From the NCBI RefSeq assembly GCF_004345645.1, contig NZ_SLWS01000009.1, forward strand, positions 372,001 through 436,000: a stretch of DNA of 64,000 nucleotides, written 5' to 3'. Below are positions 1-64,000 of the stretch, one piece after another (position 1 is the stretch's first letter; the number at the start of each line of letters is the position of its first letter). A model generated the notes under the pieces. That model searched no databases, was not told the DNA's origin, and saw only the letters and a program-made list of their open reading frames with translations. The stretch comes from Actinocrispum wychmicini (GTDB taxonomy: Bacteria > Actinomycetota > Actinomycetes > Mycobacteriales > Pseudonocardiaceae). The translations under genes were made by a program, and so were the position numbers.

Positions 1-49
1 CAGCCTTGGGGAACAACGGGACGAAGGCCTCAAGCTCGGGATCCATCAT
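1..49 (-). CDS. alpha/beta hydrolase (esterase-like), N-terminal fragment
   Basis: Only the first 16 codons are inside the window; the gene continues beyond base 1. On the minus strand the ATG at 49 reads MMDPELEAFVPLFPKA, which resembles the N-terminus of Aes/HSL-type carboxylesterases (alpha/beta hydrolase fold 3). A GGGAGG sequence lies nine bases upstream of this ATG. An alternative ATG at 58 directly abuts that site and is less likely. It is divergent from the DJ-1 family gene. No catalytic residues are visible, so the family call rests on a short N-terminal match. Confidence 0.5.
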   Translation of the reverse strand, partial: MMDPELEAFVPLFPKA

Positions 50-234
50 GATGGTCATCCTCCCGGCCGTCACCGCCGAGATCACCCGCCAACTGTCGCG
101 CATCCCGTCCGAAAAACGCGCCGAACGGCGCGGCCAGATGTCCGGATCCGTGGGATACCTGTCCTTGTTGACACCCGGCGACTCGGCGAGGCTTACCGCA
201 GGACGACAGCGTTACCCGTGAGGAGATCCCCACC

Positions 235-861
235 GTGGACGTGGTGTTCGTGTTGTACGACCAGATGACCGCGCTCGACATCGTCGGCCCCTATGAGACG
301 TTGGCGGGCCATCACGACGTGCAGCCGTTGTTCGCCGCCGCGCAGGTCGGGCCGGTGCGCTGCGACAACGGCCTCACGCTGCACGCGGACGTCGGCTTCG
401 ACGATCTGTCCACAGCGGACGTCCTGGTGGTCCCGGGCAGTTCACGCTGGCTGCGGGCGCTGGACGACGAGCAGCTCATCGCCTGGCTGGCCGCGATCTC
501 CCCGACGGCCACCTGGACCGCGGCGGTCTGCACCGGATCCACCCTGCTGGCCAAAGCCGGCCTGCTCACTGGTCGTCCAGCCACGACGCACTGGGCGGTC
601 CGGGACGCCCTGGCCGCCCACGGCGCCGACGTCCGCACCGAACGCGTGGTCGTCGACGGGGACGTGATCACCGCCGCCGGCGTCTCGGCCGGGATCGACA
701 TGGCGCTCACCCTCGCCGCCATCCTGTGGGACGAGTGGACGGCCCAGGCGATCCAACTCGCGCTCGAGTACGACCCGCGGCCACCGTTCGACAGCGGCTC
801 GGTGGACAAGGCGCCCGCCGACATCGTCGCCGCCCTACGAAACGCCTTCACCAGCGGGTGA
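235..861 (+). CDS. DJ-1/PfpI family protein (isonitrile hydratase-like)
   Basis: A 208-aa class-I glutamine amidotransferase-like protein of the DJ-1/PfpI superfamily, cytoplasmic. The nucleophile elbow is AAVCTGS with Cys99, the conserved acidic residue is Glu21 (GPYETL) and His119 lies in TTHW. This arrangement is typical of the isonitrile hydratase/ThiJ-like branch; there is no AraC DNA-binding domain, and the length is normal for the single-domain group. The GTG start at 235 follows GAGGAG at 220-225. A TTGACA at 168-173 could be a -35 box, but the matching -10 is weak. The 3' end overlaps the convergent antiporter gene by 27 bases. The substrate cannot be told from sequence. Confidence 0.8.
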   Translation: MDVVFVLYDQMTALDIVGPYETLAGHHDVQPLFAAAQVGPVRCDNGLTLHADVGFDDLSTADVLVVPGSSRWLRALDDEQLIAWLAAISPTATWTAAVCTGSTLLAKAGLLTGRPATTHWAVRDALAAHGADVRTERVVVDGDVITAAGVSAGIDMALTLAAILWDEWTAQAIQLALEYDPRPPFDSGSVDKAPADIVAALRNAFTSG

Positions 862-2112
862 CGTCGGCTTTCCCGTCAGCACGCGGGTCAGCCATCTCGC
901 GCCGATACCGTGCACGAGCACACTGCCGAGAACGCACGTAACCGTCATGATCAGGATCGTGTCCGCGGCCGAGCCCTCCGGCAGCCGGTTGAACGCCAGC
1001 AGCCCGAACACGATCGTGGTCGTCCCCCTGGGCCCCAGCACGCCCACGAGCAGGCGCTCCCGCTGGGACAGCCGGGATCCCAGCAGCGCCACCAGCACCG
1101 GTACCAGCCGGACCAGCGTCAACGCGGCCGCGCAGAACAGCACGACCTGCCAGGAGACCCCGATGTAGACCGCGAGCACCGCCGCGATCCCCATGGTGAA
1201 CCACATCGTCATGGTCAGCACCGAGGTGACGTCCTCCAGGAGTTGGAAGTCCTCGTTCAGGACACCGGTCCGGTTCCCCCGGCTGGCCGGATCGTGGTGG
1301 ATCCGGTGCGCCTTGGCCAGCCGGTGCACGTACCGGAACGCGATACCGCAGACGAAGGAGGCGACGAACCCGTTCCCGTCGATGCCGACGGTCACCGAGT
1401 AGGTCAGCAGTGGCGTCAGCAGCACGGTGACGCGCGCGGACTGGCGGGTCATCCACCCGGCCTGCTGGGCACGGTCCATCAGCCAGGCGAGGACGGCTCC
1501 AAGCACGACACCGACGAACACGGCCTTCAGCGCGAAGGGAACGGCGGTCAACAGCGCGTCGCCCGGTGTTTGCGGCCGGCTCTGGTCGCCCGCCAGGATC
1601 AGCGCGAACAGGAAGATCGGCGAGACGATGCCGTCGTTGTAGCCACTCTCCACATTGAGCACGACCCGCACCCTGGACGGCACCGCGCGATCACGGACCA
1701 GGCGATCGGCGGGAGCGAAGTCGGTCGGTACCACGACGCAGCCGATCAGCAGCAGCACCGGCCACGGCAGCTCCGGGAACAGCGCCCAGCCGGCGAGCAT
1801 CGCCAGGCCGAGGCTGAGCGGGAGCGCCACGAACAACACCCGCGCCACCAGCCCCGGCGAACCGCCCCACAGCCGTCCGCCGCGCACTTCCGTCGCGTCG
1901 ACGAACAGCAGCACGGCGAGGATGATCTCCGCGCCGCGCTGCACCGCTTCGATGTTCAACCCGGCCGCGATGGAATCCTCGTTGAGCACACCGACGGCGA
2001 CGCCGGCCGCCACCATGACCACGGGCGCCCCGAGATTCCACCGGTCCAAACGGGACGCCGCCAGCGACCGCACCGCGATCGCGACGGCGACCATGAAGAA
2101 CAGGAAGCTCAC
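835..2112 (-). CDS. cation:proton antiporter, CPA1/NhaP type
   Basis: A 425-aa integral membrane protein with about 12 hydrophobic segments, expected to exchange Na+ or K+ for H+ across the cytoplasmic membrane. CPA1 features are the Thr-Asp pair at 130-131 (in PTDFAPADR) and the ESGYNDG segment near 155-161, which matches the family ES..NDG ion-binding motif. The long C-terminal cytoplasmic domain found in eukaryotic NHEs is absent. The GTG start at 2112 has only a weak upstream site. The gene lies 43 bases downstream of the methyltransferase gene on the same strand, so the two may be co-transcribed. Its 3' end overlaps the DJ-1 gene tail to tail. The ion specificity is unknown. Confidence 0.85.
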   Translation of the reverse strand: MSFLFFMVAVAIAVRSLAASRLDRWNLGAPVVMVAAGVAVGVLNEDSIAAGLNIEAVQRGAEIILAVLLFVDATEVRGGRLWGGSPGLVARVLFVALPLSLGLAMLAGWALFPELPWPVLLLIGCVVVPTDFAPADRLVRDRAVPSRVRVVLNVESGYNDGIVSPIFLFALILAGDQSRPQTPGDALLTAVPFALKAVFVGVVLGAVLAWLMDRAQQAGWMTRQSARVTVLLTPLLTYSVTVGIDGNGFVASFVCGIAFRYVHRLAKAHRIHHDPASRGNRTGVLNEDFQLLEDVTSVLTMTMWFTMGIAAVLAVYIGVSWQVVLFCAAALTLVRLVPVLVALLGSRLSQRERLLVGVLGPRGTTTIVFGLLAFNRLPEGSAADTILIMTVTCVLGSVLVHGIGARWLTRVLTGKPTSPAGEGVS

Positions 2113-2155
2113 CCGACCAGGATCTCACGATCAGGAGTCCGAAGAGGACCGCGGG

Positions 2156-2980
2156 TCAGTCGCCCGTCTTGTGGGCCACCGGCGCGAACATCGTCACGGA
2201 CGAGTGAAAGTCGCCACGGTCGGCGCCGGCATAGAGGTCGGTGAGCAACTGGTCGAGCTGCTGTTCGGTGATCACGCCGGCCTCCACGGCACCGGCGCCC
2301 ATCGACTTGCGCACCATCTCGATCAGGCCGGCGTCGTGGATCTGCGCCTGCGAGCCGATGTCGGCCACGGCCAGTCCGGCGGCGGTGAGCAGGCCGGCCA
2401 GCCGGCGGCCGGAGAACGGGTTGGGGTGTCCGTTGAGCCAGGACTGGACCATGGCGTCGACGACCGCCGGGTCGCCGGGATGCAGGATGGTGGTCGCCCA
2501 GTCGGTGTCGATCACGACCGCGCGGCCGCCGGGCCGCAACACCCGGAAGATCTCCGCGGCGGCCCGCTCGGGCTCCGCGAGGTGCTGCCAGACCCGCTCA
2601 CAGCGCACCAGGTCCACTGAGGAGTTCTCGAACGGCAACGCGTAGGCGTCCCCGTCGACGAACCGCGCCGTGGATCCGGCTGCCTCGGCGCGGCGTTCGG
2701 CCTCAGCCCGCAACCCTGCGTTGGGTTCGATACCGATCGCGTCACCGGACGGTCCCACACTGATCGCCAGCACCTGCAGTTCCTCGCCGGTGCCCGCGCC
2801 GACGTCGACCGCACGGTGACCTGGCCGGGGGGCGAGCGCGTCGTGCGCCCAGGACCGCAGCCGCCGCACGCTGAGCAGCTTGGCCTGCACGTCCAAAGCC
2901 ATGGTGAGCCGCTGCAGGTCGGCGTCGTTGCTGACGCCTTTCGGAGCCTGGAACGACACAGGCTGATCAACATCGGACAT
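2156..2980 (-). CDS. class I SAM-dependent methyltransferase
   Basis: A 274-aa Rossmann-fold methyltransferase. Motif I (VDVGAGTGEE) lies near residues 58-67, the acidic ribose-binding residue is Glu85 (GIEPN), and a GDAYALPF segment follows as in the UbiE/COQ5-like Methyltransf_11 group. The ATG at 2980 is preferred over an in-frame GTG at 2998: a TACACT hexamer (2988-2993) sits seven bases upstream with no Shine-Dalgarno, suggesting a leaderless transcript. It is divergent from the MFS gene that opens the peptide cluster, with 128 bases between the two start codons. It could therefore be a tailoring enzyme of that cluster, but nothing in the sequence proves this. The methyl acceptor is unknown. 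Confidence 0.85.
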   Translation of the reverse strand: MSDVDQPVSFQAPKGVSNDADLQRLTMALDVQAKLLSVRRLRSWAHDALAPRPGHRAVDVGAGTGEELQVLAISVGPSGDAIGIEPNAGLRAEAERRAEAAGSTARFVDGDAYALPFENSSVDLVRCERVWQHLAEPERAAAEIFRVLRPGGRAVVIDTDWATTILHPGDPAVVDAMVQSWLNGHPNPFSGRRLAGLLTAAGLAVADIGSQAQIHDAGLIEMVRKSMGAGAVEAGVITEQQLDQLLTDLYAGADRGDFHSSVTMFAPVAHKTGD

Positions 2981-3108
2981 GCCCGCGAGTGTAGCCACCC
3001 CGCAATTGGCCCAATGGTGGCGGGAAAACAGTCGGAAACGATGTCATCGGCCGGGAAGAGAACCGAAGGGAGGATTGCCCTGCCGGGATTTCCGGCTTAG
3101 ATGGCTCT
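2981..3108. promoter_or_regulatory. divergent promoter region, methyltransferase / MFS cluster
   Basis: This region separates two divergent genes. On the minus strand TACACT (2988-2993) ends seven bases from the methyltransferase ATG. On the plus strand TTGCCC (3075-3080), a 16-base spacer and TTAGAT (3097-3102) stand six bases before the GTG of the MFS gene. Both look like leaderless promoters. No clear operator palindrome was found. Confidence 0.4.
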
Positions 3109-4299
3109 GTGTCGTCGATCCAAGCGCCCAGCCGGACCCGCCAGCTGTCCGTCCTGTTGGGCGCCAAGGCTGTTTCGGACATCGGGTACGGGTTGGACTT
3201 CGTCTGCCTGTCGATCTTCGTGTGGGAACGCACCCAGTCGGCGTTGTCGACCGGTCTGGTGAGCGTGGTGCTGTACGCCGGGGCGATCGTCGGCGGGCGG
3301 CTCGGTCACACGTACGGCAACCGGTGGGCCCGGCGCTCGGCGATGGTCACCGCCGACGTGGTGCGGATGGTTGTGCTCGTGCTGCTGGCCGTGCTCCCGG
3401 ACCGCGCCCAGGACTGGTGGTTGTACGTCGCCGTCTTCCTGGTCGGAGTCGGGCGTTCGGTGTTCGAGGCGACGATGTCGGCGGCCACCCCGGTGCTCGC
3501 GGGGGAACGCACCCAGCTGGTGAACAGCGTGCTCGCCGGTCTCAAGGGCATCGCGTTCATGGTCGGCATGGGGCTGTCGGTGATCGCGGTCCAGTGGGTC
3601 GGCTACCGTGGTGTCTTCACGTTGGACGCGGCCAGCTACGCCTTGTCGGCGCTGGTGTTGCTGTCGATCCGGGTGCGGTTCCGGGAGGACAGCGCCGCGC
3701 GCCGGGCGGTCGAGCGAAAACCGGTGGTGTGGCCGGCGGTGGTCGCCGCCGGACTGGTGCCGTTGCTGGTGGTGCGCTGCCTGGACGCGGTCGGCAGTTC
3801 GTCGCAGCACGTGGGCATCCCCATCCTCGGCGGGCAGTTGCGGCCCGAGGCGCCGACCGAGTTGGCCGGCGCGGTGTGGAGCGCGTGGGCCGCCGGCCTG
3901 CTGCTCGGCAGTTTCGTGCTCCGGCCGTTGGCCAACCGGATCATCGCGCGGACGCCCGGGGTGGTGTTCTGCGTGGCCACCATGGTGATGTCGGTCGGGT
4001 TCGTCGGGATCTTCTGGCTGGACCCGCTGTGGCTGCGCCTGCTCGCCGCGGCGGTGGCCGGCGTGGGCGACGCGTTCAGCGAGGTGGCGTTCAAACAAGC
4101 GGTGCAACGGCTGCCTGACGAAGACCGTGGCGCGGTGTTCGGGCTGTCGCAGGTCGTGGTGAACAGCGGCTTCATGGCCGGTCTCGTCGCGACCAGTCTC
4201 GTGCTCAGCCCGAGTTGGGTGCCCCAGTGGGTCCTGCTGCTGCACGGCATCCCGCTGCTCGCGGCCGCGTGGTCGGCGATCCGGCTGCGCTCGCGGTGA
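3109..4299 (+). CDS. MFS transporter, probable exporter of the peptide cluster
   Basis: A 396-aa protein with about 12 transmembrane segments, of the drug-exporter type of the major facilitator superfamily (MFS_3/enterobactin-exporter-like). A charged loop after TM2 (RLGHTYGNRWARRSAM) corresponds to the family loop 2-3 signature. The GTG start at 3109 is the first codon after a likely -10 (TTAGAT). Its TGA is shared with the next gene's GTG (GTGA at 4296-4299), so the two are translationally coupled. In this setting the likely role is export of the cluster product or self-protection. No family marker separates peptide from small-molecule export. Confidence 0.8.
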   Translation: MSSIQAPSRTRQLSVLLGAKAVSDIGYGLDFVCLSIFVWERTQSALSTGLVSVVLYAGAIVGGRLGHTYGNRWARRSAMVTADVVRMVVLVLLAVLPDRAQDWWLYVAVFLVGVGRSVFEATMSAATPVLAGERTQLVNSVLAGLKGIAFMVGMGLSVIAVQWVGYRGVFTLDAASYALSALVLLSIRVRFREDSAARRAVERKPVVWPAVVAAGLVPLLVVRCLDAVGSSSQHVGIPILGGQLRPEAPTELAGAVWSAWAAGLLLGSFVLRPLANRIIARTPGVVFCVATMVMSVGFVGIFWLDPLWLRLLAAAVAGVGDAFSEVAFKQAVQRLPDEDRGAVFGLSQVVVNSGFMAGLVATSLVLSPSWVPQWVLLLHGIPLLAAAWSAIRLRSR

Positions 4300-5411
4300 C
4301 CATCCACGCGTACCTCGACTACGCGGGCCTGGGGCGCCTGCGGGAACCGGCCGTGCGGGCCATGCGGGAGGCGTTGACCGACGTACTTCCCCACGGCAGC
4401 GCGGAGATCGGCCGCATCTTCCCGGCCCGTCGCGAGGCCCGGTTCGCTGTCGCCGACCTGCTCGGCTGCGCGCCCGAGGAGATCGCGTTCGTGCCGAACA
4501 CGTCGACCGGCATCCATCTGGTGGCCGACGGGATGGACTGGCGGCCGGGCGACGAGGTCGTCGTGTTCGAGCGTGACTTCCCCGCCAACGTCCATCCGTG
4601 GCGAGCCCTGCGCGACCAGGGCGTCCGGTTGGCGTGGGTGCCGATGCGGGCCGGCGGCTACCTGCTGGACGACGTCGAGGCCGCGATCCGGCCGGCGACC
4701 CGGCTGGTCGCCGTCAGCCACGTCAACTTCGCCACCGGTTTCCGCATCGACCTGGACGCGGTGTGCGCCCTCGCGCACCAGCAAGGCGCCCTTGTCTGTG
4801 TGGACGCGATCCAGAGTCTCGGCACCCTGCCGCTGTCCATGGCCCGCGCACCGGTCGACTTCCTCGCGGCCGGCGCACACAAGTGGCTCAACGGCCCGGT
4901 CGGCACCGGCGTGTTCTTCTGCCGCGCCAGCCGGTTGCCGCTGCTGCGGCTGCCGGCGGGCTGGTTCGGCTACGCGGGCGCCAACGACATGCTCGCCAAA
5001 GGCGCCGGCCACTTCAGCTACGACCTGCCGCTGGTCCCGACCGCCGCCCAGGCCGAGGGCGGGATGTACAACGTCCTCGGCATGGTCGGCCTGGCGGCCG
5101 CGCTTCGGGAACTCAACCAGGTCGGCGTCGAGACCGTGGCCGCCCGGATCCGCCGACTGACCCAGCGGCTGCACGACGAGCTCACCGGTCTGGGCTGTGC
5201 GATTTCCGCCGGGAACGACGACGGCTCGTGGTCCGGCATTGTCAGTTTCACCCATCCGGATCTGGACAGCGTCCGAACGGTCGAGGAACTGGTCGCGACC
5301 GGGTTCCACGTATCCCAGCCGGACGGCAAGATCAGAATCGCGCCGCACTACTGGACAAGTGACGCTGAGTTGACGGCCTTTCTACACGCGGTCAGGAAAC
5401 GCATTATTTGA
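4296..5411 (+). CDS. class-V aminotransferase-fold PLP enzyme (isopenicillin N epimerase / cysteine desulfurase-like)
   Basis: A 371-aa fold-type I PLP enzyme. The Schiff-base lysine is Lys196 in GAHKWLNGPVGTG, the pyridine-nitrogen aspartate is Asp170 with Gln173 in VDAIQS, and His142 in SHVNF stacks on the cofactor. The HKWLNGP.GTG pattern resembles CefD-like epimerases and related lyases more than IscS. No catalytic-loop cysteine of the IscS kind is evident. The GTG at 4296 overlaps the MFS stop (GTGA) and is preferred to upstream starts that would run deep into the MFS gene. It precedes the 29-residue peptide gene by 110 bases. A role in peptide epimerisation, beta-elimination or sulfur chemistry is inference. 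Confidence 0.75.
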   Translation: MTIHAYLDYAGLGRLREPAVRAMREALTDVLPHGSAEIGRIFPARREARFAVADLLGCAPEEIAFVPNTSTGIHLVADGMDWRPGDEVVVFERDFPANVHPWRALRDQGVRLAWVPMRAGGYLLDDVEAAIRPATRLVAVSHVNFATGFRIDLDAVCALAHQQGALVCVDAIQSLGTLPLSMARAPVDFLAAGAHKWLNGPVGTGVFFCRASRLPLLRLPAGWFGYAGANDMLAKGAGHFSYDLPLVPTAAQAEGGMYNVLGMVGLAAALRELNQVGVETVAARIRRLTQRLHDELTGLGCAISAGNDDGSWSGIVSFTHPDLDSVRTVEELVATGFHVSQPDGKIRIAPHYWTSDAELTAFLHAVRKRII

Positions 5412-5436
5412 CATTGTTATCATTGATATTCGACAC

Positions 5437-5465
5437 TTGTTCAAAGCGTCGCGCCGCGATATTGT
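5437..5465 (+). promoter_or_regulatory. candidate internal promoter for the small-peptide gene
   Basis: TTGTTC (5437-5442), a 17-base spacer and TATTGT (5460-5465) form a good vegetative promoter match inside the unusually A+T-rich 110-base gap before the peptide gene. Transcription from here would give an mRNA leader of about 50 bases. A small inverted repeat (TTCTC, CAG, GAGAA) lies in that leader. A separate strong promoter would raise precursor mRNA relative to the enzyme genes. Confidence 0.4.
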
Positions 5466-5521
5466 TTGTTTCTTCTCCAGGAGAAACACCCCACTGTTTC
5501 CGACGAACAACGGAGGCTTAT

Positions 5522-5611
5522 ATGACTTACGAGACCTGGGAATCGCTGGCCGACGAGGTCGAGATCAGCACGGGCGCCGCTGACTGCTGGGTCTGCCTGG
5601 TCGACCAGTGA
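5522..5611 (+). CDS. 29-aa candidate RiPP precursor peptide
   Basis: A very short gene with a strong ribosome site, GGAGG at 5512-5516, five bases before the ATG. Residues 1-17 are MTYETWESLADEVEIST, an acidic leader-like stretch. Residues 18-29 are GAADCWVCLVDQ, a tail with two cysteines spaced Cys-x-x-Cys around Trp-Val. The peptide has no signal sequence and no resemblance to a housekeeping small protein that I recognise. It lies between a PLP enzyme gene and a TPR-like protein gene in a co-directional block that also holds an exporter and an aminopeptidase, and a 13-bp hairpin follows directly. These traits fit a ribosomal peptide precursor. A longer TTG-started version (from 5408) is possible but lacks a ribosome site. 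The leader/core boundary is a guess. Confidence 0.65.
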   Translation: MTYETWESLADEVEISTGAADCWVCLVDQ

Positions 5612-5635
5612 TCGCCCGATGATCACACTGTGACC

Positions 5636-5666
5636 GGCTCCGCGCGGGCAGCCCCCGCGCGGAGCC
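5636..5666 (+). terminator. 13-bp perfect hairpin after the peptide gene (attenuator-like)
   Basis: Arms GGCTCCGCGCGGG (5636-5648) and CCCGCGCGGAGCC (5654-5666) pair perfectly around the loop CAGCC. No T-run follows, so it is a partial terminator, processing site or 3' mRNA stabiliser rather than a textbook terminator. It lies 24 bases after the peptide stop and 20 bases before the next start. That is the usual place for an attenuator that keeps precursor mRNA in excess of enzyme mRNA. Confidence 0.6.
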
Positions 5667-5686
5667 CCGACCGACCGGAGCCGACC

Positions 5687-8194
5687 ATGGATCGCTGGGA
5701 GTTCACGCACGGCCGGATCGGGGTGAACGCGCCGAGCTGGCTGACGTTCGAGGTGCACCGGCCCTATTTCGACGGCGCCGACTCGCCGCTGGCGACCGTG
5801 CACGCGCGGGCGAGCCTGCTGGCCGCCCGACGGTTCGAACAGCGTCTGCCGACCGCGCTGAGATACGGGATGAGCATGCCGGCGAGTTACCGTCGGTTAC
5901 TTACCGACGAGTCCCGACTGGCGGCTTATCGGGTGCGCGGACCGGCCGACCTACCGCGTGAACTCGCGTCCACGAACTGGCGCACACTGGCCGACGCATT
6001 CGACCGAAAGGACGATCTGGACGACGTCGACCGCGCCGGGCTGGCCGGCTGGCTCATTGCCGTGTGCCTGCCGGAATCGGTGCTCGATATCGCGCCGGCC
6101 GACCTGACCGAAGCGAAATGCGGCAATCCGGTCGTCGGCACCCTGCAATTGGCACGAGCCAATGCACTGTTCGCGGTCGAAGGGCTTTCCGAACGAACCG
6201 CGTCCGCATATCGACAATTGATTGATAACCCCGTTGCGACAGTTCCGCAGGCACAGGCGGTGGCCGCGTGGGGTTATCTGCTGTCCCGGCACGCCCAGGA
6301 CGACTCGGCGTCGTCGATGTACTTCGCGCGAGCTGGTGAGCTGCTCAAAGTGCTCGCCGGTGAGCTCACCGGATTCGATCACGCGGTGCTGCTCGCCAGG
6401 CTGCGGTTGCGTGAGGTGATGGCCGCCGAGCGGCGCCGTGACTTCGACCTGGCCTGGCGGCTGCTCGGCTCGGCGTCCGACATCGTGTCCGAGGCCAGTC
6501 CGGTGACCAGCGAGGACAAGGCGGTCAGGGCCGAGATGTGGCGGCGGCTGATCGACCGGCGGGTCGACATCGCGGTCCGCCGGCAGGACCGCGAAGCCGA
6601 GTGGCAGGGCATCGCCGAGGGGCTCGCGCTCGACCCGTACGACGTGAAGATCCGCATGCAGGCGGCGCAGGCGACCGAACGCGACGGCGACGACGAGAAG
6701 GCGCTGGCCGAGTACTTGTTGGCCGCCCGGCTCGGCCCGTACGGCACGGCGTTCGCATTGCTCGCCGCCGCCAGATCCGCGCAACGCTTGGGCCACAACG
6801 AGTTCGCGCGTGTCCTCACCGAGCGCGCGTTCCGTACCGCACCACGGTCGGCGAGAACCCGCGACGCGCTGGTGGAGATCTGCCAGTCCGCCGGCGACGA
6901 ACCGATGGCCGAGGTGGCGCGTCGCGCCGCCACGCCCGAACAACCGCACGAAGGCAACTGGCACTACCAGATGTACGCCTCGTACTTCAATCTCGGCGAG
7001 TCGCAGTCGCCGTGCCTGTACGCCAGACTGCCTTCGCTGGCCTACGAGTTCGCCGAGCTGGGCGCGCCGCCGGACACGAACTGGCAGCGGCTCATGCCAC
7101 CGGCGTTCCGCGCCAACCTGGTCCGCGAGTCCGGCCTCACCGACTTCGCCGTGACCCACCCCGCCGAGCTGCCCCAAGAGCTGCGCACCCCGGCGTGGAA
7201 CCAGCTGTGCCAGTGGGTCGCCGAGTTCTCTGAGTCCGATGTGGACCGCCAGTACCTGACCGCCATGATCCTGTTCCGGCTGGGCTTCGGGAAAGTCGTC
7301 CTCGACCTCGTCCCCGCTCGCCCGATCGCGCAGTTGCGCGACCCACGAGAACTGCGGATCCAGCACTGGCGTGACGTCGTTCGTTACGTCGGGTCGATCG
7401 GCGGCGCCGTCGTCGAACCACGAGCGTCGTTCGAGGTCGCCGACCATCCCGACTGTCCGACCCACTTGCGGTTCGTCATCTCGGTGTTCGCGGTCGTGTT
7501 CCACGCCAGGGAGACCAAATCGCTCGACGAGGCCAGCAAGTGGCGTGACAAGGCGCAAAGCTGCCTGGACGAGTTGCTCGCCAGTGCCGGGTACACGCCG
7601 TTCGAGAAGGCGATGATGGAGAGCCGGTTCTACCGAAGCGTCACGTATGTGCCGTTCCTGCGACGGGACACGCGAACCCTTGCTGCCGAGATGGACCGGG
7701 CCGAGGAGCTCGCCCGGTCGGTCGAGCCGACCACCCCGTACGAGGAGTTCCTCAAACAAGAAAACCTGCGCGCGTGTGTGGAGAGCCGGTCCAAGGAGGC
7801 GTTCGGCTTCGGCGAGAACGACCTGGGACACCGCCGGGTGCTGGAAGTCCTCCAGATCGACCCGTACGAGCCCAAGACCCACATGGAGCTGGCGGAAACC
7901 CTTCTGCTGCAGGGAAACCCGTTGGAAGCGGGGAACAGCTACCTGCGCACGGCCAGGCTCGGGCCGATCGGCACGGCACGCGGTTACGCCTTGGCGGGCG
8001 AGTGTTTCGAGCGGGCCGGGCTACCGGTGCTGGCCGAAGACTGCTTCGTGCAGGCGCTGCGAGTCGATCCGCACGCGGTGTCGGCGGCGCGTGGCTGGCG
8101 CCGAGTCGCCACCGGGATTCCTGAACTGGCCGCGGAGTACGCCGACGGCCTGGAACAGTGGGGCGCGGCCCGTCAGGCAGCGCGCACGACATGA
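5687..8194 (+). CDS. large TPR-like helical protein with two related halves, peptide cluster
   Basis: An 835-aa protein of unknown function without a signal peptide or membrane segment. It is largely helical with TPR-like units. Two segments are clearly homologous: around residue 314 (LDPYDVKIRM, later AARLGPYGTAFAL) and around residue 723 (IDPYEPKTHM, later TARLGPIGTARGY). This indicates an internal duplication, with each half ending in a TPR block. No catalytic motif of a known RiPP enzyme (YcaO, LanB/M, radical SAM, ATP-grasp) was found. The ATG at 5687, with GGAG at 5677-5680, is preferred over an in-frame GTG at 5630 that lies before the hairpin. The stop overlaps the aminopeptidase start (ATGA). 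It could be a scaffold or peptide-binding protein, or a new enzyme; this is inference. Confidence 0.7.
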   Translation: MDRWEFTHGRIGVNAPSWLTFEVHRPYFDGADSPLATVHARASLLAARRFEQRLPTALRYGMSMPASYRRLLTDESRLAAYRVRGPADLPRELASTNWRTLADAFDRKDDLDDVDRAGLAGWLIAVCLPESVLDIAPADLTEAKCGNPVVGTLQLARANALFAVEGLSERTASAYRQLIDNPVATVPQAQAVAAWGYLLSRHAQDDSASSMYFARAGELLKVLAGELTGFDHAVLLARLRLREVMAAERRRDFDLAWRLLGSASDIVSEASPVTSEDKAVRAEMWRRLIDRRVDIAVRRQDREAEWQGIAEGLALDPYDVKIRMQAAQATERDGDDEKALAEYLLAARLGPYGTAFALLAAARSAQRLGHNEFARVLTERAFRTAPRSARTRDALVEICQSAGDEPMAEVARRAATPEQPHEGNWHYQMYASYFNLGESQSPCLYARLPSLAYEFAELGAPPDTNWQRLMPPAFRANLVRESGLTDFAVTHPAELPQELRTPAWNQLCQWVAEFSESDVDRQYLTAMILFRLGFGKVVLDLVPARPIAQLRDPRELRIQHWRDVVRYVGSIGGAVVEPRASFEVADHPDCPTHLRFVISVFAVVFHARETKSLDEASKWRDKAQSCLDELLASAGYTPFEKAMMESRFYRSVTYVPFLRRDTRTLAAEMDRAEELARSVEPTTPYEEFLKQENLRACVESRSKEAFGFGENDLGHRRVLEVLQIDPYEPKTHMELAETLLLQGNPLEAGNSYLRTARLGPIGTARGYALAGECFERAGLPVLAEDCFVQALRVDPHAVSAARGWRRVATGIPELAAEYADGLEQWGAARQAARTT

Positions 8195-9594
8195 CGACCG
8201 AATGGCGACTGGTGCCGTCACCGTCCACCGATACCGACGCGGTGGTGCTGCCGGCGTTCGCGGACGCACTCCCGCCTGGACTCCCTGCCGGGCCTGGCTT
8301 CGGCGGCGGCGTGGGCGAGGTCCTGCACCTGCCCGGCGAGCCACCTCAGGTACTGCTTGGGCTTGGCCGTGAGCAGGATCTTGACAGCGAGGCTGTCCGG
8401 CGTGCCGCGGCTTGCCTGGCCAGAGAGATTCGGCGTTACCGCACGTGCACAGTCGACCTGTCGTTGCCGCCTTTGTTGCTGCGCGTCTTCGTGGAGGGCT
8501 TCGCCCTGGGCGGGTATCGGTTCACCCGTTACAAGTCCACCACTCCCCCGGTGGGGCCCGACCGGATCGACGTGGTCGCGTCCGTCGACCATCAGTCCTC
8601 AGTGGACAGTGGACGGCTGCTGGCGGACAGCGTGCTGTTGGCGCGTGACCTGGTCAACGAGCCCGGTGACGCGCTCACCCCGGCTGTCTTCGCCGACCGG
8701 GCCGGCGCGATCGGCCTGAAGTGCGAGGTCTGGGACGCCGATCGGATCGCCGGGGAACGGCTGGGCGGCCTGCTCGGCGTCAGCCGCGGCTCGCCCCGGC
8801 CACCCCGGCTGGTCCGGCTGGTGTACGAACCCGACCAGCCGGTGGCGCACATCGCGTTGGTGGGCAAGGGAGTCACGTTCGACGCGGGTGGCCTGTCGCT
8901 CAAACCGACCCCGCAGATGCTGGACATGAAGGCCGACATGGCCGGCGCCGCCGTCGTGCTCGGCGCCATGTCCGTGCTCGCCCCGCTCGGGTGCCGGGTC
9001 CGGGTGGACGGCTGGCTACCGTTGACCGAGAACATGCTCAACGCCGACCCGATCCGGATCGGTGACGTGCTGCGGATCCGGGACGGCACCACGGTCGAGA
9101 TCCGCAACGCCGACGCCGAAGGCCGCCTGATCATGGCGGACGCGCTCGTCCTGGCCGGGGAGACCGCGCCGGACGCGATCGTCGACGTGGCCACCCTCAC
9201 CGACGCGGCGGCGATCGCGTTGGGCCGCAAGTTCGCCGCCGTGATGGGCAACGACGAAGCCTGGGTGGGCCAGGTGTGCGCCGCGGCCGAGCGGGCCGGC
9301 GAACCGGTGTGGCCCTTGCCGTTGCCCGACATCTACCGGCCCCAACTCGACTCCGCGGTGGCCGACCTCGTCAACTACACAAGCGGAAACCGGCACGGCA
9401 CAGCGTTGCTCGCCGGCCTGTTCCTCCGTGAGTTCGTGCCACCCGGCATCCCATGGGCGCACATGGACATCCAGGCCACCGCGATCTGCGACGCCGACGA
9501 CGGCGAATGGGTCGCCGGCGGCACCGGGTTCGGCGTCCGCACCCTGGTCGAGCTCCTGGTCAACGGTCAAGCAGGGTCCGGCCCAGTGGCGTGA
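8191..9594 (+). CDS. M17 family leucyl aminopeptidase (PepA-like), peptide cluster
   Basis: A 467-aa cytosolic metallo-aminopeptidase. The C-terminal catalytic domain has the two metal-binding and active-site blocks of family M17: VGKGVTFDAGGLSLK (Lys226, Asp231, Lys238) with Asp249 in KADMAG, and the signature NADAEGRL near 306-313 (Asp308, Glu310, Arg312), so it should be active. The N-terminal domain is more divergent. The ATG at 8191 overlaps the TPR gene stop, so it is translationally coupled to the cluster; an upstream in-frame GTG at 8158 is rejected. The M17 enzyme BotP of bottromycin biosynthesis shows that this family can trim RiPP precursors, which supports a maturation role here. 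A general peptidase role cannot be excluded. Confidence 0.85.
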   Translation: MTTEWRLVPSPSTDTDAVVLPAFADALPPGLPAGPGFGGGVGEVLHLPGEPPQVLLGLGREQDLDSEAVRRAAACLAREIRRYRTCTVDLSLPPLLLRVFVEGFALGGYRFTRYKSTTPPVGPDRIDVVASVDHQSSVDSGRLLADSVLLARDLVNEPGDALTPAVFADRAGAIGLKCEVWDADRIAGERLGGLLGVSRGSPRPPRLVRLVYEPDQPVAHIALVGKGVTFDAGGLSLKPTPQMLDMKADMAGAAVVLGAMSVLAPLGCRVRVDGWLPLTENMLNADPIRIGDVLRIRDGTTVEIRNADAEGRLIMADALVLAGETAPDAIVDVATLTDAAAIALGRKFAAVMGNDEAWVGQVCAAAERAGEPVWPLPLPDIYRPQLDSAVADLVNYTSGNRHGTALLAGLFLREFVPPGIPWAHMDIQATAICDADDGEWVAGGTGFGVRTLVELLVNGQAGSGPVA

Positions 9595-9667
9595 GCGCGT
9601 GCCGGCCCACTACGCCTACAGCTACGGCCAGCCGCAACCCCTACCCGCGATTCCAACCCGGTGCTCA

Positions 9668-9973
9668 CTACTTGCGCAGATTGTCATCGAGCCAGTCGTA
9701 GATGCGGCTCATCGCAAGCCGTTGTGCCCCGCTGTGACAGTGCGCGCCGGCACCTTCCGCACTGGTGAAGCGCAGGAAGGTCTTGGGAGCGGTCAGTCGG
9801 TCCGGCGGCATCCCTGTGGGCCGCCTCGGTCGCGACCCGCTCGGCGGCGGCCAGCCAGGCATCGTGCCAACTGTGGTAGTCGCCGGGTGTGATCCGCCGT
9901 AGGTGGCGTGGCCGAGCACGCGCAATGTTTCGAACCAGAACTGCTGGTTGTCGTCGAACAGCAGGGCGCGCAT
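9668..9973 (-). pseudogene. decayed alpha/beta hydrolase gene
   Basis: The start is intact: ATG at 9973 with GGAGG just upstream, reading MRALLFDDNQQFWFETLRVL, as in a family of about 350-400-aa alpha/beta hydrolases. After about 27 codons the matching sequence moves to another frame (ITPGDYHSWHDAWLAAAERV). It then returns to the first frame for the family C-terminus (FTSAEGAGAHC, later IYDWLDDNLRK). The nucleophile region is missing entirely, so a large internal deletion and at least two frame changes have destroyed the gene. It lies downstream of the NmrA/NTF2 pair and was probably the last gene of that operon. Confidence 0.65.
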
Positions 9974-9999
9974 GAATCCTCCCTTGGATAGGGGTGTCC

Positions 10000-10845
10000 T
10001 CAGGCGGCGAAGGCGTCTCGGTGGGCCGAGACGAACTCGCGGAACGATCGGGAGGGCCGTCCGGTGACGTCCTGCACGGTCGGGGCGACGCGGTCCTCCG
10101 CGCCGTGCCGGATGTCCTCATCAAGGCCGGCCAACAGGGCGGCGTATTCCGGCGACAGACCGGTGGCGACCAACCGGGTGGTCATCTCGGCGGTGCTGAC
10201 GGCGCGGTGCCGGACGACCCGACCGGTGGTGTCGGCAATGATCGCGGCGGCGTCGGCGTAGCTGAGGGCTTCGGGACCGGTGATCAGGTGATCGGTGTTG
10301 TGCGGCACGGGATCCAGCAGAGCCTTGGCTGCTACCGCGGCGATGTCGGCCGCGTCGACGAACCCGACCCGGCCCGGCCCGGTCGCGGTGATGATCTCCC
10401 CGCGTTCCCGGATACCCGCCGCGAGTTGGCCGACGAAATTCTGCATGAACCAGGACGGCCGCAGCACACCCCACTCGGGCATCGCCGCTCGGACAAGAGG
10501 GGGCAGGGCGCCCAACCCGGACGTGCCATCAGGTACCGCGGAGGAACTGAGCAGAACCACTCGCCGGACTCCAGCCCGCCTCGCTTCTGCGAGAAACCCC
10601 TCGACCAGTCGCCCGGGCTCGGCTACGCCGAGCGGCGCGAGTACATAGACCCGGTCCACGCCGGCCACCGCGGGGCCGTGCGTGGCCGGCTCGCTCCAGT
10701 CGAACCCGACGTGTTCCGGGTGTCCGTGGGTGGGTTTCCTGGTGCCGATGCGCACCGTGGCTGCCTGCTCACGCAACAGGGCGGCGATCCGGCTGCCGGT
10801 GGTGCCGGTCCCGCCGATGACCAACACGGTCACCTGCGTGCTCAT
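10000..10845 (-). CDS. NmrA-like NAD(P)-binding oxidoreductase
   Basis: A 281-aa atypical short-chain dehydrogenase of the NmrA/azoreductase-like group, cytoplasmic. A glycine-rich nucleotide-binding loop, GGTGTTG, lies at residues 11-17. The central LLSSSAVPDG and the VLRPSWFMQNFVGQ segments are typical of this family. It probably binds NADP(H) and acts as a reductase or redox sensor. The ATG at 10845 overlaps the stop of the NTF2-like gene (ATGA), so the pair is coupled. An in-frame upstream extension to 10929 lies inside that gene and is rejected. The operon is divergent from a TetR regulator that probably represses it. The substrate is unknown. Confidence 0.85.
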   Translation of the reverse strand: MSTQVTVLVIGGTGTTGSRIAALLREQAATVRIGTRKPTHGHPEHVGFDWSEPATHGPAVAGVDRVYVLAPLGVAEPGRLVEGFLAEARRAGVRRVVLLSSSAVPDGTSGLGALPPLVRAAMPEWGVLRPSWFMQNFVGQLAAGIRERGEIITATGPGRVGFVDAADIAAVAAKALLDPVPHNTDHLITGPEALSYADAAAIIADTTGRVVRHRAVSTAEMTTRLVATGLSPEYAALLAGLDEDIRHGAEDRVAPTVQDVTGRPSRSFREFVSAHRDAFAA

Positions 10846-11300
10846 CCGGTTGACTCCCCACCACCGGTGAAGGCGGCCGTGAATTCGTCCAGCCCGCCAA
10901 GGATCTCGGCGCCGGCCAGCGGACTCCAATAGTCACGGTAGGACACGATCTCACCGTCCCTTGCGGTGATGACGGCGACGTAGCGCATCCGATACAGCCG
11001 GCCGGTGGCCACCACCCTGCCCGCCGCCTCGAACTCGGCCACGACGACATCGGGGTCGGTCGCCTGGTGGACGGTTTGCTCGGTGATCTCTTGCACGTCC
11101 AACAGGTCGGGATAGCCCCGCAGGTAGTCCTCGACTGCCGCACGACCCTCCAGCCGTGCCGGATAGTTCGCCGTGGCGAACGGGAACTCCATCACACCGT
11201 CGACAGCCCACAACCCGGCGTAGCCGATCATGTCCTTGGCCAGCAGCAATCGCAGCGACTCGGCAAATAGGCCGCGGACGGTACGAGATGGTTCGGTCAC
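10842..11300 (-). CDS. SnoaL/NTF2-like protein
   Basis: A 152-aa alpha+beta-barrel protein of the SnoaL/NTF2-like superfamily, about the usual length for the single-domain form. A helical N-terminus is followed by the conserved GLWAVDGVMEFPFA stretch, then EGRAAVEDYL, and by VSYRDYWSPL near the C-terminus. Such proteins act as small isomerases or cyclases, or as stress proteins; no specific reaction can be assigned. The GTG at 11300, preceded by AAGGGGAGT, fits better than the upstream TTG at 11321. It is the first gene of the operon that continues into the NmrA gene. The promoter lies in the TetR operator region (TATAGT on the minus strand at 11354-11359). Confidence 0.75.
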   Translation of the reverse strand: MTEPSRTVRGLFAESLRLLLAKDMIGYAGLWAVDGVMEFPFATANYPARLEGRAAVEDYLRGYPDLLDVQEITEQTVHQATDPDVVVAEFEAAGRVVATGRLYRMRYVAVITARDGEIVSYRDYWSPLAGAEILGGLDEFTAAFTGGGESTG

Positions 11301-11326
11301 GGGGTGACTCCCCTTCCACAATGCGC

Positions 11327-11382
11327 GGACGGTACGGACCCGTCCCGACCGCTACTATAGGCACGACGGGTCGGTACCGTCC
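11327..11382. promoter_or_regulatory. paired operator for the divergent TetR / NTF2-NmrA promoters
   Basis: Two inverted copies of an 18-base element: GGACGGTACGGACCCGTC (11327-11344) and GACGGGTCGGTACCGTCC (11365-11382); the reverse complement of one matches the other at 17 of 18 positions. Each holds a near-palindromic core (CGGTACCG or CGGTACGG). The minus-strand -10 TATAGT lies between them. The plus-strand TAGACT (11388-11393), seven bases before the TetR ATG, follows directly. Binding would repress both promoters, as expected for an autoregulated TetR factor. Confidence 0.65.
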
Positions 11383-11400
11383 ACACGTAGACTCCGCGGT

Positions 11401-12015
11401 ATGACCGACCGCCCCCGGCGCGCCCCTACCGGCGCCGCCGTCCTGCAACCACACATCACCTCAGCCATCACCGAAGCCGTGTTGGACGAACTCGCCGCAC
11501 AGGGCTACGGCCGGCTGTCCATGGAGGCGGTGGCCAAACGCGCCGACGTGAGCAAGAGCGCGCTGTACCGCCGCTGGCCATCCAAACAGGACATGGTGAT
11601 CGCGGTACTCTCGGAATTCAGTGTGCCGCTAGCCGAGATTCCCGACACGGGATCACTACGCGGAGACCTGCTGGAGACCCTGCGCGCGGTCCACGACTGG
11701 CTGACTCATCCTCGCTTCGCCACCATCCTGCCCGACCTCACCGCCGAAGCCGCACGCAACCCAACACTGGCCGCCGCAATCGCGGCCACCATCGGCGAAC
11801 CACGGCGGGCACTCGGCGCGGCCACCCTCCGCCGCGCGATCAACCGGGGCGAACTACCCACCAACCTCAACCTCGAACTCGCCCTCGACCTGACCGCCGC
11901 CCCCATCTACTGGCGGCTGACCGTCCGCCAGGCCCCGATCGAACCCACCTACCTCGACCAACTCGTCGACCACATCCTGCGCGCACTCGGCGCCCACACC
12001 GCACCCCCTTCGTGA
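11401..12015 (+). CDS. TetR family transcriptional regulator
   Basis: A 204-aa DNA-binding repressor. The helix-turn-helix covers roughly residues 30-60 (AVAKRADVSKSALYRRWPSKQDM), the classical TetR pattern, followed by a C-terminal ligand domain of the TetR_C group. The ATG at 11401 has no ribosome site but follows TAGACT by seven bases, so the mRNA may be leaderless. It is divergent from the NTF2/NmrA operon and flanked by a duplicated operator, which predicts autoregulation and control of that operon. The inducer is unknown. Confidence 0.88.
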   Translation: MTDRPRRAPTGAAVLQPHITSAITEAVLDELAAQGYGRLSMEAVAKRADVSKSALYRRWPSKQDMVIAVLSEFSVPLAEIPDTGSLRGDLLETLRAVHDWLTHPRFATILPDLTAEAARNPTLAAAIAATIGEPRRALGAATLRRAINRGELPTNLNLELALDLTAAPIYWRLTVRQAPIEPTYLDQLVDHILRALGAHTAPPS

Positions 12016-12161
12016 ACCACGATTGTGAATGGGAGTGCCGGGTGGTCGGGAGTCCGGTGGTGGAGCACGGATGTCGGCCACGGCCGCACTGTCGTTGAGC
12101 AGGTGCTCGGAGGGTGAAACCGCGTGGTCGGTTGGTCGGGTTATTTGCTTGACTGTGGCTC

Positions 12162-12965
12162 ATGGACTGGGTGCGGGAGTTCTACTCGAGGACTGGCTCG
12201 TGGTGGGCGAAGGCAGATGCGCGGGTCACTGATCGGGACCATCGCAGGGTGCGTCTCCTGCATGACCACGGTGGCGACGTGGGGCGGGTGCTAGAACTCG
12301 GGTCGGGCTATGGGGCGACGGCCGCCGCCGCCGCGCGGGCGGGTTATTCGGTGACGGCGGTCGAGGTCAGCAATCGCGCGGACGTCACCAGCGGGTTGGC
12401 CAAGGATGTGGCTCCGGGGTCGCTGACCGTACACAAGGCGGACTTCTACGAACTGGACCTGGAGGATCGGTTCGACATCGTCTGCTACTGGAACGGCTTC
12501 GGCGTCGGATCCGACGCCGAGCAGCGTCGACTGCTGGTGCGGATCGCGGCCGAATGGCTTCGGCCGGGCGGGGTCGCCCTGATCGACGTGTTCAACCCGT
12601 TCGTCTGGTCCCGATGGGACGGTGACGAGGAGCACCTGGCCCCGGACGCCGCCGCCGGCTACGACCACGAACTGCGAGAGCGGACGAGTTTCGACCCGGT
12701 GATGTGCACCGCGATCGACACTTGGTGGGAGACCACGAGCCCCGACCGACAGATCAGCCAGGTCCTACGGTGTTACACACCCGCCGACCTGGCCCTACTG
12801 CTGACCGGCACCGGTCTGACACTGACCAAGATCGTCGTCGGAGACCGAGTGCTATCGCCGTCGCCGCACCCAGGCATGGGCGAACTTCTGCGGGAGCAGC
12901 ACGAATATCTCGCAATCCTCCACCACGAACCCGACCAAAGCCAGGCGGTGTGTCCAACCGGGTGA
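12162..12965 (+). CDS. class I SAM-dependent methyltransferase
   Basis: A 267-aa methyltransferase, cytoplasmic. Motif I is VLELGSGYGA near residues 43-52, with the acidic residue after strand 2 at Glu68 (VEVSN). KADFYELDL and the FDIVCYWNGFG segment match motifs II/III of small-molecule methyltransferases. The N-terminal DWVREFYSRTGSWW is common in this actinobacterial group. It stands alone between the TetR gene (same strand, 146 bases upstream) and the convergent binding-protein gene, whose stop begins at the next base. The 12016-12161 gap shows no clear terminator. The methyl acceptor is unknown. Confidence 0.85.
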   Translation: MDWVREFYSRTGSWWAKADARVTDRDHRRVRLLHDHGGDVGRVLELGSGYGATAAAAARAGYSVTAVEVSNRADVTSGLAKDVAPGSLTVHKADFYELDLEDRFDIVCYWNGFGVGSDAEQRRLLVRIAAEWLRPGGVALIDVFNPFVWSRWDGDEEHLAPDAAAGYDHELRERTSFDPVMCTAIDTWWETTSPDRQISQVLRCYTPADLALLLTGTGLTLTKIVVGDRVLSPSPHPGMGELLREQHEYLAILHHEPDQSQAVCPTG

Positions 12966-14282
12966 TCACTTGAAGAGGGCATTGACGTCGCCGTTGACCT
13001 TCGTCATCGCGTCTTTGGCGGTGGACTGGCCCAGCCAGACGGTGTCCATCGCGCTCTGCACCAGTTCGCTGATCCGTTCCGCGTTGTCGGTCAACGGCAG
13101 CTGGAACGTGCCGGCCGGTGCGTTCGCCTCGTCAAGGAACACCTGCACATCACGGCCGGCGGCTTTGTGCGCGGCTAGGGCACGGTCCGAACTGGACTTG
13201 ATGGCCGGCAGGACCACGGCGCTGTCGGCGACCAGGTCCTGGCATTCCGCCGAACCGGTGAACTGGACCCATTTCCACGCTTCCTCCGGGTGTTTCGTGC
13301 CGGCATAGATGGCGTCGGAGACCGAGTTGATCGCGGAACGGCGGCCGACCGGGCCTTTCGGCAACGGCGCGAAGGCGAACTTCTGCTTCTGGTCGTCCAG
13401 GTACGTGGTGGCCATCCAGCTGCCGGTGATGCCGATCGCGGCGCGGCCGGACTCAAGAAGCGCCTGGCTGCCGAGCCGGCCGGTCTTGTCGTACGGCGGG
13501 CTGATCCCCTTGCCGGCCAGCCCGGCGAACCAGCCGATCGTCTCGACGAACCGCGGATCGTCGTAGTTGTAGTGGGTGCCGAACGGGTTCCGGTCGGTGA
13601 ACGTGAACCCGTTGCTCACCGCGAAGTTCCCCCACGACGTCTGGCCGTTCGCGCCGGACGCGAGATCGGGGATGAAGCCGAACGTCTTGACGTTGTTCTT
13701 GTCGAACCCGGGCTGGTCGGCCCGGCGGCCGGCGGTGTCCACGGTCAGCTTCGCCAGCGCCCGCTCGAAGTCCCCACCGTCACGCGGGTTCCAGCTGAGG
13801 TCCGACAGGTCGACGCCGGCCTGCTTGACCAGTTCGGTGTTGTAGACAACAGCGATGGTGTCCCAGTCGAGCGGCAGGCCGTACCGTTTGCCGTCGCGCA
13901 CCCACAGGTCGGCCAAGCCCGGCTGGTAGCGCGCCAGGTCCACGTGGTCGCGCTGGACCATCGGCGTGATGTCCCGGATCTGGTTGTTCTTCTGGTACGT
14001 CGGGTAGTAGGCGACCGAGTCGCGGAACACGTCCGGCGCCTCGCCGGAGACCACCTGGGTGGTGAGGTTCTGCCAGTAGTCGGTCCACCCGGTCTGGGTG
14101 ATCTTGACAGTGATCGACGGGTTCTTGGCGTGGAACGCGTCCGCGCACTTCTGGTACGGCGGAACCTGGTTCGCGACCCACATCGCGTAGTTGAGGGTGA
14201 CGGCCGCGCCACTTTCCTCGGTAGCGCAACCGGCGGTGACCACGATCGCGAGCGCCACGCCGGCCAATCTGGACCTGATCAT
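12966..14282 (-). CDS. ABC sugar transporter substrate-binding lipoprotein
   Basis: A 438-aa extracellular family-1 solute-binding protein. The signal peptide ends in VVTAGC with lipidated Cys19, so it should be anchored to the outer face of the membrane. The mature sequence shows the expected pattern: an N-terminal ITQTGWTDYW segment, YGLPLDWDTIAVVYN in the hinge region, and GRAAIGITGSWM, typical of sugar-binding members. It is the last gene of the GH4 operon. Its ATG at 14282 overlaps the stop of the permease gene by four bases. Ligand specificity is not determined, but the GH4 and amidohydrolase neighbours suggest a glycoside or oligosaccharide. Confidence 0.88.
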   Translation of the reverse strand: MIRSRLAGVALAIVVTAGCATEESGAAVTLNYAMWVANQVPPYQKCADAFHAKNPSITVKITQTGWTDYWQNLTTQVVSGEAPDVFRDSVAYYPTYQKNNQIRDITPMVQRDHVDLARYQPGLADLWVRDGKRYGLPLDWDTIAVVYNTELVKQAGVDLSDLSWNPRDGGDFERALAKLTVDTAGRRADQPGFDKNNVKTFGFIPDLASGANGQTSWGNFAVSNGFTFTDRNPFGTHYNYDDPRFVETIGWFAGLAGKGISPPYDKTGRLGSQALLESGRAAIGITGSWMATTYLDDQKQKFAFAPLPKGPVGRRSAINSVSDAIYAGTKHPEEAWKWVQFTGSAECQDLVADSAVVLPAIKSSSDRALAAHKAAGRDVQVFLDEANAPAGTFQLPLTDNAERISELVQSAMDTVWLGQSTAKDAMTKVNGDVNALFK

Positions 14283-15169
14283 GTGCTGGCTCCCTTCCGG
14301 GGTGTCACTCCGGTGAAATCGAGGGCGGCGACCAGCCGCCTGCCGAACAGGAGCAGCAGGATCAGCACCGGGACCACAGTGAGCGTGGACGCCGCCATCA
14401 GGCCGGTCCAGTCCGGGTGCGCAGTCGGTTGCTGCTGCAGGAAAATGCCGAGCGCCGCGGTGAGCACGCGCGTGTCGTCCTTGGGGCCGACGAGCAACGG
14501 CCACAAGTAGTCCTTCCACGTCCAGACCGCTGTGGTGAGGCCGATGGTGAGCAGCGGGCCGACGTTCATCGGCAGCACGACCCGCCAGAACACCATCCAC
14601 GTGCCGGCCCCGTCGATCCGCGCCGCCTCCTCCACCTCCCTTGGCGTGGACAGGAAGAACTGCCGCAGGAAGAAGACCGCGAACGGGGTCATCAGCATGG
14701 TCGGCGCGACCAGCCCGGCGAACGTGTTCAGCAGGCCGAGGCTCTTGACCATGGTGAAGTTCGGCAGCAAGGTCAGAATCGGCGGGACCATCAGCGATCC
14801 GACGAAGACCGAGAACACCAGCTCGCGGCCGCGGAACCGCAGCCTGGCCAACGCGTAGCCGGCCATCGCGCAGCACAGCGTCTGCCCGACCACGATCAGC
14901 GCCGTGAAGATGACCGAGTTCCGCAGGTACACCAGGAAATTCACCTTCGCCCCGGAGCCGCCGGCCGCCTGCGCCGAGGACAGGTCGGTCAGGCCGAGCA
15001 CCCTGGCGAAGTTGCTCAGGGTCAATCCGGGCGGCACCAGTGAGCCGTTGCTCGCGTAGACCGTGTCGTTGTCGGTCAGCGACGTCCGTACCATCCAGTA
15101 GAACGGGAAGACCGTGAGCAGGACCGCCAGCCACAACAGTGCCCACGCGAGAATCCGGCCCGCACGCAT
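14279..15169 (-). CDS. ABC sugar transporter permease, MalG type
   Basis: A 296-aa inner-membrane permease with six predicted transmembrane helices. The EAA loop that contacts the ATPase reads EEAARIDGAGTWMVFWRVVLPM near residues 190-210, as in the carbohydrate-uptake-1 family. A long periplasmic loop between TM1 and TM2 includes the VPPGLTLSNFARVL segment of MalG-type subunits. It is in an operon with the MalF-type permease (8 bases between genes) and the binding-protein gene (4-base overlap). No ATPase gene is present, as is common in actinobacteria that share an MsiK-type ATPase; this is inference. Confidence 0.9.
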   Translation of the reverse strand: MRAGRILAWALLWLAVLLTVFPFYWMVRTSLTDNDTVYASNGSLVPPGLTLSNFARVLGLTDLSSAQAAGGSGAKVNFLVYLRNSVIFTALIVVGQTLCCAMAGYALARLRFRGRELVFSVFVGSLMVPPILTLLPNFTMVKSLGLLNTFAGLVAPTMLMTPFAVFFLRQFFLSTPREVEEAARIDGAGTWMVFWRVVLPMNVGPLLTIGLTTAVWTWKDYLWPLLVGPKDDTRVLTAALGIFLQQQPTAHPDWTGLMAASTLTVVPVLILLLLFGRRLVAALDFTGVTPRKGAST

Positions 15170-15177
15170 ACATCTCC

Positions 15178-16098
15178 CTAGGAAAGGTCCGATGAGGACG
15201 CTCGCAAGAGTCGCATTTGGACATATGTGAACACGCTGAGAACGGCGATCAGCGTGATGGCGATCGCGGTCGCGTATCCCATCCGGAACTGCCGGAACGC
15301 CAGTTCGTAGATGTAGTAGTAGACCACCCTGGTGGCGTGCACCGGCCCGCCGGAGGTGGTGACCGCGACGGTGTCGAAGATCTGGAACGACCCGATCAGC
15401 GAGACGACCAGCACCAGCGCGAGAACCGGCCGCAGCAGCGGCAGCGTGATCCGGAAGAACGTGCGGATCTCACCGGACCCGTCCAGCGCCGCCGCCTCGT
15501 AGACGTCCTGGGGGATCTGCAGCATCCCGGCGTAGTACAGCAAGGCGGTGTACCCGGTGAACGCCCACGTGTTGACCAAGACGATCGTCGGCATCGCCTC
15601 GCCGGGCGCGCTGAAGAAGCCGTGCGTGGACAGGCCGAGCGACTGCAGCACGCTGTTGACGAAACCGATGTTCCCGTCCAGCAGCCACAACCACAGCAGC
15701 GCCGTGGTGACGTTGGGAACCAGCCAGGGCAGCAGCAACGTCACCCGCAGCGCCACTGAACGAGTAAGCCTGTGCATGAGCGCGGCCAGCCCAAGGGCTA
15801 ACACGGTCTGCACGGCCAACGAAAGCGCCACGTAGTAGCCGGTGACTTTCAGTGCGTTCCAGAACAGCGGGTCGTGTGCGAGTTCCCGGTAGTTGTCCAG
15901 ACCGATGCCGGACGGCGGGCTGAGCATGGTCCAGTCGGTGGTGGAGATCCACAGCCCGCGGACGGTCGGATAGACATAGAAGACCAGGAAACCGGCGACC
16001 GCCGGAAGCAGGAACCAGAAGGCGGCTCGACCATCCCGTCGTCGCCCGCCGGACGCGACCGTCGGCTTGACCGTCTCGCGGGGTAAGGCGACGGTCAT
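15178..16098 (-). CDS. ABC sugar transporter permease, MalF type
   Basis: A 306-aa inner-membrane permease with six predicted helices and a short cytoplasmic N-terminus rich in Arg. The EAA loop reads YEAAALDGSGEIRTFFRITLPL, the standard MalF/UgpA-type coupling motif. The ATG at 16098 overlaps the stop of the amidohydrolase gene (ATGA). A much longer upstream frame into that gene is rejected. It pairs with the MalG-type permease to form the membrane channel. Confidence 0.9.
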   Translation of the reverse strand: MTVALPRETVKPTVASGGRRRDGRAAFWFLLPAVAGFLVFYVYPTVRGLWISTTDWTMLSPPSGIGLDNYRELAHDPLFWNALKVTGYYVALSLAVQTVLALGLAALMHRLTRSVALRVTLLLPWLVPNVTTALLWLWLLDGNIGFVNSVLQSLGLSTHGFFSAPGEAMPTIVLVNTWAFTGYTALLYYAGMLQIPQDVYEAAALDGSGEIRTFFRITLPLLRPVLALVLVVSLIGSFQIFDTVAVTTSGGPVHATRVVYYYIYELAFRQFRMGYATAIAITLIAVLSVFTYVQMRLLRASSSDLS

Positions 16099-17150
16099 GA
16101 CGCGAGCCTTGGCACCAGTCGGGCCGCGTTGTCGGAGTAGACTTGGCGCAGCACGCCGTCCGGCAGATCCAGGCCGTGGATGGCCCACCGCCCCAGCGGC
16201 GGTGGATCGTCCGGCGAGTACGGGAAATGCTCGTCCGCTGTCTCCAGGAACCGGAAGTAGTACGGGTATTCGCGGCCGGCCACGGGGATCTCGTCCACCC
16301 CGAACAGCACCCGGCCAGGGTGCCGCAGGATCAACGTACGGGCCGCGCGGGGCTGACGGCCCAGCTCGGAGATCCGTGCCGCGATGTCGACGTGGAAGTT
16401 GGCGTACGTGTCCAGCATCCGGCTCACCCAGCCGAGGTTCTCCGGATAGCAGCCGCCGTGCACCCCGACGAAACACGTCCCCGGGTGCGCCGCCACGACC
16501 GATTCCAGGCTGTCGATCAGCGTCCGGAAGGCCGGGAAGGACGGGTCGGCGAACGACCAGTCCGGTCGGCCGATCAGCGCGTCCAGCTTCTCGTTGCGCT
16601 CGTCGACCGGATCGAAGAACGCCACGGGATCGGCGGAGTGCACCCACACCGGCAGGTTCAGCTCGCCCGCCGCAGTCCACAGTGGATCAAGCCGTTGGTC
16701 GTCGAGCAGGACGAGCCGGCCGCCGGAGTCCCGGACCTCGAGCCCGAGATCCTTCCAGACCTTGAGCCCGGCGGCACCGGCCGCGGCCGACGCGGCCAGG
16801 CTGCCCACCAACGCCTCCGGCGAGTCCACGTCCTGCCAGTCGACGTGACAGAACGTGGCGAAGCGGCCCGGATGCGCCCGGTCGTACCGGTCCAGGTTGA
16901 CCTCCAGCTCGTCACCCCACCGGCCGTCCAGGTTCACCATCGCCCGGATGTTGTGCGCCTCCATGGTCGCCAGCAGCGTGGGCACGTGCCGAACTGTCCA
17001 TTCACGACCGTCACCGACCCAGGACGCGAGCCAGCGGCCGAGATGGGCGTGCGCGTCGACCGCCGGAAACCGGGCGCGCAGCACGTGGTGTTCGGGCGCC
17101 CGTAGGGTGCTCCGCGGCCGGAACTGGCTCAGCAGCGGGATGTGGGGCAT
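16095..17150 (-). CDS. amidohydrolase family 2 protein (metal-dependent hydrolase)
   Basis: A 351-aa TIM-barrel metallohydrolase of the Amidohydro_2 group. The metal-binding HxH motif is DAHAHLG (His34, His36), with further candidate ligands in WVHSADP and GVHGGCY and a late aspartate in LFGVDEIP. The family includes decarboxylases and lactone hydrolases, so the reaction could be lactone opening or decarboxylation rather than amide hydrolysis. It is encoded between the GH4 glycosidase (14-base gap) and the permeases (ATGA overlap). It therefore probably acts on a product or derivative of the imported glycoside. The ATG at 17150 has AAGGA upstream. Confidence 0.8.
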   Translation of the reverse strand: MPHIPLLSQFRPRSTLRAPEHHVLRARFPAVDAHAHLGRWLASWVGDGREWTVRHVPTLLATMEAHNIRAMVNLDGRWGDELEVNLDRYDRAHPGRFATFCHVDWQDVDSPEALVGSLAASAAAGAAGLKVWKDLGLEVRDSGGRLVLLDDQRLDPLWTAAGELNLPVWVHSADPVAFFDPVDERNEKLDALIGRPDWSFADPSFPAFRTLIDSLESVVAAHPGTCFVGVHGGCYPENLGWVSRMLDTYANFHVDIAARISELGRQPRAARTLILRHPGRVLFGVDEIPVAGREYPYYFRFLETADEHFPYSPDDPPPLGRWAIHGLDLPDGVLRQVYSDNAARLVPRLAS

Positions 17151-17164
17151 CGGACCGTCCTTCT

Positions 17165-18460
17165 TCAACGGCGGAGGCCTGGTGGCAGCGAGTCGCGGTA
17201 GACGGCGAAGTAGTCGTCCACCATCTGGCGGATCCGACTCAGCGGCAGGGTCGCCGCGGTGTTCGGGTCGAGCATGGCCGCGTGGTACACGTAGTCCCGC
17301 CGGCCTTCCAGGACGGCCCGCACGGTCAGCTCGCTCACGTTGAGGAAGTTCCGGTTCAGCGCGGCCAGTTGCGGTGGCAGGTCTCCGATCGTCATCGGGT
17401 GCACACCCGAACCGTCGACCTGGCAGGGCACTTCCACGCACGCGTCGGCGGGCAGGTTGGTGATCTTGGATCCGTTGCGCACGTTGCCGTGCACGATCGC
17501 CGGCGTGCCGGTCTCGATCGACCGGATGATCAACGGCGCCAGCTCGTTCGTCGGCTCCGGCCGGACCGGCTCGCCGTCGGCGAGCTGCCGGGTGACCTCG
17601 TAGTACTCGTCCCGGTGGGCCGCGAGGCGGCGCAGGTAGCCGCTGACCTCGATGCGGTACCGCTCGATCTCCCCGTCGTGGCGCATGAACCACGGCACGT
17701 ACTCGGCGCCGTGCTCGCTCGACTCGGTCGGGAAGTAGCCGAGCGCCCGGTACATGGCCACCCGTACCCGCCGGCCGAGCCCGTCTGGGTCCGCGTCGAT
17801 CACCTTGTCCAGCAACGGGTACAGGTTCTCGCCGGCACGTTCGAACCGGAGCACGAACGCCTGGTGGTTCACGCCGGCGGTGAGGAAGTCGACCTCCGCG
17901 GCCGGGACGCCGACCAGGTCCGCGAGCAGGGCCTGGGTGTCCCGCACCGAGTGGCAGATGCCGACGACCCGCTGGAACGGACTGCCCGCGTAGACGCCCC
18001 ACGGCACCATGGACATCGGATTGGTGTAGTTCAACAGCAGACTGTCCGGGCATCGCCGGGCCATGTTGTCGCCCAACGCGACCATCACCGGGATCGTGCG
18101 CAGCGCCCGGAAGACGCCGCCGATCCCGAGCGTGTCCGCGATGGTCTGCCGGACGCCGTACCCGGCGGCGATCTGGAAGTCGGTCTCGGCGCTCGCCATG
18201 CCGCCGACCATGATCTCGTTGATCACGTAGTCGGCGCCGTCGAGCGCGGGATCCTGGTCGAGGTGGGACTCGATCAGGATCCCGCTGCCGGCACCGGCCA
18301 CCATCCGTTCGGCCAGCAGGCGGGCGTCGCTGAGCCGCAGCCCGTCGATGTCGTGCAGAACCAGCGTCGACTCGGCCAACTCCGGATAGCTGAGCAGGTC
18401 GGACAGCAGGTTCTTGGTGAAGACCATGCTGCCCGCGCCGAGAAGAACGATCCTCGCCAT
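17165..18460 (-). CDS. glycoside hydrolase family 4 (alpha-galactosidase/glucosidase/glucuronidase type)
   Basis: A 431-aa NAD+- and Mn2+-dependent glycosidase, cytoplasmic. The N-terminal Rossmann loop is VLLGAGSMVFT. The metal site is Cys169 (ICHSV) and His199 (GVNHQAF), and Asn144 and Asn147 lie in the conserved NYTNPMS. This family cleaves glycosides by redox-assisted elimination; members act on alpha- or beta-linked sugars or glucuronides, and sequence alone does not settle the substrate here. The ATG at 18460 follows GGAGG (spacing 4). It is the first gene of the operon, behind a TTGACA/TACCGT promoter flanked by the palindromes of the IclR-linked regulon. Confidence 0.88.
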   Translation of the reverse strand: MARIVLLGAGSMVFTKNLLSDLLSYPELAESTLVLHDIDGLRLSDARLLAERMVAGAGSGILIESHLDQDPALDGADYVINEIMVGGMASAETDFQIAAGYGVRQTIADTLGIGGVFRALRTIPVMVALGDNMARRCPDSLLLNYTNPMSMVPWGVYAGSPFQRVVGICHSVRDTQALLADLVGVPAAEVDFLTAGVNHQAFVLRFERAGENLYPLLDKVIDADPDGLGRRVRVAMYRALGYFPTESSEHGAEYVPWFMRHDGEIERYRIEVSGYLRRLAAHRDEYYEVTRQLADGEPVRPEPTNELAPLIIRSIETGTPAIVHGNVRNGSKITNLPADACVEVPCQVDGSGVHPMTIGDLPPQLAALNRNFLNVSELTVRAVLEGRRDYVYHAAMLDPNTAATLPLSRIRQMVDDYFAVYRDSLPPGLRR

Positions 18461-18474
18461 CACACCTCCACGTC

Positions 18475-18490
18475 GTTCGAGATTTCGGAC
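18475..18490. promoter_or_regulatory. operator copy A of the sugar regulon
   Basis: GTTCGAGATTTCGGAC, one of three copies of a 16-base palindrome with consensus GTTCGAG[A/G]TA[T/C]CGAAC. It lies between the predicted start of transcription and the GH4 start codon, 24 bases past the -10. Binding here would block transcription of the operon. Confidence 0.6.
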
Positions 18491-18514
18491 GTGGTCCGGT
18501 ATTACGTCATGAGG

Positions 18515-18544
18515 ACGGTAGGGGGCAGCCAGTCAGCGTGTCAA
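18515..18544 (-). promoter_or_regulatory. promoter of the GH4-ABC operon
   Basis: Read on the minus strand: TTGACA (18539-18544), an 18-base spacer and TACCGT (18515-18520). It lies about 55 bases upstream of the GH4 start. Operators A and B flank it, so repression by looping or double occupancy is possible. Confidence 0.6.
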
Positions 18545-18570
18545 TGCGCCAATCCGGGATATCGCCGCGT

Positions 18571-18586
18571 GTTCGAGATACCGAAC
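18571..18586. promoter_or_regulatory. operator copy B of the sugar regulon
   Basis: GTTCGAGATACCGAAC lies just upstream of the GH4 operon promoter and touches the IclR gene stop codon. It is the best palindrome of the three copies and shares 13 of 16 positions with copy A. Confidence 0.6.
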
Positions 18587-19353
18587 TAGTGGGCCTGGTA
18601 GCCGAGCCGCTCCGACAGGCCGGCGGACCCCCGGCGGACCAGTTCGGTCCACTCGTCGCGCCGCTGCGGGGACCAGCGCGCGCCGGGCACCGAGATGCTC
18701 ATCGCGGCCACCATCGTCCCGGAATGGTCGTACACCGGGGCGGCCACGCAGTACACGTCGTCATTGGACTCGGCGTCGTCGTACGCGACCCCGGTGGCGG
18801 CTATCGCGGTCACCAACAGCCGCAGCCTCGTCACCGACGTGATGCTCCGCGGCGTCATCGCCGGCAGCCGCTGCCCGGCCGGGTACCGGGCGTCGAACGA
18901 CTCCGGGGACAGCCCCGAGAGCAGCATCTTTCCCAGCCCGGTGCAGTGCGCGGGCAGCCGGCGGCCGACCGCGGAGACCATCCGCACGGGGTGCGTGCTG
19001 TCGACTCGGGCGATGTAGACGACGTCGGTGCCGTCGAGGATCGCGACGTGCACCGCCTCGTCGCACGCCGACGCGACCTCGGTCGCCACGTCCTGCGCCT
19101 CGCGGACCAGGTCGATGTTCTCCGCGAAGCCGCTGCCGAGCTGGAACAGCCGCAGGCCGAGCCGGTAGTGCGCGGGCTGGCCGCCGGCCGGGGTGAGATA
19201 TCCCCGCTCGGCCAGCGTCCCGACCAGCTCGTGCACCGTGGTCCTCGGCAGGTTGAGACGCTCGACGATCTGCGGCGTCGACAGCGTCGTCGCGTCCAGG
19301 AAGAGCTCCAGAATGTCCAGCGCGCGGCTGACCGCCGGCACAGCGCGGCCCAT
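18586..19353 (-). CDS. IclR family transcriptional regulator of the sugar operon
   Basis: A 255-aa DNA-binding protein. The N-terminal winged helix-turn-helix covers roughly residues 8-60 (ALDILELFLDATTLSTPQIV, then RTTVHELVGTLAERGYL). The C-terminal GAF-like effector domain ends in SISVPGARW. The ATG at 19353 is chosen because GAGAGG lies nine bases upstream; the ATG at 19362 would abut that site. It lies directly upstream of the GH4 operon on the same strand. The 16-base palindrome at 18475, 18571 and 19476 is its probable operator. The effector is probably a sugar or its degradation product. Confidence 0.88.
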   Translation of the reverse strand: MGRAVPAVSRALDILELFLDATTLSTPQIVERLNLPRTTVHELVGTLAERGYLTPAGGQPAHYRLGLRLFQLGSGFAENIDLVREAQDVATEVASACDEAVHVAILDGTDVVYIARVDSTHPVRMVSAVGRRLPAHCTGLGKMLLSGLSPESFDARYPAGQRLPAMTPRSITSVTRLRLLVTAIAATGVAYDDAESNDDVYCVAAPVYDHSGTMVAAMSISVPGARWSPQRRDEWTELVRRGSAGLSERLGYQAH

Positions 19354-19424
19354 GATCGTCATCCTCTCGGCAGGCGGCTGAAGTCGATGAGGAACCGTAG
19401 TCGTCGGGCCAGGCGGATCGCTCG

Positions 19425-19491
19425 TTGACAGCGTTTCCTTACTTGCCTACCGTCACTAACGGAATATCGTATCATGTTCGATACCTCGAAC
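19425..19491 (+). promoter_or_regulatory. promoter and operator copy C for the divergent gene
   Basis: TTGACA (19425-19430), a 17-base spacer and TACCGT (19448-19453). The palindrome GTTCGATACCTCGAAC follows at 19476-19491. The layout (promoter, then operator about 22 bases past the -10) repeats that of the GH4 operon, so the two units should be co-regulated. Confidence 0.6.
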
Positions 19492-19505
19492 AGAGTCGAG
19501 GGCAG

Positions 19506-20465
19506 ATGAGCGGACAGAGCCTCACCGCGCGTCCCGTGCAGACCACTGGCGAGTTACTCGTCGGCCTAGGTCTGCCGGACGAGGACCTGCCGGCGCTCCC
19601 CGGCGCGACCGGGCGGTTCCCGGACGGCGCGCACCACCGGGTCGAGATCCCCAGCGTCGAAGGCCCGGCGTGTCTGGAAGCGGTGCTCGCCGAAGCCGAC
19701 CGGCTCCGGGTGCCGGTCACCCGGGTCTCCCAGGGCACCGGGATCGGGCTGCTCACCGACGCCGAGATCCGGGCGATGGTGACGCTCTGCGCCTCGGCCG
19801 GGATCGAGCTGAGCATGTTCGCCCGGCCGTGCGCGGGCTGGGACGCGTCCGCGATGTCGATGGCCCCGGCCGGCGGGCTGCTGGCCGCCGCCGCCCGAGG
19901 CCAGGACCAGGTGGCCGCCGTCGTCGACGAGATCAGACGGGCCGCCGACCTCGGTGTCCGCAGTGTCCTGATCGCGGACCTCGGGGTGCTGCACATCTTC
20001 GGCCGGCTGCGGGCGAGCGGAGTGTTGCCTGGGGACATGCGCTCGAAGGTCTCGGCCATGATCCCGGTCGCCAACCCGGCCACCGCGCAGGTGCTCGACC
20101 AGCTCGGCGCCGACACCCTGAACCTGCCCACAGACCTGACCCTGGCGCAGATCGCGACGATCCGGGTCGCGGTGCCGATCCCCCTCGACGTGTACGTGGA
20201 GGCGCCGGACAACCTGGGCGGGTTCGTCCGCCACTACGAGCTGCCGAGGCTGGTCCAGCTCGCCGCGCCGGTGCACGTCAAGTTCGGCCTGCGCAACGCG
20301 CCGGACATCTACCCGTCCGGCAGCCACCTCGAACCGCTCGCGATCGCCCTGTCCAAGGAGCGGGTCCGCAGGGCCAGACTGGGGCTGGACCTGTTGGAAC
20401 GAGCCGGTTCCACCGCCACCCACTCCGTCCCGCACGCCACCGGCCTGGCGATTCCCGTGGTGTGA
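19506..20465 (+). CDS. conserved protein, peptidase U32-like/TIM-barrel type
   Basis: A 319-aa cytoplasmic protein. Its layout suggests a TIM barrel, with repeated strand/loop stretches such as PVTRVSQGTGIGLL, IELSMFARP, VRSVLIADLGVL, DTLNLPTDLTLAQ and PLDVYVEAP. This and the late VHVKFGLRN resemble U32-like peptidase or epimerase folds, but the U32 cysteine signature is not evident. The ATG at 19506 has GAGGG upstream. It is divergent from IclR and has the same promoter-plus-operator arrangement as the GH4 operon. It is therefore likely part of the same sugar pathway. No reaction is assigned. Confidence 0.6.
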   Translation: MSGQSLTARPVQTTGELLVGLGLPDEDLPALPGATGRFPDGAHHRVEIPSVEGPACLEAVLAEADRLRVPVTRVSQGTGIGLLTDAEIRAMVTLCASAGIELSMFARPCAGWDASAMSMAPAGGLLAAAARGQDQVAAVVDEIRRAADLGVRSVLIADLGVLHIFGRLRASGVLPGDMRSKVSAMIPVANPATAQVLDQLGADTLNLPTDLTLAQIATIRVAVPIPLDVYVEAPDNLGGFVRHYELPRLVQLAAPVHVKFGLRNAPDIYPSGSHLEPLAIALSKERVRRARLGLDLLERAGSTATHSVPHATGLAIPVV

Positions 20466-20466
20466 C

Positions 20467-22770
20467 TCAGTTCGCCGGATGGGGAACGAGCGCGATCGCA
20501 CCCGCGTAGTAACCGCTGACCTCGGTCGCTCCGGCGAGCCCCGTGACCCGGACGGGCACGTTGGAGCTCAACGGCGCGTTCGGGCCGAGCTGGCCGGCGA
20601 TGTTGTAGCCCCAACCGAGGACCTGGCCGTCCGGGGTGACGGCGTACCCGTTGAGGCCCTCGCCGGACCCGATGGACGTCGCGTTGGCGATGCCGGACAC
20701 CTGGACGGGAACGATGGTGTTCCCGCCGGTGGTGCCGTTGCCGAGCTGCCCCTCGCGGTTCGGGCCCCATGACCAGACCGTGCCGTCGGACTTCAACGCG
20801 TACCGGTTCTGCATGGTGCCGCTGATCTTCGCCACCCCGGTCAGGCCGTACACCTGCACGGGCACCGCGCTGACGCTGTTCAACGGTAGGTTGGCACCGA
20901 GCACGCCCCAGTAGTTGGTGCCCCAGGTCCAGGCTGTGCCGTCGGACCGCAGCGCGAATCCGTCCTCGGACACGGCGACCGCGCCGGTCAGCCCGGACAC
21001 CTGGACCGGGACGTTCGACTGGCAACTGCCGGGTACCTGCTTGTCGCACAACGTGCCGGTGCCCAGCTGAGCGTATGTGTTGTCCCCCCACGAGAAGACG
21101 GTTCCGTTGGAACGCACGGCATAGCCGTTGGTTCCACTGGTGGCGATGGCGACCACATCGGTGAGGCCGAGCACACGCACCGGTGTCGGAGAGCCGTCCG
21201 GTCCGTGGTCCACACCGTCGCCGAGCTGGCCGTGGTCGTTCTTGCCCCACGCCCACACCGTGCCGTCGGAACGCATCGCCAGCCCGTTGTTCCTGCCCGC
21301 CGAGATCCGCGTGATGTTGGCGAGTCCGGGCACCTGCACGGCGACCAGGGACTTCCCGCCCGGCACGTCCTGACCAGTGCCCCACGCCCACACGGTCCCG
21401 TCGGACCGCAGCGCCAGATTCTCCGCCAGGCCACCGGCCACCGCGGTCACCTCGGAGAGGCCACGCACCGGCTTCGGCTGCGGCCGGTCGGTGTCCACGG
21501 TCCCGTCGCCCAACTGCCCGGCCTCGGCCTGGCCCCAGGCGAACACGCAGCCGCTGACACCCGAGCACGTCCGGACGAAGTACCCGGCGACGTCGATGGC
21601 CACGTGCGTCTCGCCGGAGTCGTTGTACAGGTTGAAGTACCGGTCCGCGCCGAGCGAGATCATGTTCGCGGCGATCTGGCCAGCCGCCAGGTTCAGGTTG
21701 GACACCGCCGGGACGGCCTGGTAGCCCGGCGACGCGGTCAGGAACGTGTTGGCGGACGGGACGATGCCGGTCAGGTTGGCCACCACCCCGACAACGTCCG
21801 ACGGACCCGTCAGCGCCCACAGGTTGACCCGCTCCCACTGGCCCGGGCCGAGCGGTCCGGGATCCTGCGGGTACCTGCCTTGGCCGGTTCGAGTGTCCAG
21901 CAACCGTTGCGGGGTTCTCGGCACGAACAGCGCATCGGCGGCCGGGTCGTAGTAGCCGGCCAGGTCGGCGATCAGATGTGTACTGCCCGAATCGTTGAAC
22001 AGGTCCACCTTGCGGTCGGCACCCAGCCGCACGGTGACCAGGTTCGGCGCGGTCTCGCCGGGCGCCAGGTTCAGGTTCGACACGACCGGCCGTGCCTGGC
22101 CGTGTGGCCACGCCGTCACGAACGTCGCCGCGGTAGGTCCTGTGCCCGTCAGGTTGAACACCACTGCCGTCGCGGTCGCCGGTACTTTCGCCGACAGGTC
22201 CAGGCTGATTGTCCCGCCGGGACCCACGGCACCGGCCGGCGCGCTCCGGGTGTCCAGCACGCGAACCGGGTCAAGCACCGCGTATTTCGACCCGTCCGGC
22301 CCGTAGTAGCCGGCCAGGTCGACGATCAGGTGCGTGCTGCCCGAATCGTTGAACAGGTCCACCTTGCGGTCGGCACCCAGCCGTACGGTGACCGCGTTCG
22401 GCCTGGTCTGGTTCGGGAGCAGGTTGATGTTGGACACGGTCGGGCGGTCTTCTCCGGTCGGCCATGCCGTCACATACGTGGCCGCGGTCGCCCCGGTGCC
22501 GGTCAGGTTGACCACCACGGCGGTCGCCCCTGCCGGCACTTTCGCCGACAGGTCCACAGTGATCGTCCGGCCCGGACCCACGGCACCGGCCGGCGCGCCC
22601 AGCCCGCTGCGGGTGTCCAGGACCCGAACCGGCGCGAGTGGCGTGTATCGGGACGCGGCACCGAGCACTGGCATCGGGCTGGCCGGCGCCCCTATGGACG
22701 CCGGAGCACCGACAAGGACCGCGCCGAGCACGAGCGCGAACGCGAACGTGACAGACCGCCGGATACGCAC
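20467..22770 (-). CDS. secreted RCC1-repeat protein with three N-terminal LDTR-type beta repeats
   Basis: A 767-aa exported protein. The signal peptide is about residues 1-28 (RSVTFAFALVLGAVLVGAPA). Three repeats of about 120 residues follow, each starting VRVLDTR or LLDTR and ending near VDLFNDSGSTHLIVDLAGYY. The C-terminal half has about six RCC1 repeats with the GTVWAWG...GQLGDG and VPVQVSGL pattern, forming a predicted seven-bladed propeller. The GTG at 22770, with a GGGGGG ribosome site, is preferred; the longer frame to 23139 runs antisense into the next gene. It is probably an extracellular carbohydrate- or protein-binding protein. Its stop is one base from that of the convergent U32-like gene. 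Confidence 0.8.
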   Translation of the reverse strand: MRIRRSVTFAFALVLGAVLVGAPASIGAPASPMPVLGAASRYTPLAPVRVLDTRSGLGAPAGAVGPGRTITVDLSAKVPAGATAVVVNLTGTGATAATYVTAWPTGEDRPTVSNINLLPNQTRPNAVTVRLGADRKVDLFNDSGSTHLIVDLAGYYGPDGSKYAVLDPVRVLDTRSAPAGAVGPGGTISLDLSAKVPATATAVVFNLTGTGPTAATFVTAWPHGQARPVVSNLNLAPGETAPNLVTVRLGADRKVDLFNDSGSTHLIADLAGYYDPAADALFVPRTPQRLLDTRTGQGRYPQDPGPLGPGQWERVNLWALTGPSDVVGVVANLTGIVPSANTFLTASPGYQAVPAVSNLNLAAGQIAANMISLGADRYFNLYNDSGETHVAIDVAGYFVRTCSGVSGCVFAWGQAEAGQLGDGTVDTDRPQPKPVRGLSEVTAVAGGLAENLALRSDGTVWAWGTGQDVPGGKSLVAVQVPGLANITRISAGRNNGLAMRSDGTVWAWGKNDHGQLGDGVDHGPDGSPTPVRVLGLTDVVAIATSGTNGYAVRSNGTVFSWGDNTYAQLGTGTLCDKQVPGSCQSNVPVQVSGLTGAVAVSEDGFALRSDGTAWTWGTNYWGVLGANLPLNSVSAVPVQVYGLTGVAKISGTMQNRYALKSDGTVWSWGPNREGQLGNGTTGGNTIVPVQVSGIANATSIGSGEGLNGYAVTPDGQVLGWGYNIAGQLGPNAPLSSNVPVRVTGLAGATEVSGYYAGAIALVPHPAN

Positions 22771-22867
22771 TGAAATCCCCCCAAAAACGTCGCAAACAGC
22801 GGCAGCATAAGACAGCGGGAGATATTCGGGAAGCCACCTTTCGCCGGATTCGCCTACGATCTTGACC

Positions 22868-23662
22868 ATGCCGCCCGCGAGCCCGCCGGCCGCCGCGTTC
22901 GGGGTCAAGGACGACCCGGTCCTCCTGCCCGGCGGCAAAGGCGGGACCTGGCGTGCCGGCCACCTGGTCCTCAAGCCGGTGGAGTTCCCGGCTGAGACGC
23001 ACTGGCGTGCCCAGGTGCTCGACGAACTGCCGGACTCGGCCGAGTTCCGGATCGCCCGGCCGGCCAGGACACAGGACAGCGCGTGGATCGCCGACGGCTG
23101 GGAGGCGACCTGCCTCGTCGCGGGCGCACCGGACGTCACCCGTCAGGACGACGTACTGCGCGCCGGGATCGCGTTCCACGCGGCCATCGCCGCCCTGCCC
23201 CGGCCGGACTTCCTGGACCTGCGCGCGGACCCGTGGTCTTATGGGGACCGTGTCGCCTGGGACGAACTGCCCGTCGACGCGTCCCCGGCCGCCATGGAGC
23301 TGCTGGCGCCACTCTTGCGTGCCCGCCGCCCGATCGACCTTGTCTCCCAGATGGTGCACGGCGACCTGCCCGGCAACGTGCTGTTCGCCGACGGCCTGCC
23401 ACCGGCGATCATCGACTGGCCCGCGTACTGGCGGCCCACCTCGTGGGCGTCAGCGGTCGCGGTCGCCGACGCCTTGTGCTGGTATTCCGCCTCCCCTGAC
23501 CTGCTCGCCCGCTGGTCACACCTGCCCGAGTGGGGTCAGGTGCTGGTCCGCGCGTTGATCTACCGGATCGTCACGCACGACAAGGCGTTCGGGCTCGCCG
23601 GGTGGACGCGGCAGCAGATCCGCGCCTACCGGCCGGTGATCGACCTGGTCCGTTCGGCATAG
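22868..23662 (+). CDS. aminoglycoside phosphotransferase-like protein (TIGR02569 type)
   Basis: A 264-aa kinase-like-fold protein. The APH catalytic loop is recognisable as VHGDLPGNVLF, followed by the metal-binding IIDWP. The nucleotide-binding lobe is reduced, as in the actinobacterial TIGR02569 group, so kinase activity and substrate are uncertain. A TACGAT hexamer (22855-22860) lies seven bases before the ATG, suggesting a leaderless mRNA. It is divergent from the RCC1 gene and lies 82 bases upstream of the sensor kinase gene. It is unlikely to be an antibiotic-resistance gene on this evidence. Confidence 0.75.
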   Translation: MPPASPPAAAFGVKDDPVLLPGGKGGTWRAGHLVLKPVEFPAETHWRAQVLDELPDSAEFRIARPARTQDSAWIADGWEATCLVAGAPDVTRQDDVLRAGIAFHAAIAALPRPDFLDLRADPWSYGDRVAWDELPVDASPAAMELLAPLLRARRPIDLVSQMVHGDLPGNVLFADGLPPAIIDWPAYWRPTSWASAVAVADALCWYSASPDLLARWSHLPEWGQVLVRALIYRIVTHDKAFGLAGWTRQQIRAYRPVIDLVRSA

Positions 23663-23744
23663 GCCGATCGGCATAGGCAAGTCATGCCCCATGTCCTCCT
23701 GCGTGACGACGTGGGTTGACGCCGTGCGGTCCTACGGTGGCCGC

Positions 23745-24896
23745 ATGCTTGGTGAACGGTTGGATTCGTGGCTGCGCGGCCACGAGTCGTTGGTCGATGT
23801 CCTGACGGCGCTGGTGCCCGCCGCCGTGTGTGTCCTGTTCGGACTGGTCACGCGCTCGGATACCGCGTACTTCCTGTTCACCGCGCTTTTACTGGTGCCG
23901 GTGATGTTGCGTCGACGGCAAGTCGTTGCGTGCCTGACGTTGGTGACGTCTGTCGCGTTCGTACAGTGGTTGACCCTCCGGGACAGCACTGGTCTGCTCC
24001 TGGCCAACGTCGCCGTCCCCCTCGCGGTGCACGCGGCCGCTGCCTATGGACCATCGTGGGCGGGACGGGCCGCGCTGGCCGCTGGTTTGTCCGGTGCGGT
24101 GTTAGGCGGGTTGAGTTGGCCGCTGCTGACCGGCTCGGTGACCATGCACCTCGTCATCGGCACGTTCCTGGCCAGCACGGTGGTGGCCGCGTGGGCGGTC
24201 GGGGTGTTGCAGAAGGTCCGTCGGGCGCAGGCTGAGGCGCTGGCGGACCGGGCCAGGCTGCTGGAGGTCGAGCGGGATCAGCGGGCGCGGCTCGCGGTGA
24301 TGGCGGAACGGACCCGGATCGCTCGCGAGATGCACGACATCGTCGCCCATTCCCTGGCGGTGATGATCGCGCAGTCCGACGGTGGGCGCTACGTGGCCGC
24401 GTCCTCGCCCGAGGCCGGCCTTGCCGCGCTGGCCACCATCGGTGACTGTGCCCGGCAGGCGCTCGGCGAGATCCGGCGGGTGCTCGGGATCCTGCGGGAC
24501 GGCCCGGCGGCACCCCAACCCGGCTTGGCCGACGTGCCCGCGTTGGTCGACCGGCTGCGGACCAGCGGGCTGGACGTCCGGCTCACCCTCGAGCCGGCGC
24601 CCGGCACAGTGGACCCGGGCCTTTCGCTGGCCGCCTACCGGGTCGTCCAAGAAGGACTGACGAACGTGGTGAAACACGCCGGCCCGACGGCCCGCGCCGA
24701 GGTCTCGGTGCGCTGGTCCACTGCCGGGTTGACGATCGACGTCCTGGACAACGGCAGATCAACGCCGAACTCCAGCGGTGGGTACGGGATAGCCGGCATG
24801 CGTGAGCGCACAGGCGCCTACGGCGGCACGGTGACGCTGAGACCGCGTCCCGGCGGCGGCCACGTCCTGTCCGCGCGGATCCCGGTGCCCGCGTGA
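23745..24896 (+). CDS. sensor histidine kinase (NarL-type partner, HisKA_3)
   Basis: A 383-aa membrane kinase. Five or six transmembrane helices occupy residues 15-155. The HisKA_3 dimerisation helix carries the phospho-accepting His197 in REMHDIVAHSLAVM. The HATPase_c domain has an N-box (VVQEGLTNVVKHA) and G-boxes (DNGRS, GYGIAGMRERTGAYGG). There is no periplasmic sensor domain, so the signal is probably sensed within or at the membrane. The ATG at 23745 follows TACGGT by six bases, consistent with a leaderless mRNA; the TTG-started extension to 23691 is rejected. Its stop overlaps the start of the response regulator (GTGA). Confidence 0.88.
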   Translation: MLGERLDSWLRGHESLVDVLTALVPAAVCVLFGLVTRSDTAYFLFTALLLVPVMLRRRQVVACLTLVTSVAFVQWLTLRDSTGLLLANVAVPLAVHAAAAYGPSWAGRAALAAGLSGAVLGGLSWPLLTGSVTMHLVIGTFLASTVVAAWAVGVLQKVRRAQAEALADRARLLEVERDQRARLAVMAERTRIAREMHDIVAHSLAVMIAQSDGGRYVAASSPEAGLAALATIGDCARQALGEIRRVLGILRDGPAAPQPGLADVPALVDRLRTSGLDVRLTLEPAPGTVDPGLSLAAYRVVQEGLTNVVKHAGPTARAEVSVRWSTAGLTIDVLDNGRSTPNSSGGYGIAGMRERTGAYGGTVTLRPRPGGGHVLSARIPVPA

Positions 24897-25564
24897 ACGG
24901 CGGCGACCGCCCGGCGCGGGTGATGCTGGTCGACGACCAGGTCCTGGTCCGCACGGGCCTGCGGATGGTGATCGACACCCAACCGGACCTGGCCGTGGTC
25001 GGCGAGGCGGGCGACGGTCTCACCGCCGTACAGCAGGCCCGGCGGTTACGTCCCGACCTGGTGCTGATGGACGTCCGGATGCCGGTGCTGGACGGCGTCG
25101 AAGCCACCCGCAGGGTCCTCGCCCACCCCGACGCGCCCAAAGTGGTCATGCTCACCACGTTCGACCTCGACGAGCACGCGCTCGCCGCGATCCGTGCCGG
25201 CGCCAGCGGGTTCCTCCTCAAGGACGCCACCCCGGAGGAACTCCTGGCCGGCATGCGGACAGTGCACGCCGGGGACGCGGTGCTGGCCGCCTCGACCACC
25301 CGCCGACTGCTGGACCACCTGGCACCGCCGCTCGATCCCGCCGCGCTCCTGTTGGTCACGGCACTGACCGAGCGCGAACGGGAAGTGCTGGTCGCGATGG
25401 CACGCGGCTGCTCCAACGCGGAGATCGCCGAACGCCTGGTAGTGGCACCCGGCACAGTGAAGACCCACGTCGGAAACGTCCTGGCCAAACTGCGGGTCCG
25501 AGACCGGGTGCAAGCGGTGGTCACCGCCTACGAAGCCGGCGTGGTCCGCCCTGGCGACCGGTAA
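24893..25564 (+). CDS. NarL/LuxR-type response regulator
   Basis: A 223-aa transcription factor. The receiver domain has the acidic pair Asp14/Asp15, the phosphorylation site Asp60 (LVLMDVRMP), and Lys in GFLLKDATPEEL. The C-terminal LuxR helix-turn-helix begins LTEREREVLVAMARG and includes VAPGTVKTHVGNVLAKL. The GTG start at 24893 overlaps the kinase stop by four bases, so the pair is translationally coupled and almost certainly cognate. The regulon is unknown; the next gene downstream is a damaged DUF3558 gene. Confidence 0.9.
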   Translation: MNGGDRPARVMLVDDQVLVRTGLRMVIDTQPDLAVVGEAGDGLTAVQQARRLRPDLVLMDVRMPVLDGVEATRRVLAHPDAPKVVMLTTFDLDEHALAAIRAGASGFLLKDATPEELLAGMRTVHAGDAVLAASTTRRLLDHLAPPLDPAALLLVTALTEREREVLVAMARGCSNAEIAERLVVAPGTVKTHVGNVLAKLRVRDRVQAVVTAYEAGVVRPGDR

Positions 25565-25790
25565 CCACTCGCCGAGCCACCCGGCAACTGAGCGTGGCCA
25601 TCGGGGCGCGTGAAGTCCACCACACGCCGTTGTGGATCGACGCCACCACAACCGTTTCGCTGCCCTGTCAGTGGGCGCGCGACATCCGGTCAGCCTTGTC
25701 GTGTCATCAGAATCTCATCCGTCCTCGCTACCGTCCTCGCGACGAGAACAGACCGCCATGGTCTTCCCATCGGGCCAGAGCGTGAGCGAC

Positions 25791-26545
25791 ATGTCTGAAC
25801 AGAATCCCGTTGGTTCGGGTAACCCTCAGGGGTCCGCGCGGCCATCAGTTGCCAAGCCCGCCCGGCTTGGACGGGTGGCCGCGCCGCTGACGGTGGCGCT
25901 GGTTGCCGCGATCATGTCGAGGTGCGTGGGGCCGATATCGGTTCCTTCCGCCTCGTGGTCACCGACGGTGACGACTTCGACCACGACGCCACGGCCACCG
26001 GCCGCGCCGGACGACTTGTGCGAGCTGGTCGGGCCCGAACTCACCGAGCGCGCCGTGCCGAAACCACATCGCGAGCCGCCCACGCCGACCGCGACCCCCA
26101 CCCCGAATCTCACCCTCAACCAGGTCCAGACCGACTGCACATTGACGACCGCCGCAGACCCGGGTACGTCACTGTCCCCCGCGGCAGGCTCCGCCTGCGA
26201 CTCACCCGGTTCGGCCCCGGCAGCCGCACTCCCAACGGGCCCCTGACCCCCCGACAACAAGCCGAGGACGAGGTCGGCGACACTTGCGACAGCTACTACC
26301 ATCCCGAAACGCCACTCCAGCACTTCAACACCTCCGTCGGGGTCGGCGACCGCTCCTGCTCGGCCACCCTCAAGCCGGACACACTCGGGTTTGTCGGCCA
26401 GGCGCAGATCGCCGCGTGCCTGGGCGGGGACTACTTGGACGTCCTGTACCTCTATACGCCGAGCCTGGACAAGGCACCGGACATGACTGAGATGAACCAG
26501 ACCGGGGTGCTGATCGCCGCCCACATACTGGCCGCGCTGCGCTGA
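25791..26545 (+). pseudogene. DUF3558-like protein with a frameshift
   Basis: The first frame (ATG at 25791) gives a hydrophobic segment (PLTVALVAAIMSRCVG) and the DUF3558 block CELVGPELTERAVPKPHREPP, then ...TDCTLTTAADPG. The family-like continuation is in another frame: VTVPRGRLRLRLTRFGPG through GFVGQAQIAACLGGDYLDVLYLY to the stop at 26545. The switch is near 26155-26165 (GACCCGGGTAC) and needs one extra base, so a one-base deletion or sequencing error is likely. DUF3558 members are secreted lipoproteins; here the lipobox cysteine is preceded by Arg (MSRC), which is not canonical. The 226-base gap before it holds nothing I can identify. Confidence 0.6.
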
Positions 26546-26613
26546 CCTCCCGATCCGGTCAGGATCGGCGGAAAGCAGGCACGCGTGGCGTCCGCCGATG
26601 CCATGCTGAGGTC

Positions 26614-27357
26614 ATGGGCGCGATCGAGGTGGTTCTTGGGGACATCACGACCGAGGACGTGGAGATCATCGTCACGGCCGCGAACGAGTCGTTGATGGGC
26701 GGTGGTGGGGTGGACGGGGCGATTCACCGGGCGGCCGGACCCCGGCTCGCCGCCGCCGGCGCGAAGGCCGGGCCCTGTGAGCCGGGGAAGGCGATCGCGA
26801 CGCCCGCGTTCGACCTCGCGCCGGTGAAGTACGTGATCCACACTGTCGGACCGGTGTGGGAGGGCGGGGAGCACGGCGAGGACCTGGTGTTGACGAGTTG
26901 CTACCTGGAATCTCTGCTGCTGGCCGAGGAACTCGAGGTGGCCAGCATCGCGTTTCCCGCCATCGCCACCGGGGTCTACGGTTTCCCGACCGGGCGCGCC
27001 GCCGAGATCGCGACCATGGCGGTGCGGTCGCTGCCGATCATCGACCTGATCCGGTTTGTCGCCTTCGACGACGAGACGTATGCCGCCCTCACCGCCGGAG
27101 TGGCCAAGCCGATCGTCGAGCACTGCCCGACCTGCGGCGCCGGCGCGATCCCGTTCGTGATCGGCCTGCCGGTTCCGGCCGTGCGCGCCGCGGCCGAAGC
27201 CGGGCTGGTCCGGTTGGGCGGCTGTCTTCGCCGCGGCGAGGACGTTGACCCGCAGTGGGCGTGTACCAAGGACAGCGCCCACTGCTGGACCAACGGCAAG
27301 AAGGACGACCGGCGCCACCACACTGCCGTGTTGGCGGCCGCGGCCCAAATGGACTAG
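26614..27357 (+). CDS. macrodomain protein with C-terminal cysteine-rich (zinc-ribbon-like) domain
   Basis: A 247-aa protein. The N-terminal macrodomain (about residues 1-160) has the ADP-ribose-binding segments VTAANESLMGGGGVDGAIHR, YVIHTVGPVW and AFPAIATGVYGFP, as in MacroD-type O-acetyl-ADP-ribose/mono-ADP-ribosyl-protein hydrolases. The C-terminal part is HCPTCGAGAI plus two later cysteines (GGCLRRG and WACTKDSAHCW), suggesting a metal-binding module. ADP-ribose removal from protein or nucleic acid is the likely reaction, and the extra domain might choose the target. There is a weak GAGG upstream of the ATG. The 3' end overlaps the convergent hydrolase gene by four bases. Confidence 0.82.
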   Translation: MGAIEVVLGDITTEDVEIIVTAANESLMGGGGVDGAIHRAAGPRLAAAGAKAGPCEPGKAIATPAFDLAPVKYVIHTVGPVWEGGEHGEDLVLTSCYLESLLLAEELEVASIAFPAIATGVYGFPTGRAAEIATMAVRSLPIIDLIRFVAFDDETYAALTAGVAKPIVEHCPTCGAGAIPFVIGLPVPAVRAAAEAGLVRLGGCLRRGEDVDPQWACTKDSAHCWTNGKKDDRRHHTAVLAAAAQMD

Positions 27358-28925
27358 GACGCCGACCCGCCACCGCTCGACGGATCCTGCGGACAGCTCA
27401 CGTCAGCGCCCGGCAGAGTGCCGTCAAGCAAGTATGTCTCGACCGTCTCGCGTACGCATTTCGTTGTGTCGCCCAGGTATACGCCGTGCCGGAAGGCGTC
27501 GGTGAGGGTGAGCATGCGGGAGCCGGTCAGTGCTCGGTGCATCGCTTGCTGGCCGGGATAGGGCAGGGCCGGGTCGCCGGACGCGCTGATGATCAGTGCC
27601 GGGTGGGAGTTGGCGATCTTGGTGGGCGGTTCGGCCGGCGCGGTGGGCCAGAAGGCGCACGGGGTGATCTGCCGGGCCAGCGGGCCGAACAGGGGTTCGG
27701 TGGCGCGGTGTACTTGGATGTCACGGTAGTAGGTCTCCGGGTCGCGGGAGCCTGTGCGGTCCGCGCAGTGGTTCGCGACCGTGGCGCTGAAGCCGAACGC
27801 TGGGATCACGTCGGTGGTGGTGTACAGCGCGAGCTTCTGTGCCAACATGCCGGTGGGGATGACCGTGCGGCCGCTGGCGGCGTCGCGCATCTCCCGGACC
27901 TGTGTGCTCAACGCCGCGTAGAAGTCGTCGGAGTCGTCGACGGTCAGCAGCATTCCCGGGATCATCGGCGCCTCGATCCGGTACGTGCCGACCTTCAGCG
28001 GCTCCCGGGTGGCGGCGCGGACGATCTCGTCCACCGCGGCCAGCACACGATTCGTGGTGGAGCCGAGGTGGTATTCGTTGTCGCGTCGTGCGGCCCAAGT
28101 CGCCCAGTCCCGCAACGCGGCGGCGTCCGCCGGCGCGGTGTCACGGGTGAAGCGGGGGCCTGGGGCGTCAGGGGCGGCGACACTGTCGATCACAAGCCGG
28201 TCGAGGCGGTCGCCGAACATCTGCGAGTAGACCGCACCGAGATAGGCGCCGAAGGACCAACCCAGGTAGGAGACCTTCGGCTCGCCCAGTGCGGCACGCA
28301 CGATGTCCATGTCCCGCGCGACGTTCCTCGTCGAGACGTACGGCAGGACATCCCGTCGCGAGGCGCACTTGGCCGCCAGGTCCTTCGCGACTGCCACGCT
28401 GCGGTCGAACGCGGCCCGGTCCAGGCCCGACCACTGGGCACTGGCCAGATACCGGTCAGCGGGCCACCCACACTCCAACGGGGTGCTTAACCCGAAGAAC
28501 CGCGGGTCCATCCCAACCAGGTCGTAGCCGGCCGCCACCGCCGGGGCGCTCTGCGGCACTTCCGGGGGAAGGCCTTGGGTAAGCCACACGACGCCGTCCC
28601 GGGACGGGCCAGGGCCGCCTGTGTTGACCATCAACGTGCCCCGCCGGTGCGCCTGGTCGGTCGCGGCGCGCCGAGCGATCGCCAGCGAGATCGTCCGCCC
28701 GCCGGGATCGGCGTAGTCCAGGGGAACGGTGACCTCGGCGCAGCGCGCGCCGACCGACGCCAGCTGCGCGCCCAGGGGATCGTCGGGGCCAGTCCGGCAG
28801 TCGTGCCAAGCGATCCGCTGATGTTCGAACCGGGTCAGTGCCTGGGCTTCCGCGACTCCTGCGGACGACTGAACCCCGACGAGCGCCGCGGCGGCCACCA
28901 CCAGGGCAGCAATGCGATTGTTCAT
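27354..28925 (-). CDS. secreted alpha/beta hydrolase, tripeptidyl aminopeptidase (TAP)-like
   Basis: A 523-aa exported serine hydrolase. Residues 1-28 form a signal peptide ending near VAEAQA. The oxyanion loop is NTGGPGPSRDG. The nucleophile is Ser224 in GWSFGAYLG, where many family members have GxSYG. The C-terminal TAP domain supplies Asp (SASGDPALPYPG) and His (AFRHGVYLG). Cysteine residues suggest disulfides outside the cell. The ATG at 28925 has GAGGA upstream. It probably trims extracellular peptides; specificity is unknown. Confidence 0.85.
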   Translation of the reverse strand: MNNRIAALVVAAAALVGVQSSAGVAEAQALTRFEHQRIAWHDCRTGPDDPLGAQLASVGARCAEVTVPLDYADPGGRTISLAIARRAATDQAHRRGTLMVNTGGPGPSRDGVVWLTQGLPPEVPQSAPAVAAGYDLVGMDPRFFGLSTPLECGWPADRYLASAQWSGLDRAAFDRSVAVAKDLAAKCASRRDVLPYVSTRNVARDMDIVRAALGEPKVSYLGWSFGAYLGAVYSQMFGDRLDRLVIDSVAAPDAPGPRFTRDTAPADAAALRDWATWAARRDNEYHLGSTTNRVLAAVDEIVRAATREPLKVGTYRIEAPMIPGMLLTVDDSDDFYAALSTQVREMRDAASGRTVIPTGMLAQKLALYTTTDVIPAFGFSATVANHCADRTGSRDPETYYRDIQVHRATEPLFGPLARQITPCAFWPTAPAEPPTKIANSHPALIISASGDPALPYPGQQAMHRALTGSRMLTLTDAFRHGVYLGDTTKCVRETVETYLLDGTLPGADVSCPQDPSSGGGSAS

Positions 28926-29079
28926 CTGTGTCCTCGCGTGAGATTTCGAACTCGACACACGAAAACGCTAGGCACAGTGAGCTCTGAACGCCTCTCCCGC
29001 AGGACCGAAACCGCCTCCCCCGCGAGACCTACGCCCAGATGCGTGACCGTGAGACCATTGTGGATGGCACCCGCGAGGA

Positions 29080-30267
29080 TCACTTGTCCGACCGGGACAC
29101 GGCGAACAACGACATCAACTGTCCACCGGCGGCGACAGCCAACACAGTCACGATCACCGCAGCCGGCAGCCACGGCGCGACCACGGCGACCACCAACGGC
29201 AACAGCACGGCGACCGCGCGCACCGGCCAAAGGCGAGTGTGCGTCACCAGCAGGTTGACGACCAGCAGGAACGCGGACACACCGCCGCACATCAGCCAGG
29301 TCGACGACGGATTCAGGTGGTCGGCCGACCCGGCGGCGGCCGCCCCCAGCCCGGCCGCGACGGTCGTGATCGACGCGATCACCACGAAGTGCGCGGGCAG
29401 CAGCAGCGCGGGTGGGAAATGCGTCTCCTCGGCGAAGGCGTGCCGGACGTTCAGCCCCCACAACGTGATCAGCAGCAGGAACGCGGACACGACGGTGAGC
29501 AGCAGCAGCCACCCCTCGCCGCCGCCCGGCCGCCAGTCCTCGATCGCGGCGACCGCGCCGACGAGCTGCAGCATCGCCTCGCCGAGCACGATGATCACGA
29601 ACAACCCGAACCGTTCGCCGAGATGCCCGGCGTCCAACCGGGCGGCGACGAGCGCGGTCCATCCCGGTTCCTTGCTCCCCCGTGGCTGCCGTTCGGCCCG
29701 CTTCGCGAGCCGCTCGTTCAGCCGTGTCAGCATCTCCTCGTGGTCGCCGCGGCTCATCAGCACACTCGCGAACATGGTGAGGGCGATGCCGAACAGCCAC
29801 AGTCCCAGCTTCCACCACGGGTTGCCGACCCAGAACGAGACGACCCACGGCACCAGCCCGGCGTTCTGGGACGCGGCCGTCCACGTGAGCAACACCATTC
29901 CCGACCGCTGGAACGCGTTCACCCCGATCGCGGTGGTGATCAGGTACGCGGCGGCGAACAGGTTGGCCCGGCCGTCCATGCTGTGCGGCACCGCGGCCGC
30001 CATGGTCGCGATGCCGGCCATGCCGAGGAACATGGCCCGGACCCGCACCCGGTCGGCGACGACGTTCGAGTACAGCGTGAATGCCGTCCACACCAGCCAG
30101 ATCGCCAGGTAAAGCGTGAAGAACGTGATGATGTCCATGCCGCCGGGCCCGTGGTGGGCATCGCCGTGGAGCAGGTGCGCGAGCTGGGCCACGGCCACCA
30201 CGACCACGAGGTCGAAGAACAACTCCAGCCAGCTGGCGTGCCGATCGACGGCACCGGACTCGGTCAT
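29080..30267 (-). CDS. low temperature requirement protein A (LtrA) family membrane protein
   Basis: A 395-aa protein with about 11-12 hydrophobic segments. The N-terminal WLELFFDLVVVVAVAQLAH and the central LGERFGLFVIIVLGEAM are the family signature segments. The function of LtrA is poorly known; it is a predicted membrane protein linked to cold growth in Listeria. The ATG at 30267 follows TAGCCT by seven bases, so a leaderless mRNA is likely, and the extended frame to 30423 is rejected. The 154-base gap between this stop and the TAP-like start holds no clear element. Confidence 0.85.
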   Translation of the reverse strand: MTESGAVDRHASWLELFFDLVVVVAVAQLAHLLHGDAHHGPGGMDIITFFTLYLAIWLVWTAFTLYSNVVADRVRVRAMFLGMAGIATMAAAVPHSMDGRANLFAAAYLITTAIGVNAFQRSGMVLLTWTAASQNAGLVPWVVSFWVGNPWWKLGLWLFGIALTMFASVLMSRGDHEEMLTRLNERLAKRAERQPRGSKEPGWTALVAARLDAGHLGERFGLFVIIVLGEAMLQLVGAVAAIEDWRPGGGEGWLLLLTVVSAFLLLITLWGLNVRHAFAEETHFPPALLLPAHFVVIASITTVAAGLGAAAAGSADHLNPSSTWLMCGGVSAFLLVVNLLVTHTRLWPVRAVAVLLPLVVAVVAPWLPAAVIVTVLAVAAGGQLMSLFAVSRSDK

Positions 30268-30435
30268 GCGGGCGAGGCTAAACCACCTTCGCCATTCCCA
30301 CCTGCGACGACTCCCCTCGTCGGTAGGCTGCTGTTCGTCCGGGTGACCACCACCACAGGCGGCCAGGCCCTGCCCGAAGCCACCCCGGAGCAGGACCTGA
30401 GGCAGATCGTCACCAGCCTCCACCTCGTCACATGA

Positions 30436-31125
30436 TCACCAGGGCACGGGACGGCGGTCGCGGAAGAAGCCGCCGGTCGGCCCGGTGTCGGGCAGGGCAG
30501 CGGCCCAGACGATGCCCGCGGCGCCCTCGGTCACCGGGCGGCCGCCAGGCCCGCCCATGTCGGTGGCGACCCAGCCGGGACAGACGGCGTTGACCAGGAT
30601 CCGGTCGCCACGGAGTTCGGCGGCGAGCATCCGGGTCAACGCGTTGAGCGCGGCCTTGGACGTGCTGTACGCGGGGGTGCCGCCGCCCATGTTGGTCAGC
30701 GACCCGCCTTCGGAGGACACGTTGACGATCCGGCCGTGCCGGCTCCGGCGCAACAGTGGCAGCAGGCCCAGTGCGGTGCGCCAGGCGCCGAACAGATTGG
30801 TCTCCAGCGCTTCGTGGACCGTGCCGAGGTCGGCGGTGGTGGCGTTCTGCCAGGTGTCGTAGAGGATGGCGGCGTTGTTGACGAGTACGTCGAGCCGGCC
30901 GTGCTCGCTCTCGACGGTGGTGGCAAGGCGGTCGACGCTGGCCGGGTCGGTCACGTCGAGCTGGTGCGCCACCAGACCTGGAACGCCGAGTTGCTCGACG
31001 ACGGTCTCGGCGTCCGACCGCGTGCGGGCCGTCAGGTAGACGGTGTGGCCGAGGGCGGCGAGTTGGCGGGCGACTTCCGTGCCGAGGCCACGGTTGGCTC
31101 CGGTCACGACAGCGATTCGGGACAC
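30436..31125 (-). CDS. short-chain dehydrogenase/reductase
   Basis: A 229-aa classical SDR, probably NADP(H)-dependent. The cofactor loop is GANRGLG (residues 9-15), the NNAA motif lies near 88-91, and the catalytic Ser and Tyr-x-x-x-Lys are in NVSSEGG and YSTSKAAL. An Arg in the cofactor strand (LTARTRSD) favours NADPH. The protein resembles the carbonyl reductase-like SDRs. The GTG at 31125 is five bases from TAGGCT. It lies upstream of LtrA on the same strand with a 168-base gap, so it may be a separate unit. The substrate is unknown. Confidence 0.88.
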   Translation of the reverse strand: MSRIAVVTGANRGLGTEVARQLAALGHTVYLTARTRSDAETVVEQLGVPGLVAHQLDVTDPASVDRLATTVESEHGRLDVLVNNAAILYDTWQNATTADLGTVHEALETNLFGAWRTALGLLPLLRRSRHGRIVNVSSEGGSLTNMGGGTPAYSTSKAALNALTRMLAAELRGDRILVNAVCPGWVATDMGGPGGRPVTEGAAGIVWAAALPDTGPTGGFFRDRRPVPW

Positions 31126-31169
31126 GGCTCAGCCTACTGTCGCGTAGCTCGACTACACAGAAACCCTTC

Positions 31170-32006
31170 TCACGGAAGGATTCTGAGTTTGACCGTGGCG
31201 CTTCCTGTGCCGCCCAGTTCCGTTCCGGCGGAGACGGTGACGTCGACGTCCTGGTTGGCGGCGAGCCCGGCGGGCACCACGAACGACATCTGCGTCTCCG
31301 TGCTGTTTCCGACTGTGGGCACGTTGAGGCCGGCGACCAGGAGGGTCGGCGGCGTGACGGCGTCCCCGGGCCGGTGTGGCGGAAGCAGGCGGGTGCCGGT
31401 GATCTGGACGATGTCGCCGACCTTGGCGCTGGGCGGGGTCAGGCTGAGGATGTACGGCGTGCTGCTTTGGACTGCCTTGTTGCCGATGTAGGTCAGGGCC
31501 GACACCGAGGTCAACGCCACCATCCCGGCGGGCAGCACCGGCAGGCCCTCGGTTTGGTGCTGGAAGAAGTGGGCGCCGGCCCAGAGCAGCGCGACCAGGT
31601 TGAACAGGACGAACTGGAGGTCCACCAGGTCGGTGCTGCCGCGGTCGTTGACCACCAGGTCGACCGCGCGGGGGCTCGCGCCCTCGCTCTTCTGGAGAGT
31701 GCCGTTGGCGAGCCGGGACGTGACAATGCCCTTGGCCGCGACCAGTGCGGCGAACGGACCGCCCAGGAGCAGCAGGTACTGGTCGGCCACCGGTTTGCTG
31801 TCAACAGCGGCGCCGGTGCTGATTTCGAGGACGGTCAGCGTCGCGAAGACCCACACGACGAACAAGGTCCACGCCAGGGTGACGGCCTTGGACGTCGAGA
31901 CCCGCTTGTCGGCCCCGACCACCGCCTTGGTGTAGCGGGCAAGGAGCACACCGATGATCACCACGGCGATCAAGATGATGAGGACTCGCGTTTTGTCAGG
32001 TCCCAT
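31170..32006 (-). CDS. membrane protein with IPT/TIG domain
   Basis: A 278-aa membrane protein. An N-terminal helix (residues 8-28) and three further hydrophobic segments precede a C-terminal Ig-like IPT/TIG domain beginning PYILSLTPPSAKVGDIVQITGTRL. The domain has a typical beta-sandwich pattern and a final TVSAGTELGGTGSATVKLRI. The ATG at 32006 has GGAG six bases upstream; a TTG at 32018 is rejected. It is divergent from a small conserved gene (32183) that also ends in a beta-rich pattern, so the two may form one unit. I do not recognise a defined function. Confidence 0.65.
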   Translation of the reverse strand: MGPDKTRVLIILIAVVIIGVLLARYTKAVVGADKRVSTSKAVTLAWTLFVVWVFATLTVLEISTGAAVDSKPVADQYLLLLGGPFAALVAAKGIVTSRLANGTLQKSEGASPRAVDLVVNDRGSTDLVDLQFVLFNLVALLWAGAHFFQHQTEGLPVLPAGMVALTSVSALTYIGNKAVQSSTPYILSLTPPSAKVGDIVQITGTRLLPPHRPGDAVTPPTLLVAGLNVPTVGNSTETQMSFVVPAGLAANQDVDVTVSAGTELGGTGSATVKLRILP

Positions 32007-32182
32007 GGCGGTCTCCAAGGGGTGGTTCCGTCCTGTGTAGACGGTTTGCCCGAACTATCGGGTTCGACCGGGGGCCGTTACCGGCGTTTGGTCACGGAAC
32101 ACTCTCGGTCCGGTTGCCGTCCGACACCTTGGGCTGCCCCAAAGGGCAGGGGAATCCCTCGGGGGTGTGCGAGCCTGGTCGG

Positions 32183-32617
32183 GTGCCGAGTGATTTCGTC
32201 ATCAAGACCGGCGACATGATCCAGATCAAGATCCCGCCGCCGGTGATCGTGCCGGCCATCCAGGCGCCGGTGCCGCTGACCGGGACCAGCACGGACGTGC
32301 AGGTCAACAACCAGTTCGTCTGCCTGCAGGGTGACGAGTTGCCGAACGCGTTGCGCGGTCCGCTGCCGTACACCGCGCCGCCTTTCGTGACCCCTGGCAC
32401 CGGCACGCTCACGCTCACGTTGCTGCCGGCGAACCTGACCATCCAGTCGTCGAACGGCAAGAAGATCCTGATCAAGGGGCAGATGTTCACGGCCACCTTC
32501 ACCGTTCAGGCGCCGGCCATGCAGCCCACGCCGGGCGGGCCCGTTCCGGACCCGGTCGCGGTCAAGCCGGGCACGGCCCAGTTCATCACCACCAACGCGA
32601 CTGTCTACGCCGGCTGA
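32183..32617 (+). CDS. conserved beta-rich protein of unknown function
   Basis: A 144-aa protein from GTG at 32183 (MPSDFVIKTGDMIQIKIPPP). An upstream TTG at 32114 is possible but less likely. Features are Pro- and Gly-rich beta strands, STDVQVNNQFVCLQGDELP, FVTPGTGTLTLTLLP and a final TAQFITTNATVYAG. It looks like a small structural protein, perhaps of the PAAR-like or injection-apparatus type, but I cannot confirm a family. It has no signal peptide. The 176-base upstream region contains a GC-rich stretch (CCCCAAAGGGCAGGGGAATCC, too short to be a convincing terminator). It is convergent with the LuxR gene at zero spacing. Confidence 0.5.
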   Translation: MPSDFVIKTGDMIQIKIPPPVIVPAIQAPVPLTGTSTDVQVNNQFVCLQGDELPNALRGPLPYTAPPFVTPGTGTLTLTLLPANLTIQSSNGKKILIKGQMFTATFTVQAPAMQPTPGGPVPDPVAVKPGTAQFITTNATVYAG

Positions 32618-35353
32618 TCAGTCGTTGGCGGCGGCCCACTGGGCCAGCCGGAGCCGGGACGTGATGCCCAGTTTCCGGTAGCTGTTGCGCAGGTGTGACT
32701 CCACGGTCCGCTCGCTCAGGAACAGCCGGGTCGCGATGTCCGCATTGGACAGTCCGGTGCCCACCAGGTGCACTATCTCCTGCTCGCGTCGGGTCAGGTG
32801 ACCCGTTGTCCGGTCGATGGCGACACCGATCTTGTGCTTGCGGGCCAGGCTGCGGGTCCGCTCCAGCCATGGGGTCGCGCCGGCGTTCTGGAAACGGGTC
32901 AGGCAGTCCGTGATCGCGTCCTGGTCCGGGTCCAGTTCGGCGGCCTCCAGTGCGGCCTGGGCCGACAGCAGTGGCGCGCCCATGCCGTCCAGGCGGCGCG
33001 CGGCGTTCCGGAGCAGGTCGCTCGACGAGGTGAGAAGGCCTTCCTGACGGTCGGCGAGCGCGTCCAGGAGCGGTGCTGTCCGGCCGATCTTGCGCAGGTG
33101 TTCCATGATGTGGGTGGCGGCGGCGTGGTCGTTGGCGGCGTTGGCGGCCTGCGCGGCCACGAGCACCCGCATGCAGTTGATGATCGGGTCACGGAACGTG
33201 AACGCCAGTGCGTCCAGCGGCGGCGCCTCCTCCGGGTGTCCCGAGTGGACCGCGATCATGGTCGTCGCGATCTCCCAGTCGTATTCACGGCCGTCCCGCA
33301 GCAGGTGCAACCAGCGACGGGCCTGGTCGAGCGACGCCGCGGCCTCGTCGATCCGGCCGAGTTCGGCGAGCAGAAACGCCCGATGTGCCAGCATTCTGGC
33401 GGTGTTGCGGTCCAGTCCGATCGTGGAACTGCTCGCGATGTACGCGTCGAGATCGCGCAGTGAACCGAGGAGATCACCCGCGAAATAACGGGAAGTCGTA
33501 CGAACCATGCCCATCGCGTACGTGCCTGACGGCAAAGCGAAGTTGCTGGTGACCGCCATTCCCTTCGTCACGCAGTCGATCGCGCCGGGGATGTCGCCCA
33601 TCAGCACGCAGAGCCCGGCCAGGATCCGCCGCGGCTGGTGTTTCAGGAACACGTTGTCCTCGACGAAATCGTCGGCGATCGCCGCGGCCTCGGTCATCAG
33701 CCGGTGTGCCTCGTCGAACTTCAGGCCCACCGCGGCCAGCGCGCCACGGGCGTAGAGCGCCATCGCCCGCGCCGGCGGTCGCGGACTGTCCCCGTACGTC
33801 TCGCTGATGTCCTTGAACAGGGTGAACGCCCGAGGGAGGTCGCCGCGCCGGGCGGCGATCACCATCCGCAGGCCCAACGACTGGATGTCGTGCTCGCCCG
33901 CGTGCCCGAGCAACGCCGTGACGTGCGCGTCGGCGTGGTCCAGGTTGCCTCGCTCGGACTCCACGATGGCCAGGTGCAGCCGCAGGCTGATCTGCCTGTC
34001 GAGATCTGGTTCGTTCGCCAGCCGTTCCTGCCAGATCTTGGTGGCCGCGTCCAGCATCCCGGCGCCCTGGTAGGCCAAACCCAGCGAGTTCAGCAGGTCG
34101 GGCACCAGCGCGGGCCGGTCGGTCCTGGCGCGACTGAGCGCGCGGGCGAGATAGTCCACGGCTTCCGTTGCGGCGTAAAGGTTCAAGGCGCGCTCGCCGG
34201 CTGTGGCGAGGACGTCGATGGCGCGCTGCGGGTCGACGTAGTCACCCGCGTCGCGGTAGTGCGGCGCGATGGCCATGATGTTGTCCGGGGCGGACGCGTC
34301 GATGGTCCTGGCGAGAGTGGCGTGCAGCCTTCGGCGTTCGATCTCGGTCAGGTCCGCGTACGCGACCTCCGCGTACAACGGGTGGGCGACCCGATAGGCG
34401 ACCTCGTTGTCGGACAGATGCGCTTCGACGTGCCCGTCGCGTTGCAGTGCTTGCAATTCTGCCTCGATGTCACCGCGGGTCGCGGTCCTGAGGACGTCGA
34501 CGGTCGCGTACGAGCCGGCGACCGCGATCAGGTCGACGAGATCCCGCTCGGCCTCGCTGAGCGCCTCCAGCCGTCCCATCACCACATCTCGGACGATCGT
34601 CGGCAGCGGTCCGTGGCCGGTGTGCCGCGCGAGTGCCATCACGAACAGCGGGACACCCTTGGTCCGGGCCGCGAGTTCGCGCAACATCGCCGGTGGCGGC
34701 TGCGCGCCCAGCACGTCCTGCGCCAGCGACCTGACGTCGGCTTCGCTGAGCGGGCCGAGCGCCAGCTCTGTCCCGTTGTCGTGCCGCCGGACGAGCGCGG
34801 CGAGGTCGGCCAGGCGGGACTCCGGCGGTGGTGTCCGGCTCGCGCCGAGGACCACGAGCCGGTCGCCGGCCATGCCGTCGCCCAGGTGGTGGATCAGTTC
34901 GATGGTGCCGGGATCGGCCCAGTGCAGGTCGTCGACGAACATCAGCACCGGGGCCCGCTCGGCCATCCGGCACAGCAGCCGCACGACCGCCTCGAACATC
35001 GTCGACCGGTTCGCCGCCGGGTCCCCACCGGACCGGGGCTGCGGCAGCCGCGGGTCCGGCAGCAGCCGTCCCAGGTCGTCCAGGCCGGCCACCAGCTCCT
35101 CGTCGAGCTTCCCGCGTAAGGCGGCCACCATCGGCGCGTACGCCAACCCGGCCTGCAACGGGTCAGCCTGCCCCACCAGCAGGGTGAACCCGCGCTCGGC
35201 CGCCGTCCGCAGCGCGTGCCCGGCCAGCCTGGTCTTGCCGATCCCGGGCTGCCCGGACAGCAACACCAGCTGGCTGACGCCACGCTCGGCTTGGTCGACA
35301 ATCCCCGCCAGGGTCGCTTTCTCGCTGTCCCGCCCGGTCAGCCGCGGCTCCAT
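32618..35353 (-). CDS. LuxR-family ATPase transcriptional regulator (LAL type)
   Basis: A 911-aa STAND-type regulator. The N-terminal AAA-like ATPase has Walker A (SGQPGIGKTRL, near 33-43) and Walker B (LMFVDDLHWAD). A long central region holds helical TPR-like repeats, and the C-terminus has a LuxR helix-turn-helix (LTRREQEIVHLVGTGLSNAD, then ERTVESHLRNSYRKL). Such LAL regulators act as pathway-specific activators that bind ATP and an inducer; the target here is unknown. The ATG at 35353 has GGGGAG upstream. Neighbours are the small conserved gene (convergent) and two MFS genes on the same strand. Confidence 0.88.
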   Translation of the reverse strand: MEPRLTGRDSEKATLAGIVDQAERGVSQLVLLSGQPGIGKTRLAGHALRTAAERGFTLLVGQADPLQAGLAYAPMVAALRGKLDEELVAGLDDLGRLLPDPRLPQPRSGGDPAANRSTMFEAVVRLLCRMAERAPVLMFVDDLHWADPGTIELIHHLGDGMAGDRLVVLGASRTPPPESRLADLAALVRRHDNGTELALGPLSEADVRSLAQDVLGAQPPPAMLRELAARTKGVPLFVMALARHTGHGPLPTIVRDVVMGRLEALSEAERDLVDLIAVAGSYATVDVLRTATRGDIEAELQALQRDGHVEAHLSDNEVAYRVAHPLYAEVAYADLTEIERRRLHATLARTIDASAPDNIMAIAPHYRDAGDYVDPQRAIDVLATAGERALNLYAATEAVDYLARALSRARTDRPALVPDLLNSLGLAYQGAGMLDAATKIWQERLANEPDLDRQISLRLHLAIVESERGNLDHADAHVTALLGHAGEHDIQSLGLRMVIAARRGDLPRAFTLFKDISETYGDSPRPPARAMALYARGALAAVGLKFDEAHRLMTEAAAIADDFVEDNVFLKHQPRRILAGLCVLMGDIPGAIDCVTKGMAVTSNFALPSGTYAMGMVRTTSRYFAGDLLGSLRDLDAYIASSSTIGLDRNTARMLAHRAFLLAELGRIDEAAASLDQARRWLHLLRDGREYDWEIATTMIAVHSGHPEEAPPLDALAFTFRDPIINCMRVLVAAQAANAANDHAAATHIMEHLRKIGRTAPLLDALADRQEGLLTSSSDLLRNAARRLDGMGAPLLSAQAALEAAELDPDQDAITDCLTRFQNAGATPWLERTRSLARKHKIGVAIDRTTGHLTRREQEIVHLVGTGLSNADIATRLFLSERTVESHLRNSYRKLGITSRLRLAQWAAAND

Positions 35354-35430
35354 ACGTCTCCCCTCCCCGCCCCTGAGCATCTCATGAGTCGCCGCGGTTC
35401 AGTGCGGAAGGACGGCGTGCAGGTGAGCTC

Positions 35431-36798
35431 TCAGGCCATTGACCGCGGCCCGGGGATGAGTTTGACGGCGGCGGTGGCGGCCAGCAGGCATACGGCGATT
35501 GCCAGGCACATCGCGATCGGCGTACCGGAGGTCCGGTGTCCTGCGGCGATGGCGCCGAGGAGCGCGACCCCGACGGCCCCGCCGGTCTGCCGTGCGGTGT
35601 TCAACGCGCTTGAGCCCATGTTCCTGTGCTCGTCGGGCGCGAACGACATGACCACCAGAGCCTGCGCCGGGGCGACGAGGTTCTGGCCGAACGCGAAGAC
35701 AGCCAGGCCGACCGCGATCGCCGCGTACGGCACCGAGGTCGTTCCGAATGCCAGGATCGCCAAACCGGCGGCGCAGCAGAGCATGCCGACGCCGATGCCG
35801 GCTCGTGGCCCGTACCGGTGCGTGACGCGACCGCCGACCAACGCCGACGTGATGGTGGCCACGACAGTCAGGGGAAGGAACGCGGCGCCGGTCGCCAGCG
35901 GGGACAGATGGCGCAGCTCCTGGAAGTCGAACGTGTAGACGATCAGCGTCCCGTAGAGGGTGAAGTTGTAGGCGGCCCCGGCGAGCAACCCCGCCAGCAC
36001 CGGCCTGGCCGCGAGGATCGACGGCGGGAGCAGGACCTGGCGGCCCGCTCGGGCGCCACGGTGCTGGCTGACCACGAAGATCACCAGCACCGCCGCGCCG
36101 CCCACCAGCGGGCCGAGGACCGGCCACGACACCCAGCCGTCCAGAGTGGACTCCACCAGTCCGGACACCACCGCCGCCAGCCCGGCCGCCGCGAGGACCT
36201 GCCCGCGCGGATCGAAACCCGTGCGGCGCCGGGTGGTCTCGGGAACGTAGCCGAGCAGCAGCCAGCAGGTGAGGGCGACGACCGGAAGGTTCAGCAAGAA
36301 GACGCTTCGCCAGCCGGCCGTGTCGACGAGCGCCCCGGACAGCAGCGGTCCGACCATGAACCCGATGCCGCCGACGCTGACCCACACCGCGACCGCCTTG
36401 GCCCATGCCGCGGGATCGGTGTAGGTGCGGGTGATCAGCGTCAGCGGCGCCGGGGCAAGGAGCGCCGCACCGACGCCCTGCGCCGCACGTGCCGAGATCA
36501 GCACGCCCGCCGACGGTGCGAGCCCGGCCACCAGTGACGCGACGGCGAAGATCACCAGGCCTATCAGGTAGGCGCGACGAGCGCCGATCCGGTCGCCCAG
36601 CAGGCCCGCGGACAGCAGCAGCGCGGCGAACACGAGTGTGTAGGCGTCGACCGCCCACAGTGCCGTCGCCGCGCCGGCCCGGAAGTCCGAGCGAATGGCG
36701 GGGACGGCGACGTTGACGACGTTCGCCTCCATCACGATCAACGCCGTGCCCAGGCACATTCCGGCCAGCCCCAAGGCGTTCTTGTGGACGGTGGTCAT
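35431..36798 (-). CDS. MFS transporter, DHA2-type drug exporter (second of a pair)
   Basis: A 455-aa protein with about 13-14 transmembrane helices of the EmrB/QacA-like DHA2 group. Motif A is GLLGDRIGARRAYL after TM2, and motif C-like GVGAALLAPAPLTL and VGPLLSGALVDTAGWRSVF follow. The ATG at 36798 overlaps the stop of the upstream MFS gene by four bases (ATGA), so translation is coupled. The likely role is proton-driven export of toxic or secondary compounds. Two exporters in tandem suggest a partner pair or a recent divergence. Confidence 0.85.
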   Translation of the reverse strand: MTTVHKNALGLAGMCLGTALIVMEANVVNVAVPAIRSDFRAGAATALWAVDAYTLVFAALLLSAGLLGDRIGARRAYLIGLVIFAVASLVAGLAPSAGVLISARAAQGVGAALLAPAPLTLITRTYTDPAAWAKAVAVWVSVGGIGFMVGPLLSGALVDTAGWRSVFLLNLPVVALTCWLLLGYVPETTRRRTGFDPRGQVLAAAGLAAVVSGLVESTLDGWVSWPVLGPLVGGAAVLVIFVVSQHRGARAGRQVLLPPSILAARPVLAGLLAGAAYNFTLYGTLIVYTFDFQELRHLSPLATGAAFLPLTVVATITSALVGGRVTHRYGPRAGIGVGMLCCAAGLAILAFGTTSVPYAAIAVGLAVFAFGQNLVAPAQALVVMSFAPDEHRNMGSSALNTARQTGGAVGVALLGAIAAGHRTSGTPIAMCLAIAVCLLAATAAVKLIPGPRSMA

Positions 36799-38273
36799 CG
36801 GGCCCGGCGAAAGCCGAAGGTCAGCCGGCTCGCGACCGCGAGGACCAACGCCGCGACACCGCCGTACAACGTGACCAGCGTGGTCGCGTGGCCCAGCGCT
36901 TGGCTGGCGACGGCATCGATCGGGCCGTTGCCGTTGGCGACCCGCGTGGCCAACGCGTCGACGTCCGTGGAGGCGGGCAGGTGCCGGCGTAGCTGGTCCG
37001 AGACTCCCGCGGCGAACAACAGGCCCATCAGGGAGATGTTGATCGCCAGGGACGTCATCCGGGCGGTCATGTCGATGCCGGACGCCATGCCGGAACGGTC
37101 GCTCGGGGCCGAGGCCGTGGTGGTGTTCGTCGTCGGCGTGTTCGTCAGCCCCAGGCCGATGCCGGCGACCAGCATGCCCGGCACCACAGTCAGCCAGCTC
37201 GGCTGGGCCGCCATGCTGCCGGCCATGACGGCCAGCAGGCCCACGCCGACGAGCGCCAGGCCGGCAGGGATGATCACGGCCGGCCGGTGGCGCAGCATCA
37301 GTCGTTCGGCCACGGGCGGCAACACCAGTGTCGGCAAGGTGTACGCGAGCAGCACCACGCTCGCGACACCCGCCGAGTAGCCAAGTCCCGCCTGGAGATA
37401 CACCGGCAGGTAGATGATCAGCGGCCAGAAACTGAAGTTCATCCCCGCGGAGCTGAACAGCGCGCCCGAGAACGCCCGCACCCGGAACACCCGGAAGTCG
37501 ATCATCGGCGCCTCGCCGCGCAGTTCCACGAGCACGAAGCACACCGCCGAGACCAGCGACACGGCGAGGGCGGCGAGCGGGAGCGGAGCGGTCAACCCGA
37601 TGGTGGGCCCCTCGGTGATGAAGAACGTCAACCCCACCACCGCGAGGATCAGCGTCCCAAGACCCGCCAGGTCCATCCGACCGGCGCGCGGGTCACGGAC
37701 GTCGGCCGGGCCGAGCAGCACCAGCGGAACGACCACGCACGCCACGCACACGTGCACCAGGAACACCCACTGCCACCCCAAAGTCGCCAGGATCTCGCCA
37801 CCGATGGCCGGCCCGAAGCCCAGTCCGACCCCGAAAACCACACCCCACCAACCGAACGCGCGGGTCCGTTCCGGTCCGGCCGGGAACTGGTGCGACAGCA
37901 GCGCGATCTGGCAGGCGAGCATCGCCCCGCCGCTCATGCCCTGCGCGACCCGGCCGGCGATCAACCAGCCCGGCGTCGGCGCCAGCCCGCACAGCAGGGA
38001 CGCCAGCCCGAACGCGGTCACCGCGAGGACCAGCACCCGCCGGTGGCCGAACCGGTCGCCGAGCGTGCCAGCGGGCATCAGCAAGGTCACCACCCCGATG
38101 GTGTACCCGCTCATGATCCATTCGGTGTCCGCGAAGGACCCCCGCAGTTCCTGCCCCACGGTCGGCAGGATCACCGGCACACTGGAGATCTCCAGGCCGA
38201 ACATGAGCGCGGCCAGGCAGATCGCGACCAACCCGACCATCGGCCGGCCAGCCACTCGAGACGCGATAGACAT
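36795..38273 (-). CDS. MFS transporter, DHA2-type drug exporter (first of a pair)
   Basis: A 492-aa protein with about 14 transmembrane helices. Motif A reads GTLGDRFGHRRVLV, and the motif C region is GFGPAIGGEILATLGWQWVF. Start choice: ATG at 38273, nine bases after GGAA, is preferred; ATG at 38279 lies too close to that site. The gene is divergent from an AsnC/Lrp regulator, with the pair of exporter genes as its probable target. The exported compound is unknown. Confidence 0.85.
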   Translation of the reverse strand: MSIASRVAGRPMVGLVAICLAALMFGLEISSVPVILPTVGQELRGSFADTEWIMSGYTIGVVTLLMPAGTLGDRFGHRRVLVLAVTAFGLASLLCGLAPTPGWLIAGRVAQGMSGGAMLACQIALLSHQFPAGPERTRAFGWWGVVFGVGLGFGPAIGGEILATLGWQWVFLVHVCVACVVVPLVLLGPADVRDPRAGRMDLAGLGTLILAVVGLTFFITEGPTIGLTAPLPLAALAVSLVSAVCFVLVELRGEAPMIDFRVFRVRAFSGALFSSAGMNFSFWPLIIYLPVYLQAGLGYSAGVASVVLLAYTLPTLVLPPVAERLMLRHRPAVIIPAGLALVGVGLLAVMAGSMAAQPSWLTVVPGMLVAGIGLGLTNTPTTNTTTASAPSDRSGMASGIDMTARMTSLAINISLMGLLFAAGVSDQLRRHLPASTDVDALATRVANGNGPIDAVASQALGHATTLVTLYGGVAALVLAVASRLTFGFRRAR

Positions 38274-38367
38274 GTACATATGTTCCACGGCGTTATCGGC
38301 CGACAGAACATCTAACAAGGGGTAAAGTCGCAAACCTGCTTAACGAATCAAAGGTACTATTCGCCCC
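38274..38367. promoter_or_regulatory. divergent region between exporter pair and AsnC regulator
   Basis: The region has an inverted repeat ATGTTC (38280-38285) and GAACAT (38306-38311), 20 bases apart. TACTAT (38355-38360) lies seven bases before the regulator's ATG, indicating a leaderless start. It is distinctly A+T-richer than the flanking genes. The inverted repeat is a candidate Lrp-type binding site. Confidence 0.4.
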
Positions 38368-38850
38368 ATGGCTGCGAATCAACATCTGGCGCTGGACTCG
38401 ACCGACTGCGAGATCCTCCGGCTGCTCCAACAGGACGGCCGGATGACCACCGCCGAACTCGCCCGCGCCATCCACATGTCCGCCACCTCCGCCGCGGACC
38501 GGCTCCGGCGCCTCACCGACCACGGCGTCATCCGCGGCTACCGCGCCGTCGTCGACCAGACCGCGCTCGGCTACCCGCTCACCGCGTACATCCGGCTCCG
38601 CTGCTACACCAGCACCACCCTCACCGACTACGAGGACTTCCTGGCCGCCCAACCGCAGATCCTGGAGGCACACCACATCACCGGCGACGACTGCTACCTC
38701 ATCCGGATCGCCGCCCGATCCGTCGCCGACCTGGAAGAGCTGTCCACCGCACTCAGCACCTACGGCCGCGTCACCACGAACATCGTCTTCTCCAGCCCGG
38801 TACCCGACCGTTCGCTGACGCCCGTCGCGGCGGAACCTGTCAGCCCGTGA
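38368..38850 (+). CDS. AsnC/Lrp family transcriptional regulator
   Basis: A 160-aa DNA-binding protein. An N-terminal winged helix-turn-helix (LDSTDCEILRLLQQDGRMTT, then ELARAIHMSATSAADRL) is followed by a RAM-like ligand-binding domain with ITGDDCYLIRI. The ATG at 38368 sits seven bases from TACTAT and lacks a ribosome site. It probably controls the divergent exporter pair and responds to an amino acid or related compound. Its 3' end overlaps the convergent dienelactone-hydrolase gene by 11 bases. Confidence 0.88.
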   Translation: MAANQHLALDSTDCEILRLLQQDGRMTTAELARAIHMSATSAADRLRRLTDHGVIRGYRAVVDQTALGYPLTAYIRLRCYTSTTLTDYEDFLAAQPQILEAHHITGDDCYLIRIAARSVADLEELSTALSTYGRVTTNIVFSSPVPDRSLTPVAAEPVSP

Positions 38851-39646
38851 CGTCGAGGCGTCCCTTGAGGAACGCGAGGATCTCGTCCCTGGCCTGACGG
38901 GTGGGATGTCCGTCCTCGTCGACCAGGTGGGCGGTGACCACGCTGTGCGGGGTGCCGACGACTTCACGGAAGAACGGCGGCGGACTGGGGTTGGCCGAGG
39001 TACCAGGGAGGACGCGGCCGTCGAAGGCGTCGCCGAGCAGCGCTCGGTAAGCGGCGAAACGCTGGCCGGTGCACCACCGGTCGTTGTCGAACCGGTAGGC
39101 GAGCACCGTCAGTCCGTCACGGGTGATGCGGTCGCGGACCGCGTGGGCGTCCTCCTCGCTGATCTCGAGTCCGGCGGGGTCGTCCAACGGCAGGGACGGG
39201 TGGTTGACCACAGGCGCGATGACGGCCGGTTCCAGGGTCATGGTGAGGGCGAAGTTGCCGGTGAAGCACAGGCCGATCGCGCCGACTCCGGGACCGCCGC
39301 ATTCGCTGTGGGCGCGGCGCGCGAGCCCACGCAGCCACGCGGTGACAGGGCTGGTGCCGCCCCCGGCGAACGCACGGAACTCGGCGCTGACGCACGCGCG
39401 ACGAGCCACCTTCTCGCCGTCCACGGCCGTGGGATAGGCACCGTCGACCCCGAACAGGGACGGTACATAGACGGTGAAGCCGGCGTCACGCACCCACCGC
39501 GCCAGCCGCAGGACGTCCGGGCTGATACCGGGCATCTCTGGCATCACCACCACGGCCGGCCCGCGGCCCGATACGTGGACCGTCTTCACCACGCCGTCCA
39601 CGTCCACCGTTCGATGGGAGAAGTCCGTGATCGCGTCGTCGCTCAT
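38840..39646 (-). CDS. dienelactone hydrolase family protein
   Basis: A 268-aa cytoplasmic alpha/beta hydrolase. The nucleophile is Cys127 in GLCFTGNF, as in dienelactone hydrolases, with the supporting Glu37 (MPEMPGIS) and a C-terminal His in VTAHLVDEDGHP. It should open lactones or related esters; the substrate is not known. The ATG at 39646 has no clear ribosome site. Its promoter region lies opposite the aldo/keto reductase gene, with 130 bases between the starts. It may act with that enzyme, but this is only proximity. Confidence 0.8.
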   Translation of the reverse strand: MSDDAITDFSHRTVDVDGVVKTVHVSGRGPAVVVMPEMPGISPDVLRLARWVRDAGFTVYVPSLFGVDGAYPTAVDGEKVARRACVSAEFRAFAGGGTSPVTAWLRGLARRAHSECGGPGVGAIGLCFTGNFALTMTLEPAVIAPVVNHPSLPLDDPAGLEISEEDAHAVRDRITRDGLTVLAYRFDNDRWCTGQRFAAYRALLGDAFDGRVLPGTSANPSPPPFFREVVGTPHSVVTAHLVDEDGHPTRQARDEILAFLKGRLDVTG

Positions 39647-39776
39647 GCCGACAGCATGGACTGGCCCGGCCCACCCAGTCATAGGCGGGATCGCCACATC
39701 TGAGGGCGATCTCGCCACCGGTCCGGAAATCGCCCTGTCGGCCCGGCCAAGGTAGGTTGAGCGGGTCGGTGCACGG

Positions 39777-40571
39777 ATGGAGGCGAACGTGGTCGAGGTC
39801 CCGAACCTGGTGCTCAACGACGGCCGGGCGATCCCCCAGTTCGGCCTCGGGGTGTGGCAGGTGCCGAACTCGGCCGTGACCGCGGCCGTGCTCAGCGCGC
39901 TTGAAGCGGGCTACCGGAGCGTGGACACCGCGGCGATGTACCGCAACGAGGACGGGGTCGGCGCCGCGATCGCCGCCAGTGGCGTGCCGCGGGCGGACCT
40001 GTTCGTGACGACCAAGTTGCGCGGCAACGACCTTGGCTACGACGCCGCGATGCGTGGGTTCGACGAGAGCCTCCGCAAGCTCAAGTCGGACTACGTGGAC
40101 CTGTATCTGATCCACTGGCCGGGCGGGACCGCGGCCCAGTACGTCGACGCCTGGAAGGCGTTCGAGGGCCTGCGCGCCGACGGGCGGGCCCGCTCGATCG
40201 GGGTGTCCAACTTCGGCATCTCCCACCTGCGCACCCTCTTCGACCAGACGGGCACCGTGCCCGCGGTCAACCAGGTCGAGGTGCATCCCGACCGGCCGGA
40301 GACCGACCTGCGTGCCTTCCACGCCGAACACGGGATCGTGACCGAGGCGTACAGCCCGCTGGCCGTCGGGCGGTTGGTCAAGGACCGGACGGCCCGCCGG
40401 ATGGCCGAGCGGTACGGCCGGACGCCGGCGCAGATACTGCTGCGCTGGAACATCCAGTTGGGCAACCGGGTGATCCCCAAGTCCGTGCGACCGGAACGGA
40501 TCCGGGAGAACCTCGACGTGTTCGACTTCGAGCTCACCGACGAGGACATGGCTCTGCTGGCCGACAGGTAG
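39777..40571 (+). CDS. aldo/keto reductase (2,5-diketo-gluconate reductase-like)
   Basis: A 264-aa NADPH-dependent (beta/alpha)8-barrel enzyme of the AKR5-like bacterial group. The catalytic tetrad is visible: Asp50, Tyr55 (DTAAMY), Lys80 (VTTKL) and His113 (LIHWP). The NADP-binding C-terminal pattern VIPKSVRPERIREN is present. The length is usual for the family. It reduces aldehydes or ketones; the natural substrate is unknown. A TAGGTT lies about 18 bases upstream of the ATG. Confidence 0.9.
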   Translation: MEANVVEVPNLVLNDGRAIPQFGLGVWQVPNSAVTAAVLSALEAGYRSVDTAAMYRNEDGVGAAIAASGVPRADLFVTTKLRGNDLGYDAAMRGFDESLRKLKSDYVDLYLIHWPGGTAAQYVDAWKAFEGLRADGRARSIGVSNFGISHLRTLFDQTGTVPAVNQVEVHPDRPETDLRAFHAEHGIVTEAYSPLAVGRLVKDRTARRMAERYGRTPAQILLRWNIQLGNRVIPKSVRPERIRENLDVFDFELTDEDMALLADR

Positions 40572-40640
40572 CTGCGCCGAAGGGCGTAACCCGCGGTTCT
40601 TGATCTCGGCGCGGACTCGTTCTCCGGTAAGTTCCGCTCG

Positions 40641-41570
40641 ATGGGAGTGTTGTTCGCTCTTGATCCGATCGCCGCCGCGATTCTTCTCCACGCGGGGTTC
40701 GGCAAGCTCATCGCGCCGCTGGCTACCCAGAAGGCGCTGGTGGAGATCTTTCCCCGAGCCCGCGGCCTGATCACGGTCACGCTGCTTCGTTGCGTCGCGG
40801 TGGTCGAGATCGTCGCGGGATGTGGCCTGTTGACGGCCGCGAGAACCGTATTCGCCACAGTCATAGGGGTTTTCGGTCTGTGTTTCGCCGCGATGGGCGC
40901 GGCTGGGCTGATCCGTGGCAGTAGCGTTCCGTGCGGGTGTTTCGGCGCTTCCAGCCGGCGCCCGCTCGGCTGGACCAACATCGCCTTGGGCGCCGCGCTG
41001 GCCACGGTCGGCTCGCTGAACCTGCTCTTGAGCTGGCCGGAAACGGACCTGGCCGCTGCGATACCGCTCGCCGCGGGCGGAACGGCCCTGCTAGGTCTAT
41101 GGACACACCGGCACCGGATATTCCGCCGCGGATCGACGGACCGACGAGCGCCGATCGAACCGTACCCGGACGTCACCCTCGGGCAGATTCCGCCAGTCTG
41201 GCCCGACAGTTTGCCAAACAGCGACAATTGCGTGCTGTTGGTCCTCAGCACCATGTGCGACACGTGCGCCGGCATTGTCGACCAGTTCGCCAAAAGACAG
41301 GCCCACGAGGACTGGCCGGCGGTGGGAATGGTGATCGCGACGATTGACCGGGACAGCGCCGAGGAATTCGTCGTCGAGCACGGCCTGGCACAGTTCCGGT
41401 ACTACTTCGACGAGGGCGCCGAATGGTTGTCCACACAGCTGGGCATACGACACAGCCCGGTCGCGTTGGTCGTTGGCGGTGGCCGGTTCGTCGCGGCGTA
41501 CAGGTTCAGTGACATCAAGGTTCTCCGCGCGCAGGTGATCAAGGATCTGCGATCGGTTCCCCGCGCGTGA
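40641..41570 (+). CDS. MauE-like membrane domain fused to a thioredoxin-like domain
   Basis: A 309-aa protein. Residues 1-160 form a four- or five-helix membrane domain of the MauE/DoxX type with the conserved PCGCFG at 97-102. Residues 170-309 form a thioredoxin-like domain with a CDTC motif at 206-209 and the cis-Pro region HSPVALVV. MauE and MauD are usually separate proteins that handle disulfide formation during methylamine dehydrogenase maturation; here both functions are in one chain. It likely relays electrons across the membrane. The ATG at 40641 follows TAAGTT by seven bases, so the mRNA may be leaderless. No mau genes are nearby. Confidence 0.8.
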   Translation: MGVLFALDPIAAAILLHAGFGKLIAPLATQKALVEIFPRARGLITVTLLRCVAVVEIVAGCGLLTAARTVFATVIGVFGLCFAAMGAAGLIRGSSVPCGCFGASSRRPLGWTNIALGAALATVGSLNLLLSWPETDLAAAIPLAAGGTALLGLWTHRHRIFRRGSTDRRAPIEPYPDVTLGQIPPVWPDSLPNSDNCVLLVLSTMCDTCAGIVDQFAKRQAHEDWPAVGMVIATIDRDSAEEFVVEHGLAQFRYYFDEGAEWLSTQLGIRHSPVALVVGGGRFVAAYRFSDIKVLRAQVIKDLRSVPRA

Positions 41571-41578
41571 GGTGATGG

Positions 41579-41905
41579 TCAGGACTCGGCGGTTCTGCCG
41601 TGAACGTGGACGGCGTGGCCGTAGCAGCCTTCGGGTTGCTGAGCCAGGAGTGGACCAACCCGGCGGGTCACCGCCGCGACCGGCTCGGAACGGGTGGTCG
41701 TGTCGTGGGCTTCCTTGTCGATCCACAGCTGTGTCAGCCAAATCGTGTCCGGATCGTCCCAGGCTGTGTTGATGCTGTACGTGAGTAGGCCGCTGTCGTC
41801 GCCGCCGGCGCGGAATCCGTCAACGAGCAAGGCGATCAGCTCGGCACGCCGGCCGGACAATGCGGTCATCCGTCCGTACACACTGAACATGTTCCCACTG
41901 GACAC
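41579..41905 (-). CDS. ABM-domain protein (antibiotic biosynthesis monooxygenase-like)
   Basis: A 108-aa dimeric ferredoxin-like alpha+beta protein. The sequence FSVYGRMTALSGRRAELIAL and the following DTIWLTQLWIDKEAHD are typical of the ABM family, which includes quinone-forming monooxygenases and heme-degrading proteins. No catalytic assignment is possible. The GTG at 41905 is chosen because GGGGGAA lies nine bases upstream; the ATG at 41890 would lose the conserved first strand context. It is downstream of the anti-sigma gene on the same strand, so it may belong to the same stress unit. Confidence 0.75.
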   Translation of the reverse strand: MSSGNMFSVYGRMTALSGRRAELIALLVDGFRAGGDDSGLLTYSINTAWDDPDTIWLTQLWIDKEAHDTTTRSEPVAAVTRRVGPLLAQQPEGCYGHAVHVHGRTAES

Positions 41906-41954
41906 GCGCGTTCCCCCTTCACCGGACCGATCCGCGTTCGAGCCTACTCCCGCC

Positions 41955-42365
41955 TCATCTCGGCTTGGCCCGCCTGATCCGGATGTGGAGTTCACCGGGT
42001 GTGGCCCAGGTGTCGGCGCGGTCGCTGAGCAGGGACACCATCTGCCAGCCGAACGTGGCGGTGTCCACCGGACGGGCGCTGTCGGTGCGAACCGTTGCCA
42101 GCACGGAGATCGAGTCCGGCGCGGTCTCGAACTGGCAGTGCAGCAGGTCTCCCGGCCCGGATCTGGCCAGCAGCAGCGCGCACATCTCGTCAACGGCCAG
42201 CCGCAGATCGTCCACTGTGTCCAGATCGAAGTCCGCCTCAAGCGCGACGGCCACCACCAGTGACCGGAGCACGAACATCTGCGAACTCCTGGCCGACAGC
42301 GTGACGTACGTCACCGTGGCGTCAGGTCGCCGGCCATTGTCGACCGCGCGTCGCGATTCCTTCAT
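41955..42365 (-). CDS. anti-sigma factor, RsbW-like ATP-binding protein
   Basis: A 136-aa HATPase_c-type protein. The N-box region is LRLAVDEMCALLL near residues 60-70, as in RsbW/SpoIIAB kinases. The rest has the expected small GHKL fold (GDLLHCQFETAPDSISVLATV). Such proteins bind and inhibit a SigB/SigF-type sigma factor, and here the sigma gene is directly divergent. The G-box is degenerate (SLLSDRADTW), so kinase activity toward an anti-anti-sigma factor may be lost. The ATG at 42365 has a weak upstream site. The promoter carries GGGTAG. Confidence 0.8.
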   Translation of the reverse strand: MKESRRAVDNGRRPDATVTYVTLSARSSQMFVLRSLVVAVALEADFDLDTVDDLRLAVDEMCALLLARSGPGDLLHCQFETAPDSISVLATVRTDSARPVDTATFGWQMVSLLSDRADTWATPGELHIRIRRAKPR

Positions 42366-42391
42366 CGTTCCACCACTCCCTGCCCACCGGG

Positions 42392-42418
42392 CTACCCGGC
42401 GACGGACCGATCGACACC
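42392..42418 (-). promoter_or_regulatory. SigB/SigF-type promoter of the anti-sigma gene
   Basis: On the minus strand GGTGTC (42413-42418), a 15-base spacer and GGGTAG (42392-42397). The GGGTA -10 with a GNNT-type -35 is the pattern of actinobacterial SigB/SigF promoters. The sigma factor encoded next door may therefore drive its own antagonist. Confidence 0.45.
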
Positions 42419-42440
42419 GCGCGGCGCGAATTGGTGGCCG

Positions 42441-42468
42441 GGGTTTGACCCGGCCGGTCACCGGGTAC
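42441..42468 (+). promoter_or_regulatory. SigB/SigF-type promoter of the sigma factor gene
   Basis: GGGTTT (42441-42446), a 16-base spacer and GGGTAC (42463-42468), or read as GTTTGA with a 14-base spacer. This matches the S. coelicolor SigB consensus GNGTNN-N14-16-GGGTAC/T. It suggests positive autoregulation of the sigma gene. Confidence 0.5.
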
Positions 42469-42576
42469 CCGGGCGGAGACAACGACACTGCGGTTGAGAA
42501 CACAGCCGCGGCGAGTTCGGCGGCCACCCCCAGCGGGCAGCTCTGCCGGCCGAACCCGAGCATCCGCACCGAGGGT

Positions 42577-43371
42577 GTGATCCCATTGCCAGTGCAGGAA
42601 AAGGAACGGCTCGACGAGTACGGCGAGTTCAGACCCCTGTTCCACCAACTAGCCGACGACAGTGTGCCGGAGGCACGCCGGGTCACCATCCGCAACAGGT
42701 TGGTGGTCGAGCATCTTCCGGTCGCCGAGCACATCGCCCGGAAGTTCCGCAACCGCGGCCAGCCGGTGGACGACCTCGCACAGGTCGCCAAGGTCGGGCT
42801 GATCCACGCGGTCGACCGGTTCGATCCCGGCCGGGGCAGCGACTTCCTGTCCTTCGCGGTGCCGACCATCACCGGCGAGGTGCGCCGTTACTTCCGGGAC
42901 GCCACGTGGGCGATCCGGGTACCGCGGCGGCTCAAGGAGTTGAACGCGGCGATCACCGCCTGCGCCGGGCAGCTGTCCCAGGAACTGGGCCGTGCTCCCC
43001 GTCCCCGGGAGATCGCCAAGCGGCTCAACGTCCCGATCGAGGATGTCCACGAAGGACTCCAGGTCAGCTTCGCCTACCATACGTCCTCATTGGACACGAG
43101 CGCCGACGAGGAAACCCAGCACACCGGTGCCACCATGGGGCACACCGACAAGCGGCTGGACCTGGTGGAGAACCGGGAGGCCCTCTACCCGGCCCTGGCC
43201 GCGCTGCCCAAGCGCGAGGCGTCCATTGTGGCCATGCGGTTCTTCGGCGACATGACCCAGAGCCAGATCGCCCAACGCGTCGGCATCTCCCAGATGCACG
43301 TCTCCCGGTTGCTGGCCGCCAGCCTGCAGAAGCTGCGGCACACCATCATGGACGACCAAGCGGCGAACTGA
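42577..43371 (+). CDS. SigB/SigF-type RNA polymerase sigma factor
   Basis: A 264-aa sigma-70 of the SigB/SigF/SigG group. Region 2 contains RLVVEHLPVAEHIARKFRNR, DDLAQVAKVGLIHAVDRFDP, and FLSFAVPTITGEVRRYFRD. Region 3 is RVPRRLKELNAAI. Region 4 contains FGDMTQSQIAQRVGISQMHV, the DNA-binding helix pair. The GTG at 42577 is the best fit to the family N-terminus, but its ribosome site is close; a GTG at 42592 is possible. It is divergent from an RsbW-like anti-sigma gene, so partner switching is likely. Its 3' end overlaps the convergent aldehyde dehydrogenase gene by 26 bases. Confidence 0.88.
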   Translation: MIPLPVQEKERLDEYGEFRPLFHQLADDSVPEARRVTIRNRLVVEHLPVAEHIARKFRNRGQPVDDLAQVAKVGLIHAVDRFDPGRGSDFLSFAVPTITGEVRRYFRDATWAIRVPRRLKELNAAITACAGQLSQELGRAPRPREIAKRLNVPIEDVHEGLQVSFAYHTSSLDTSADEETQHTGATMGHTDKRLDLVENREALYPALAALPKREASIVAMRFFGDMTQSQIAQRVGISQMHVSRLLAASLQKLRHTIMDDQAAN

Positions 43372-44809
43372 TGGCCGCGTAACGGACGTCCAGGTACTCC
43401 CGGATGCCTTCGCTACCGCCCTCGCGGCCCAGACCGGACGCCTTCACCCCGCCGAACGGGGCCGCCGCGTTGGACACCACGCCCTGGTTGACGCCGACCA
43501 TGCCGACCTGCAGCCGGTCGACCAGCCGCAGCGCCCGGTCCAGGTTCTCGGTGAACAGGTAAGCGGCCAGGCCGAACTCGGACTCGTTGGCGAGCGAGAC
43601 CGCTTCGTCCTCGGTGTCGAACGGGACCACGGGCGCCACCGGGCCGAAGATCTCGTTGTGCAGCACCGGGGAGTCGGGCGGGACCGAGGTCAGCACGGTG
43701 GGTGGGTAGAAGTAGCCGGGGCCGGTGTCGGGTTCGCCGCCGGTGCGTAGCGCGGCGCCACCGGCCACGGCGGCCCGTACCAGGGTGTGCACTGTGTCCC
43801 GCTGGGCCTCGTCGGCCAGTGGGCCGGCGTCCACCGGTTCGGTGCCGGGGCCGAACCGAAGGGCCTCGAGCCGGGTGACCAGGCGGTCGGTGAACTCCAC
43901 GGCGATGCTGCGGTGTACGTAGAAGCGGTTGGCGGCCACACAGGACTGACCGTTGTTACGCATCTTCGCCACTACCGCGCCGTCGACCGCGCGGTCCAGG
44001 TCGGCGTCGGCGAAGACCAGGAACGGCGCGTTGCCACCGAGTTCCATGGACGAGCGCACGATGTTGTCCGACGCGAGGCGCAGCAGGGTCCGGCCGACCG
44101 GGGTGGATCCGGTGAAGGACACCTTGCGCAGCCGCCGATCGTGCATCAGCCGTTGCGACACTGTGCTGGCCGACGAACTGGTGATCACGTTCAGCACGCC
44201 CCGCGGCAGACCGAGACCATTCAGGACTTCGGCGAGCAGGAGCGCGGTGAGCGGCGTCAACGACGCCGGTTTGACGACCATGGTGCAGCCGGCGGCGATG
44301 GCCGGCGCGACTTTCCGGGTCAGCATGGCCAGTGGGAAGTTCCACGGCGTGATCAGCAGACACGGACCCACTGGAGCGGCCGTGGTCAGGATCCGCCCGT
44401 TGCCGTCGGGTGCGGCCTGGTAGCGGCCGCCGACGCGGGTCGTCTCCTCACCGAACCAGCGCAGGAAGTCGGCGCCGTAGTCGACCTCGGTCCGGGCCTC
44501 GGCCAGCGGCTTGCCCATCTCGCGGGAGATCACGGTGGCGAACTTCTCCCGGTTGGCGACGACCGCGTCGTAGGCGCTGCGCAACAGTTCCGCCCGGAAC
44601 CGGGGGGTCGTCGCCGCCCAGTCGGCCTGCGCGTCGACCGCCGCCGCCAGGGCCGCGTCGACGTCCTCGGCGCCCGCGTCGGCGACTTGGGCGAGCGTTT
44701 TGCCGGTGGCCGGATCCTCGACGCCGAGATGGCGACCGCTCACGGCAGGACGCCACTCGCCGTCGATCAGCAGTCCGGTCGGGATGGCGGCGATCAAGTC
44801 ATCGGTCAT
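43346..44809 (-). CDS. gabD: NAD(P)+-dependent aldehyde dehydrogenase, succinate-semialdehyde type
   Basis: A 487-aa enzyme of the ALDH superfamily. The oxyanion Asn is in PWNFP, the general base Glu in ELGGNAPF, and the catalytic Cys in NNGQSCVAANRF. The TGSTPVGR glycine-rich loop binds the cofactor. NADP-type succinate-semialdehyde dehydrogenases (GabD) are the closest pattern, so it may oxidise semialdehydes made by the aminotransferase next door. The symbol is a best guess. It is on the minus strand with the PucR regulator 81 bases upstream, and its 3' end overlaps the sigma factor gene. Confidence 0.85.
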   Translation of the reverse strand: MTDDLIAAIPTGLLIDGEWRPAVSGRHLGVEDPATGKTLAQVADAGAEDVDAALAAAVDAQADWAATTPRFRAELLRSAYDAVVANREKFATVISREMGKPLAEARTEVDYGADFLRWFGEETTRVGGRYQAAPDGNGRILTTAAPVGPCLLITPWNFPLAMLTRKVAPAIAAGCTMVVKPASLTPLTALLLAEVLNGLGLPRGVLNVITSSSASTVSQRLMHDRRLRKVSFTGSTPVGRTLLRLASDNIVRSSMELGGNAPFLVFADADLDRAVDGAVVAKMRNNGQSCVAANRFYVHRSIAVEFTDRLVTRLEALRFGPGTEPVDAGPLADEAQRDTVHTLVRAAVAGGAALRTGGEPDTGPGYFYPPTVLTSVPPDSPVLHNEIFGPVAPVVPFDTEDEAVSLANESEFGLAAYLFTENLDRALRLVDRLQVGMVGVNQGVVSNAAAPFGGVKASGLGREGGSEGIREYLDVRYAAISSPLGRP

Positions 44810-44890
44810 CGGCCCAGTGTCGAGTCACCGCCCGGACCGTCACCAGCGACGACATGTGGGGAATCCCGGCCCGTTCGGCCAACACACTGG

Positions 44891-46447
44891 TCACCGGTCG
44901 ACCTCGGCGCGCAGCCGTCTCAGCCGCAGGCTGATGTCCAGCAACAGCCGGTCCTCGTGCGAGCCGAGATCCCGGTCGGTCAGGTCGGTGATCTTGCGCA
45001 GCCGGTAGATCAGCGAATGCCGGTTGAGGAACAGCCGCCGGGCCGCCGAGGAGATGTTCCCGTTCTCGGCGAGGAACACTTCGAGGGTACCGAGCAGATC
45101 CGAGTTGTGGTCCTTGTCGGCCGTTTCCAGCGGCGACAACACTTCGCCGGCGAGCCGCGCGGCCACTTGGTCGGTGGCAAGGGAATGCAGCAGCATGAAC
45201 GCGCCGAGCTCGTCGGTACGGCCGGCGGCACCGGGACCGTGCAGCGCGCGGGTGACCGCGCGCGCGGTCCTGGCCTGGACCACCGCGTCCGCGAGGGTGC
45301 TCAGGGTGTAGCTGCCCGTGGCGAGCCCCCACGACAGCGTCGCCGGGGCCGCGACGCTCGCCGCCTCCTCGACCACCATCGCGAAGTCGACGCCAGCGGC
45401 CCGTGCGCCGACCAGCAGTTCGTTACCTCGCCAAGCGACCAGACCGCCCGCGGCGACGAGCCGGCGACGCAGGCGCAAGGCCACGTCCCGGACCGACGGA
45501 GCGGTGGCCGCGTCCTGAATCTCCAGCAGGCCGACCCCCACGTTCAGGCCCAGGCTCAGCGGCAGGCCGAGCAGGGCGGCACGGGCGGCCAGCTCGTGTT
45601 CGGACGTGATGCCACCGGCCGCCACCGTCCACAGGAAGTCGCTGCGAGCCCGCCACTCGGCCTCGTCGGCGGCGATGTCCCGGAGCAGCTCGATCGCCAC
45701 CGCGGTGCCCGCGTGCGCCACCGCGAGTTCGGCGGCCGCCGGGTCGTCCGCGGTCGGGAGGATGGCCACCACCCAGGCCAGGATGTCCGCGCGCACCGTC
45801 GCCGGCGCCGCGACCAGCCGGTGGTCCGCGTCCAGCTGGGCGGTCAGCGCGTCGACACCGGTCAGGCAGTCCCGCAGCCGCGTCAAGCGGTCCGGACTGG
45901 CCCCCCAGTCCGTCCCCGCCGGGCCGGCGCCGAGCAGGCCCAGCGTGAGATCCAGGACCAGCACAGGCCCGCCGAGCACGACCTCCAGCGCATCGGCGAC
46001 ACCGGCCACCCCGGTCGCGCTGAGCAACGCCTGGTTGACGCCCTGATCCCGGGTGAACAGCGACTGGATGATCGCGCGGGACACGTCCGAGAACCGGATC
46101 GACCAGGGCAGCTCCAGCAGCGGCATGGCGACTTCGGCCGCCGCCGCGACCACGGCCGTGGGCACGTTCTGGTGCGGTGCGCCCGGTCCGGTGCTGAAGC
46201 AGACCGCCGCCGCGCCGGCCTCGGCGAGCTGGCCGACGAACCGCACCAGCTGGGCCTCGTCGCAGCCGACCCCGGTGGTCAACACCAGATCGCCGGTGCT
46301 GACGAAGTGCTCCACCGGCCACTCGATCACCGCGACCCACCGAATCGGACGGTGCAGCTGGTCGGCTCCGGTGTGCAGGGTCGCGCTGGCCAGTTCGGGC
46401 AGCGTCCGGCACCAGGCCATGTCGATGCCACGCTGACCGTTCCGCAC
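44891..46447 (-). CDS. PucR-type transcriptional regulator (GabR-like role)
   Basis: A 518-aa regulator. The N-terminal PucR ligand domain (ADQLHRPIRWVAVIEWPVEH, then VLTTGVG) is followed by a long GGDEF-like middle region. The C-terminal PucR helix-turn-helix ends NISSAARRLFLNRHSLIYRL. PucR-type regulators control catabolism of amines, purines or GABA. The GTG at 46447 follows TAGCCT by six bases, suggesting a leaderless mRNA; ATG at 46420 is a possible alternative. It is divergent from the aminotransferase operon and close to a perfect palindrome, so it likely controls both sides. Confidence 0.85.
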   Translation of the reverse strand: MRNGQRGIDMAWCRTLPELASATLHTGADQLHRPIRWVAVIEWPVEHFVSTGDLVLTTGVGCDEAQLVRFVGQLAEAGAAAVCFSTGPGAPHQNVPTAVVAAAAEVAMPLLELPWSIRFSDVSRAIIQSLFTRDQGVNQALLSATGVAGVADALEVVLGGPVLVLDLTLGLLGAGPAGTDWGASPDRLTRLRDCLTGVDALTAQLDADHRLVAAPATVRADILAWVVAILPTADDPAAAELAVAHAGTAVAIELLRDIAADEAEWRARSDFLWTVAAGGITSEHELAARAALLGLPLSLGLNVGVGLLEIQDAATAPSVRDVALRLRRRLVAAGGLVAWRGNELLVGARAAGVDFAMVVEEAASVAAPATLSWGLATGSYTLSTLADAVVQARTARAVTRALHGPGAAGRTDELGAFMLLHSLATDQVAARLAGEVLSPLETADKDHNSDLLGTLEVFLAENGNISSAARRLFLNRHSLIYRLRKITDLTDRDLGSHEDRLLLDISLRLRRLRAEVDR

Positions 46448-46464
46448 CGACTCAGGCTAGACCA

Positions 46465-46477
46465 TCTTGGACCAAGA
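46465..46477. promoter_or_regulatory. 13-base palindrome, probable PucR operator
   Basis: TCTTGGACCAAGA is a perfect palindrome around a central A. It lies in the 147-base gap between the PucR start and the aminotransferase start, just upstream of the PucR -10 (46454-46459). This position fits autorepression and control of the divergent operon. Confidence 0.45.
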
Positions 46478-46594
46478 CGATCGTCGCACAACCTGGGGTA
46501 CGCGCCGGGCCGGACTTGCACCACGTTGCCAGTGTCACCCGGGCCGGGATTCTGGGAACAATCCGGAAACCGACGTGGAAACGGAGTTCATACT

Positions 46595-47845
46595 GTGGCG
46601 GACAAGGCTCAACGGCTGTGGCACCCCTTCGCCGACATGTCCCGGATACCCGGTCACGAACTGGTGCTGGCCCGGGGTGAGGGCTGTTGGCTGTGGGACG
46701 ACGTCGGTCGTCGCTATCTCGATGTCACCGCCGGCCTGTGGTTCGCCAACGTGGGCCATGGCCGCGCCGAGATCGCCGACGCCGCCGCCGCACAGCTGCG
46801 TTCCCTCGCCGCGTACTCGATTTTCGACCGCTACGCGAACGAACCGGCGCTGGCCCTCGCCGACCGGCTCGCCGCGATCGCGCCGATCGAGGACGCGGCG
46901 GTGTTCTTCACCAGCGGTGGTTCCGACTCAGTGGACACCGCGGCGAAGATGGCGCGCCGGTACTGGCAACTACGCGGACACACCGAACGTACGGTGATAG
47001 TCGCGCGCACCAACGCGTACCACGGCATGCACGGCTTCGGCACCGCGCTGGCCGGGATCCCGGGCAACGCGGCCGGTTGGGGCCAGATCATGCCGGACGT
47101 CCTGCACGTGCCGCACGACGACCACACCGCGCTGGCCGCAGTGTTCGCCCAGCACGGCACAAAGATCGCCGCCGTGATCGGCGAACCGGTGATCGCCGCG
47201 GGCGGCGTTTACCCGCCTGTGGAGGGCTACTGGAAACAGGTCCGCGCACTGTGCGACGAGTACGACACGCTGCTCATCGCCGACGAGGTCGTCACCGGCT
47301 ACGGCCGGCTCGGCTCCTGGTTCGCCAGCGACCTGTTCGAGATCCGGCCGGACCTGGTCACCACGGCCAAGGGCCTCACCTCGGGCTACCTGCCGTTGGG
47401 TGCCGTGCTGGTCGGGCCTCGGGTACGGGACGAGCTGTGGTCGGCCGGCGCCGGCATGTTCCGGCACGGCTACACGTACTCCGGGCACGCCGCCGCCTGC
47501 GCCGCCGCACTGTCCAATCTGGACATCCTTGAGCACGAGGACCTGGCGGCGCAGGTGCGGCGGCTCACCCCGGTGCTGGCGGCCGAACTGGACTCCTTGC
47601 GTGGCCTGCCGGCCGTACGGGAGGTCCGGCACGTCGGCCTGCTCGGCGCGGTGCAACTGGCGCAGCCTGAGCAAACGGACACGTTGGTGGCTCGGCTGCG
47701 GGAGCGCGGCATGCTGCTGCGCGGCCTGGTCGGGCATTCCATCCAGATCTCGCCGCCGTTCGTGATCACCGAGACGGAGTTGCGCAAGTTCGCCGCCGTC
47801 CTCGCCGAGGAGCTGACCGAACTGGGCCGGGACCATGCGGCTTGA
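46595..47845 (+). CDS. class III aminotransferase (omega-amino acid type)
   Basis: A 416-aa PLP-dependent enzyme. The catalytic lysine is Lys259 in TTAKGLTSGYLPLG, and the PLP-nitrogen aspartate is in LLIADEVVTGYGRLG. FTSGGSDSVDTAAKMAR contacts the phosphate. Class III enzymes take amino groups from GABA, beta-alanine, taurine or diamines; with the adjacent ALDH a semialdehyde product would be oxidised. The GTG at 46595 has GGAG eight bases upstream. A very long in-frame extension from 43787 is antisense to the ALDH gene and rejected. Its 3' end overlaps the SDR gene by 11 bases. Confidence 0.88.
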   Translation: MADKAQRLWHPFADMSRIPGHELVLARGEGCWLWDDVGRRYLDVTAGLWFANVGHGRAEIADAAAAQLRSLAAYSIFDRYANEPALALADRLAAIAPIEDAAVFFTSGGSDSVDTAAKMARRYWQLRGHTERTVIVARTNAYHGMHGFGTALAGIPGNAAGWGQIMPDVLHVPHDDHTALAAVFAQHGTKIAAVIGEPVIAAGGVYPPVEGYWKQVRALCDEYDTLLIADEVVTGYGRLGSWFASDLFEIRPDLVTTAKGLTSGYLPLGAVLVGPRVRDELWSAGAGMFRHGYTYSGHAAACAAALSNLDILEHEDLAAQVRRLTPVLAAELDSLRGLPAVREVRHVGLLGAVQLAQPEQTDTLVARLRERGMLLRGLVGHSIQISPPFVITETELRKFAAVLAEELTELGRDHAA

Positions 47846-48581
47846 CGGCAAAGTCGCGCTCGTCACCGGCGCGACCTCCGGAATAGGCACGGCCATCGCC
47901 AGCCGTCTCGCCGAAGAGGGCGCACAGGTCCTGCTGACCGGGCGTTCCGCCACACACGGCACGCAACTCGCCAGGCGGCTGCCCGGGTCCCGCTTCCATG
48001 CCGCCGACCTGCTGCGTGAGGACGCGGCGGACGAACTGGTGGCGTCCTGCGTCGCGGCGTACGGCCGGATCGACGTGCTGGTGAACAACGCCGCCGTCGA
48101 CCACACCGGCGACCTGGTCAGCACGCCGACGACCGAGGTGCGGGAAACCTTTGAGGTCAACACTTTCGCCACCCTGCGGCTGATGCAGGCGGCGGGCCGC
48201 AGGATGATGGGGACCGGCGGTTCGATCGTCAACATCACCTCACGGCTCGCGTCCGTCGGGGTGCCCACGATGGGTGTCTACAGCGCGTCCAAGGGTGCCG
48301 TGCTCGCCCTCACCCGGGCCGCGGCCGTCGAACTGGCGCCGTACCACATCCGGGTGAACGCGGTGGCCCCCGGCATGACCCGGACCCCGCTGTACCAGGC
48401 CTGGCTGGACCGGCTGCCCGACCCGGCCGCGGCCGAGCGGGACGTGCTGGCCCGGATCCCACTCGGCCGCCTGGCCAGTCCCGAGGACATCGCCGCCGCG
48501 GTCAGCTACCTCGCCTCCGACGACGCCGCGTACATCACCGGCGCCTCGTTGCCACTCGACGGTGGTTACACCGCTCAGTAA
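47835..48581 (+). CDS. short-chain dehydrogenase/reductase
   Basis: A 248-aa classical SDR (3-ketoacyl-ACP-reductase-like). The cofactor loop is TGATSGIGTAIA, with NNAAVDH, the catalytic Ser in NITSRLASVG, and YSASKGAVLAL for Tyr/Lys. The PGMTRTPLYQAW and SPEDIAAAVSYLASDDAAYI segments are typical. The ATG at 47835 overlaps the aminotransferase gene by 11 bases. It probably reduces or oxidises an intermediate of the same pathway; NAD(H) is more likely than NADP(H) given the lack of an Arg-rich specificity loop. Confidence 0.88.
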   Translation: MRLDGKVALVTGATSGIGTAIASRLAEEGAQVLLTGRSATHGTQLARRLPGSRFHAADLLREDAADELVASCVAAYGRIDVLVNNAAVDHTGDLVSTPTTEVRETFEVNTFATLRLMQAAGRRMMGTGGSIVNITSRLASVGVPTMGVYSASKGAVLALTRAAAVELAPYHIRVNAVAPGMTRTPLYQAWLDRLPDPAAAERDVLARIPLGRLASPEDIAAAVSYLASDDAAYITGASLPLDGGYTAQ

Positions 48582-48613
48582 GCCAGTTTCCGGATCTGAC
48601 AGGAGAGTGTGCC

Positions 48614-49825
48614 GTGGGCACTCCAGCGGTTGACACCGTCGCCCTGCCGTGGGCGGAGCGATGCTCGAGCCTGGTCGGCTCGGTGATCGACTCCAGCACC
48701 GCGTTGCTGCAGCAGCAGAAGCACGACATCGTGCGGTTCGCGATGGGCAGCCCGGCGGCGGAGGCGATCCCGACCGAGCTGCTCGACGAGCTGAGCGGGA
48801 AAGCGCTGCGCGAGTACGGCGCGGCGTCGTTCGACTACGCGGCGACGGAAGGCGATCCAGCCCTGCGCACGGCGTTGCTGGACGTCCTGGCCGCGACGCC
48901 GGAATCGACCACATCGGACCGGTTGCTGGTGACCAGCGGCGGTATGCAGGGCCTTGACCTGGCCAGCAAGTTGTTCATCAATCCCGGTGACCTGGTCGCG
49001 GTGGAGGCACCCACGTACACCAACGGCACCGCCACCGTGCTGTCGTACGGCGCGCGGGTGCTGGAAGTCCCGGTGGACGAGGACGGCATGCGCGTGGAGG
49101 AGTTGCCCGAACTGGTCGAACGCTTCGGGCCGCCGCGGGTGATCTACACCATCCCGAACTTCCAAAACCCTTCCGGTACAACGCTTTCCCTGCCACGCCG
49201 GCGACTGCTGCTGGAACTGGCCGGCCGGTGGGGATCGGTCGTCATCGACGACGACCCGTACGGCTGGCTGCGGTTCAGCGGGGACGACCTGCCCAGCCTG
49301 CGCGAACTGGGGGCCGGCAACCCGCTGGTGGTGTCGGTGCGCACGTTCTCCAAGATCCTCGCCCCCGGGCTGCGGGTCGGCTGGGTGGACGCCGATCCCC
49401 GGGTGATCCGGCGGATGATCAACGCCAAGCAGGCCATGGACACGTGCACGAACCTGCCCGCCCAGCTGCTCGTCGCGGAGTTCCTCGCCGGCGGCCACCT
49501 GGCCGACCACCTGGTTGGCCTGCGCCCGGAATACCGGCGGCGCAAGGAGGCCATGCAGGACGCCCTGCGCCAACACCTGCCGTTCGCGCGGTTCACCGAT
49601 CCGGACGGCGGCTTCTTCCTGTGGCTGACCCTGCCGGACGAGGTGGACACCAGCGCGCTGTTCGACGTGGCGCTGGCCGAAGGGGTGGCGTTCATTCCCG
49701 GACGGGCCTTGTCCGCGTCAGGCGCGTTCGGCAACTCGCTGCGGTTGTGCTTCGCCTCCACTGATCCGGCACGCAGTCTTGAAGGCGTGCAACGGTTGGC
49801 ACGTGCTGTTCATAGTGTCCATTGA
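48614..49825 (+). CDS. class I/II PLP aminotransferase (2-aminoadipate/valine-pyruvate-like)
   Basis: A 403-aa fold-type I aminotransferase without an N-terminal DNA-binding domain. The Schiff-base lysine is Lys247 in RTFSKILAPGLRVGW, with the Asp of VVIDDDPYGWL and the Asn of PNFQNPSGT as cofactor contacts. It resembles LysN-type aminotransferases rather than MocR regulators. The GTG at 48614 has a moderate AGGAG site upstream. It is the last gene of the three-gene amine-catabolism operon after the SDR (32-base gap). It may pass amino groups from glutamate or alanine. Confidence 0.85.
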   Translation: MGTPAVDTVALPWAERCSSLVGSVIDSSTALLQQQKHDIVRFAMGSPAAEAIPTELLDELSGKALREYGAASFDYAATEGDPALRTALLDVLAATPESTTSDRLLVTSGGMQGLDLASKLFINPGDLVAVEAPTYTNGTATVLSYGARVLEVPVDEDGMRVEELPELVERFGPPRVIYTIPNFQNPSGTTLSLPRRRLLLELAGRWGSVVIDDDPYGWLRFSGDDLPSLRELGAGNPLVVSVRTFSKILAPGLRVGWVDADPRVIRRMINAKQAMDTCTNLPAQLLVAEFLAGGHLADHLVGLRPEYRRRKEAMQDALRQHLPFARFTDPDGGFFLWLTLPDEVDTSALFDVALAEGVAFIPGRALSASGAFGNSLRLCFASTDPARSLEGVQRLARAVHSVH

Positions 49826-49836
49826 GGAGTTGGTTC

Positions 49837-51633
49837 GTGAAAAGAAAAGTAACCGTGGTCGCGGTCGCCGCGACACTCGGAATCGGCACCATCACAGCGG
49901 TTTCGGCCGCGTCCAGCCAGCGGAACGCGGACTGTTCGTCCGGGGCGCACACCCTGTCGCACTCCGGCGACACCGTGTACCCGGAGACCGGTAACGGCGG
50001 CTACACGAGCGTCCACACCGATGTCAGCCTGCGTTACGACGCGAACAACAACAAGTTCCTGCCCGGCAACCACGTCACGTTGACCAGCCGGGCGACCCAG
50101 TGCCTCACCGACTTCAGCCTGGACTTCCAAGCCAACTCGGGCGGCAAGCCGAACGGCTCCAACCTCACCGTCGGCTCCGTCACGGTGAACGGGCAACCGG
50201 CCACTTTCGCCTTCGTCCAGCCCACCTATCCGGGCGACCCGAACGGCCAGAACGACCCGGATCCGCGCGCACACCAGGTGTCCCAGGCCAATCCGGTCGG
50301 CGGGCCCAACCACAACCCGTTGCCGCCGGCGTGTTCGCCGGAACTCACCTCGGCCAACGCGTCCCAGCGCGATTCGCTGAACGGCACGGCCTGCCCGGCG
50401 AACAAACTGGTGATCACGCCGAGCGCGCCGGTCGCCAACGGGGACACGTTCACTGTGACGGTCAACTACACCGGCACACCTGGCCTGCACTACGGCGCGG
50501 ACGGCTCCGCGGAGGGGTGGTTCAAGACAACCGGCGGCAACTCGATGACCACCGAGCCGGTGGGCACCGAGAACTGGATGCCGTTGAACAACCATCCCAG
50601 TGTCAAACCGACGTACGACTTCTACTCCACGGCCGCGACCGGTAAGACCGCGCTGGCCAACGGACAACTGGCCGGCAAGACCACGAACCCGGCGGACGCG
50701 GACTTCCCGAACGGCTCGGTGACCTGGCACTGGCACGCGGACATGCCGATCGCCAGCTACCTGGTGGTCAGCATCATCGGCGACTACTCGTTCGACGAGC
50801 GCACCACCGCCGGAATCAAGTACTACCAGGCGCAGGACACGCACATCACCACCACGCAACAGAAGAAGAACAAGGCGGTGATGGACAAGCACGCGGACAT
50901 CACCGCGTTCCTGAGCCAGTACAGCGGCCCGTATCCGTACCCGTCCGACGGTGTGGTCGCCGGCATTCCCAGCACCCCGGACAGTGTCGAGGAAATGCAG
51001 ACGATGATCGTCTTCACCAACGGCAAGGTGGACGAACAGACGCTCTATCACGAGACCATGCACCAGTGGTGGGGTGACAACGTCTCCGAGGCCAGCTACA
51101 CCATGGCTTTCTTCAAGGAAGGCCTGGCATCCCTCGGCGAGTACCTGATGGCCGCGCGGAAGGCACAGGACGCGGCCGGCGGGCCGGGCACCGCGGCCGG
51201 GCGGGCGGCGTTCCAGCAGAGCCTGGTCGACCAGTTCAAGGACACGTACAGCAGCATGGGGACGTTCTGGACGCAGGCGCCTTCGAAGCCCCCGGCGTAC
51301 AACCTCCTGGAGGACGACGCCAGCTACGAACGGCCCGGTGGCTCCTACATCGCGCTACGGCAGATCCTCGGCGCGGACAGGTTCGTCGCCGCCCTGCAGT
51401 ACATCCAGCAAACGTACAACGGCGGAACCCTGACCGAACCACAACTGGAGGACGCTTTCCAGCGTTACCTGCCGAACCCGAGCCCGGCCTGCACGGCGCG
51501 GCTGGCCGACTTCTTCACGCAGTGGTGGGACACCGCGTATCCGGCCGGCGGCGACCCGAACCGGCCGCAGATCACCGGTCCTGGCCTGGACAGCCCGGAC
51601 TTCTACCAGGGTGGGTGCACAGCCACCCGATGA
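49837..51633 (+). CDS. secreted M1 family zinc metallopeptidase
   Basis: A 598-aa exported enzyme. The signal peptide is about residues 1-25 (VAVAATLGIGTITAVSAAS). The zinc motif is HETMHQWWGDN, with the third ligand Glu in FFKEGLAS, matching HExxH-x18-E. The usual GxMEN motif is replaced by SVEEMQT just before it, so the exopeptidase site is atypical. The C-terminal part ends with YPAGGDPNRPQITGPGL. The GTG at 49837 follows GAGGAG. It is downstream of the aminotransferase operon but probably a separate unit. Extracellular peptide turnover is the likely role. Confidence 0.85.
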   Translation: MKRKVTVVAVAATLGIGTITAVSAASSQRNADCSSGAHTLSHSGDTVYPETGNGGYTSVHTDVSLRYDANNNKFLPGNHVTLTSRATQCLTDFSLDFQANSGGKPNGSNLTVGSVTVNGQPATFAFVQPTYPGDPNGQNDPDPRAHQVSQANPVGGPNHNPLPPACSPELTSANASQRDSLNGTACPANKLVITPSAPVANGDTFTVTVNYTGTPGLHYGADGSAEGWFKTTGGNSMTTEPVGTENWMPLNNHPSVKPTYDFYSTAATGKTALANGQLAGKTTNPADADFPNGSVTWHWHADMPIASYLVVSIIGDYSFDERTTAGIKYYQAQDTHITTTQQKKNKAVMDKHADITAFLSQYSGPYPYPSDGVVAGIPSTPDSVEEMQTMIVFTNGKVDEQTLYHETMHQWWGDNVSEASYTMAFFKEGLASLGEYLMAARKAQDAAGGPGTAAGRAAFQQSLVDQFKDTYSSMGTFWTQAPSKPPAYNLLEDDASYERPGGSYIALRQILGADRFVAALQYIQQTYNGGTLTEPQLEDAFQRYLPNPSPACTARLADFFTQWWDTAYPAGGDPNRPQITGPGLDSPDFYQGGCTATR

Positions 51634-51667
51634 CCAGCCGTGGGACCGGACCAGGGATGATCGAGTC

Positions 51668-52093
51668 ATGAGCGCTTCGCTGTCGCGGCCGGAGTTGCGG
51701 GACTTGATCACGTCCGGTCCCATGGTCCATCTGAGCACGGTCAACGCCGACGGGACGCCACAGGTGACCGTCATCTGGATCGGGTTGGACGGCGACGACC
51801 TGGTCAGCGGCCACATGAGCCGGTCACAGAAGGTACGCAACATCGAACGGGACCCCCGGGTGGTGTTGTCGTTCGACGCGCCGCGCGTGCCCGGCGTCTT
51901 CCTGAACGAGTACGTGACGCTGCGGGCGCATGCCACCGTGCAGCCGAGCGACGACGCGTGGCACCTGCTCAACCGGCTGGCCAAGATCTACATGGCGCCC
52001 GACGCGGAGTTCCCGGCGCCGCAGGGTCCTGGCTACATCGTGCGGTACTCGGTCGAACGGATCGGCGGCGTCGGTCCATGGGCCCGGTCGTGA
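51668..52093 (+). CDS. PPOX class (F420-dependent/FMN-binding split-barrel) protein
   Basis: A 141-aa small oxidoreductase of the pyridoxamine-5'-phosphate-oxidase-like superfamily. The MVHLSTVNADGTPQVTVIWI strand and HMSRSQKVRNIERDPRVVL helix match the TIGR03618-like F420-dependent group. The likely cofactor is F420 or FMN. No DNA-binding part is present. The gene is followed by a MocR-type regulator gene (gap of 9 bases), suggesting the pair is co-transcribed and the regulator may sense a PLP-related or flavin-type compound; this is inference. Confidence 0.82.
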   Translation: MSASLSRPELRDLITSGPMVHLSTVNADGTPQVTVIWIGLDGDDLVSGHMSRSQKVRNIERDPRVVLSFDAPRVPGVFLNEYVTLRAHATVQPSDDAWHLLNRLAKIYMAPDAEFPAPQGPGYIVRYSVERIGGVGPWARS

Positions 52094-52102
52094 CCAGCCG
52101 CC

Positions 52103-53509
52103 ATGGACGTCCCCTCGACACCAGGTCCGCTGTACGTGCGGGTCGCCGACGGGCTGCGTGAGGCGATCCGCCAGGGCGAGTTCGGCGCGGGCGAGCGGCT
52201 GCCGTCGGACCGGGATCTGGCCCGCGACCTGGACGTCAGCCGGACTACCACGATCGCGGCGTACCGGCTGCTGCGCGCGGAGGGGCTGCTGGAGAGCACT
52301 CGCGGCAGCGGGACCCGGGTGGCCACCTCGGGTCGTCTGGTCGGCCCGGCGGTCCAGGTCGGGCCGACGGCCAAACTGCCCGAGGCGATGCCCCCGGACA
52401 CCGTCGACCTCGCCGGGTCCCTGCTGCCCGGCCTGGACGTACTACCCGACAACGCGCTCCACCTCGGCGCGGACGAGATGCGCCGGCTGGCCGTGGACTT
52501 CGAGTACGAGCCGCTCGGCCTGCCGGCGCTGCGGGAGGCCATCGCCGCCCGGTACACCCGGGCCGGGCTGCCGACCACGACCGCCGAGGTGCTCGTCACC
52601 ACCGGCGCCCAGCAGGCCATCCAGCTGCTGTTCGCCCTGTTCGGCCAGGGCCGGGGCGTCATCGCGACCGAGAACCCGACCTACGCCGGCGCCCTCGACG
52701 CCGCCAGGACCGCCGGTGCGACCCTGCTCGGGCTCCCCTGCGACGCCGAAGGGATCCGGGTGCGGGCGCTGCGCGAGGCACTCGACTCGGTGCGGCTCGT
52801 CTACCTGATGAGCACGTGCCAGAACCCCACCGGGACAACGATGAGCGCGGCGCGCAGGCGTGAGATCACGCGCTTGGCGGCGTCGACCGGGACACCCGTG
52901 GTGGACGACACCACCCTGGCCGAGTTGACGTTCGACGAGCGACCGTACGCGCCCCTCGGCGCCCCGGACGACGCCACCATCATCACGGTCGGCTCGCTGA
53001 GCAAGCTGTTCTGGGCCGGGCTGCGGGTCGGCTGGATCCGGGCGCCCGAGCAGCTGCTGAACCGGCTGGCCCGGCTCAAGGCCACCGCCGACCTCGGCTC
53101 GTCCCACGTGAGCCAGCTGCTCGCCCTCCGCCTGCTGCCGACCGTCCCACAAGTCGCCGCGACCCAGCGCGCACGTCTGGTCGAGCGGCTCGACCTCACT
53201 GCCGACCTGCTCCGCGCTCAGCTGCCGTCCTGGTCGTGGACCCGACCGGCGGGCGGCCCATTCCTGTGGGTGCGCCTGCCCCACGGGACGGACGCCGCAC
53301 GTTTCGCCCGAGTCGCCCTGCGGTGTGGCGTCCGGGTATTGCCGGGAGCCCGCACCTCCCCCGACAGCAGTTTCGCCGACCACCTGCGGATGTCCTACGT
53401 AGACAGTCCGGACCGGATCCGGGAAGCGGTCGACCGGCTGGCCCGCGCCTGGGCGAACCACTCGTCAGCCAGCGGTCTCGACCGCCCGGCCCTGGACGTC
53501 GTCGTCTAG
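52103..53509 (+). CDS. MocR/PdxR-type GntR family regulator with aminotransferase-like domain
   Basis: A 468-aa fusion regulator. The N-terminal GntR winged helix (residues 8-75) contains LYVRVADGLREAIRQGEFGA and DLDVSRTTTIAAYRLLRAEG. The C-terminal fold-type I aminotransferase-like domain retains Lys301 in VGSLSKLFWAGLRVGW, so it should bind PLP and act as a sensor. The start at 52103 is only 9 bases after the PPOX stop. Such regulators often control PLP or amino-acid pathways. The 3' end is four bases from a convergent small gene. Confidence 0.88.
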   Translation: MDVPSTPGPLYVRVADGLREAIRQGEFGAGERLPSDRDLARDLDVSRTTTIAAYRLLRAEGLLESTRGSGTRVATSGRLVGPAVQVGPTAKLPEAMPPDTVDLAGSLLPGLDVLPDNALHLGADEMRRLAVDFEYEPLGLPALREAIAARYTRAGLPTTTAEVLVTTGAQQAIQLLFALFGQGRGVIATENPTYAGALDAARTAGATLLGLPCDAEGIRVRALREALDSVRLVYLMSTCQNPTGTTMSAARRREITRLAASTGTPVVDDTTLAELTFDERPYAPLGAPDDATIITVGSLSKLFWAGLRVGWIRAPEQLLNRLARLKATADLGSSHVSQLLALRLLPTVPQVAATQRARLVERLDLTADLLRAQLPSWSWTRPAGGPFLWVRLPHGTDAARFARVALRCGVRVLPGARTSPDSSFADHLRMSYVDSPDRIREAVDRLARAWANHSSASGLDRPALDVVV

Positions 53510-53513
53510 GCCC

Positions 53514-53771
53514 TCAACCAGTACCGCCACAGAACTTTCCCAGGCTGAACCACAGTTCGGCGGCATGCCGAGCGTCATCCAGCGTCTGGGCACCAATCTC
53601 CTGAACCTTGTCACGGACGGGGCGGCCACGGTGTTCCCGTTGCGTGTAGAGCACCCAAGGCCGGGAGGCTTTCGGTGTCGCTTCCAGCAACCAGTCGACG
53701 CCACGGACCGTCGTTCGGTATAGATCCCTGGTCAGGGGCACCCAGGTCAGGGCGAGATGCCTGGCGGCCAC
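53514..53771 (-). CDS. small conserved actinobacterial protein, function unknown
   Basis: An 85-aa protein from GTG at 53771 with GGAGG six bases upstream. It is strongly basic in its middle (TQREHRGRPVRDKV) and has a hydrophobic C-terminal half (AAELWFSLGKFCGG). I recognise no domain. It follows the DUF6907 gene by 55 bases on the same strand, so they are probably co-transcribed. Such small genes commonly sit beside XRE-type regulator genes in actinomycetes; one lies 2.3 kb away here. Confidence 0.5.
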   Translation of the reverse strand: MAARHLALTWVPLTRDLYRTTVRGVDWLLEATPKASRPWVLYTQREHRGRPVRDKVQEIGAQTLDDARHAAELWFSLGKFCGGTG

Positions 53772-53826
53772 TGTTCGCCTCCTTCGTCAGGGGTGTGCTC
53801 CTCAAGCGCAAACCCCGCGCCCTCAC

Positions 53827-54207
53827 CTACGCTTCGTGCTTGTCACACGGTTCGCACTTGACCAGCTGACGGTCGTCGTCCGCCATGGCCGCCAGCCGAA
53901 TGAGCCCCTCACCAAGATGACGGGCCTCGTCCGGCAACAAGTTGATCTTTGGTTCCCCCGTTGGCCGCTGGCCGATTGCCACGCGCGGGCCGACCTCCCG
54001 CATGCCTTGCTGGACGTAGATCTCCAGCTCCTTGGGCTGGTAGGCGGGGCCACCGTCCGTCTGGCCATCAAGTACCGGGTCTTCGGTGGACAGACGGACG
54101 AAACACATCCAGCCAGCCCCCATGTGGTCAGGCCAGCTCGGGTGATCGCCGTCGCACCAAGCCGGACAGGGCTCGTTTCCCCAAGATGACTGGTCTGCGT
54201 GCTGCAT
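53827..54207 (-). CDS. DUF6907-like small protein
   Basis: A 126-aa protein. The CPAWCDGDHP motif near the N-terminus (two Cys plus His) and the later VGPRVAIGQRPTGEPKINLLPDEARHL segment match the actinobacterial DUF6907 pattern. The C-terminal KCEPCDKHEA adds two Cys and a His, so it may bind metal. Start choice: ATG at 54207, with GGAGG nine bases upstream, is preferred over ATG at 54213. The function is unknown; these genes accompany XRE regulators in many actinomycetes. Confidence 0.6.
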   Translation of the reverse strand: MQHADQSSWGNEPCPAWCDGDHPSWPDHMGAGWMCFVRLSTEDPVLDGQTDGGPAYQPKELEIYVQQGMREVGPRVAIGQRPTGEPKINLLPDEARHLGEGLIRLAAMADDDRQLVKCEPCDKHEA

Positions 54208-54358
54208 GCGCATGTCCCTCCTGATGTCGCCGTCTCACCGTGGACGGCACCCAGGACCGGCGTTGTGTCCCGTGTCTGGGACGTGCTCAGTTTGACTCGG
54301 GAGAAAGTCGCACCGGCCCCAGGTGCCAGATGCGACGCTAAGGCGGCTACTTGGCAGT

Positions 54359-54381
54359 AACCCGAGCTGTCAGCTCGGGTT
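54359..54381. terminator. 10-bp perfect inverted repeat upstream of the AbiJ-like gene
   Basis: Arms AACCCGAGCT (54359-54368) and AGCTCGGGTT (54372-54381) pair with a GTC loop. No T-run follows on either strand. It lies in the 253-base gap between the DUF6907 gene and the AbiJ-like gene, where a further copy of GCTCGGGT (54391-54398) occurs. It may be a terminator-like hairpin or a protein-binding site at the edge of inserted DNA. Confidence 0.35.
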
Positions 54382-54460
54382 GTCTGACGGCTCGGGTGAC
54401 CGTGCCTGTTGGAGTCTCACGGGTCAAGCTGCGATCATTGGCTACGAAGGGAGTACATAC

Positions 54461-55243
54461 GTGAGCCAACGATTGTCCGCAGACCGCTTGCGGCATGAAA
54501 TTGCTGTCCTCATCGCCGACCGAGTTAAGGCGTACGACGTTGACAAAGTCTGCACTTCCTTGGGGCTCGATGCTGCGAAGGAGGATGCCGACCCGTTTCG
54601 GAGCAAGTACGCCTATGTAAAGTCACGACTCTTGGGCCACTCCATGGATCAGTTGCGGTCCATCGCAGCTCGGGCGGCGGACGAGTACGGCGATGAGGAG
54701 CTAGAGGCACTGCTGGTCGGCTCTGGCGCGACCGGCGTTGATGGCGAGCTAAAGAACATCATCTTTGCGTCGAACGGCCCCAAGCCTCGCATTGTCATGC
54801 GGGACGCGATTAACAACGTGATTGAGATCGTCGAGAACGCCGAGTACTGCCTCGTCTATGACCGCACGCTCTCACCCCAAGGGCTAGAGTGGCGCGATCT
54901 CGTCGAATGGTGGGCTACCGCGCCTGGTATGACCAACGCATTGCCAGAGGACATCGGCCGCGGACTGTATAAGCGCTTGTTTGAGTCGCTGGCCAGCGAG
55001 CCCGAGCGGCTGCTGTTTCGAGCATACTGCAAGCGCGTGGTCATCGAGGTCGATGGCAAGCAGCATTACGCGGATAGCGAAAGCGTGGCATCACCTCGGC
55101 TGTACGCCGAGATGGTCTCGGAAGATCGTAGACTCAGACTGGCTGGCAACGAGGTGTATCGGTTTGGCGGATATGAGCTTCAGGGCGAACGCGGCGAGCG
55201 GTTGCTTGATGAATTCTTTGAGTCGTTGCTTGGTGGCAGGTAA
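54461..55243 (+). CDS. AbiJ-like protein with C-terminal nuclease-type domain (probable defence gene)
   Basis: A 260-aa protein, visibly lower in GC than its neighbours. Residues 1-90 (RLRHEIAVLIADRVKAYDVD, then DPFRSKYAYVKSRLLGHS) look like an AbiJ N-terminal domain, as in abortive-infection proteins. Residues 100-150 (LKNIIFASNGPKPRIVMRDA, then EIVENAEYCLVYDR) form a second conserved block. Residues 190-240 carry a PD-(D/E)xK-like nuclease pattern: VIEVDGKQHY, EDRRLRLAGN, EVYRFGGYEL. The GTG at 54461 follows AAGGGAG; the extension to 54323 is rejected. It is probably a toxin-like antiviral protein acquired by transfer; its 3' end overlaps the HAD gene by 64 bases. Confidence 0.6.
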   Translation: MSQRLSADRLRHEIAVLIADRVKAYDVDKVCTSLGLDAAKEDADPFRSKYAYVKSRLLGHSMDQLRSIAARAADEYGDEELEALLVGSGATGVDGELKNIIFASNGPKPRIVMRDAINNVIEIVENAEYCLVYDRTLSPQGLEWRDLVEWWATAPGMTNALPEDIGRGLYKRLFESLASEPERLLFRAYCKRVVIEVDGKQHYADSESVASPRLYAEMVSEDRRLRLAGNEVYRFGGYELQGERGERLLDEFFESLLGGR

Positions 55244-55938
55244 GGCGACACAAGCTGCGCCACATTGTTGAGATTGGGCACCACCGCCGTCGCGCCCGCC
55301 TCCCGCAACTCCGCCACGCTGAATTTGCCAGTGGCCACTCCTATTACACGTACGCCCGCCGCCAGTGCGGCCTCTACGTCCTTCGGGGTATCACCGATCA
55401 GAACCGTATGCTCGTTGTCGAACGTCAAGCCGGTTCGCTCGGCCGCCCGCCGTTGAGCGATCGCCACCAGTTCGTACCGCTCACGGTGGTCGTCGCCGTA
55501 GGCACTGGTCTCAAGGTCCAGGTACTCGGCAAGTCCGAAGACCTGGAGCTTGATCCGGGCCACCTCCCGCAGGTTGCCGGTCAGCACGCCTTGGTGAATC
55601 GCGGGATCGGCCGCCAGCGTCACCAGTGTCTCCTTGGCTCCGGGCAAGGCCCGGCCCCGCGCACGCAGTTCGTCGCGGGCGGCCGCATAGCCTGCGACCA
55701 GCGCGGAGGCCAATTGGCGGATGGTCGCGTCGGTCGGTTCCAGCCCGTGCAAGTCCAGCGTCTCGCGGATGATGTCCAGCTCAGTTCGACCGGACACCGT
55801 GGCGAGCTTGCGAAACGAGGTGCCAGTCACGGCCGGAAAGACCCGCTCGTACATCTCGCGACCGACACCGCGTGTCTCGATCAAGGTGTGGTCAAGGTCG
55901 AACAGCGCGAGCACGTGCGGGACCAGCAATGAAGCCAT
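55180..55938 (-). CDS. HAD superfamily phosphatase (phosphoglycolate-phosphatase-like)
   Basis: A 252-aa protein. The catalytic DxD is Asp14/Asp16 in LFDLDHTLIE, motif II is in VLTGNLREVA, and GDTPKDVEAALAAG is the last HAD motif. It probably hydrolyses a phosphate ester. The C-terminus is odd: after VVPNLNNVAQLV the reading frame continues for about 20 residues (PSNDSKNSSSNRSPRSP) that are antisense to the AbiJ-like gene. The natural end was probably replaced when that gene arrived. The ATG at 55938 has no ribosome site, and a CAAACT sequence lies seven bases upstream. It is divergent from the XRE gene. Confidence 0.8.
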   Translation of the reverse strand: MASLLVPHVLALFDLDHTLIETRGVGREMYERVFPAVTGTSFRKLATVSGRTELDIIRETLDLHGLEPTDATIRQLASALVAGYAAARDELRARGRALPGAKETLVTLAADPAIHQGVLTGNLREVARIKLQVFGLAEYLDLETSAYGDDHRERYELVAIAQRRAAERTGLTFDNEHTVLIGDTPKDVEAALAAGVRVIGVATGKFSVAELREAGATAVVPNLNNVAQLVSPYLPPSNDSKNSSSNRSPRSP

Positions 55939-56028
55939 GCCCGCCAGTTTGACACTCGGTCGCAGGGCTGGTGGCTGCGCGTAGCATCAGGCGAGGTCAC
56001 GGCCCCAAGGCAAGGCGGCCTGAGCAAC

Positions 56029-57228
56029 GTGGACGAGCAGCTAGCCCGGCAGATCGGGGAGCGGGTGCGGTTCTACCGGACCGCCGCCCGTCAGTCCAAG
56101 GTAGTCGTAGCAGGACTGGCCGCTGTCTCGCCCGACTACCTGTACCAGATCGAAACCGGCCGCAAGATGCCCACCATCTCGGTTCTGGCGCAATTGGCGA
56201 CGGCGCTCGGGGTGCCGGTCGGTCAACTACTCGGCCGCGAGATCAAATCGCCTGCGCCACAAGCGAAAGCCGCGACGGGCGACGCTGTCTACAGCGCGTT
56301 GACTGGTCCGCTGCCCGCGCCCTACGAGCCACCGTCCTTGTCCGAGCTGCGTAGCCACATCGCAAGTGCTTGGCAGATCTGGCAAACCTCACCGCAGCGT
56401 TACTCGAAGCTCAGCGTGCAACTGCCGGTGCTCATCACCGACACCGAACTGGCCGTTCGTGGCGCGTCGCCCGATGACCGACGCACCGCCTACCGCTACG
56501 CGGCCGACTTGCATGGCCTGGTGCGCACGGTGGCCAAACGCATCGGCCGCATTGACCTGTCGCTCCTGGCGGCCGACCGAGCCGTGCGAGCGGCCGAGCA
56601 CGCTGACGACCCGCTGCGGCTGGCGGCGGCCCGCTGGAACCTGACGCAAGTACTCTTGGCCGATGGTCAGGCGCACGGAGCCGAAGCCGTTACCGCGCAC
56701 GCGATTGAGGCCCTGCGACCGGAGGTGGAGCGGGGCGACTTGGACGCGGTGGCGTTGTCCGGTGCGCTCCTGCTCATCGCAGCCGTGGCGGCGGCCCGGC
56801 AGGGCAGGGCGTGGACGGCGCACGACCGGTTGCGCCAGGCCGAGCCGTTGGCGGCCCGGACCGGTGAGCGCAATACGTTCTGGACGGTCTTCGGGCCGAC
56901 CAATCTGGACATGTACCGGGTGGCCTTGGCGGTGGAAACCGGCCATGCCACCGAAGGGTTGCGACTGGCCGAACAGGTAGATCATGACCGTTCGCTCTCG
57001 ATTGAGCGGCGGGTGGCGTTCCTCCTTGACCAGGCCAAGGGCTACCAGCAACGCCGCGACTTCGCCAGTGCACTGGTGGTGCTCCATGCCGCTGAACGGG
57101 CCGCGCCCGAAGACATGAGGTACCGGCCGAGCGCTCGCAATGCCGTCAGGGCCGTCATGCACGGTGGCCGCCGGGCGGTGGCGGCTGAGGCGGCGCGACT
57201 GGCGGCCAGGGTCGGCATGCCGGTGTGA
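56029..57228 (+). CDS. XRE family regulator with TPR-like C-terminal domain
   Basis: A 399-aa regulator. The N-terminal helix-turn-helix (about residues 6-65) reads IGERVRFYRTAARQSKVVVA, then PDYLYQIETGRKMPTISVLA. The rest is helical and TPR-like, as in actinobacterial DUF397/DUF5753-neighbour regulators. The GTG at 56029 has no strong ribosome site. The helical part may bind a peptide or partner protein. The small genes at 53514 and 53827 and the HAD gene are its likely neighbours in other genomes. Confidence 0.78.
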   Translation: MDEQLARQIGERVRFYRTAARQSKVVVAGLAAVSPDYLYQIETGRKMPTISVLAQLATALGVPVGQLLGREIKSPAPQAKAATGDAVYSALTGPLPAPYEPPSLSELRSHIASAWQIWQTSPQRYSKLSVQLPVLITDTELAVRGASPDDRRTAYRYAADLHGLVRTVAKRIGRIDLSLLAADRAVRAAEHADDPLRLAAARWNLTQVLLADGQAHGAEAVTAHAIEALRPEVERGDLDAVALSGALLLIAAVAAARQGRAWTAHDRLRQAEPLAARTGERNTFWTVFGPTNLDMYRVALAVETGHATEGLRLAEQVDHDRSLSIERRVAFLLDQAKGYQQRRDFASALVVLHAAERAAPEDMRYRPSARNAVRAVMHGGRRAVAAEAARLAARVGMPV

Positions 57229-57300
57229 GGCAGAAGGCAGAGTTCCCTGTACAGGCACGTAAGGATTGTGCGCAGAAACGACACGTAAAAGCACATGGTG

Positions 57301-57329
57301 TTGTGCGAGCCAAATGAGACTGGTAATAA
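57301..57329 (+). promoter_or_regulatory. candidate promoter in the 57.2-57.5 kb gap
   Basis: TTGTGC (57301-57306), a 17-base spacer and TAATAA (57324-57329). The 242-base gap between the XRE and GNAT-like genes is A+T-richer than its surroundings and has no ORF that I can support. Transcription from here would give a leader of about 135 bases for the GNAT-like gene, long enough for a regulatory element, but no fold was recognised. Confidence 0.35.
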
Positions 57330-57470
57330 CGCAAACAACAGGACAATCTCGTCAATACGATCGGCCGTCAAACGGTGCATCCCCCATGTCAAGAACTGGA
57401 AGATGCTCGCGCCGCTCGAAAGCCTCTGGTAGGTTCACGGTGGCTTGTCCAGCGCGGCGAGGAGGGCACT

Positions 57471-57971
57471 GTGGACTACCGGCGTATCGTCAAATTCTTC
57501 GACCTGCCCGAGGGGTATGTCGCGCCGACGGAACTCGCGTACGAGGACATCCGCGCCAGGGCGATCACCCGGAAGGACCTCCAGGAGGACGTGAAAGGCA
57601 TCAACGCCAGCCTGGAGATCATCCGACGGACCCGAGGCGGCGACTGGCCGTCCGAACCGACCACCGAGGAGGACAACTACGCATACCTGGTCTGGCACGA
57701 GCTCGAATTCCGCGAAGGCTATTCGTTCGCATATGCTGTGTACGATGTAAACAATCGTTATCTCGGCTGCTGCTATCTGTATCCGATGGGCCGGCGCGGC
57801 GAGTTGGACGACGACCTGATCAAGTACGATGTCGACGTGAGTTGGTGGGTCACTCCCCCGGCGTACGACCAAGGCTACTACGTGAAGCTGTACCAGGGAC
57901 TGCAGCAATGGATCGCCGGAGACTTTCCCTTCGACAAGGCGTACTACTCGAACGCCGAGATTCCGAGCTGA
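57471..57971 (+). CDS. GNAT-like N-acetyltransferase (predicted)
   Basis: A 166-aa protein. The central beta strands FAYAVYDVNNRYLGCCYLYP, followed by VDVSWWVTPPAYDQGYYVKL, fit the GNAT acetyltransferase fold, but the acetyl-CoA-binding Q/RxxGxG/A loop is poorly conserved. The GTG at 57471 follows GGAGG by five bases. Transcription converges on the caspase-NACHT gene, with a 28-base overlap at the 3' ends. Activity and substrate are uncertain. Confidence 0.6.
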   Translation: MDYRRIVKFFDLPEGYVAPTELAYEDIRARAITRKDLQEDVKGINASLEIIRRTRGGDWPSEPTTEEDNYAYLVWHELEFREGYSFAYAVYDVNNRYLGCCYLYPMGRRGELDDDLIKYDVDVSWWVTPPAYDQGYYVKLYQGLQQWIAGDFPFDKAYYSNAEIPS

Positions 57972-60900
57972 CCGAATCTGAGGATGGCGATGCCGTCGTT
58001 GGTACCGACGGCGAGCCCTACGCCGGCGATCCCGGTCAGCGAATTGATGACCGCCCCCAGCGGAAACGAGCACAACAGCCAGCCGGTGTCCGGGTCGCTG
58101 ATCCGCAGGATGTCGTCGCCGTCGGCAGTGGCGAGCAGCGGGTGTCCAGCCGTGTTCATAACCACGGCGGCCAGTCGCGCGGCGACGAAGCCGCATTCTC
58201 GGGAAAGTCCCGTGTCCAGGTCGACGATGTGGACAGCGTCACTGTTCGGGTCCGTGGTGGCCATGAGCGGCTGGCCGGTGATATTGACGACGGGCGATTC
58301 CTTCCAGGGGTCGACGATTCGCAGGATATCGTCCTCGATCGTGGCGAGTAACGACCGGCGACCGGAGCCGGAGAATGGCGCGATCGCTTTTATCCCCGCC
58401 ATGAGGCTTTTGTTGAGGATTCGCTCAGTGCGGCTCCTGCGTGTCGGCGAGACGATTCGCACGCTGTTGTCGCTGCCGACGATGGCGAGCATCCGACGTT
58501 GATCAGTGCCGGCGAACGGGGCGATGGCCTGCGTGGCGGTCCGGGTGCTGATGAACGGGCTCGTCATGGCGCCGTAGGTGGGGTCGATGACGCGTATTCC
58601 CCGGAGGTTGGCGACGGCGAGTAGTGGCTGTCCGTCGATACCGGTGAAGGCGGCGGTCGCCCGTACCGTGCCGATGCGTTCGATCCAGTCCGAACGCGTA
58701 CTGGTACTGGGCAGGGGATCCCAGATCCGTACAGCGCCGTCACTGTCGCCGGTCGCCAGCAACGCCTGTCCGCTGGCGCCGGTGAACTCCGCGATGACAC
58801 CCTGGGCGTCGCTCTGATCGCCCATGGCCGAACCAACCGGTCTGCTGGTGACCGGATCCCAGATCCACAACTGCCCAGCCACACTGCGGATGGCGAGCAG
58901 AGGACGCCCGTCGGATCTGCGGAGTGCCACGACAGCCCGCGCCTCGACCGGGGGTGTCATACCGTAGGCGTCGTTCAGATCGCGGCCGACCCGTTTCCCG
59001 GCGGCCGGATCCCAGACGCGAACGACGTGGTCAAGCCCGCTCGTGGCGAGCAGTGGCCGTCCGTCGGCGTCCGCCAGGGCGATGACCACCTCGGCCCAAC
59101 CGGCGCGTCCGCCGAGCGCTGGACCGACCCGGCTACCGGTCGCCGGGTCCCAGATCCGTACCGTGCCGTCGACGCCACCGGCTGCCAGCAGCGGCCGGCC
59201 AACGCGGCCGATGTATGTCGCGAGCGCGGATATCTGACAGGACGCGAACAGTGCCGGCCCGGCCTCGCGACCAGTCAGCGGATGCCAGATCCGTACTGTG
59301 CCGTCGGCACAACCAGTCGCGAGTACGGTCCGTCTGGTGCGGTCGACGAAGGCGGCAAGAGCACAGATGGCGCCAGTACCCGCGGTGATGGTCGGCGCCG
59401 CGTCCGAACCAGTGACGGCGTTGCGGATCCGTACGGTGCCGTTGGATCCGCCGATCGCGAACACGGGTCGCCCTGCGATCGCGAAACCCGCGAGCGACGT
59501 GGGGCTCGTTGCCTGTGCCGCGACGATCACGGGTCCGACTTGGTCGCCGGTGATCGGATCCCACGTTCGGATCGTTCCGTCGCCGGCCATCGCGGCGAGC
59601 AGCGTTCTTTTCCGGTCGGGAAGCACCACGATGCCGGTGACGGGGTTGGTGTGGCCGGTCAGGGTGCGGTGCGGTGGCCGCTGGACGAAGTCCGCCCAGT
59701 GCACCGACCACGGCAGGTGCCGATTCTCGTGTGGACGGTCGGCGGGACGCGCGATCGCGGCGTGCCGGGCCATGGCGAGCTGTCGCAGTCCTGCCCGGTC
59801 AGCGGGCGCGGCCGTGGCGAGCTGGTGGCCGGCGCCGATGACGGCGCCGATCTCGGGCGGCAACGGGAAGCGCGCGAAGGCGGTGCGCATCGCGTCGGCG
59901 GCGACGGCCTTGGGGTCGAGCCGGTCGATGACCATGGGGTGTTCGCCGAGACAACGCCACGCGTCGCGGCCGCCTGCACCGGCGTGTGCCGAGAGATAGG
60001 TCTGGAGGTACGGGTTCAGGCCGTCAGTCTGTTCGGCCGCGGCGACCAGGCCGCGAGTGATCTGGTTGTGGGCTTCGGCGGCTCGGTTGCTGTCGCTGGT
60101 GAGATGTTCCTGGAAGGTGCGGTGGGCCAACCGATAGACGGTCTGACCGTGTTCGGTGTCGAGCATCAGGTACGGCGCCCCGGCTTTCACCAGCGCCGCG
60201 ATGGTGGCGTCGGTGACGGGGATGTCCGGGGTGAGCGACAGGGCGACACTGGTCCAGACGCCGTCCCGGATGGGCAGGCCGCGGCCCTGGCTGAACGCGA
60301 GTGCGGACAGCAAGGGCCGGTAGGCGGGATTCGCGGCGGCCAGCCGGTCCACCGCCTTGGCGAACAACGAACGGTGATCGCCGCCGAGCAACAGGGGTCG
60401 GGCGGTGTCGAGCGTCAGCAGTGTGCCCTCGGCCAACAGTTCGTGCACGGCCAGCCGGGCGAACAGGAACTCCTTCCCGTTGACGCCAACCTCCCAGCTC
60501 ACGGCCTCGATGACAGTCCGGTCGACGCCGAGCCGATGTTCCGCGGCGGTCAACCGGTTGCGGACGTACCTGATCAGCGCCTCCTCGTCCCGCTCGACGC
60601 TGAGCACGTCGGCCGTGCCGAGAGCGTCCAGCAGGTCCTGGTCGACCGGGTCAGGCCGGTCAGGCCCTTCCGCGGTCGAGCGGCGGGTGCCGACCACGAC
60701 GCGAACGGACGGGATCGCCGCCAGGGGGCGGATGATGGAGCGGGCGATGGTGAGCGGGTCGACCGCCTCGTCCAGGGCGTCCATCAAGATGGTCGCCGCG
60801 GTCATCCGCTCACACAGCCAGTCCGCGTGACCGACGTCGGGCGGGGTGCCGAGGTCGAACGCGACCGCCAGCCGATGGACGATGTCGGGGGTGGCCAGGC

Positions 60901-61930
60901 CGGTCAGGTGCAGTGCGGCGTCGAACACGCCGTCCGGCGGCTGTTGGTCGTCGTCGAGCGACTGAATCAGGCCGTGCCGGACGAGCGCGTCGCGAACCCG
61001 ATACTGGCTGTACACCAACACATTCCCCAGCAACGCGGACTTGCCGGAACCGGCTTTCCCAGTCACCACAAGCAGTCCGTCGCGGCGGTCGCGCAGCCAC
61101 GTGACGATCCGGCGGCGCTCGGTCTCGCGTCCTTCGAAGTACCAGGAGATCTCACCGAGTTCGGCGCCTTGGGCCTTCGGGACGAAGTGCCGGATCTCGT
61201 CGTCGGACAGGGCCGCGAGGACGGCCTCGATCTCGGCGACCACGTCGACCGTCGCGGTGAAGCCGGCGGGCAACGGCGTCCGCCGGCGCAGCGTCGCGGT
61301 CTCCACGTTCTTGGCGACCACGGCCGCGCCCGGCAGCAGCCGCTTGAGCTGCTTGCCGAGGTCCCACAGCTCGACCGTCTCGTTAGCGCGGTAGATGTCG
61401 TCCAACGCGGTCCGTAGCGCGAAACTGAACCTGCCCAACGACGTCGATCCCTCGCCGGACGTGCCGATCAGCAGCAGCCGGCGGGCGCTCTGCAGGTCGT
61501 CGAGTGCCGCGTTGAGCAACTCGACGAACCGGGCCGACTTGCACGTGTCGACGATCACGATCGTCCACGACTGGTCCGCGCCGGCGTCCTCGTGGCGGGC
61601 GACGTGATAGGCCAGCCGTCGCGGGTCGATGCCTTCGGCCCCGATCGGTTTCGGGCTCTGCGCGTGCGCCAGGTACGCCGCCCGATGGTCGGATTCGCCG
61701 TGACCGACCCAGTACAGCACCGCGTCTCCCGGCGCCGAGCTCGACCACTGGCGCAGGCGTTGGCCGATCGCGTCGTCACCGCGTTCGGCCGCCGGGGTGT
61801 CCCAGCCGACCACGACCCCGCCGAAGTCGGCCAACAGGTCGGTGACCACCTCGACCTCCGGATCCACGTCCAGGTGGGGATGGTGGGCGTACACGCCGAC
61901 CGCGACCGGGAAGACCTCCACCTCAGCCAT
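57944..61930 (-). CDS. caspase-like protease - NACHT/STAND ATPase - WD40 propeller protein
   Basis: A 1328-aa multidomain protein. Residues 1-200 are a caspase-like (C14) protease with His77 in YWVGHGES and Cys130 in VIVDTCKSARF. Residues 260-620 are a NACHT/STAND-type ATPase: the FEGRETERRRI lead-in, P-loop GKAGSGKSA at 291-299, and Walker B-like ATILMDALDEA. Residues 760-1320 are WD40-type blades (GRPLLATSGLDHVVRVWDPA and similar). This layout matches bacterial conflict and programmed-cell-death systems in which the propeller senses, the ATPase oligomerises and the caspase acts. The ATG at 61930 overlaps the upstream lipase stop by 8 bases. No target or inducer is visible. Confidence 0.85.
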   Translation of the reverse strand: MAEVEVFPVAVGVYAHHPHLDVDPEVEVVTDLLADFGGVVVGWDTPAAERGDDAIGQRLRQWSSSAPGDAVLYWVGHGESDHRAAYLAHAQSPKPIGAEGIDPRRLAYHVARHEDAGADQSWTIVIVDTCKSARFVELLNAALDDLQSARRLLLIGTSGEGSTSLGRFSFALRTALDDIYRANETVELWDLGKQLKRLLPGAAVVAKNVETATLRRRTPLPAGFTATVDVVAEIEAVLAALSDDEIRHFVPKAQGAELGEISWYFEGRETERRRIVTWLRDRRDGLLVVTGKAGSGKSALLGNVLVYSQYRVRDALVRHGLIQSLDDDQQPPDGVFDAALHLTGLATPDIVHRLAVAFDLGTPPDVGHADWLCERMTAATILMDALDEAVDPLTIARSIIRPLAAIPSVRVVVGTRRSTAEGPDRPDPVDQDLLDALGTADVLSVERDEEALIRYVRNRLTAAEHRLGVDRTVIEAVSWEVGVNGKEFLFARLAVHELLAEGTLLTLDTARPLLLGGDHRSLFAKAVDRLAAANPAYRPLLSALAFSQGRGLPIRDGVWTSVALSLTPDIPVTDATIAALVKAGAPYLMLDTEHGQTVYRLAHRTFQEHLTSDSNRAAEAHNQITRGLVAAAEQTDGLNPYLQTYLSAHAGAGGRDAWRCLGEHPMVIDRLDPKAVAADAMRTAFARFPLPPEIGAVIGAGHQLATAAPADRAGLRQLAMARHAAIARPADRPHENRHLPWSVHWADFVQRPPHRTLTGHTNPVTGIVVLPDRKRTLLAAMAGDGTIRTWDPITGDQVGPVIVAAQATSPTSLAGFAIAGRPVFAIGGSNGTVRIRNAVTGSDAAPTITAGTGAICALAAFVDRTRRTVLATGCADGTVRIWHPLTGREAGPALFASCQISALATYIGRVGRPLLAAGGVDGTVRIWDPATGSRVGPALGGRAGWAEVVIALADADGRPLLATSGLDHVVRVWDPAAGKRVGRDLNDAYGMTPPVEARAVVALRRSDGRPLLAIRSVAGQLWIWDPVTSRPVGSAMGDQSDAQGVIAEFTGASGQALLATGDSDGAVRIWDPLPSTSTRSDWIERIGTVRATAAFTGIDGQPLLAVANLRGIRVIDPTYGAMTSPFISTRTATQAIAPFAGTDQRRMLAIVGSDNSVRIVSPTRRSRTERILNKSLMAGIKAIAPFSGSGRRSLLATIEDDILRIVDPWKESPVVNITGQPLMATTDPNSDAVHIVDLDTGLSRECGFVAARLAAVVMNTAGHPLLATADGDDILRISDPDTGWLLCSFPLGAVINSLTGIAGVGLAVGTNDGIAILRFGQLGISAFE

Positions 61931-63308
61931 CGGCGGCCAGCACCAGTTGGGTCACCGGCGAACCACCTCCGCCCGCCACACTCACCCGGTACAAGCCCGG
62001 CGCGGGCACCGTGACCGCCGCCTGGATCGCGCCGGACCGCCGATGCAACGGCGGTTGATCCACAGCTCCGGTCGCCGTGTCGACCACGCTGCACACCGCG
62101 TCCCTCGGGCTGTCGACCCCGGTGACTGTCAACGTCCACGCGCAGTCCGGTTGGACCACGTCCGGGACGTCCATGCCGAAGTCGCCGTCGCCTAGTCTGG
62201 CCGCGTGCGGATCGCGTCCGGTGATGACAGCCCGGACGAAGTCGACGGCTTCCGCGGTCCGGGCCAACGCCCCATGCTGTTGTGCCAGCGGCGACGCGGT
62301 CTCCAGCTCGGCGGAGTTACGCGGCACGGTGCCGTCGCCGCTGCCGGCCACCCGCACCAGACCACCGGACTCGTCGCGGACCAGTGTGCCGTCGGAGTTG
62401 ACGCGAAACGTGTGATACCTCGGCTCGACGACGCCATCCTTGAGGGTCAGGCTCTGCACAGTGGGCTGTTCGACGCCCATCAACGCCCGATGACCCGGCA
62501 GCGGCGCGTCGGTGTGACGGTCCCGCGATGCCACTGCGAGGTCGTAGTCGCCGCCCAGTCTTTCGACATCGGACGGCTCCAGTCTCCTTACGTCGTCGCC
62601 GTCGTCCACACAGCGGTACGTGGGCAGCAGGTCGTGCACGCCGGGTAGCGTCCTGGCGAGATCACGCAACCGGCGGCGGGGCAACGTGATCGGCGCGTCG
62701 CGACCGTCGTTGAGCATGACGGCCGCCTTCGCCGCGCCCTCGAACGGCGTCCCCAATGTGACGCTGGCCCGGACATTCGCCGTGGCACCGGGAATCAACG
62801 ACAGCGCCCGGACCAGCAGCCCGCCCATGGAGTGCGCCACGAGCACCAACTGCGCGGAACGTCCATCGGGCTGAACCGCGCGGGCCTCAGCGTGGCGAGG
62901 GTTCGCGCGCCACCGCTCCAGATGCCGGTTCGCCGCCTCCGCGAGTCGAATGGCGTTGTCCGCCACGGGAAGCCGCCAGTCGTAGCCGAACTCCAGGATC
63001 GCCGCCGAGTCGGCCACCACCCCCCGAACACCGTCAACCAGCTTCGTGTACGGCTCGAAGCCCGCCAGCACCGGGGCGAACGCCGGGAACCGCAGCAGAC
63101 CCGTCGCCGTGACCCGGCCGACCCGGCCGTTACGCTCGTCCTCGGTCAACCGTAACGCCGTCATCGCCGCCCCCGAACTCCAGGCGCTGACGTACCACCG
63201 CGGATCCCGCAAGCCCCATAACTCCCGCCCAGTGGCGGTCTCGACCAGCCGACTTCCCATGATTCCAGGAACAATCACCACCGCGTCCTGCGAGACCGCC
63301 GCCCTCAT
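61923..63308 (-). CDS. LCAT-like lipase/acyltransferase with C-terminal beta domain
   Basis: A 461-aa alpha/beta hydrolase without a signal peptide. The nucleophile is Ser160 in VAHSMGGLLVR, with Asp in GSGDGTVPRN and His in QQHGALARTAE. VIVPGIMGSRL near the N-terminus is the lid-region signature of lecithin:cholesterol acyltransferase-like enzymes. The last 80 residues form a predicted beta-sandwich. The ATG at 63308 follows TAGAGT by eight bases, so the mRNA may be leaderless. Its stop overlaps the caspase-NACHT start by 8 bases, which couples them. A lipid-attacking effector is the likely role in a two-gene conflict system; this is inference. Confidence 0.82.
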   Translation of the reverse strand: MRAAVSQDAVVIVPGIMGSRLVETATGRELWGLRDPRWYVSAWSSGAAMTALRLTEDERNGRVGRVTATGLLRFPAFAPVLAGFEPYTKLVDGVRGVVADSAAILEFGYDWRLPVADNAIRLAEAANRHLERWRANPRHAEARAVQPDGRSAQLVLVAHSMGGLLVRALSLIPGATANVRASVTLGTPFEGAAKAAVMLNDGRDAPITLPRRRLRDLARTLPGVHDLLPTYRCVDDGDDVRRLEPSDVERLGGDYDLAVASRDRHTDAPLPGHRALMGVEQPTVQSLTLKDGVVEPRYHTFRVNSDGTLVRDESGGLVRVAGSGDGTVPRNSAELETASPLAQQHGALARTAEAVDFVRAVITGRDPHAARLGDGDFGMDVPDVVQPDCAWTLTVTGVDSPRDAVCSVVDTATGAVDQPPLHRRSGAIQAAVTVPAPGLYRVSVAGGGGSPVTQLVLAADG

Positions 63309-63423
63309 AGCCGCACACTCTAGTTTCGGTCGCCAACACCCCGCACTGACGGTGTTTTCGTACCTCCCGGTAACAAATCCGGCGAACCGTACGAGGAGCG
63401 CATAGGACGCTCTGGAGGGGATC

Positions 63424-64000
63424 ATGCGGAGATCGGTCGCTGTTGTCGCAGTCTGCTGTCTCGTGCCGTTGGTCGCGGTCGCGCCGAGCGCGGCGGCGTT
63501 GCCGTCCGGCTTCACCGACCAGGTGGTGTTCGCCAACCTGGAACAGCCGATGGCGGTGGACTTCAGTCCGGACGGCCGGGTGTTCGTGGCCGAGAAGAGC
63601 GGGCTGATCAAGGTGTTCGACGGGCTCGGCGACACCACCCCGACCGTGTTCGCCGACCTGCGCACCAACGTGTTCAACGAGCACGACCGCGGCATGATGA
63701 GCATGACGTTGGCGCCGACGTTTCCCGCCGACCCCTCGGTGTACGTGCTTTACTCACATGACGCGGCGATCGGCGGTACCGCACCGCGTTGGGGCACACC
63801 GGGCGCGACCAACGACTCCTGCCCCAACCCACCGGGCGAGACCGGCGACGGCTGTGTGATCTCCGGCCGTCTGTCCAAACTGGACTCTACGAAACCCGGC
63901 GGCGGTCCCGAGCAGGTGCTGATCGAGGACTGGTGCCAGCAGTACCCGAGCCATTCCGTGGGCGACCTGCAGTTCGGGCCGGACGGATACCTGTACGCCA
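63424..64000 (+). CDS. PQQ-dependent sugar dehydrogenase-like protein, N-terminal fragment
   Basis: The first 192 codons of a secreted protein that continues past the window. The signal peptide is about residues 1-25 (SVAVVAVCCLVPLVAVAPSA). The following GFTDQVVFANLEQPMAVDFS and VGDLQFGPDGYLYA are the start of a six-bladed propeller of the glucose/sorbosone dehydrogenase (GSDH) family, which uses PQQ and Ca2+. Many actinomycete members carry extra C-terminal binding domains, which lie outside this window. The ATG at 63424 has GGAGGGG upstream. It is divergent from the lipase gene with a 115-base gap. Confidence 0.8.
   Translation, partial: MRRSVAVVAVCCLVPLVAVAPSAAALPSGFTDQVVFANLEQPMAVDFSPDGRVFVAEKSGLIKVFDGLGDTTPTVFADLRTNVFNEHDRGMMSMTLAPTFPADPSVYVLYSHDAAIGGTAPRWGTPGATNDSCPNPPGETGDGCVISGRLSKLDSTKPGGGPEQVLIEDWCQQYPSHSVGDLQFGPDGYLYA

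Follow-up and report, generated by a model that had tools for sequence, protein, structure and literature searches.

A five-gene actinomycete cassette with a short acidic peptide and a duplicated TPR protein as a candidate RiPP-type pathway

The window analysed here, a stretch of 64,000 nucleotides from Actinocrispum wychmicini, contains a 6.5 kb cassette in which five genes follow one another on the plus strand in the order MFS – PLP – 29-aa peptide – TPR – M17. The first gene (3109-4299) encodes an MFS transporter (PF07690, 4.7e-29), presumably the exporter of the product, and is followed by a class V PLP-dependent enzyme with the C-DES/SufS fold (4296-5411; PF00266, 2e-49). The gene for the putative 29-aa precursor peptide (5522-5611) is preceded by a promoter-like TTGTTC-N17-TATTGT (5437-5465), judged by eye in an alignment of upstream DNA, and is separated from the next gene by a GC-rich hairpin of 13 bp (5636-5666). 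An 835-aa TPR protein (5687-8194) and an M17 aminopeptidase (8191-9594; PF00883, 3.9e-105) complete the set. The MFS and PLP genes overlap by GTGA and the TPR and M17 genes by ATGA; this layout, including the strong ribosome site of the short ORF, the hairpin and both overlaps, lies where an earlier note on this DNA had placed it. Pfam and NCBIfam scans assigned the large proteins to MFS_1, Aminotran_5, weak TPR matches and Peptidase_M17, and returned no family match for the peptide. The same scans bear out the earlier remark that a standard RiPP enzyme is missing, finding no recognised RiPP-class enzyme among the five genes; gene sets with homologous TPR units, described below, do have some.

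We found the cassette in nine genomes, namely that of the window, six of Actinokineospora (L001-L006), G403 and Longispora albida (L007). L001-L007 were found by a scan with the 835-aa protein and G403 was added by a family search. The five-gene order is identical in all nine cassettes, with the peptide gene and the MFS gene each kept at the same place, and the large proteins are each 50-77% identical between the window and L001-L007. The cassette is present in 7 of the 16 listed genomes of the genus that holds L001-L006 and G403 (g240), and is absent from the seven further genomes listed for the genus of the window. Clustering of neighbouring genes across the nine loci left exactly four large genes common to all, and the flanks differ, except between the close relatives L005 and L006 and for one window–L001 match some way off the cassette. 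We infer horizontal transfer as the best explanation for this unit, because it is self-contained and patchily distributed with unrelated flanks. The same distribution bears on the possibility that the locus serves ordinary amino-acid or sulfur metabolism through a C-S lyase, an aminopeptidase and a transporter, with the small gene hitch-hiking. M17 and MFS proteins are common families, and plasmids of Rhizobium and Paenarthrobacter carry PLP homologues in metabolic contexts; however, the same five-gene order in nine of nine cassettes amid unrelated flanks, with the peptide as the best-conserved element, makes such a role very improbable.

The window peptide, MTYETWESLADEVEISTGAADCWVCLVDQ, is encoded about 8 nt downstream of a GGAGG, has a net charge of -7 and can be divided into a leader, MTYETWESLADEVEISTG, and a tail, AADCWVCLVDQ. 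Across the nine genomes the conserved ORF is 29-34 aa long, with the alignment consensus MxYETWESLADEVEISTGAADCWVCLVDx; the Longispora version reads MEARYETWENLAEDVEITTAQSDVWACFLADDAA. The residues Y, E, W, E, L, E, I, T, D, W and C (YE.WE.L..EI.T...D.W.C) are invariant through to Longispora, whose peptide departs from the others more in the tail and less in the leader. Conservation of the ORF in relatives, proposed in the earlier note as a check, was therefore seen in every cassette homologue, with the leader fixed and the Longispora tail diverged. A Cys-x-x-Cys core had also been suggested, and of this the second Cys stands together with Trp as an invariant W-x-C, whereas the first Cys is replaced by Val in Longispora (VWAC), which weakens the case for a disulfide or metal-binding CxxC. 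Among the window and L001-L006 (seven sequences), differences at codon positions 1/2/3 number 44/16/134, and 110 codon changes are synonymous and 56 nonsynonymous. Since the differences fall mostly at third positions, this is a protein-coding gene under constraint, and judging from its substitution pattern the 29-aa ORF looks translated, so that the gene set encodes a putative ribosomal precursor peptide. The arrangement is far beyond chance, given the peptide in all nine cassettes, the codon-position bias and flanks that are not in common.

A TTGTTx-N17/18-TATxxT-like motif lies 5' of the peptide gene in seven of eight loci (of the TTGTTA-N17/18-TATGTT type in L001-L006); no convincing motif was read by eye at the corresponding place in Longispora. 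All eight loci that were folded have a GC hairpin between the peptide and TPR genes (z -0.6 to -3.8), and for the whole peptide–TPR gap of the window the folding z is -3.8. As the hairpin recurs in structure and not in sequence among these loci, it is likely to be a partial terminator or an mRNA stabiliser. Together, the promoter-like motif and the hairpin suggest that the peptide may be expressed separately and more strongly. A short ORF with Trp and Cys codons and a hairpin after it might also be a regulatory leader peptide that attenuates the TPR and M17 genes, but this is extremely unlikely, as conservation spans the whole peptide, beyond the regulatory codons, most of the hairpins lack a U run, and related short peptides lie 5' of YcaO, SagB or MFS genes in unrelated sets. 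We rejected attenuation on account of the whole-peptide conservation and the recurrence in other contexts.

Within the 835-aa protein, residues 25-402 are homologous to residues 427-797 (24% identity, 7e-18), and the protein is thus a tandem duplication of a unit of about 410 aa (approximately residues 1-415 and 416-835). Its AlphaFold model is an all-helical superhelix (pLDDT 82), and the best solved-structure matches include peptide-binding TPR proteins such as LGN, kinesin light chain with a tryptophan-acidic peptide, Rap and NprR. As wide matching is usual for repeat folds, these hits show a peptide-binding type of architecture and no more; Foldseek and VIA searches of the model returned generic TPR superhelices and nothing more specific, and the fold by itself therefore assigns no function. 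The presence of Rap and NprR among the matches, and the encoding of a peptide gene, an exporter and a peptidase together, would fit a peptide pheromone system in which the TPR protein, like Rap, NprR and Rgg (RRNPP), senses the trimmed peptide after its export. We regard this as highly doubtful. The model is helical repeat throughout, and no HTH family match and no DNA-binding or effector domain of the kind expected in an RRNPP receptor was found in the TPR protein. In addition, the unit includes a PLP enzyme, the conserved acidic part of the peptide is its leader and not its tail, and relatives of the TPR protein accompany YcaO, SagB and HExxH enzymes.

Profile searches identified single-unit or paired relatives of the TPR unit in other actinomycetes, and their surroundings hold short acidic ORFs preceded by good ribosome sites, which extends to more distant relatives what the earlier note had proposed to look for near TPR homologues. 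In L120 (5111-11337) and L121 (5433-11618), the peptides MVEFELDIVEDTQDFPVLLCTSY and MVDFELDIVEDTQDFPVLLCTAY, respectively, are followed by YcaO, TPR, alpha/beta hydrolase and methyltransferase genes, accompanied by an FAD oxidase-like protein, and both YcaO proteins score above the PF02624 cut-off. These two precursors, from two genomes, are 23 aa long and near-identical. L125 houses MEISWDLGQVDEEAQEFDVLGNKSY with YcaO, TPR, JmjC-like and MFS-like proteins. In L051 (8201-16977), MEAAVAIEVANEVEETAEYEVMLLQADIY is found with a 730-aa SagB-family peptide dehydrogenase (100.3 bits against a cut-off of 78.4), two TPR units, an S9 peptidase and a MATE exporter; the L051 precursor has 29 aa and a C-terminal Tyr. 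In L040 (3264-17837), MSATTTVQAKVEAPKDATFSLDVSEQELLDEFGVLSLCEYCYGA is accompanied by a pair of TPR units, by ThiF and a halogenase-like flavoprotein, and by three proteins that score above the cut-off for aKG-HExxH peptide hydroxylases. Its precursor of 44 aa ends in FGVLSLCEYCYGA, and the set also holds a flavin reductase and a nitroreductase-like protein. These five sets resemble the cassette in their homologous TPR unit or units, short acidic precursor, exporter and hydrolase or peptidase, and differ from it in their tailoring enzymes (YcaO, SagB, HExxH); we came across no description of these sets.

Further relatives add to this variety. The L043 and L123 precursors, MEDIARIAEEFAHETLSEMPHLL and MDSIEQVAVEFAHETLSEMPHVL, are partnered by an Fe(II) dioxygenase (2OG-Fe oxygenase), the L122 precursor is MESIEMVAEEFEFETLGEWQHR, and L124 and L054 carry a PQQ-type propeller (tested in L054), an M3 peptidase and a methyltransferase. 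On a linear Kitasatospora plasmid (L128, 9799-13681), a 28-aa acidic ORF, MAEQTQVNDDIYTDLEGTEAISASVHLD, lies with a TPR unit, a small protein, a weakly DoxX-like protein and an MFS protein. The window's own genome has a second TPR-unit set (L056, 7837-11253, about 338836-342252 of G000:C2), which consists of the acidic peptide MDAATEHDVVNEDAVFDLDNIGEADFNVLTSVRIY, TPR, alpha/beta hydrolase and methyltransferase genes, and then a transporter-like gene. L041- and L045-type TPR relatives adjoin other conserved genes, and as no peptide was found there they were left out of the RiPP-like count; a TPR match on a Streptomyces plasmid (L127) likewise has a gene set without a convincing peptide. Phylum-wide TPR profile matches were set aside as mostly generic TPR matches that align with the profile's C-terminal repeats.

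Each of the 13 representative precursors carries a net charge of -5 to -8. As a control, we searched the 700 nt upstream of every gene longer than 200 aa in these loci for an ORF of 20-60 aa that has coding-like codons, a ribosome site and a charge of -5 or lower. Such an ORF was present for 22 of 428 genes, and 21 of the 22 are the peptides of TPR sets, a result to be read as an estimate of specificity and not as a p-value since the thresholds were fixed after the peptides were known. The motif [DE][FYC]xV[LMC], a post hoc pattern, occurs in six of nine precursor families, compared with 0-3% per family in shuffled sequences, and the D-C-W-V-C of the window tail fits it.

Judged by published descriptions, BhaC1/AmmC1 appears to be the nearest precedent for the cassette. 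This TPR protein has no canonical flavin site, binds FMN and adds three hydroxyl groups to a C-terminal Trp (PMC9850906, PMC10979984); the BhaC1 TPR domain has been proposed to hold the highly acidic scaffold peptide (PMC9850906), and AlphaFold-Multimer puts the acidic peptide into the TPR cleft in the BhaC1/AmmC1 and AmmC2 systems (PMC9850906, PMC12424672). The pyrroloiminoquinone pearlins to which these systems belong share with the cassette a TPR protein and a very acidic short precursor, with a peptidase and an exporter in the set (PMC9850906, PMC12424672). On the other hand, the pearlin pathway needs PEARL ligases and acts on an enzymatically appended C-terminal Trp. No lantibiotic dehydratase domain, as sought for a PEARL (truncated LanB-like) ligase, was found when the five cassette genes were scanned with Pfam and NCBIfam, and a search for a BhaA-like precursor on plasmids gave no match. 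By analogy, the TPR protein could itself be the catalyst, a cryptic flavoenzyme like BhaC1/AmmC1 that hydroxylates the invariant tail Trp, with the PLP and M17 enzymes acting afterwards. Recognition of an acidic scaffold by FMN-binding BhaC1 (PMC9850906, PMC10979984) and the invariance of Trp23 among the cassette peptides speak for such a catalyst. However, BhaC1 acted on a C-terminal Trp only whereas W23 is internal, and Trp is absent from most precursors of related TPR units; on balance a catalytic TPR protein seems unlikely.

The closest fold to the PLP protein is 1elq (C-DES, a cystine C-S lyase; Z 37.0), tied with SufS proteins. C-DES and SufS/CsdB match it over the full length (Z 35-37), with the PLP lysine present, and this residue, K196, is invariant in the alignment of cassette PLP proteins. 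In contrast, the SufS loop HHCAQP reads FHVSQP in the window, where Val takes the place of the catalytic Cys. The SufS-type cysteine of the HHCAxP loop is absent from all eight aligned sequences, so the enzyme is not a classical desulfurase, and cysteine desulfurase function was rejected for this reason. The pyoverdine tailoring enzyme PvdN, which is periplasmic and acts on a peptide natural product, also has the class V PLP fold (Z 35.1; NCBIfam 3.5e-16), but the cassette protein falls far under the PvdN family cut-off (58.9 against 650 bits). A role as a C-S lyase or in PvdN-like peptide tailoring is possible. A paralogue with 37% identity lies in an unrelated neighbourhood of the same genome (L140, 9221-10435, G000:C4), with no evident peptide gene.

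The M17 protein has the metal ligands and the catalytic Lys and Arg of a leucyl aminopeptidase. K226, D231, K238, D249, D308, E310 and R312 are invariant in the alignment, and every catalytic residue of E. coli PepA is kept, with its spacing unchanged. Two further M17 genes in the window's genome, 44% and 41% identical to that of the cassette, can presumably cover housekeeping. BotP of bottromycin biosynthesis belongs to the M17 family of aminopeptidases and works in the making of a ribosomal peptide, and the analogy drawn with it in the earlier note is sound for the shared family and reaches no further. Unlike the bottromycin pathway, with its stand-alone YcaO enzymes, the cassette has no YcaO, BotH or radical SAM protein, and its precursor is laid out differently. 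The intact M17 peptidase and the MFS protein are candidates for maturation and export.

Taken together, the cassette probably encodes a small pathway of RiPP type that belongs to a new class, described here at the level of its genes. We propose an undescribed RiPP route because relatives of the TPR protein are encoded next to further very short acidic peptides and to enzymes known to modify peptides. The candidate pathway of the earlier note holds up, supported by a peptide conserved in all cassettes and by TPR relatives beside acidic ORFs, several of them with bona fide RiPP enzymes, and it extends to the gene sets of a wider TPR family. Counted against this reading are the net negative charge of the TPR protein (-15), the L041- and L045-type relatives without a peptide, the lack of a recognised RiPP-class enzyme in the cassette itself, and the post hoc choice of control thresholds and motif. 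In the proposed pathway, a dedicated promoter would drive surplus production of the peptide, and the hairpin would act as a partial terminator. The TPR superhelix would bind the acidic leader (Y-E-x-W-E-x-L-x-x-x-x-E-I) and present the tail. The W-x-C tail would be altered by the PLP enzyme, acting by itself or jointly with the TPR protein. PLP chemistry requires a free amine, and the likeliest target would therefore be a residue, such as Cys or Trp, that trimming has bared and that might undergo C-S lysis or transamination; the change in the tail would then perhaps come after trimming. The M17 enzyme would strip leader residues singly, and the MFS protein would export a short product derived from Trp and Cys.

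Whether the actinomycete TPR units form an undescribed modular family that serves many RiPP chemistries (YcaO, SagB, HExxH, 2OG oxygenase and, in the window, PLP) as the precursor-recognition partner, replacing the usual RRE domain, is in our view evenly balanced. If so, the window cassette would be the first RiPP class with a class V PLP enzyme as its sole evident tailoring enzyme. In agreement with the earlier statement that the gene set is not a described RiPP class, we found no paper describing it; apart from unrelated reviews, the literature on TPR and PLP proteins in RiPPs yielded nothing beyond the BhaC1/AmmC papers, with most subscription journals outside the coverage. RiPP mining depends on known enzymes or RRE domains, and a cassette without a standard RiPP enzyme would probably be overlooked by it. 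At 6.5 kb the cassette is small enough to be expressed whole, and class V PLP tailoring of a ribosomal peptide is thus directly testable. As a general precursor-binding partner, the TPR unit would also be a new search handle, and it has already pointed to some ten short precursors in further gene sets, a number of which include YcaO, SagB or HExxH enzymes.
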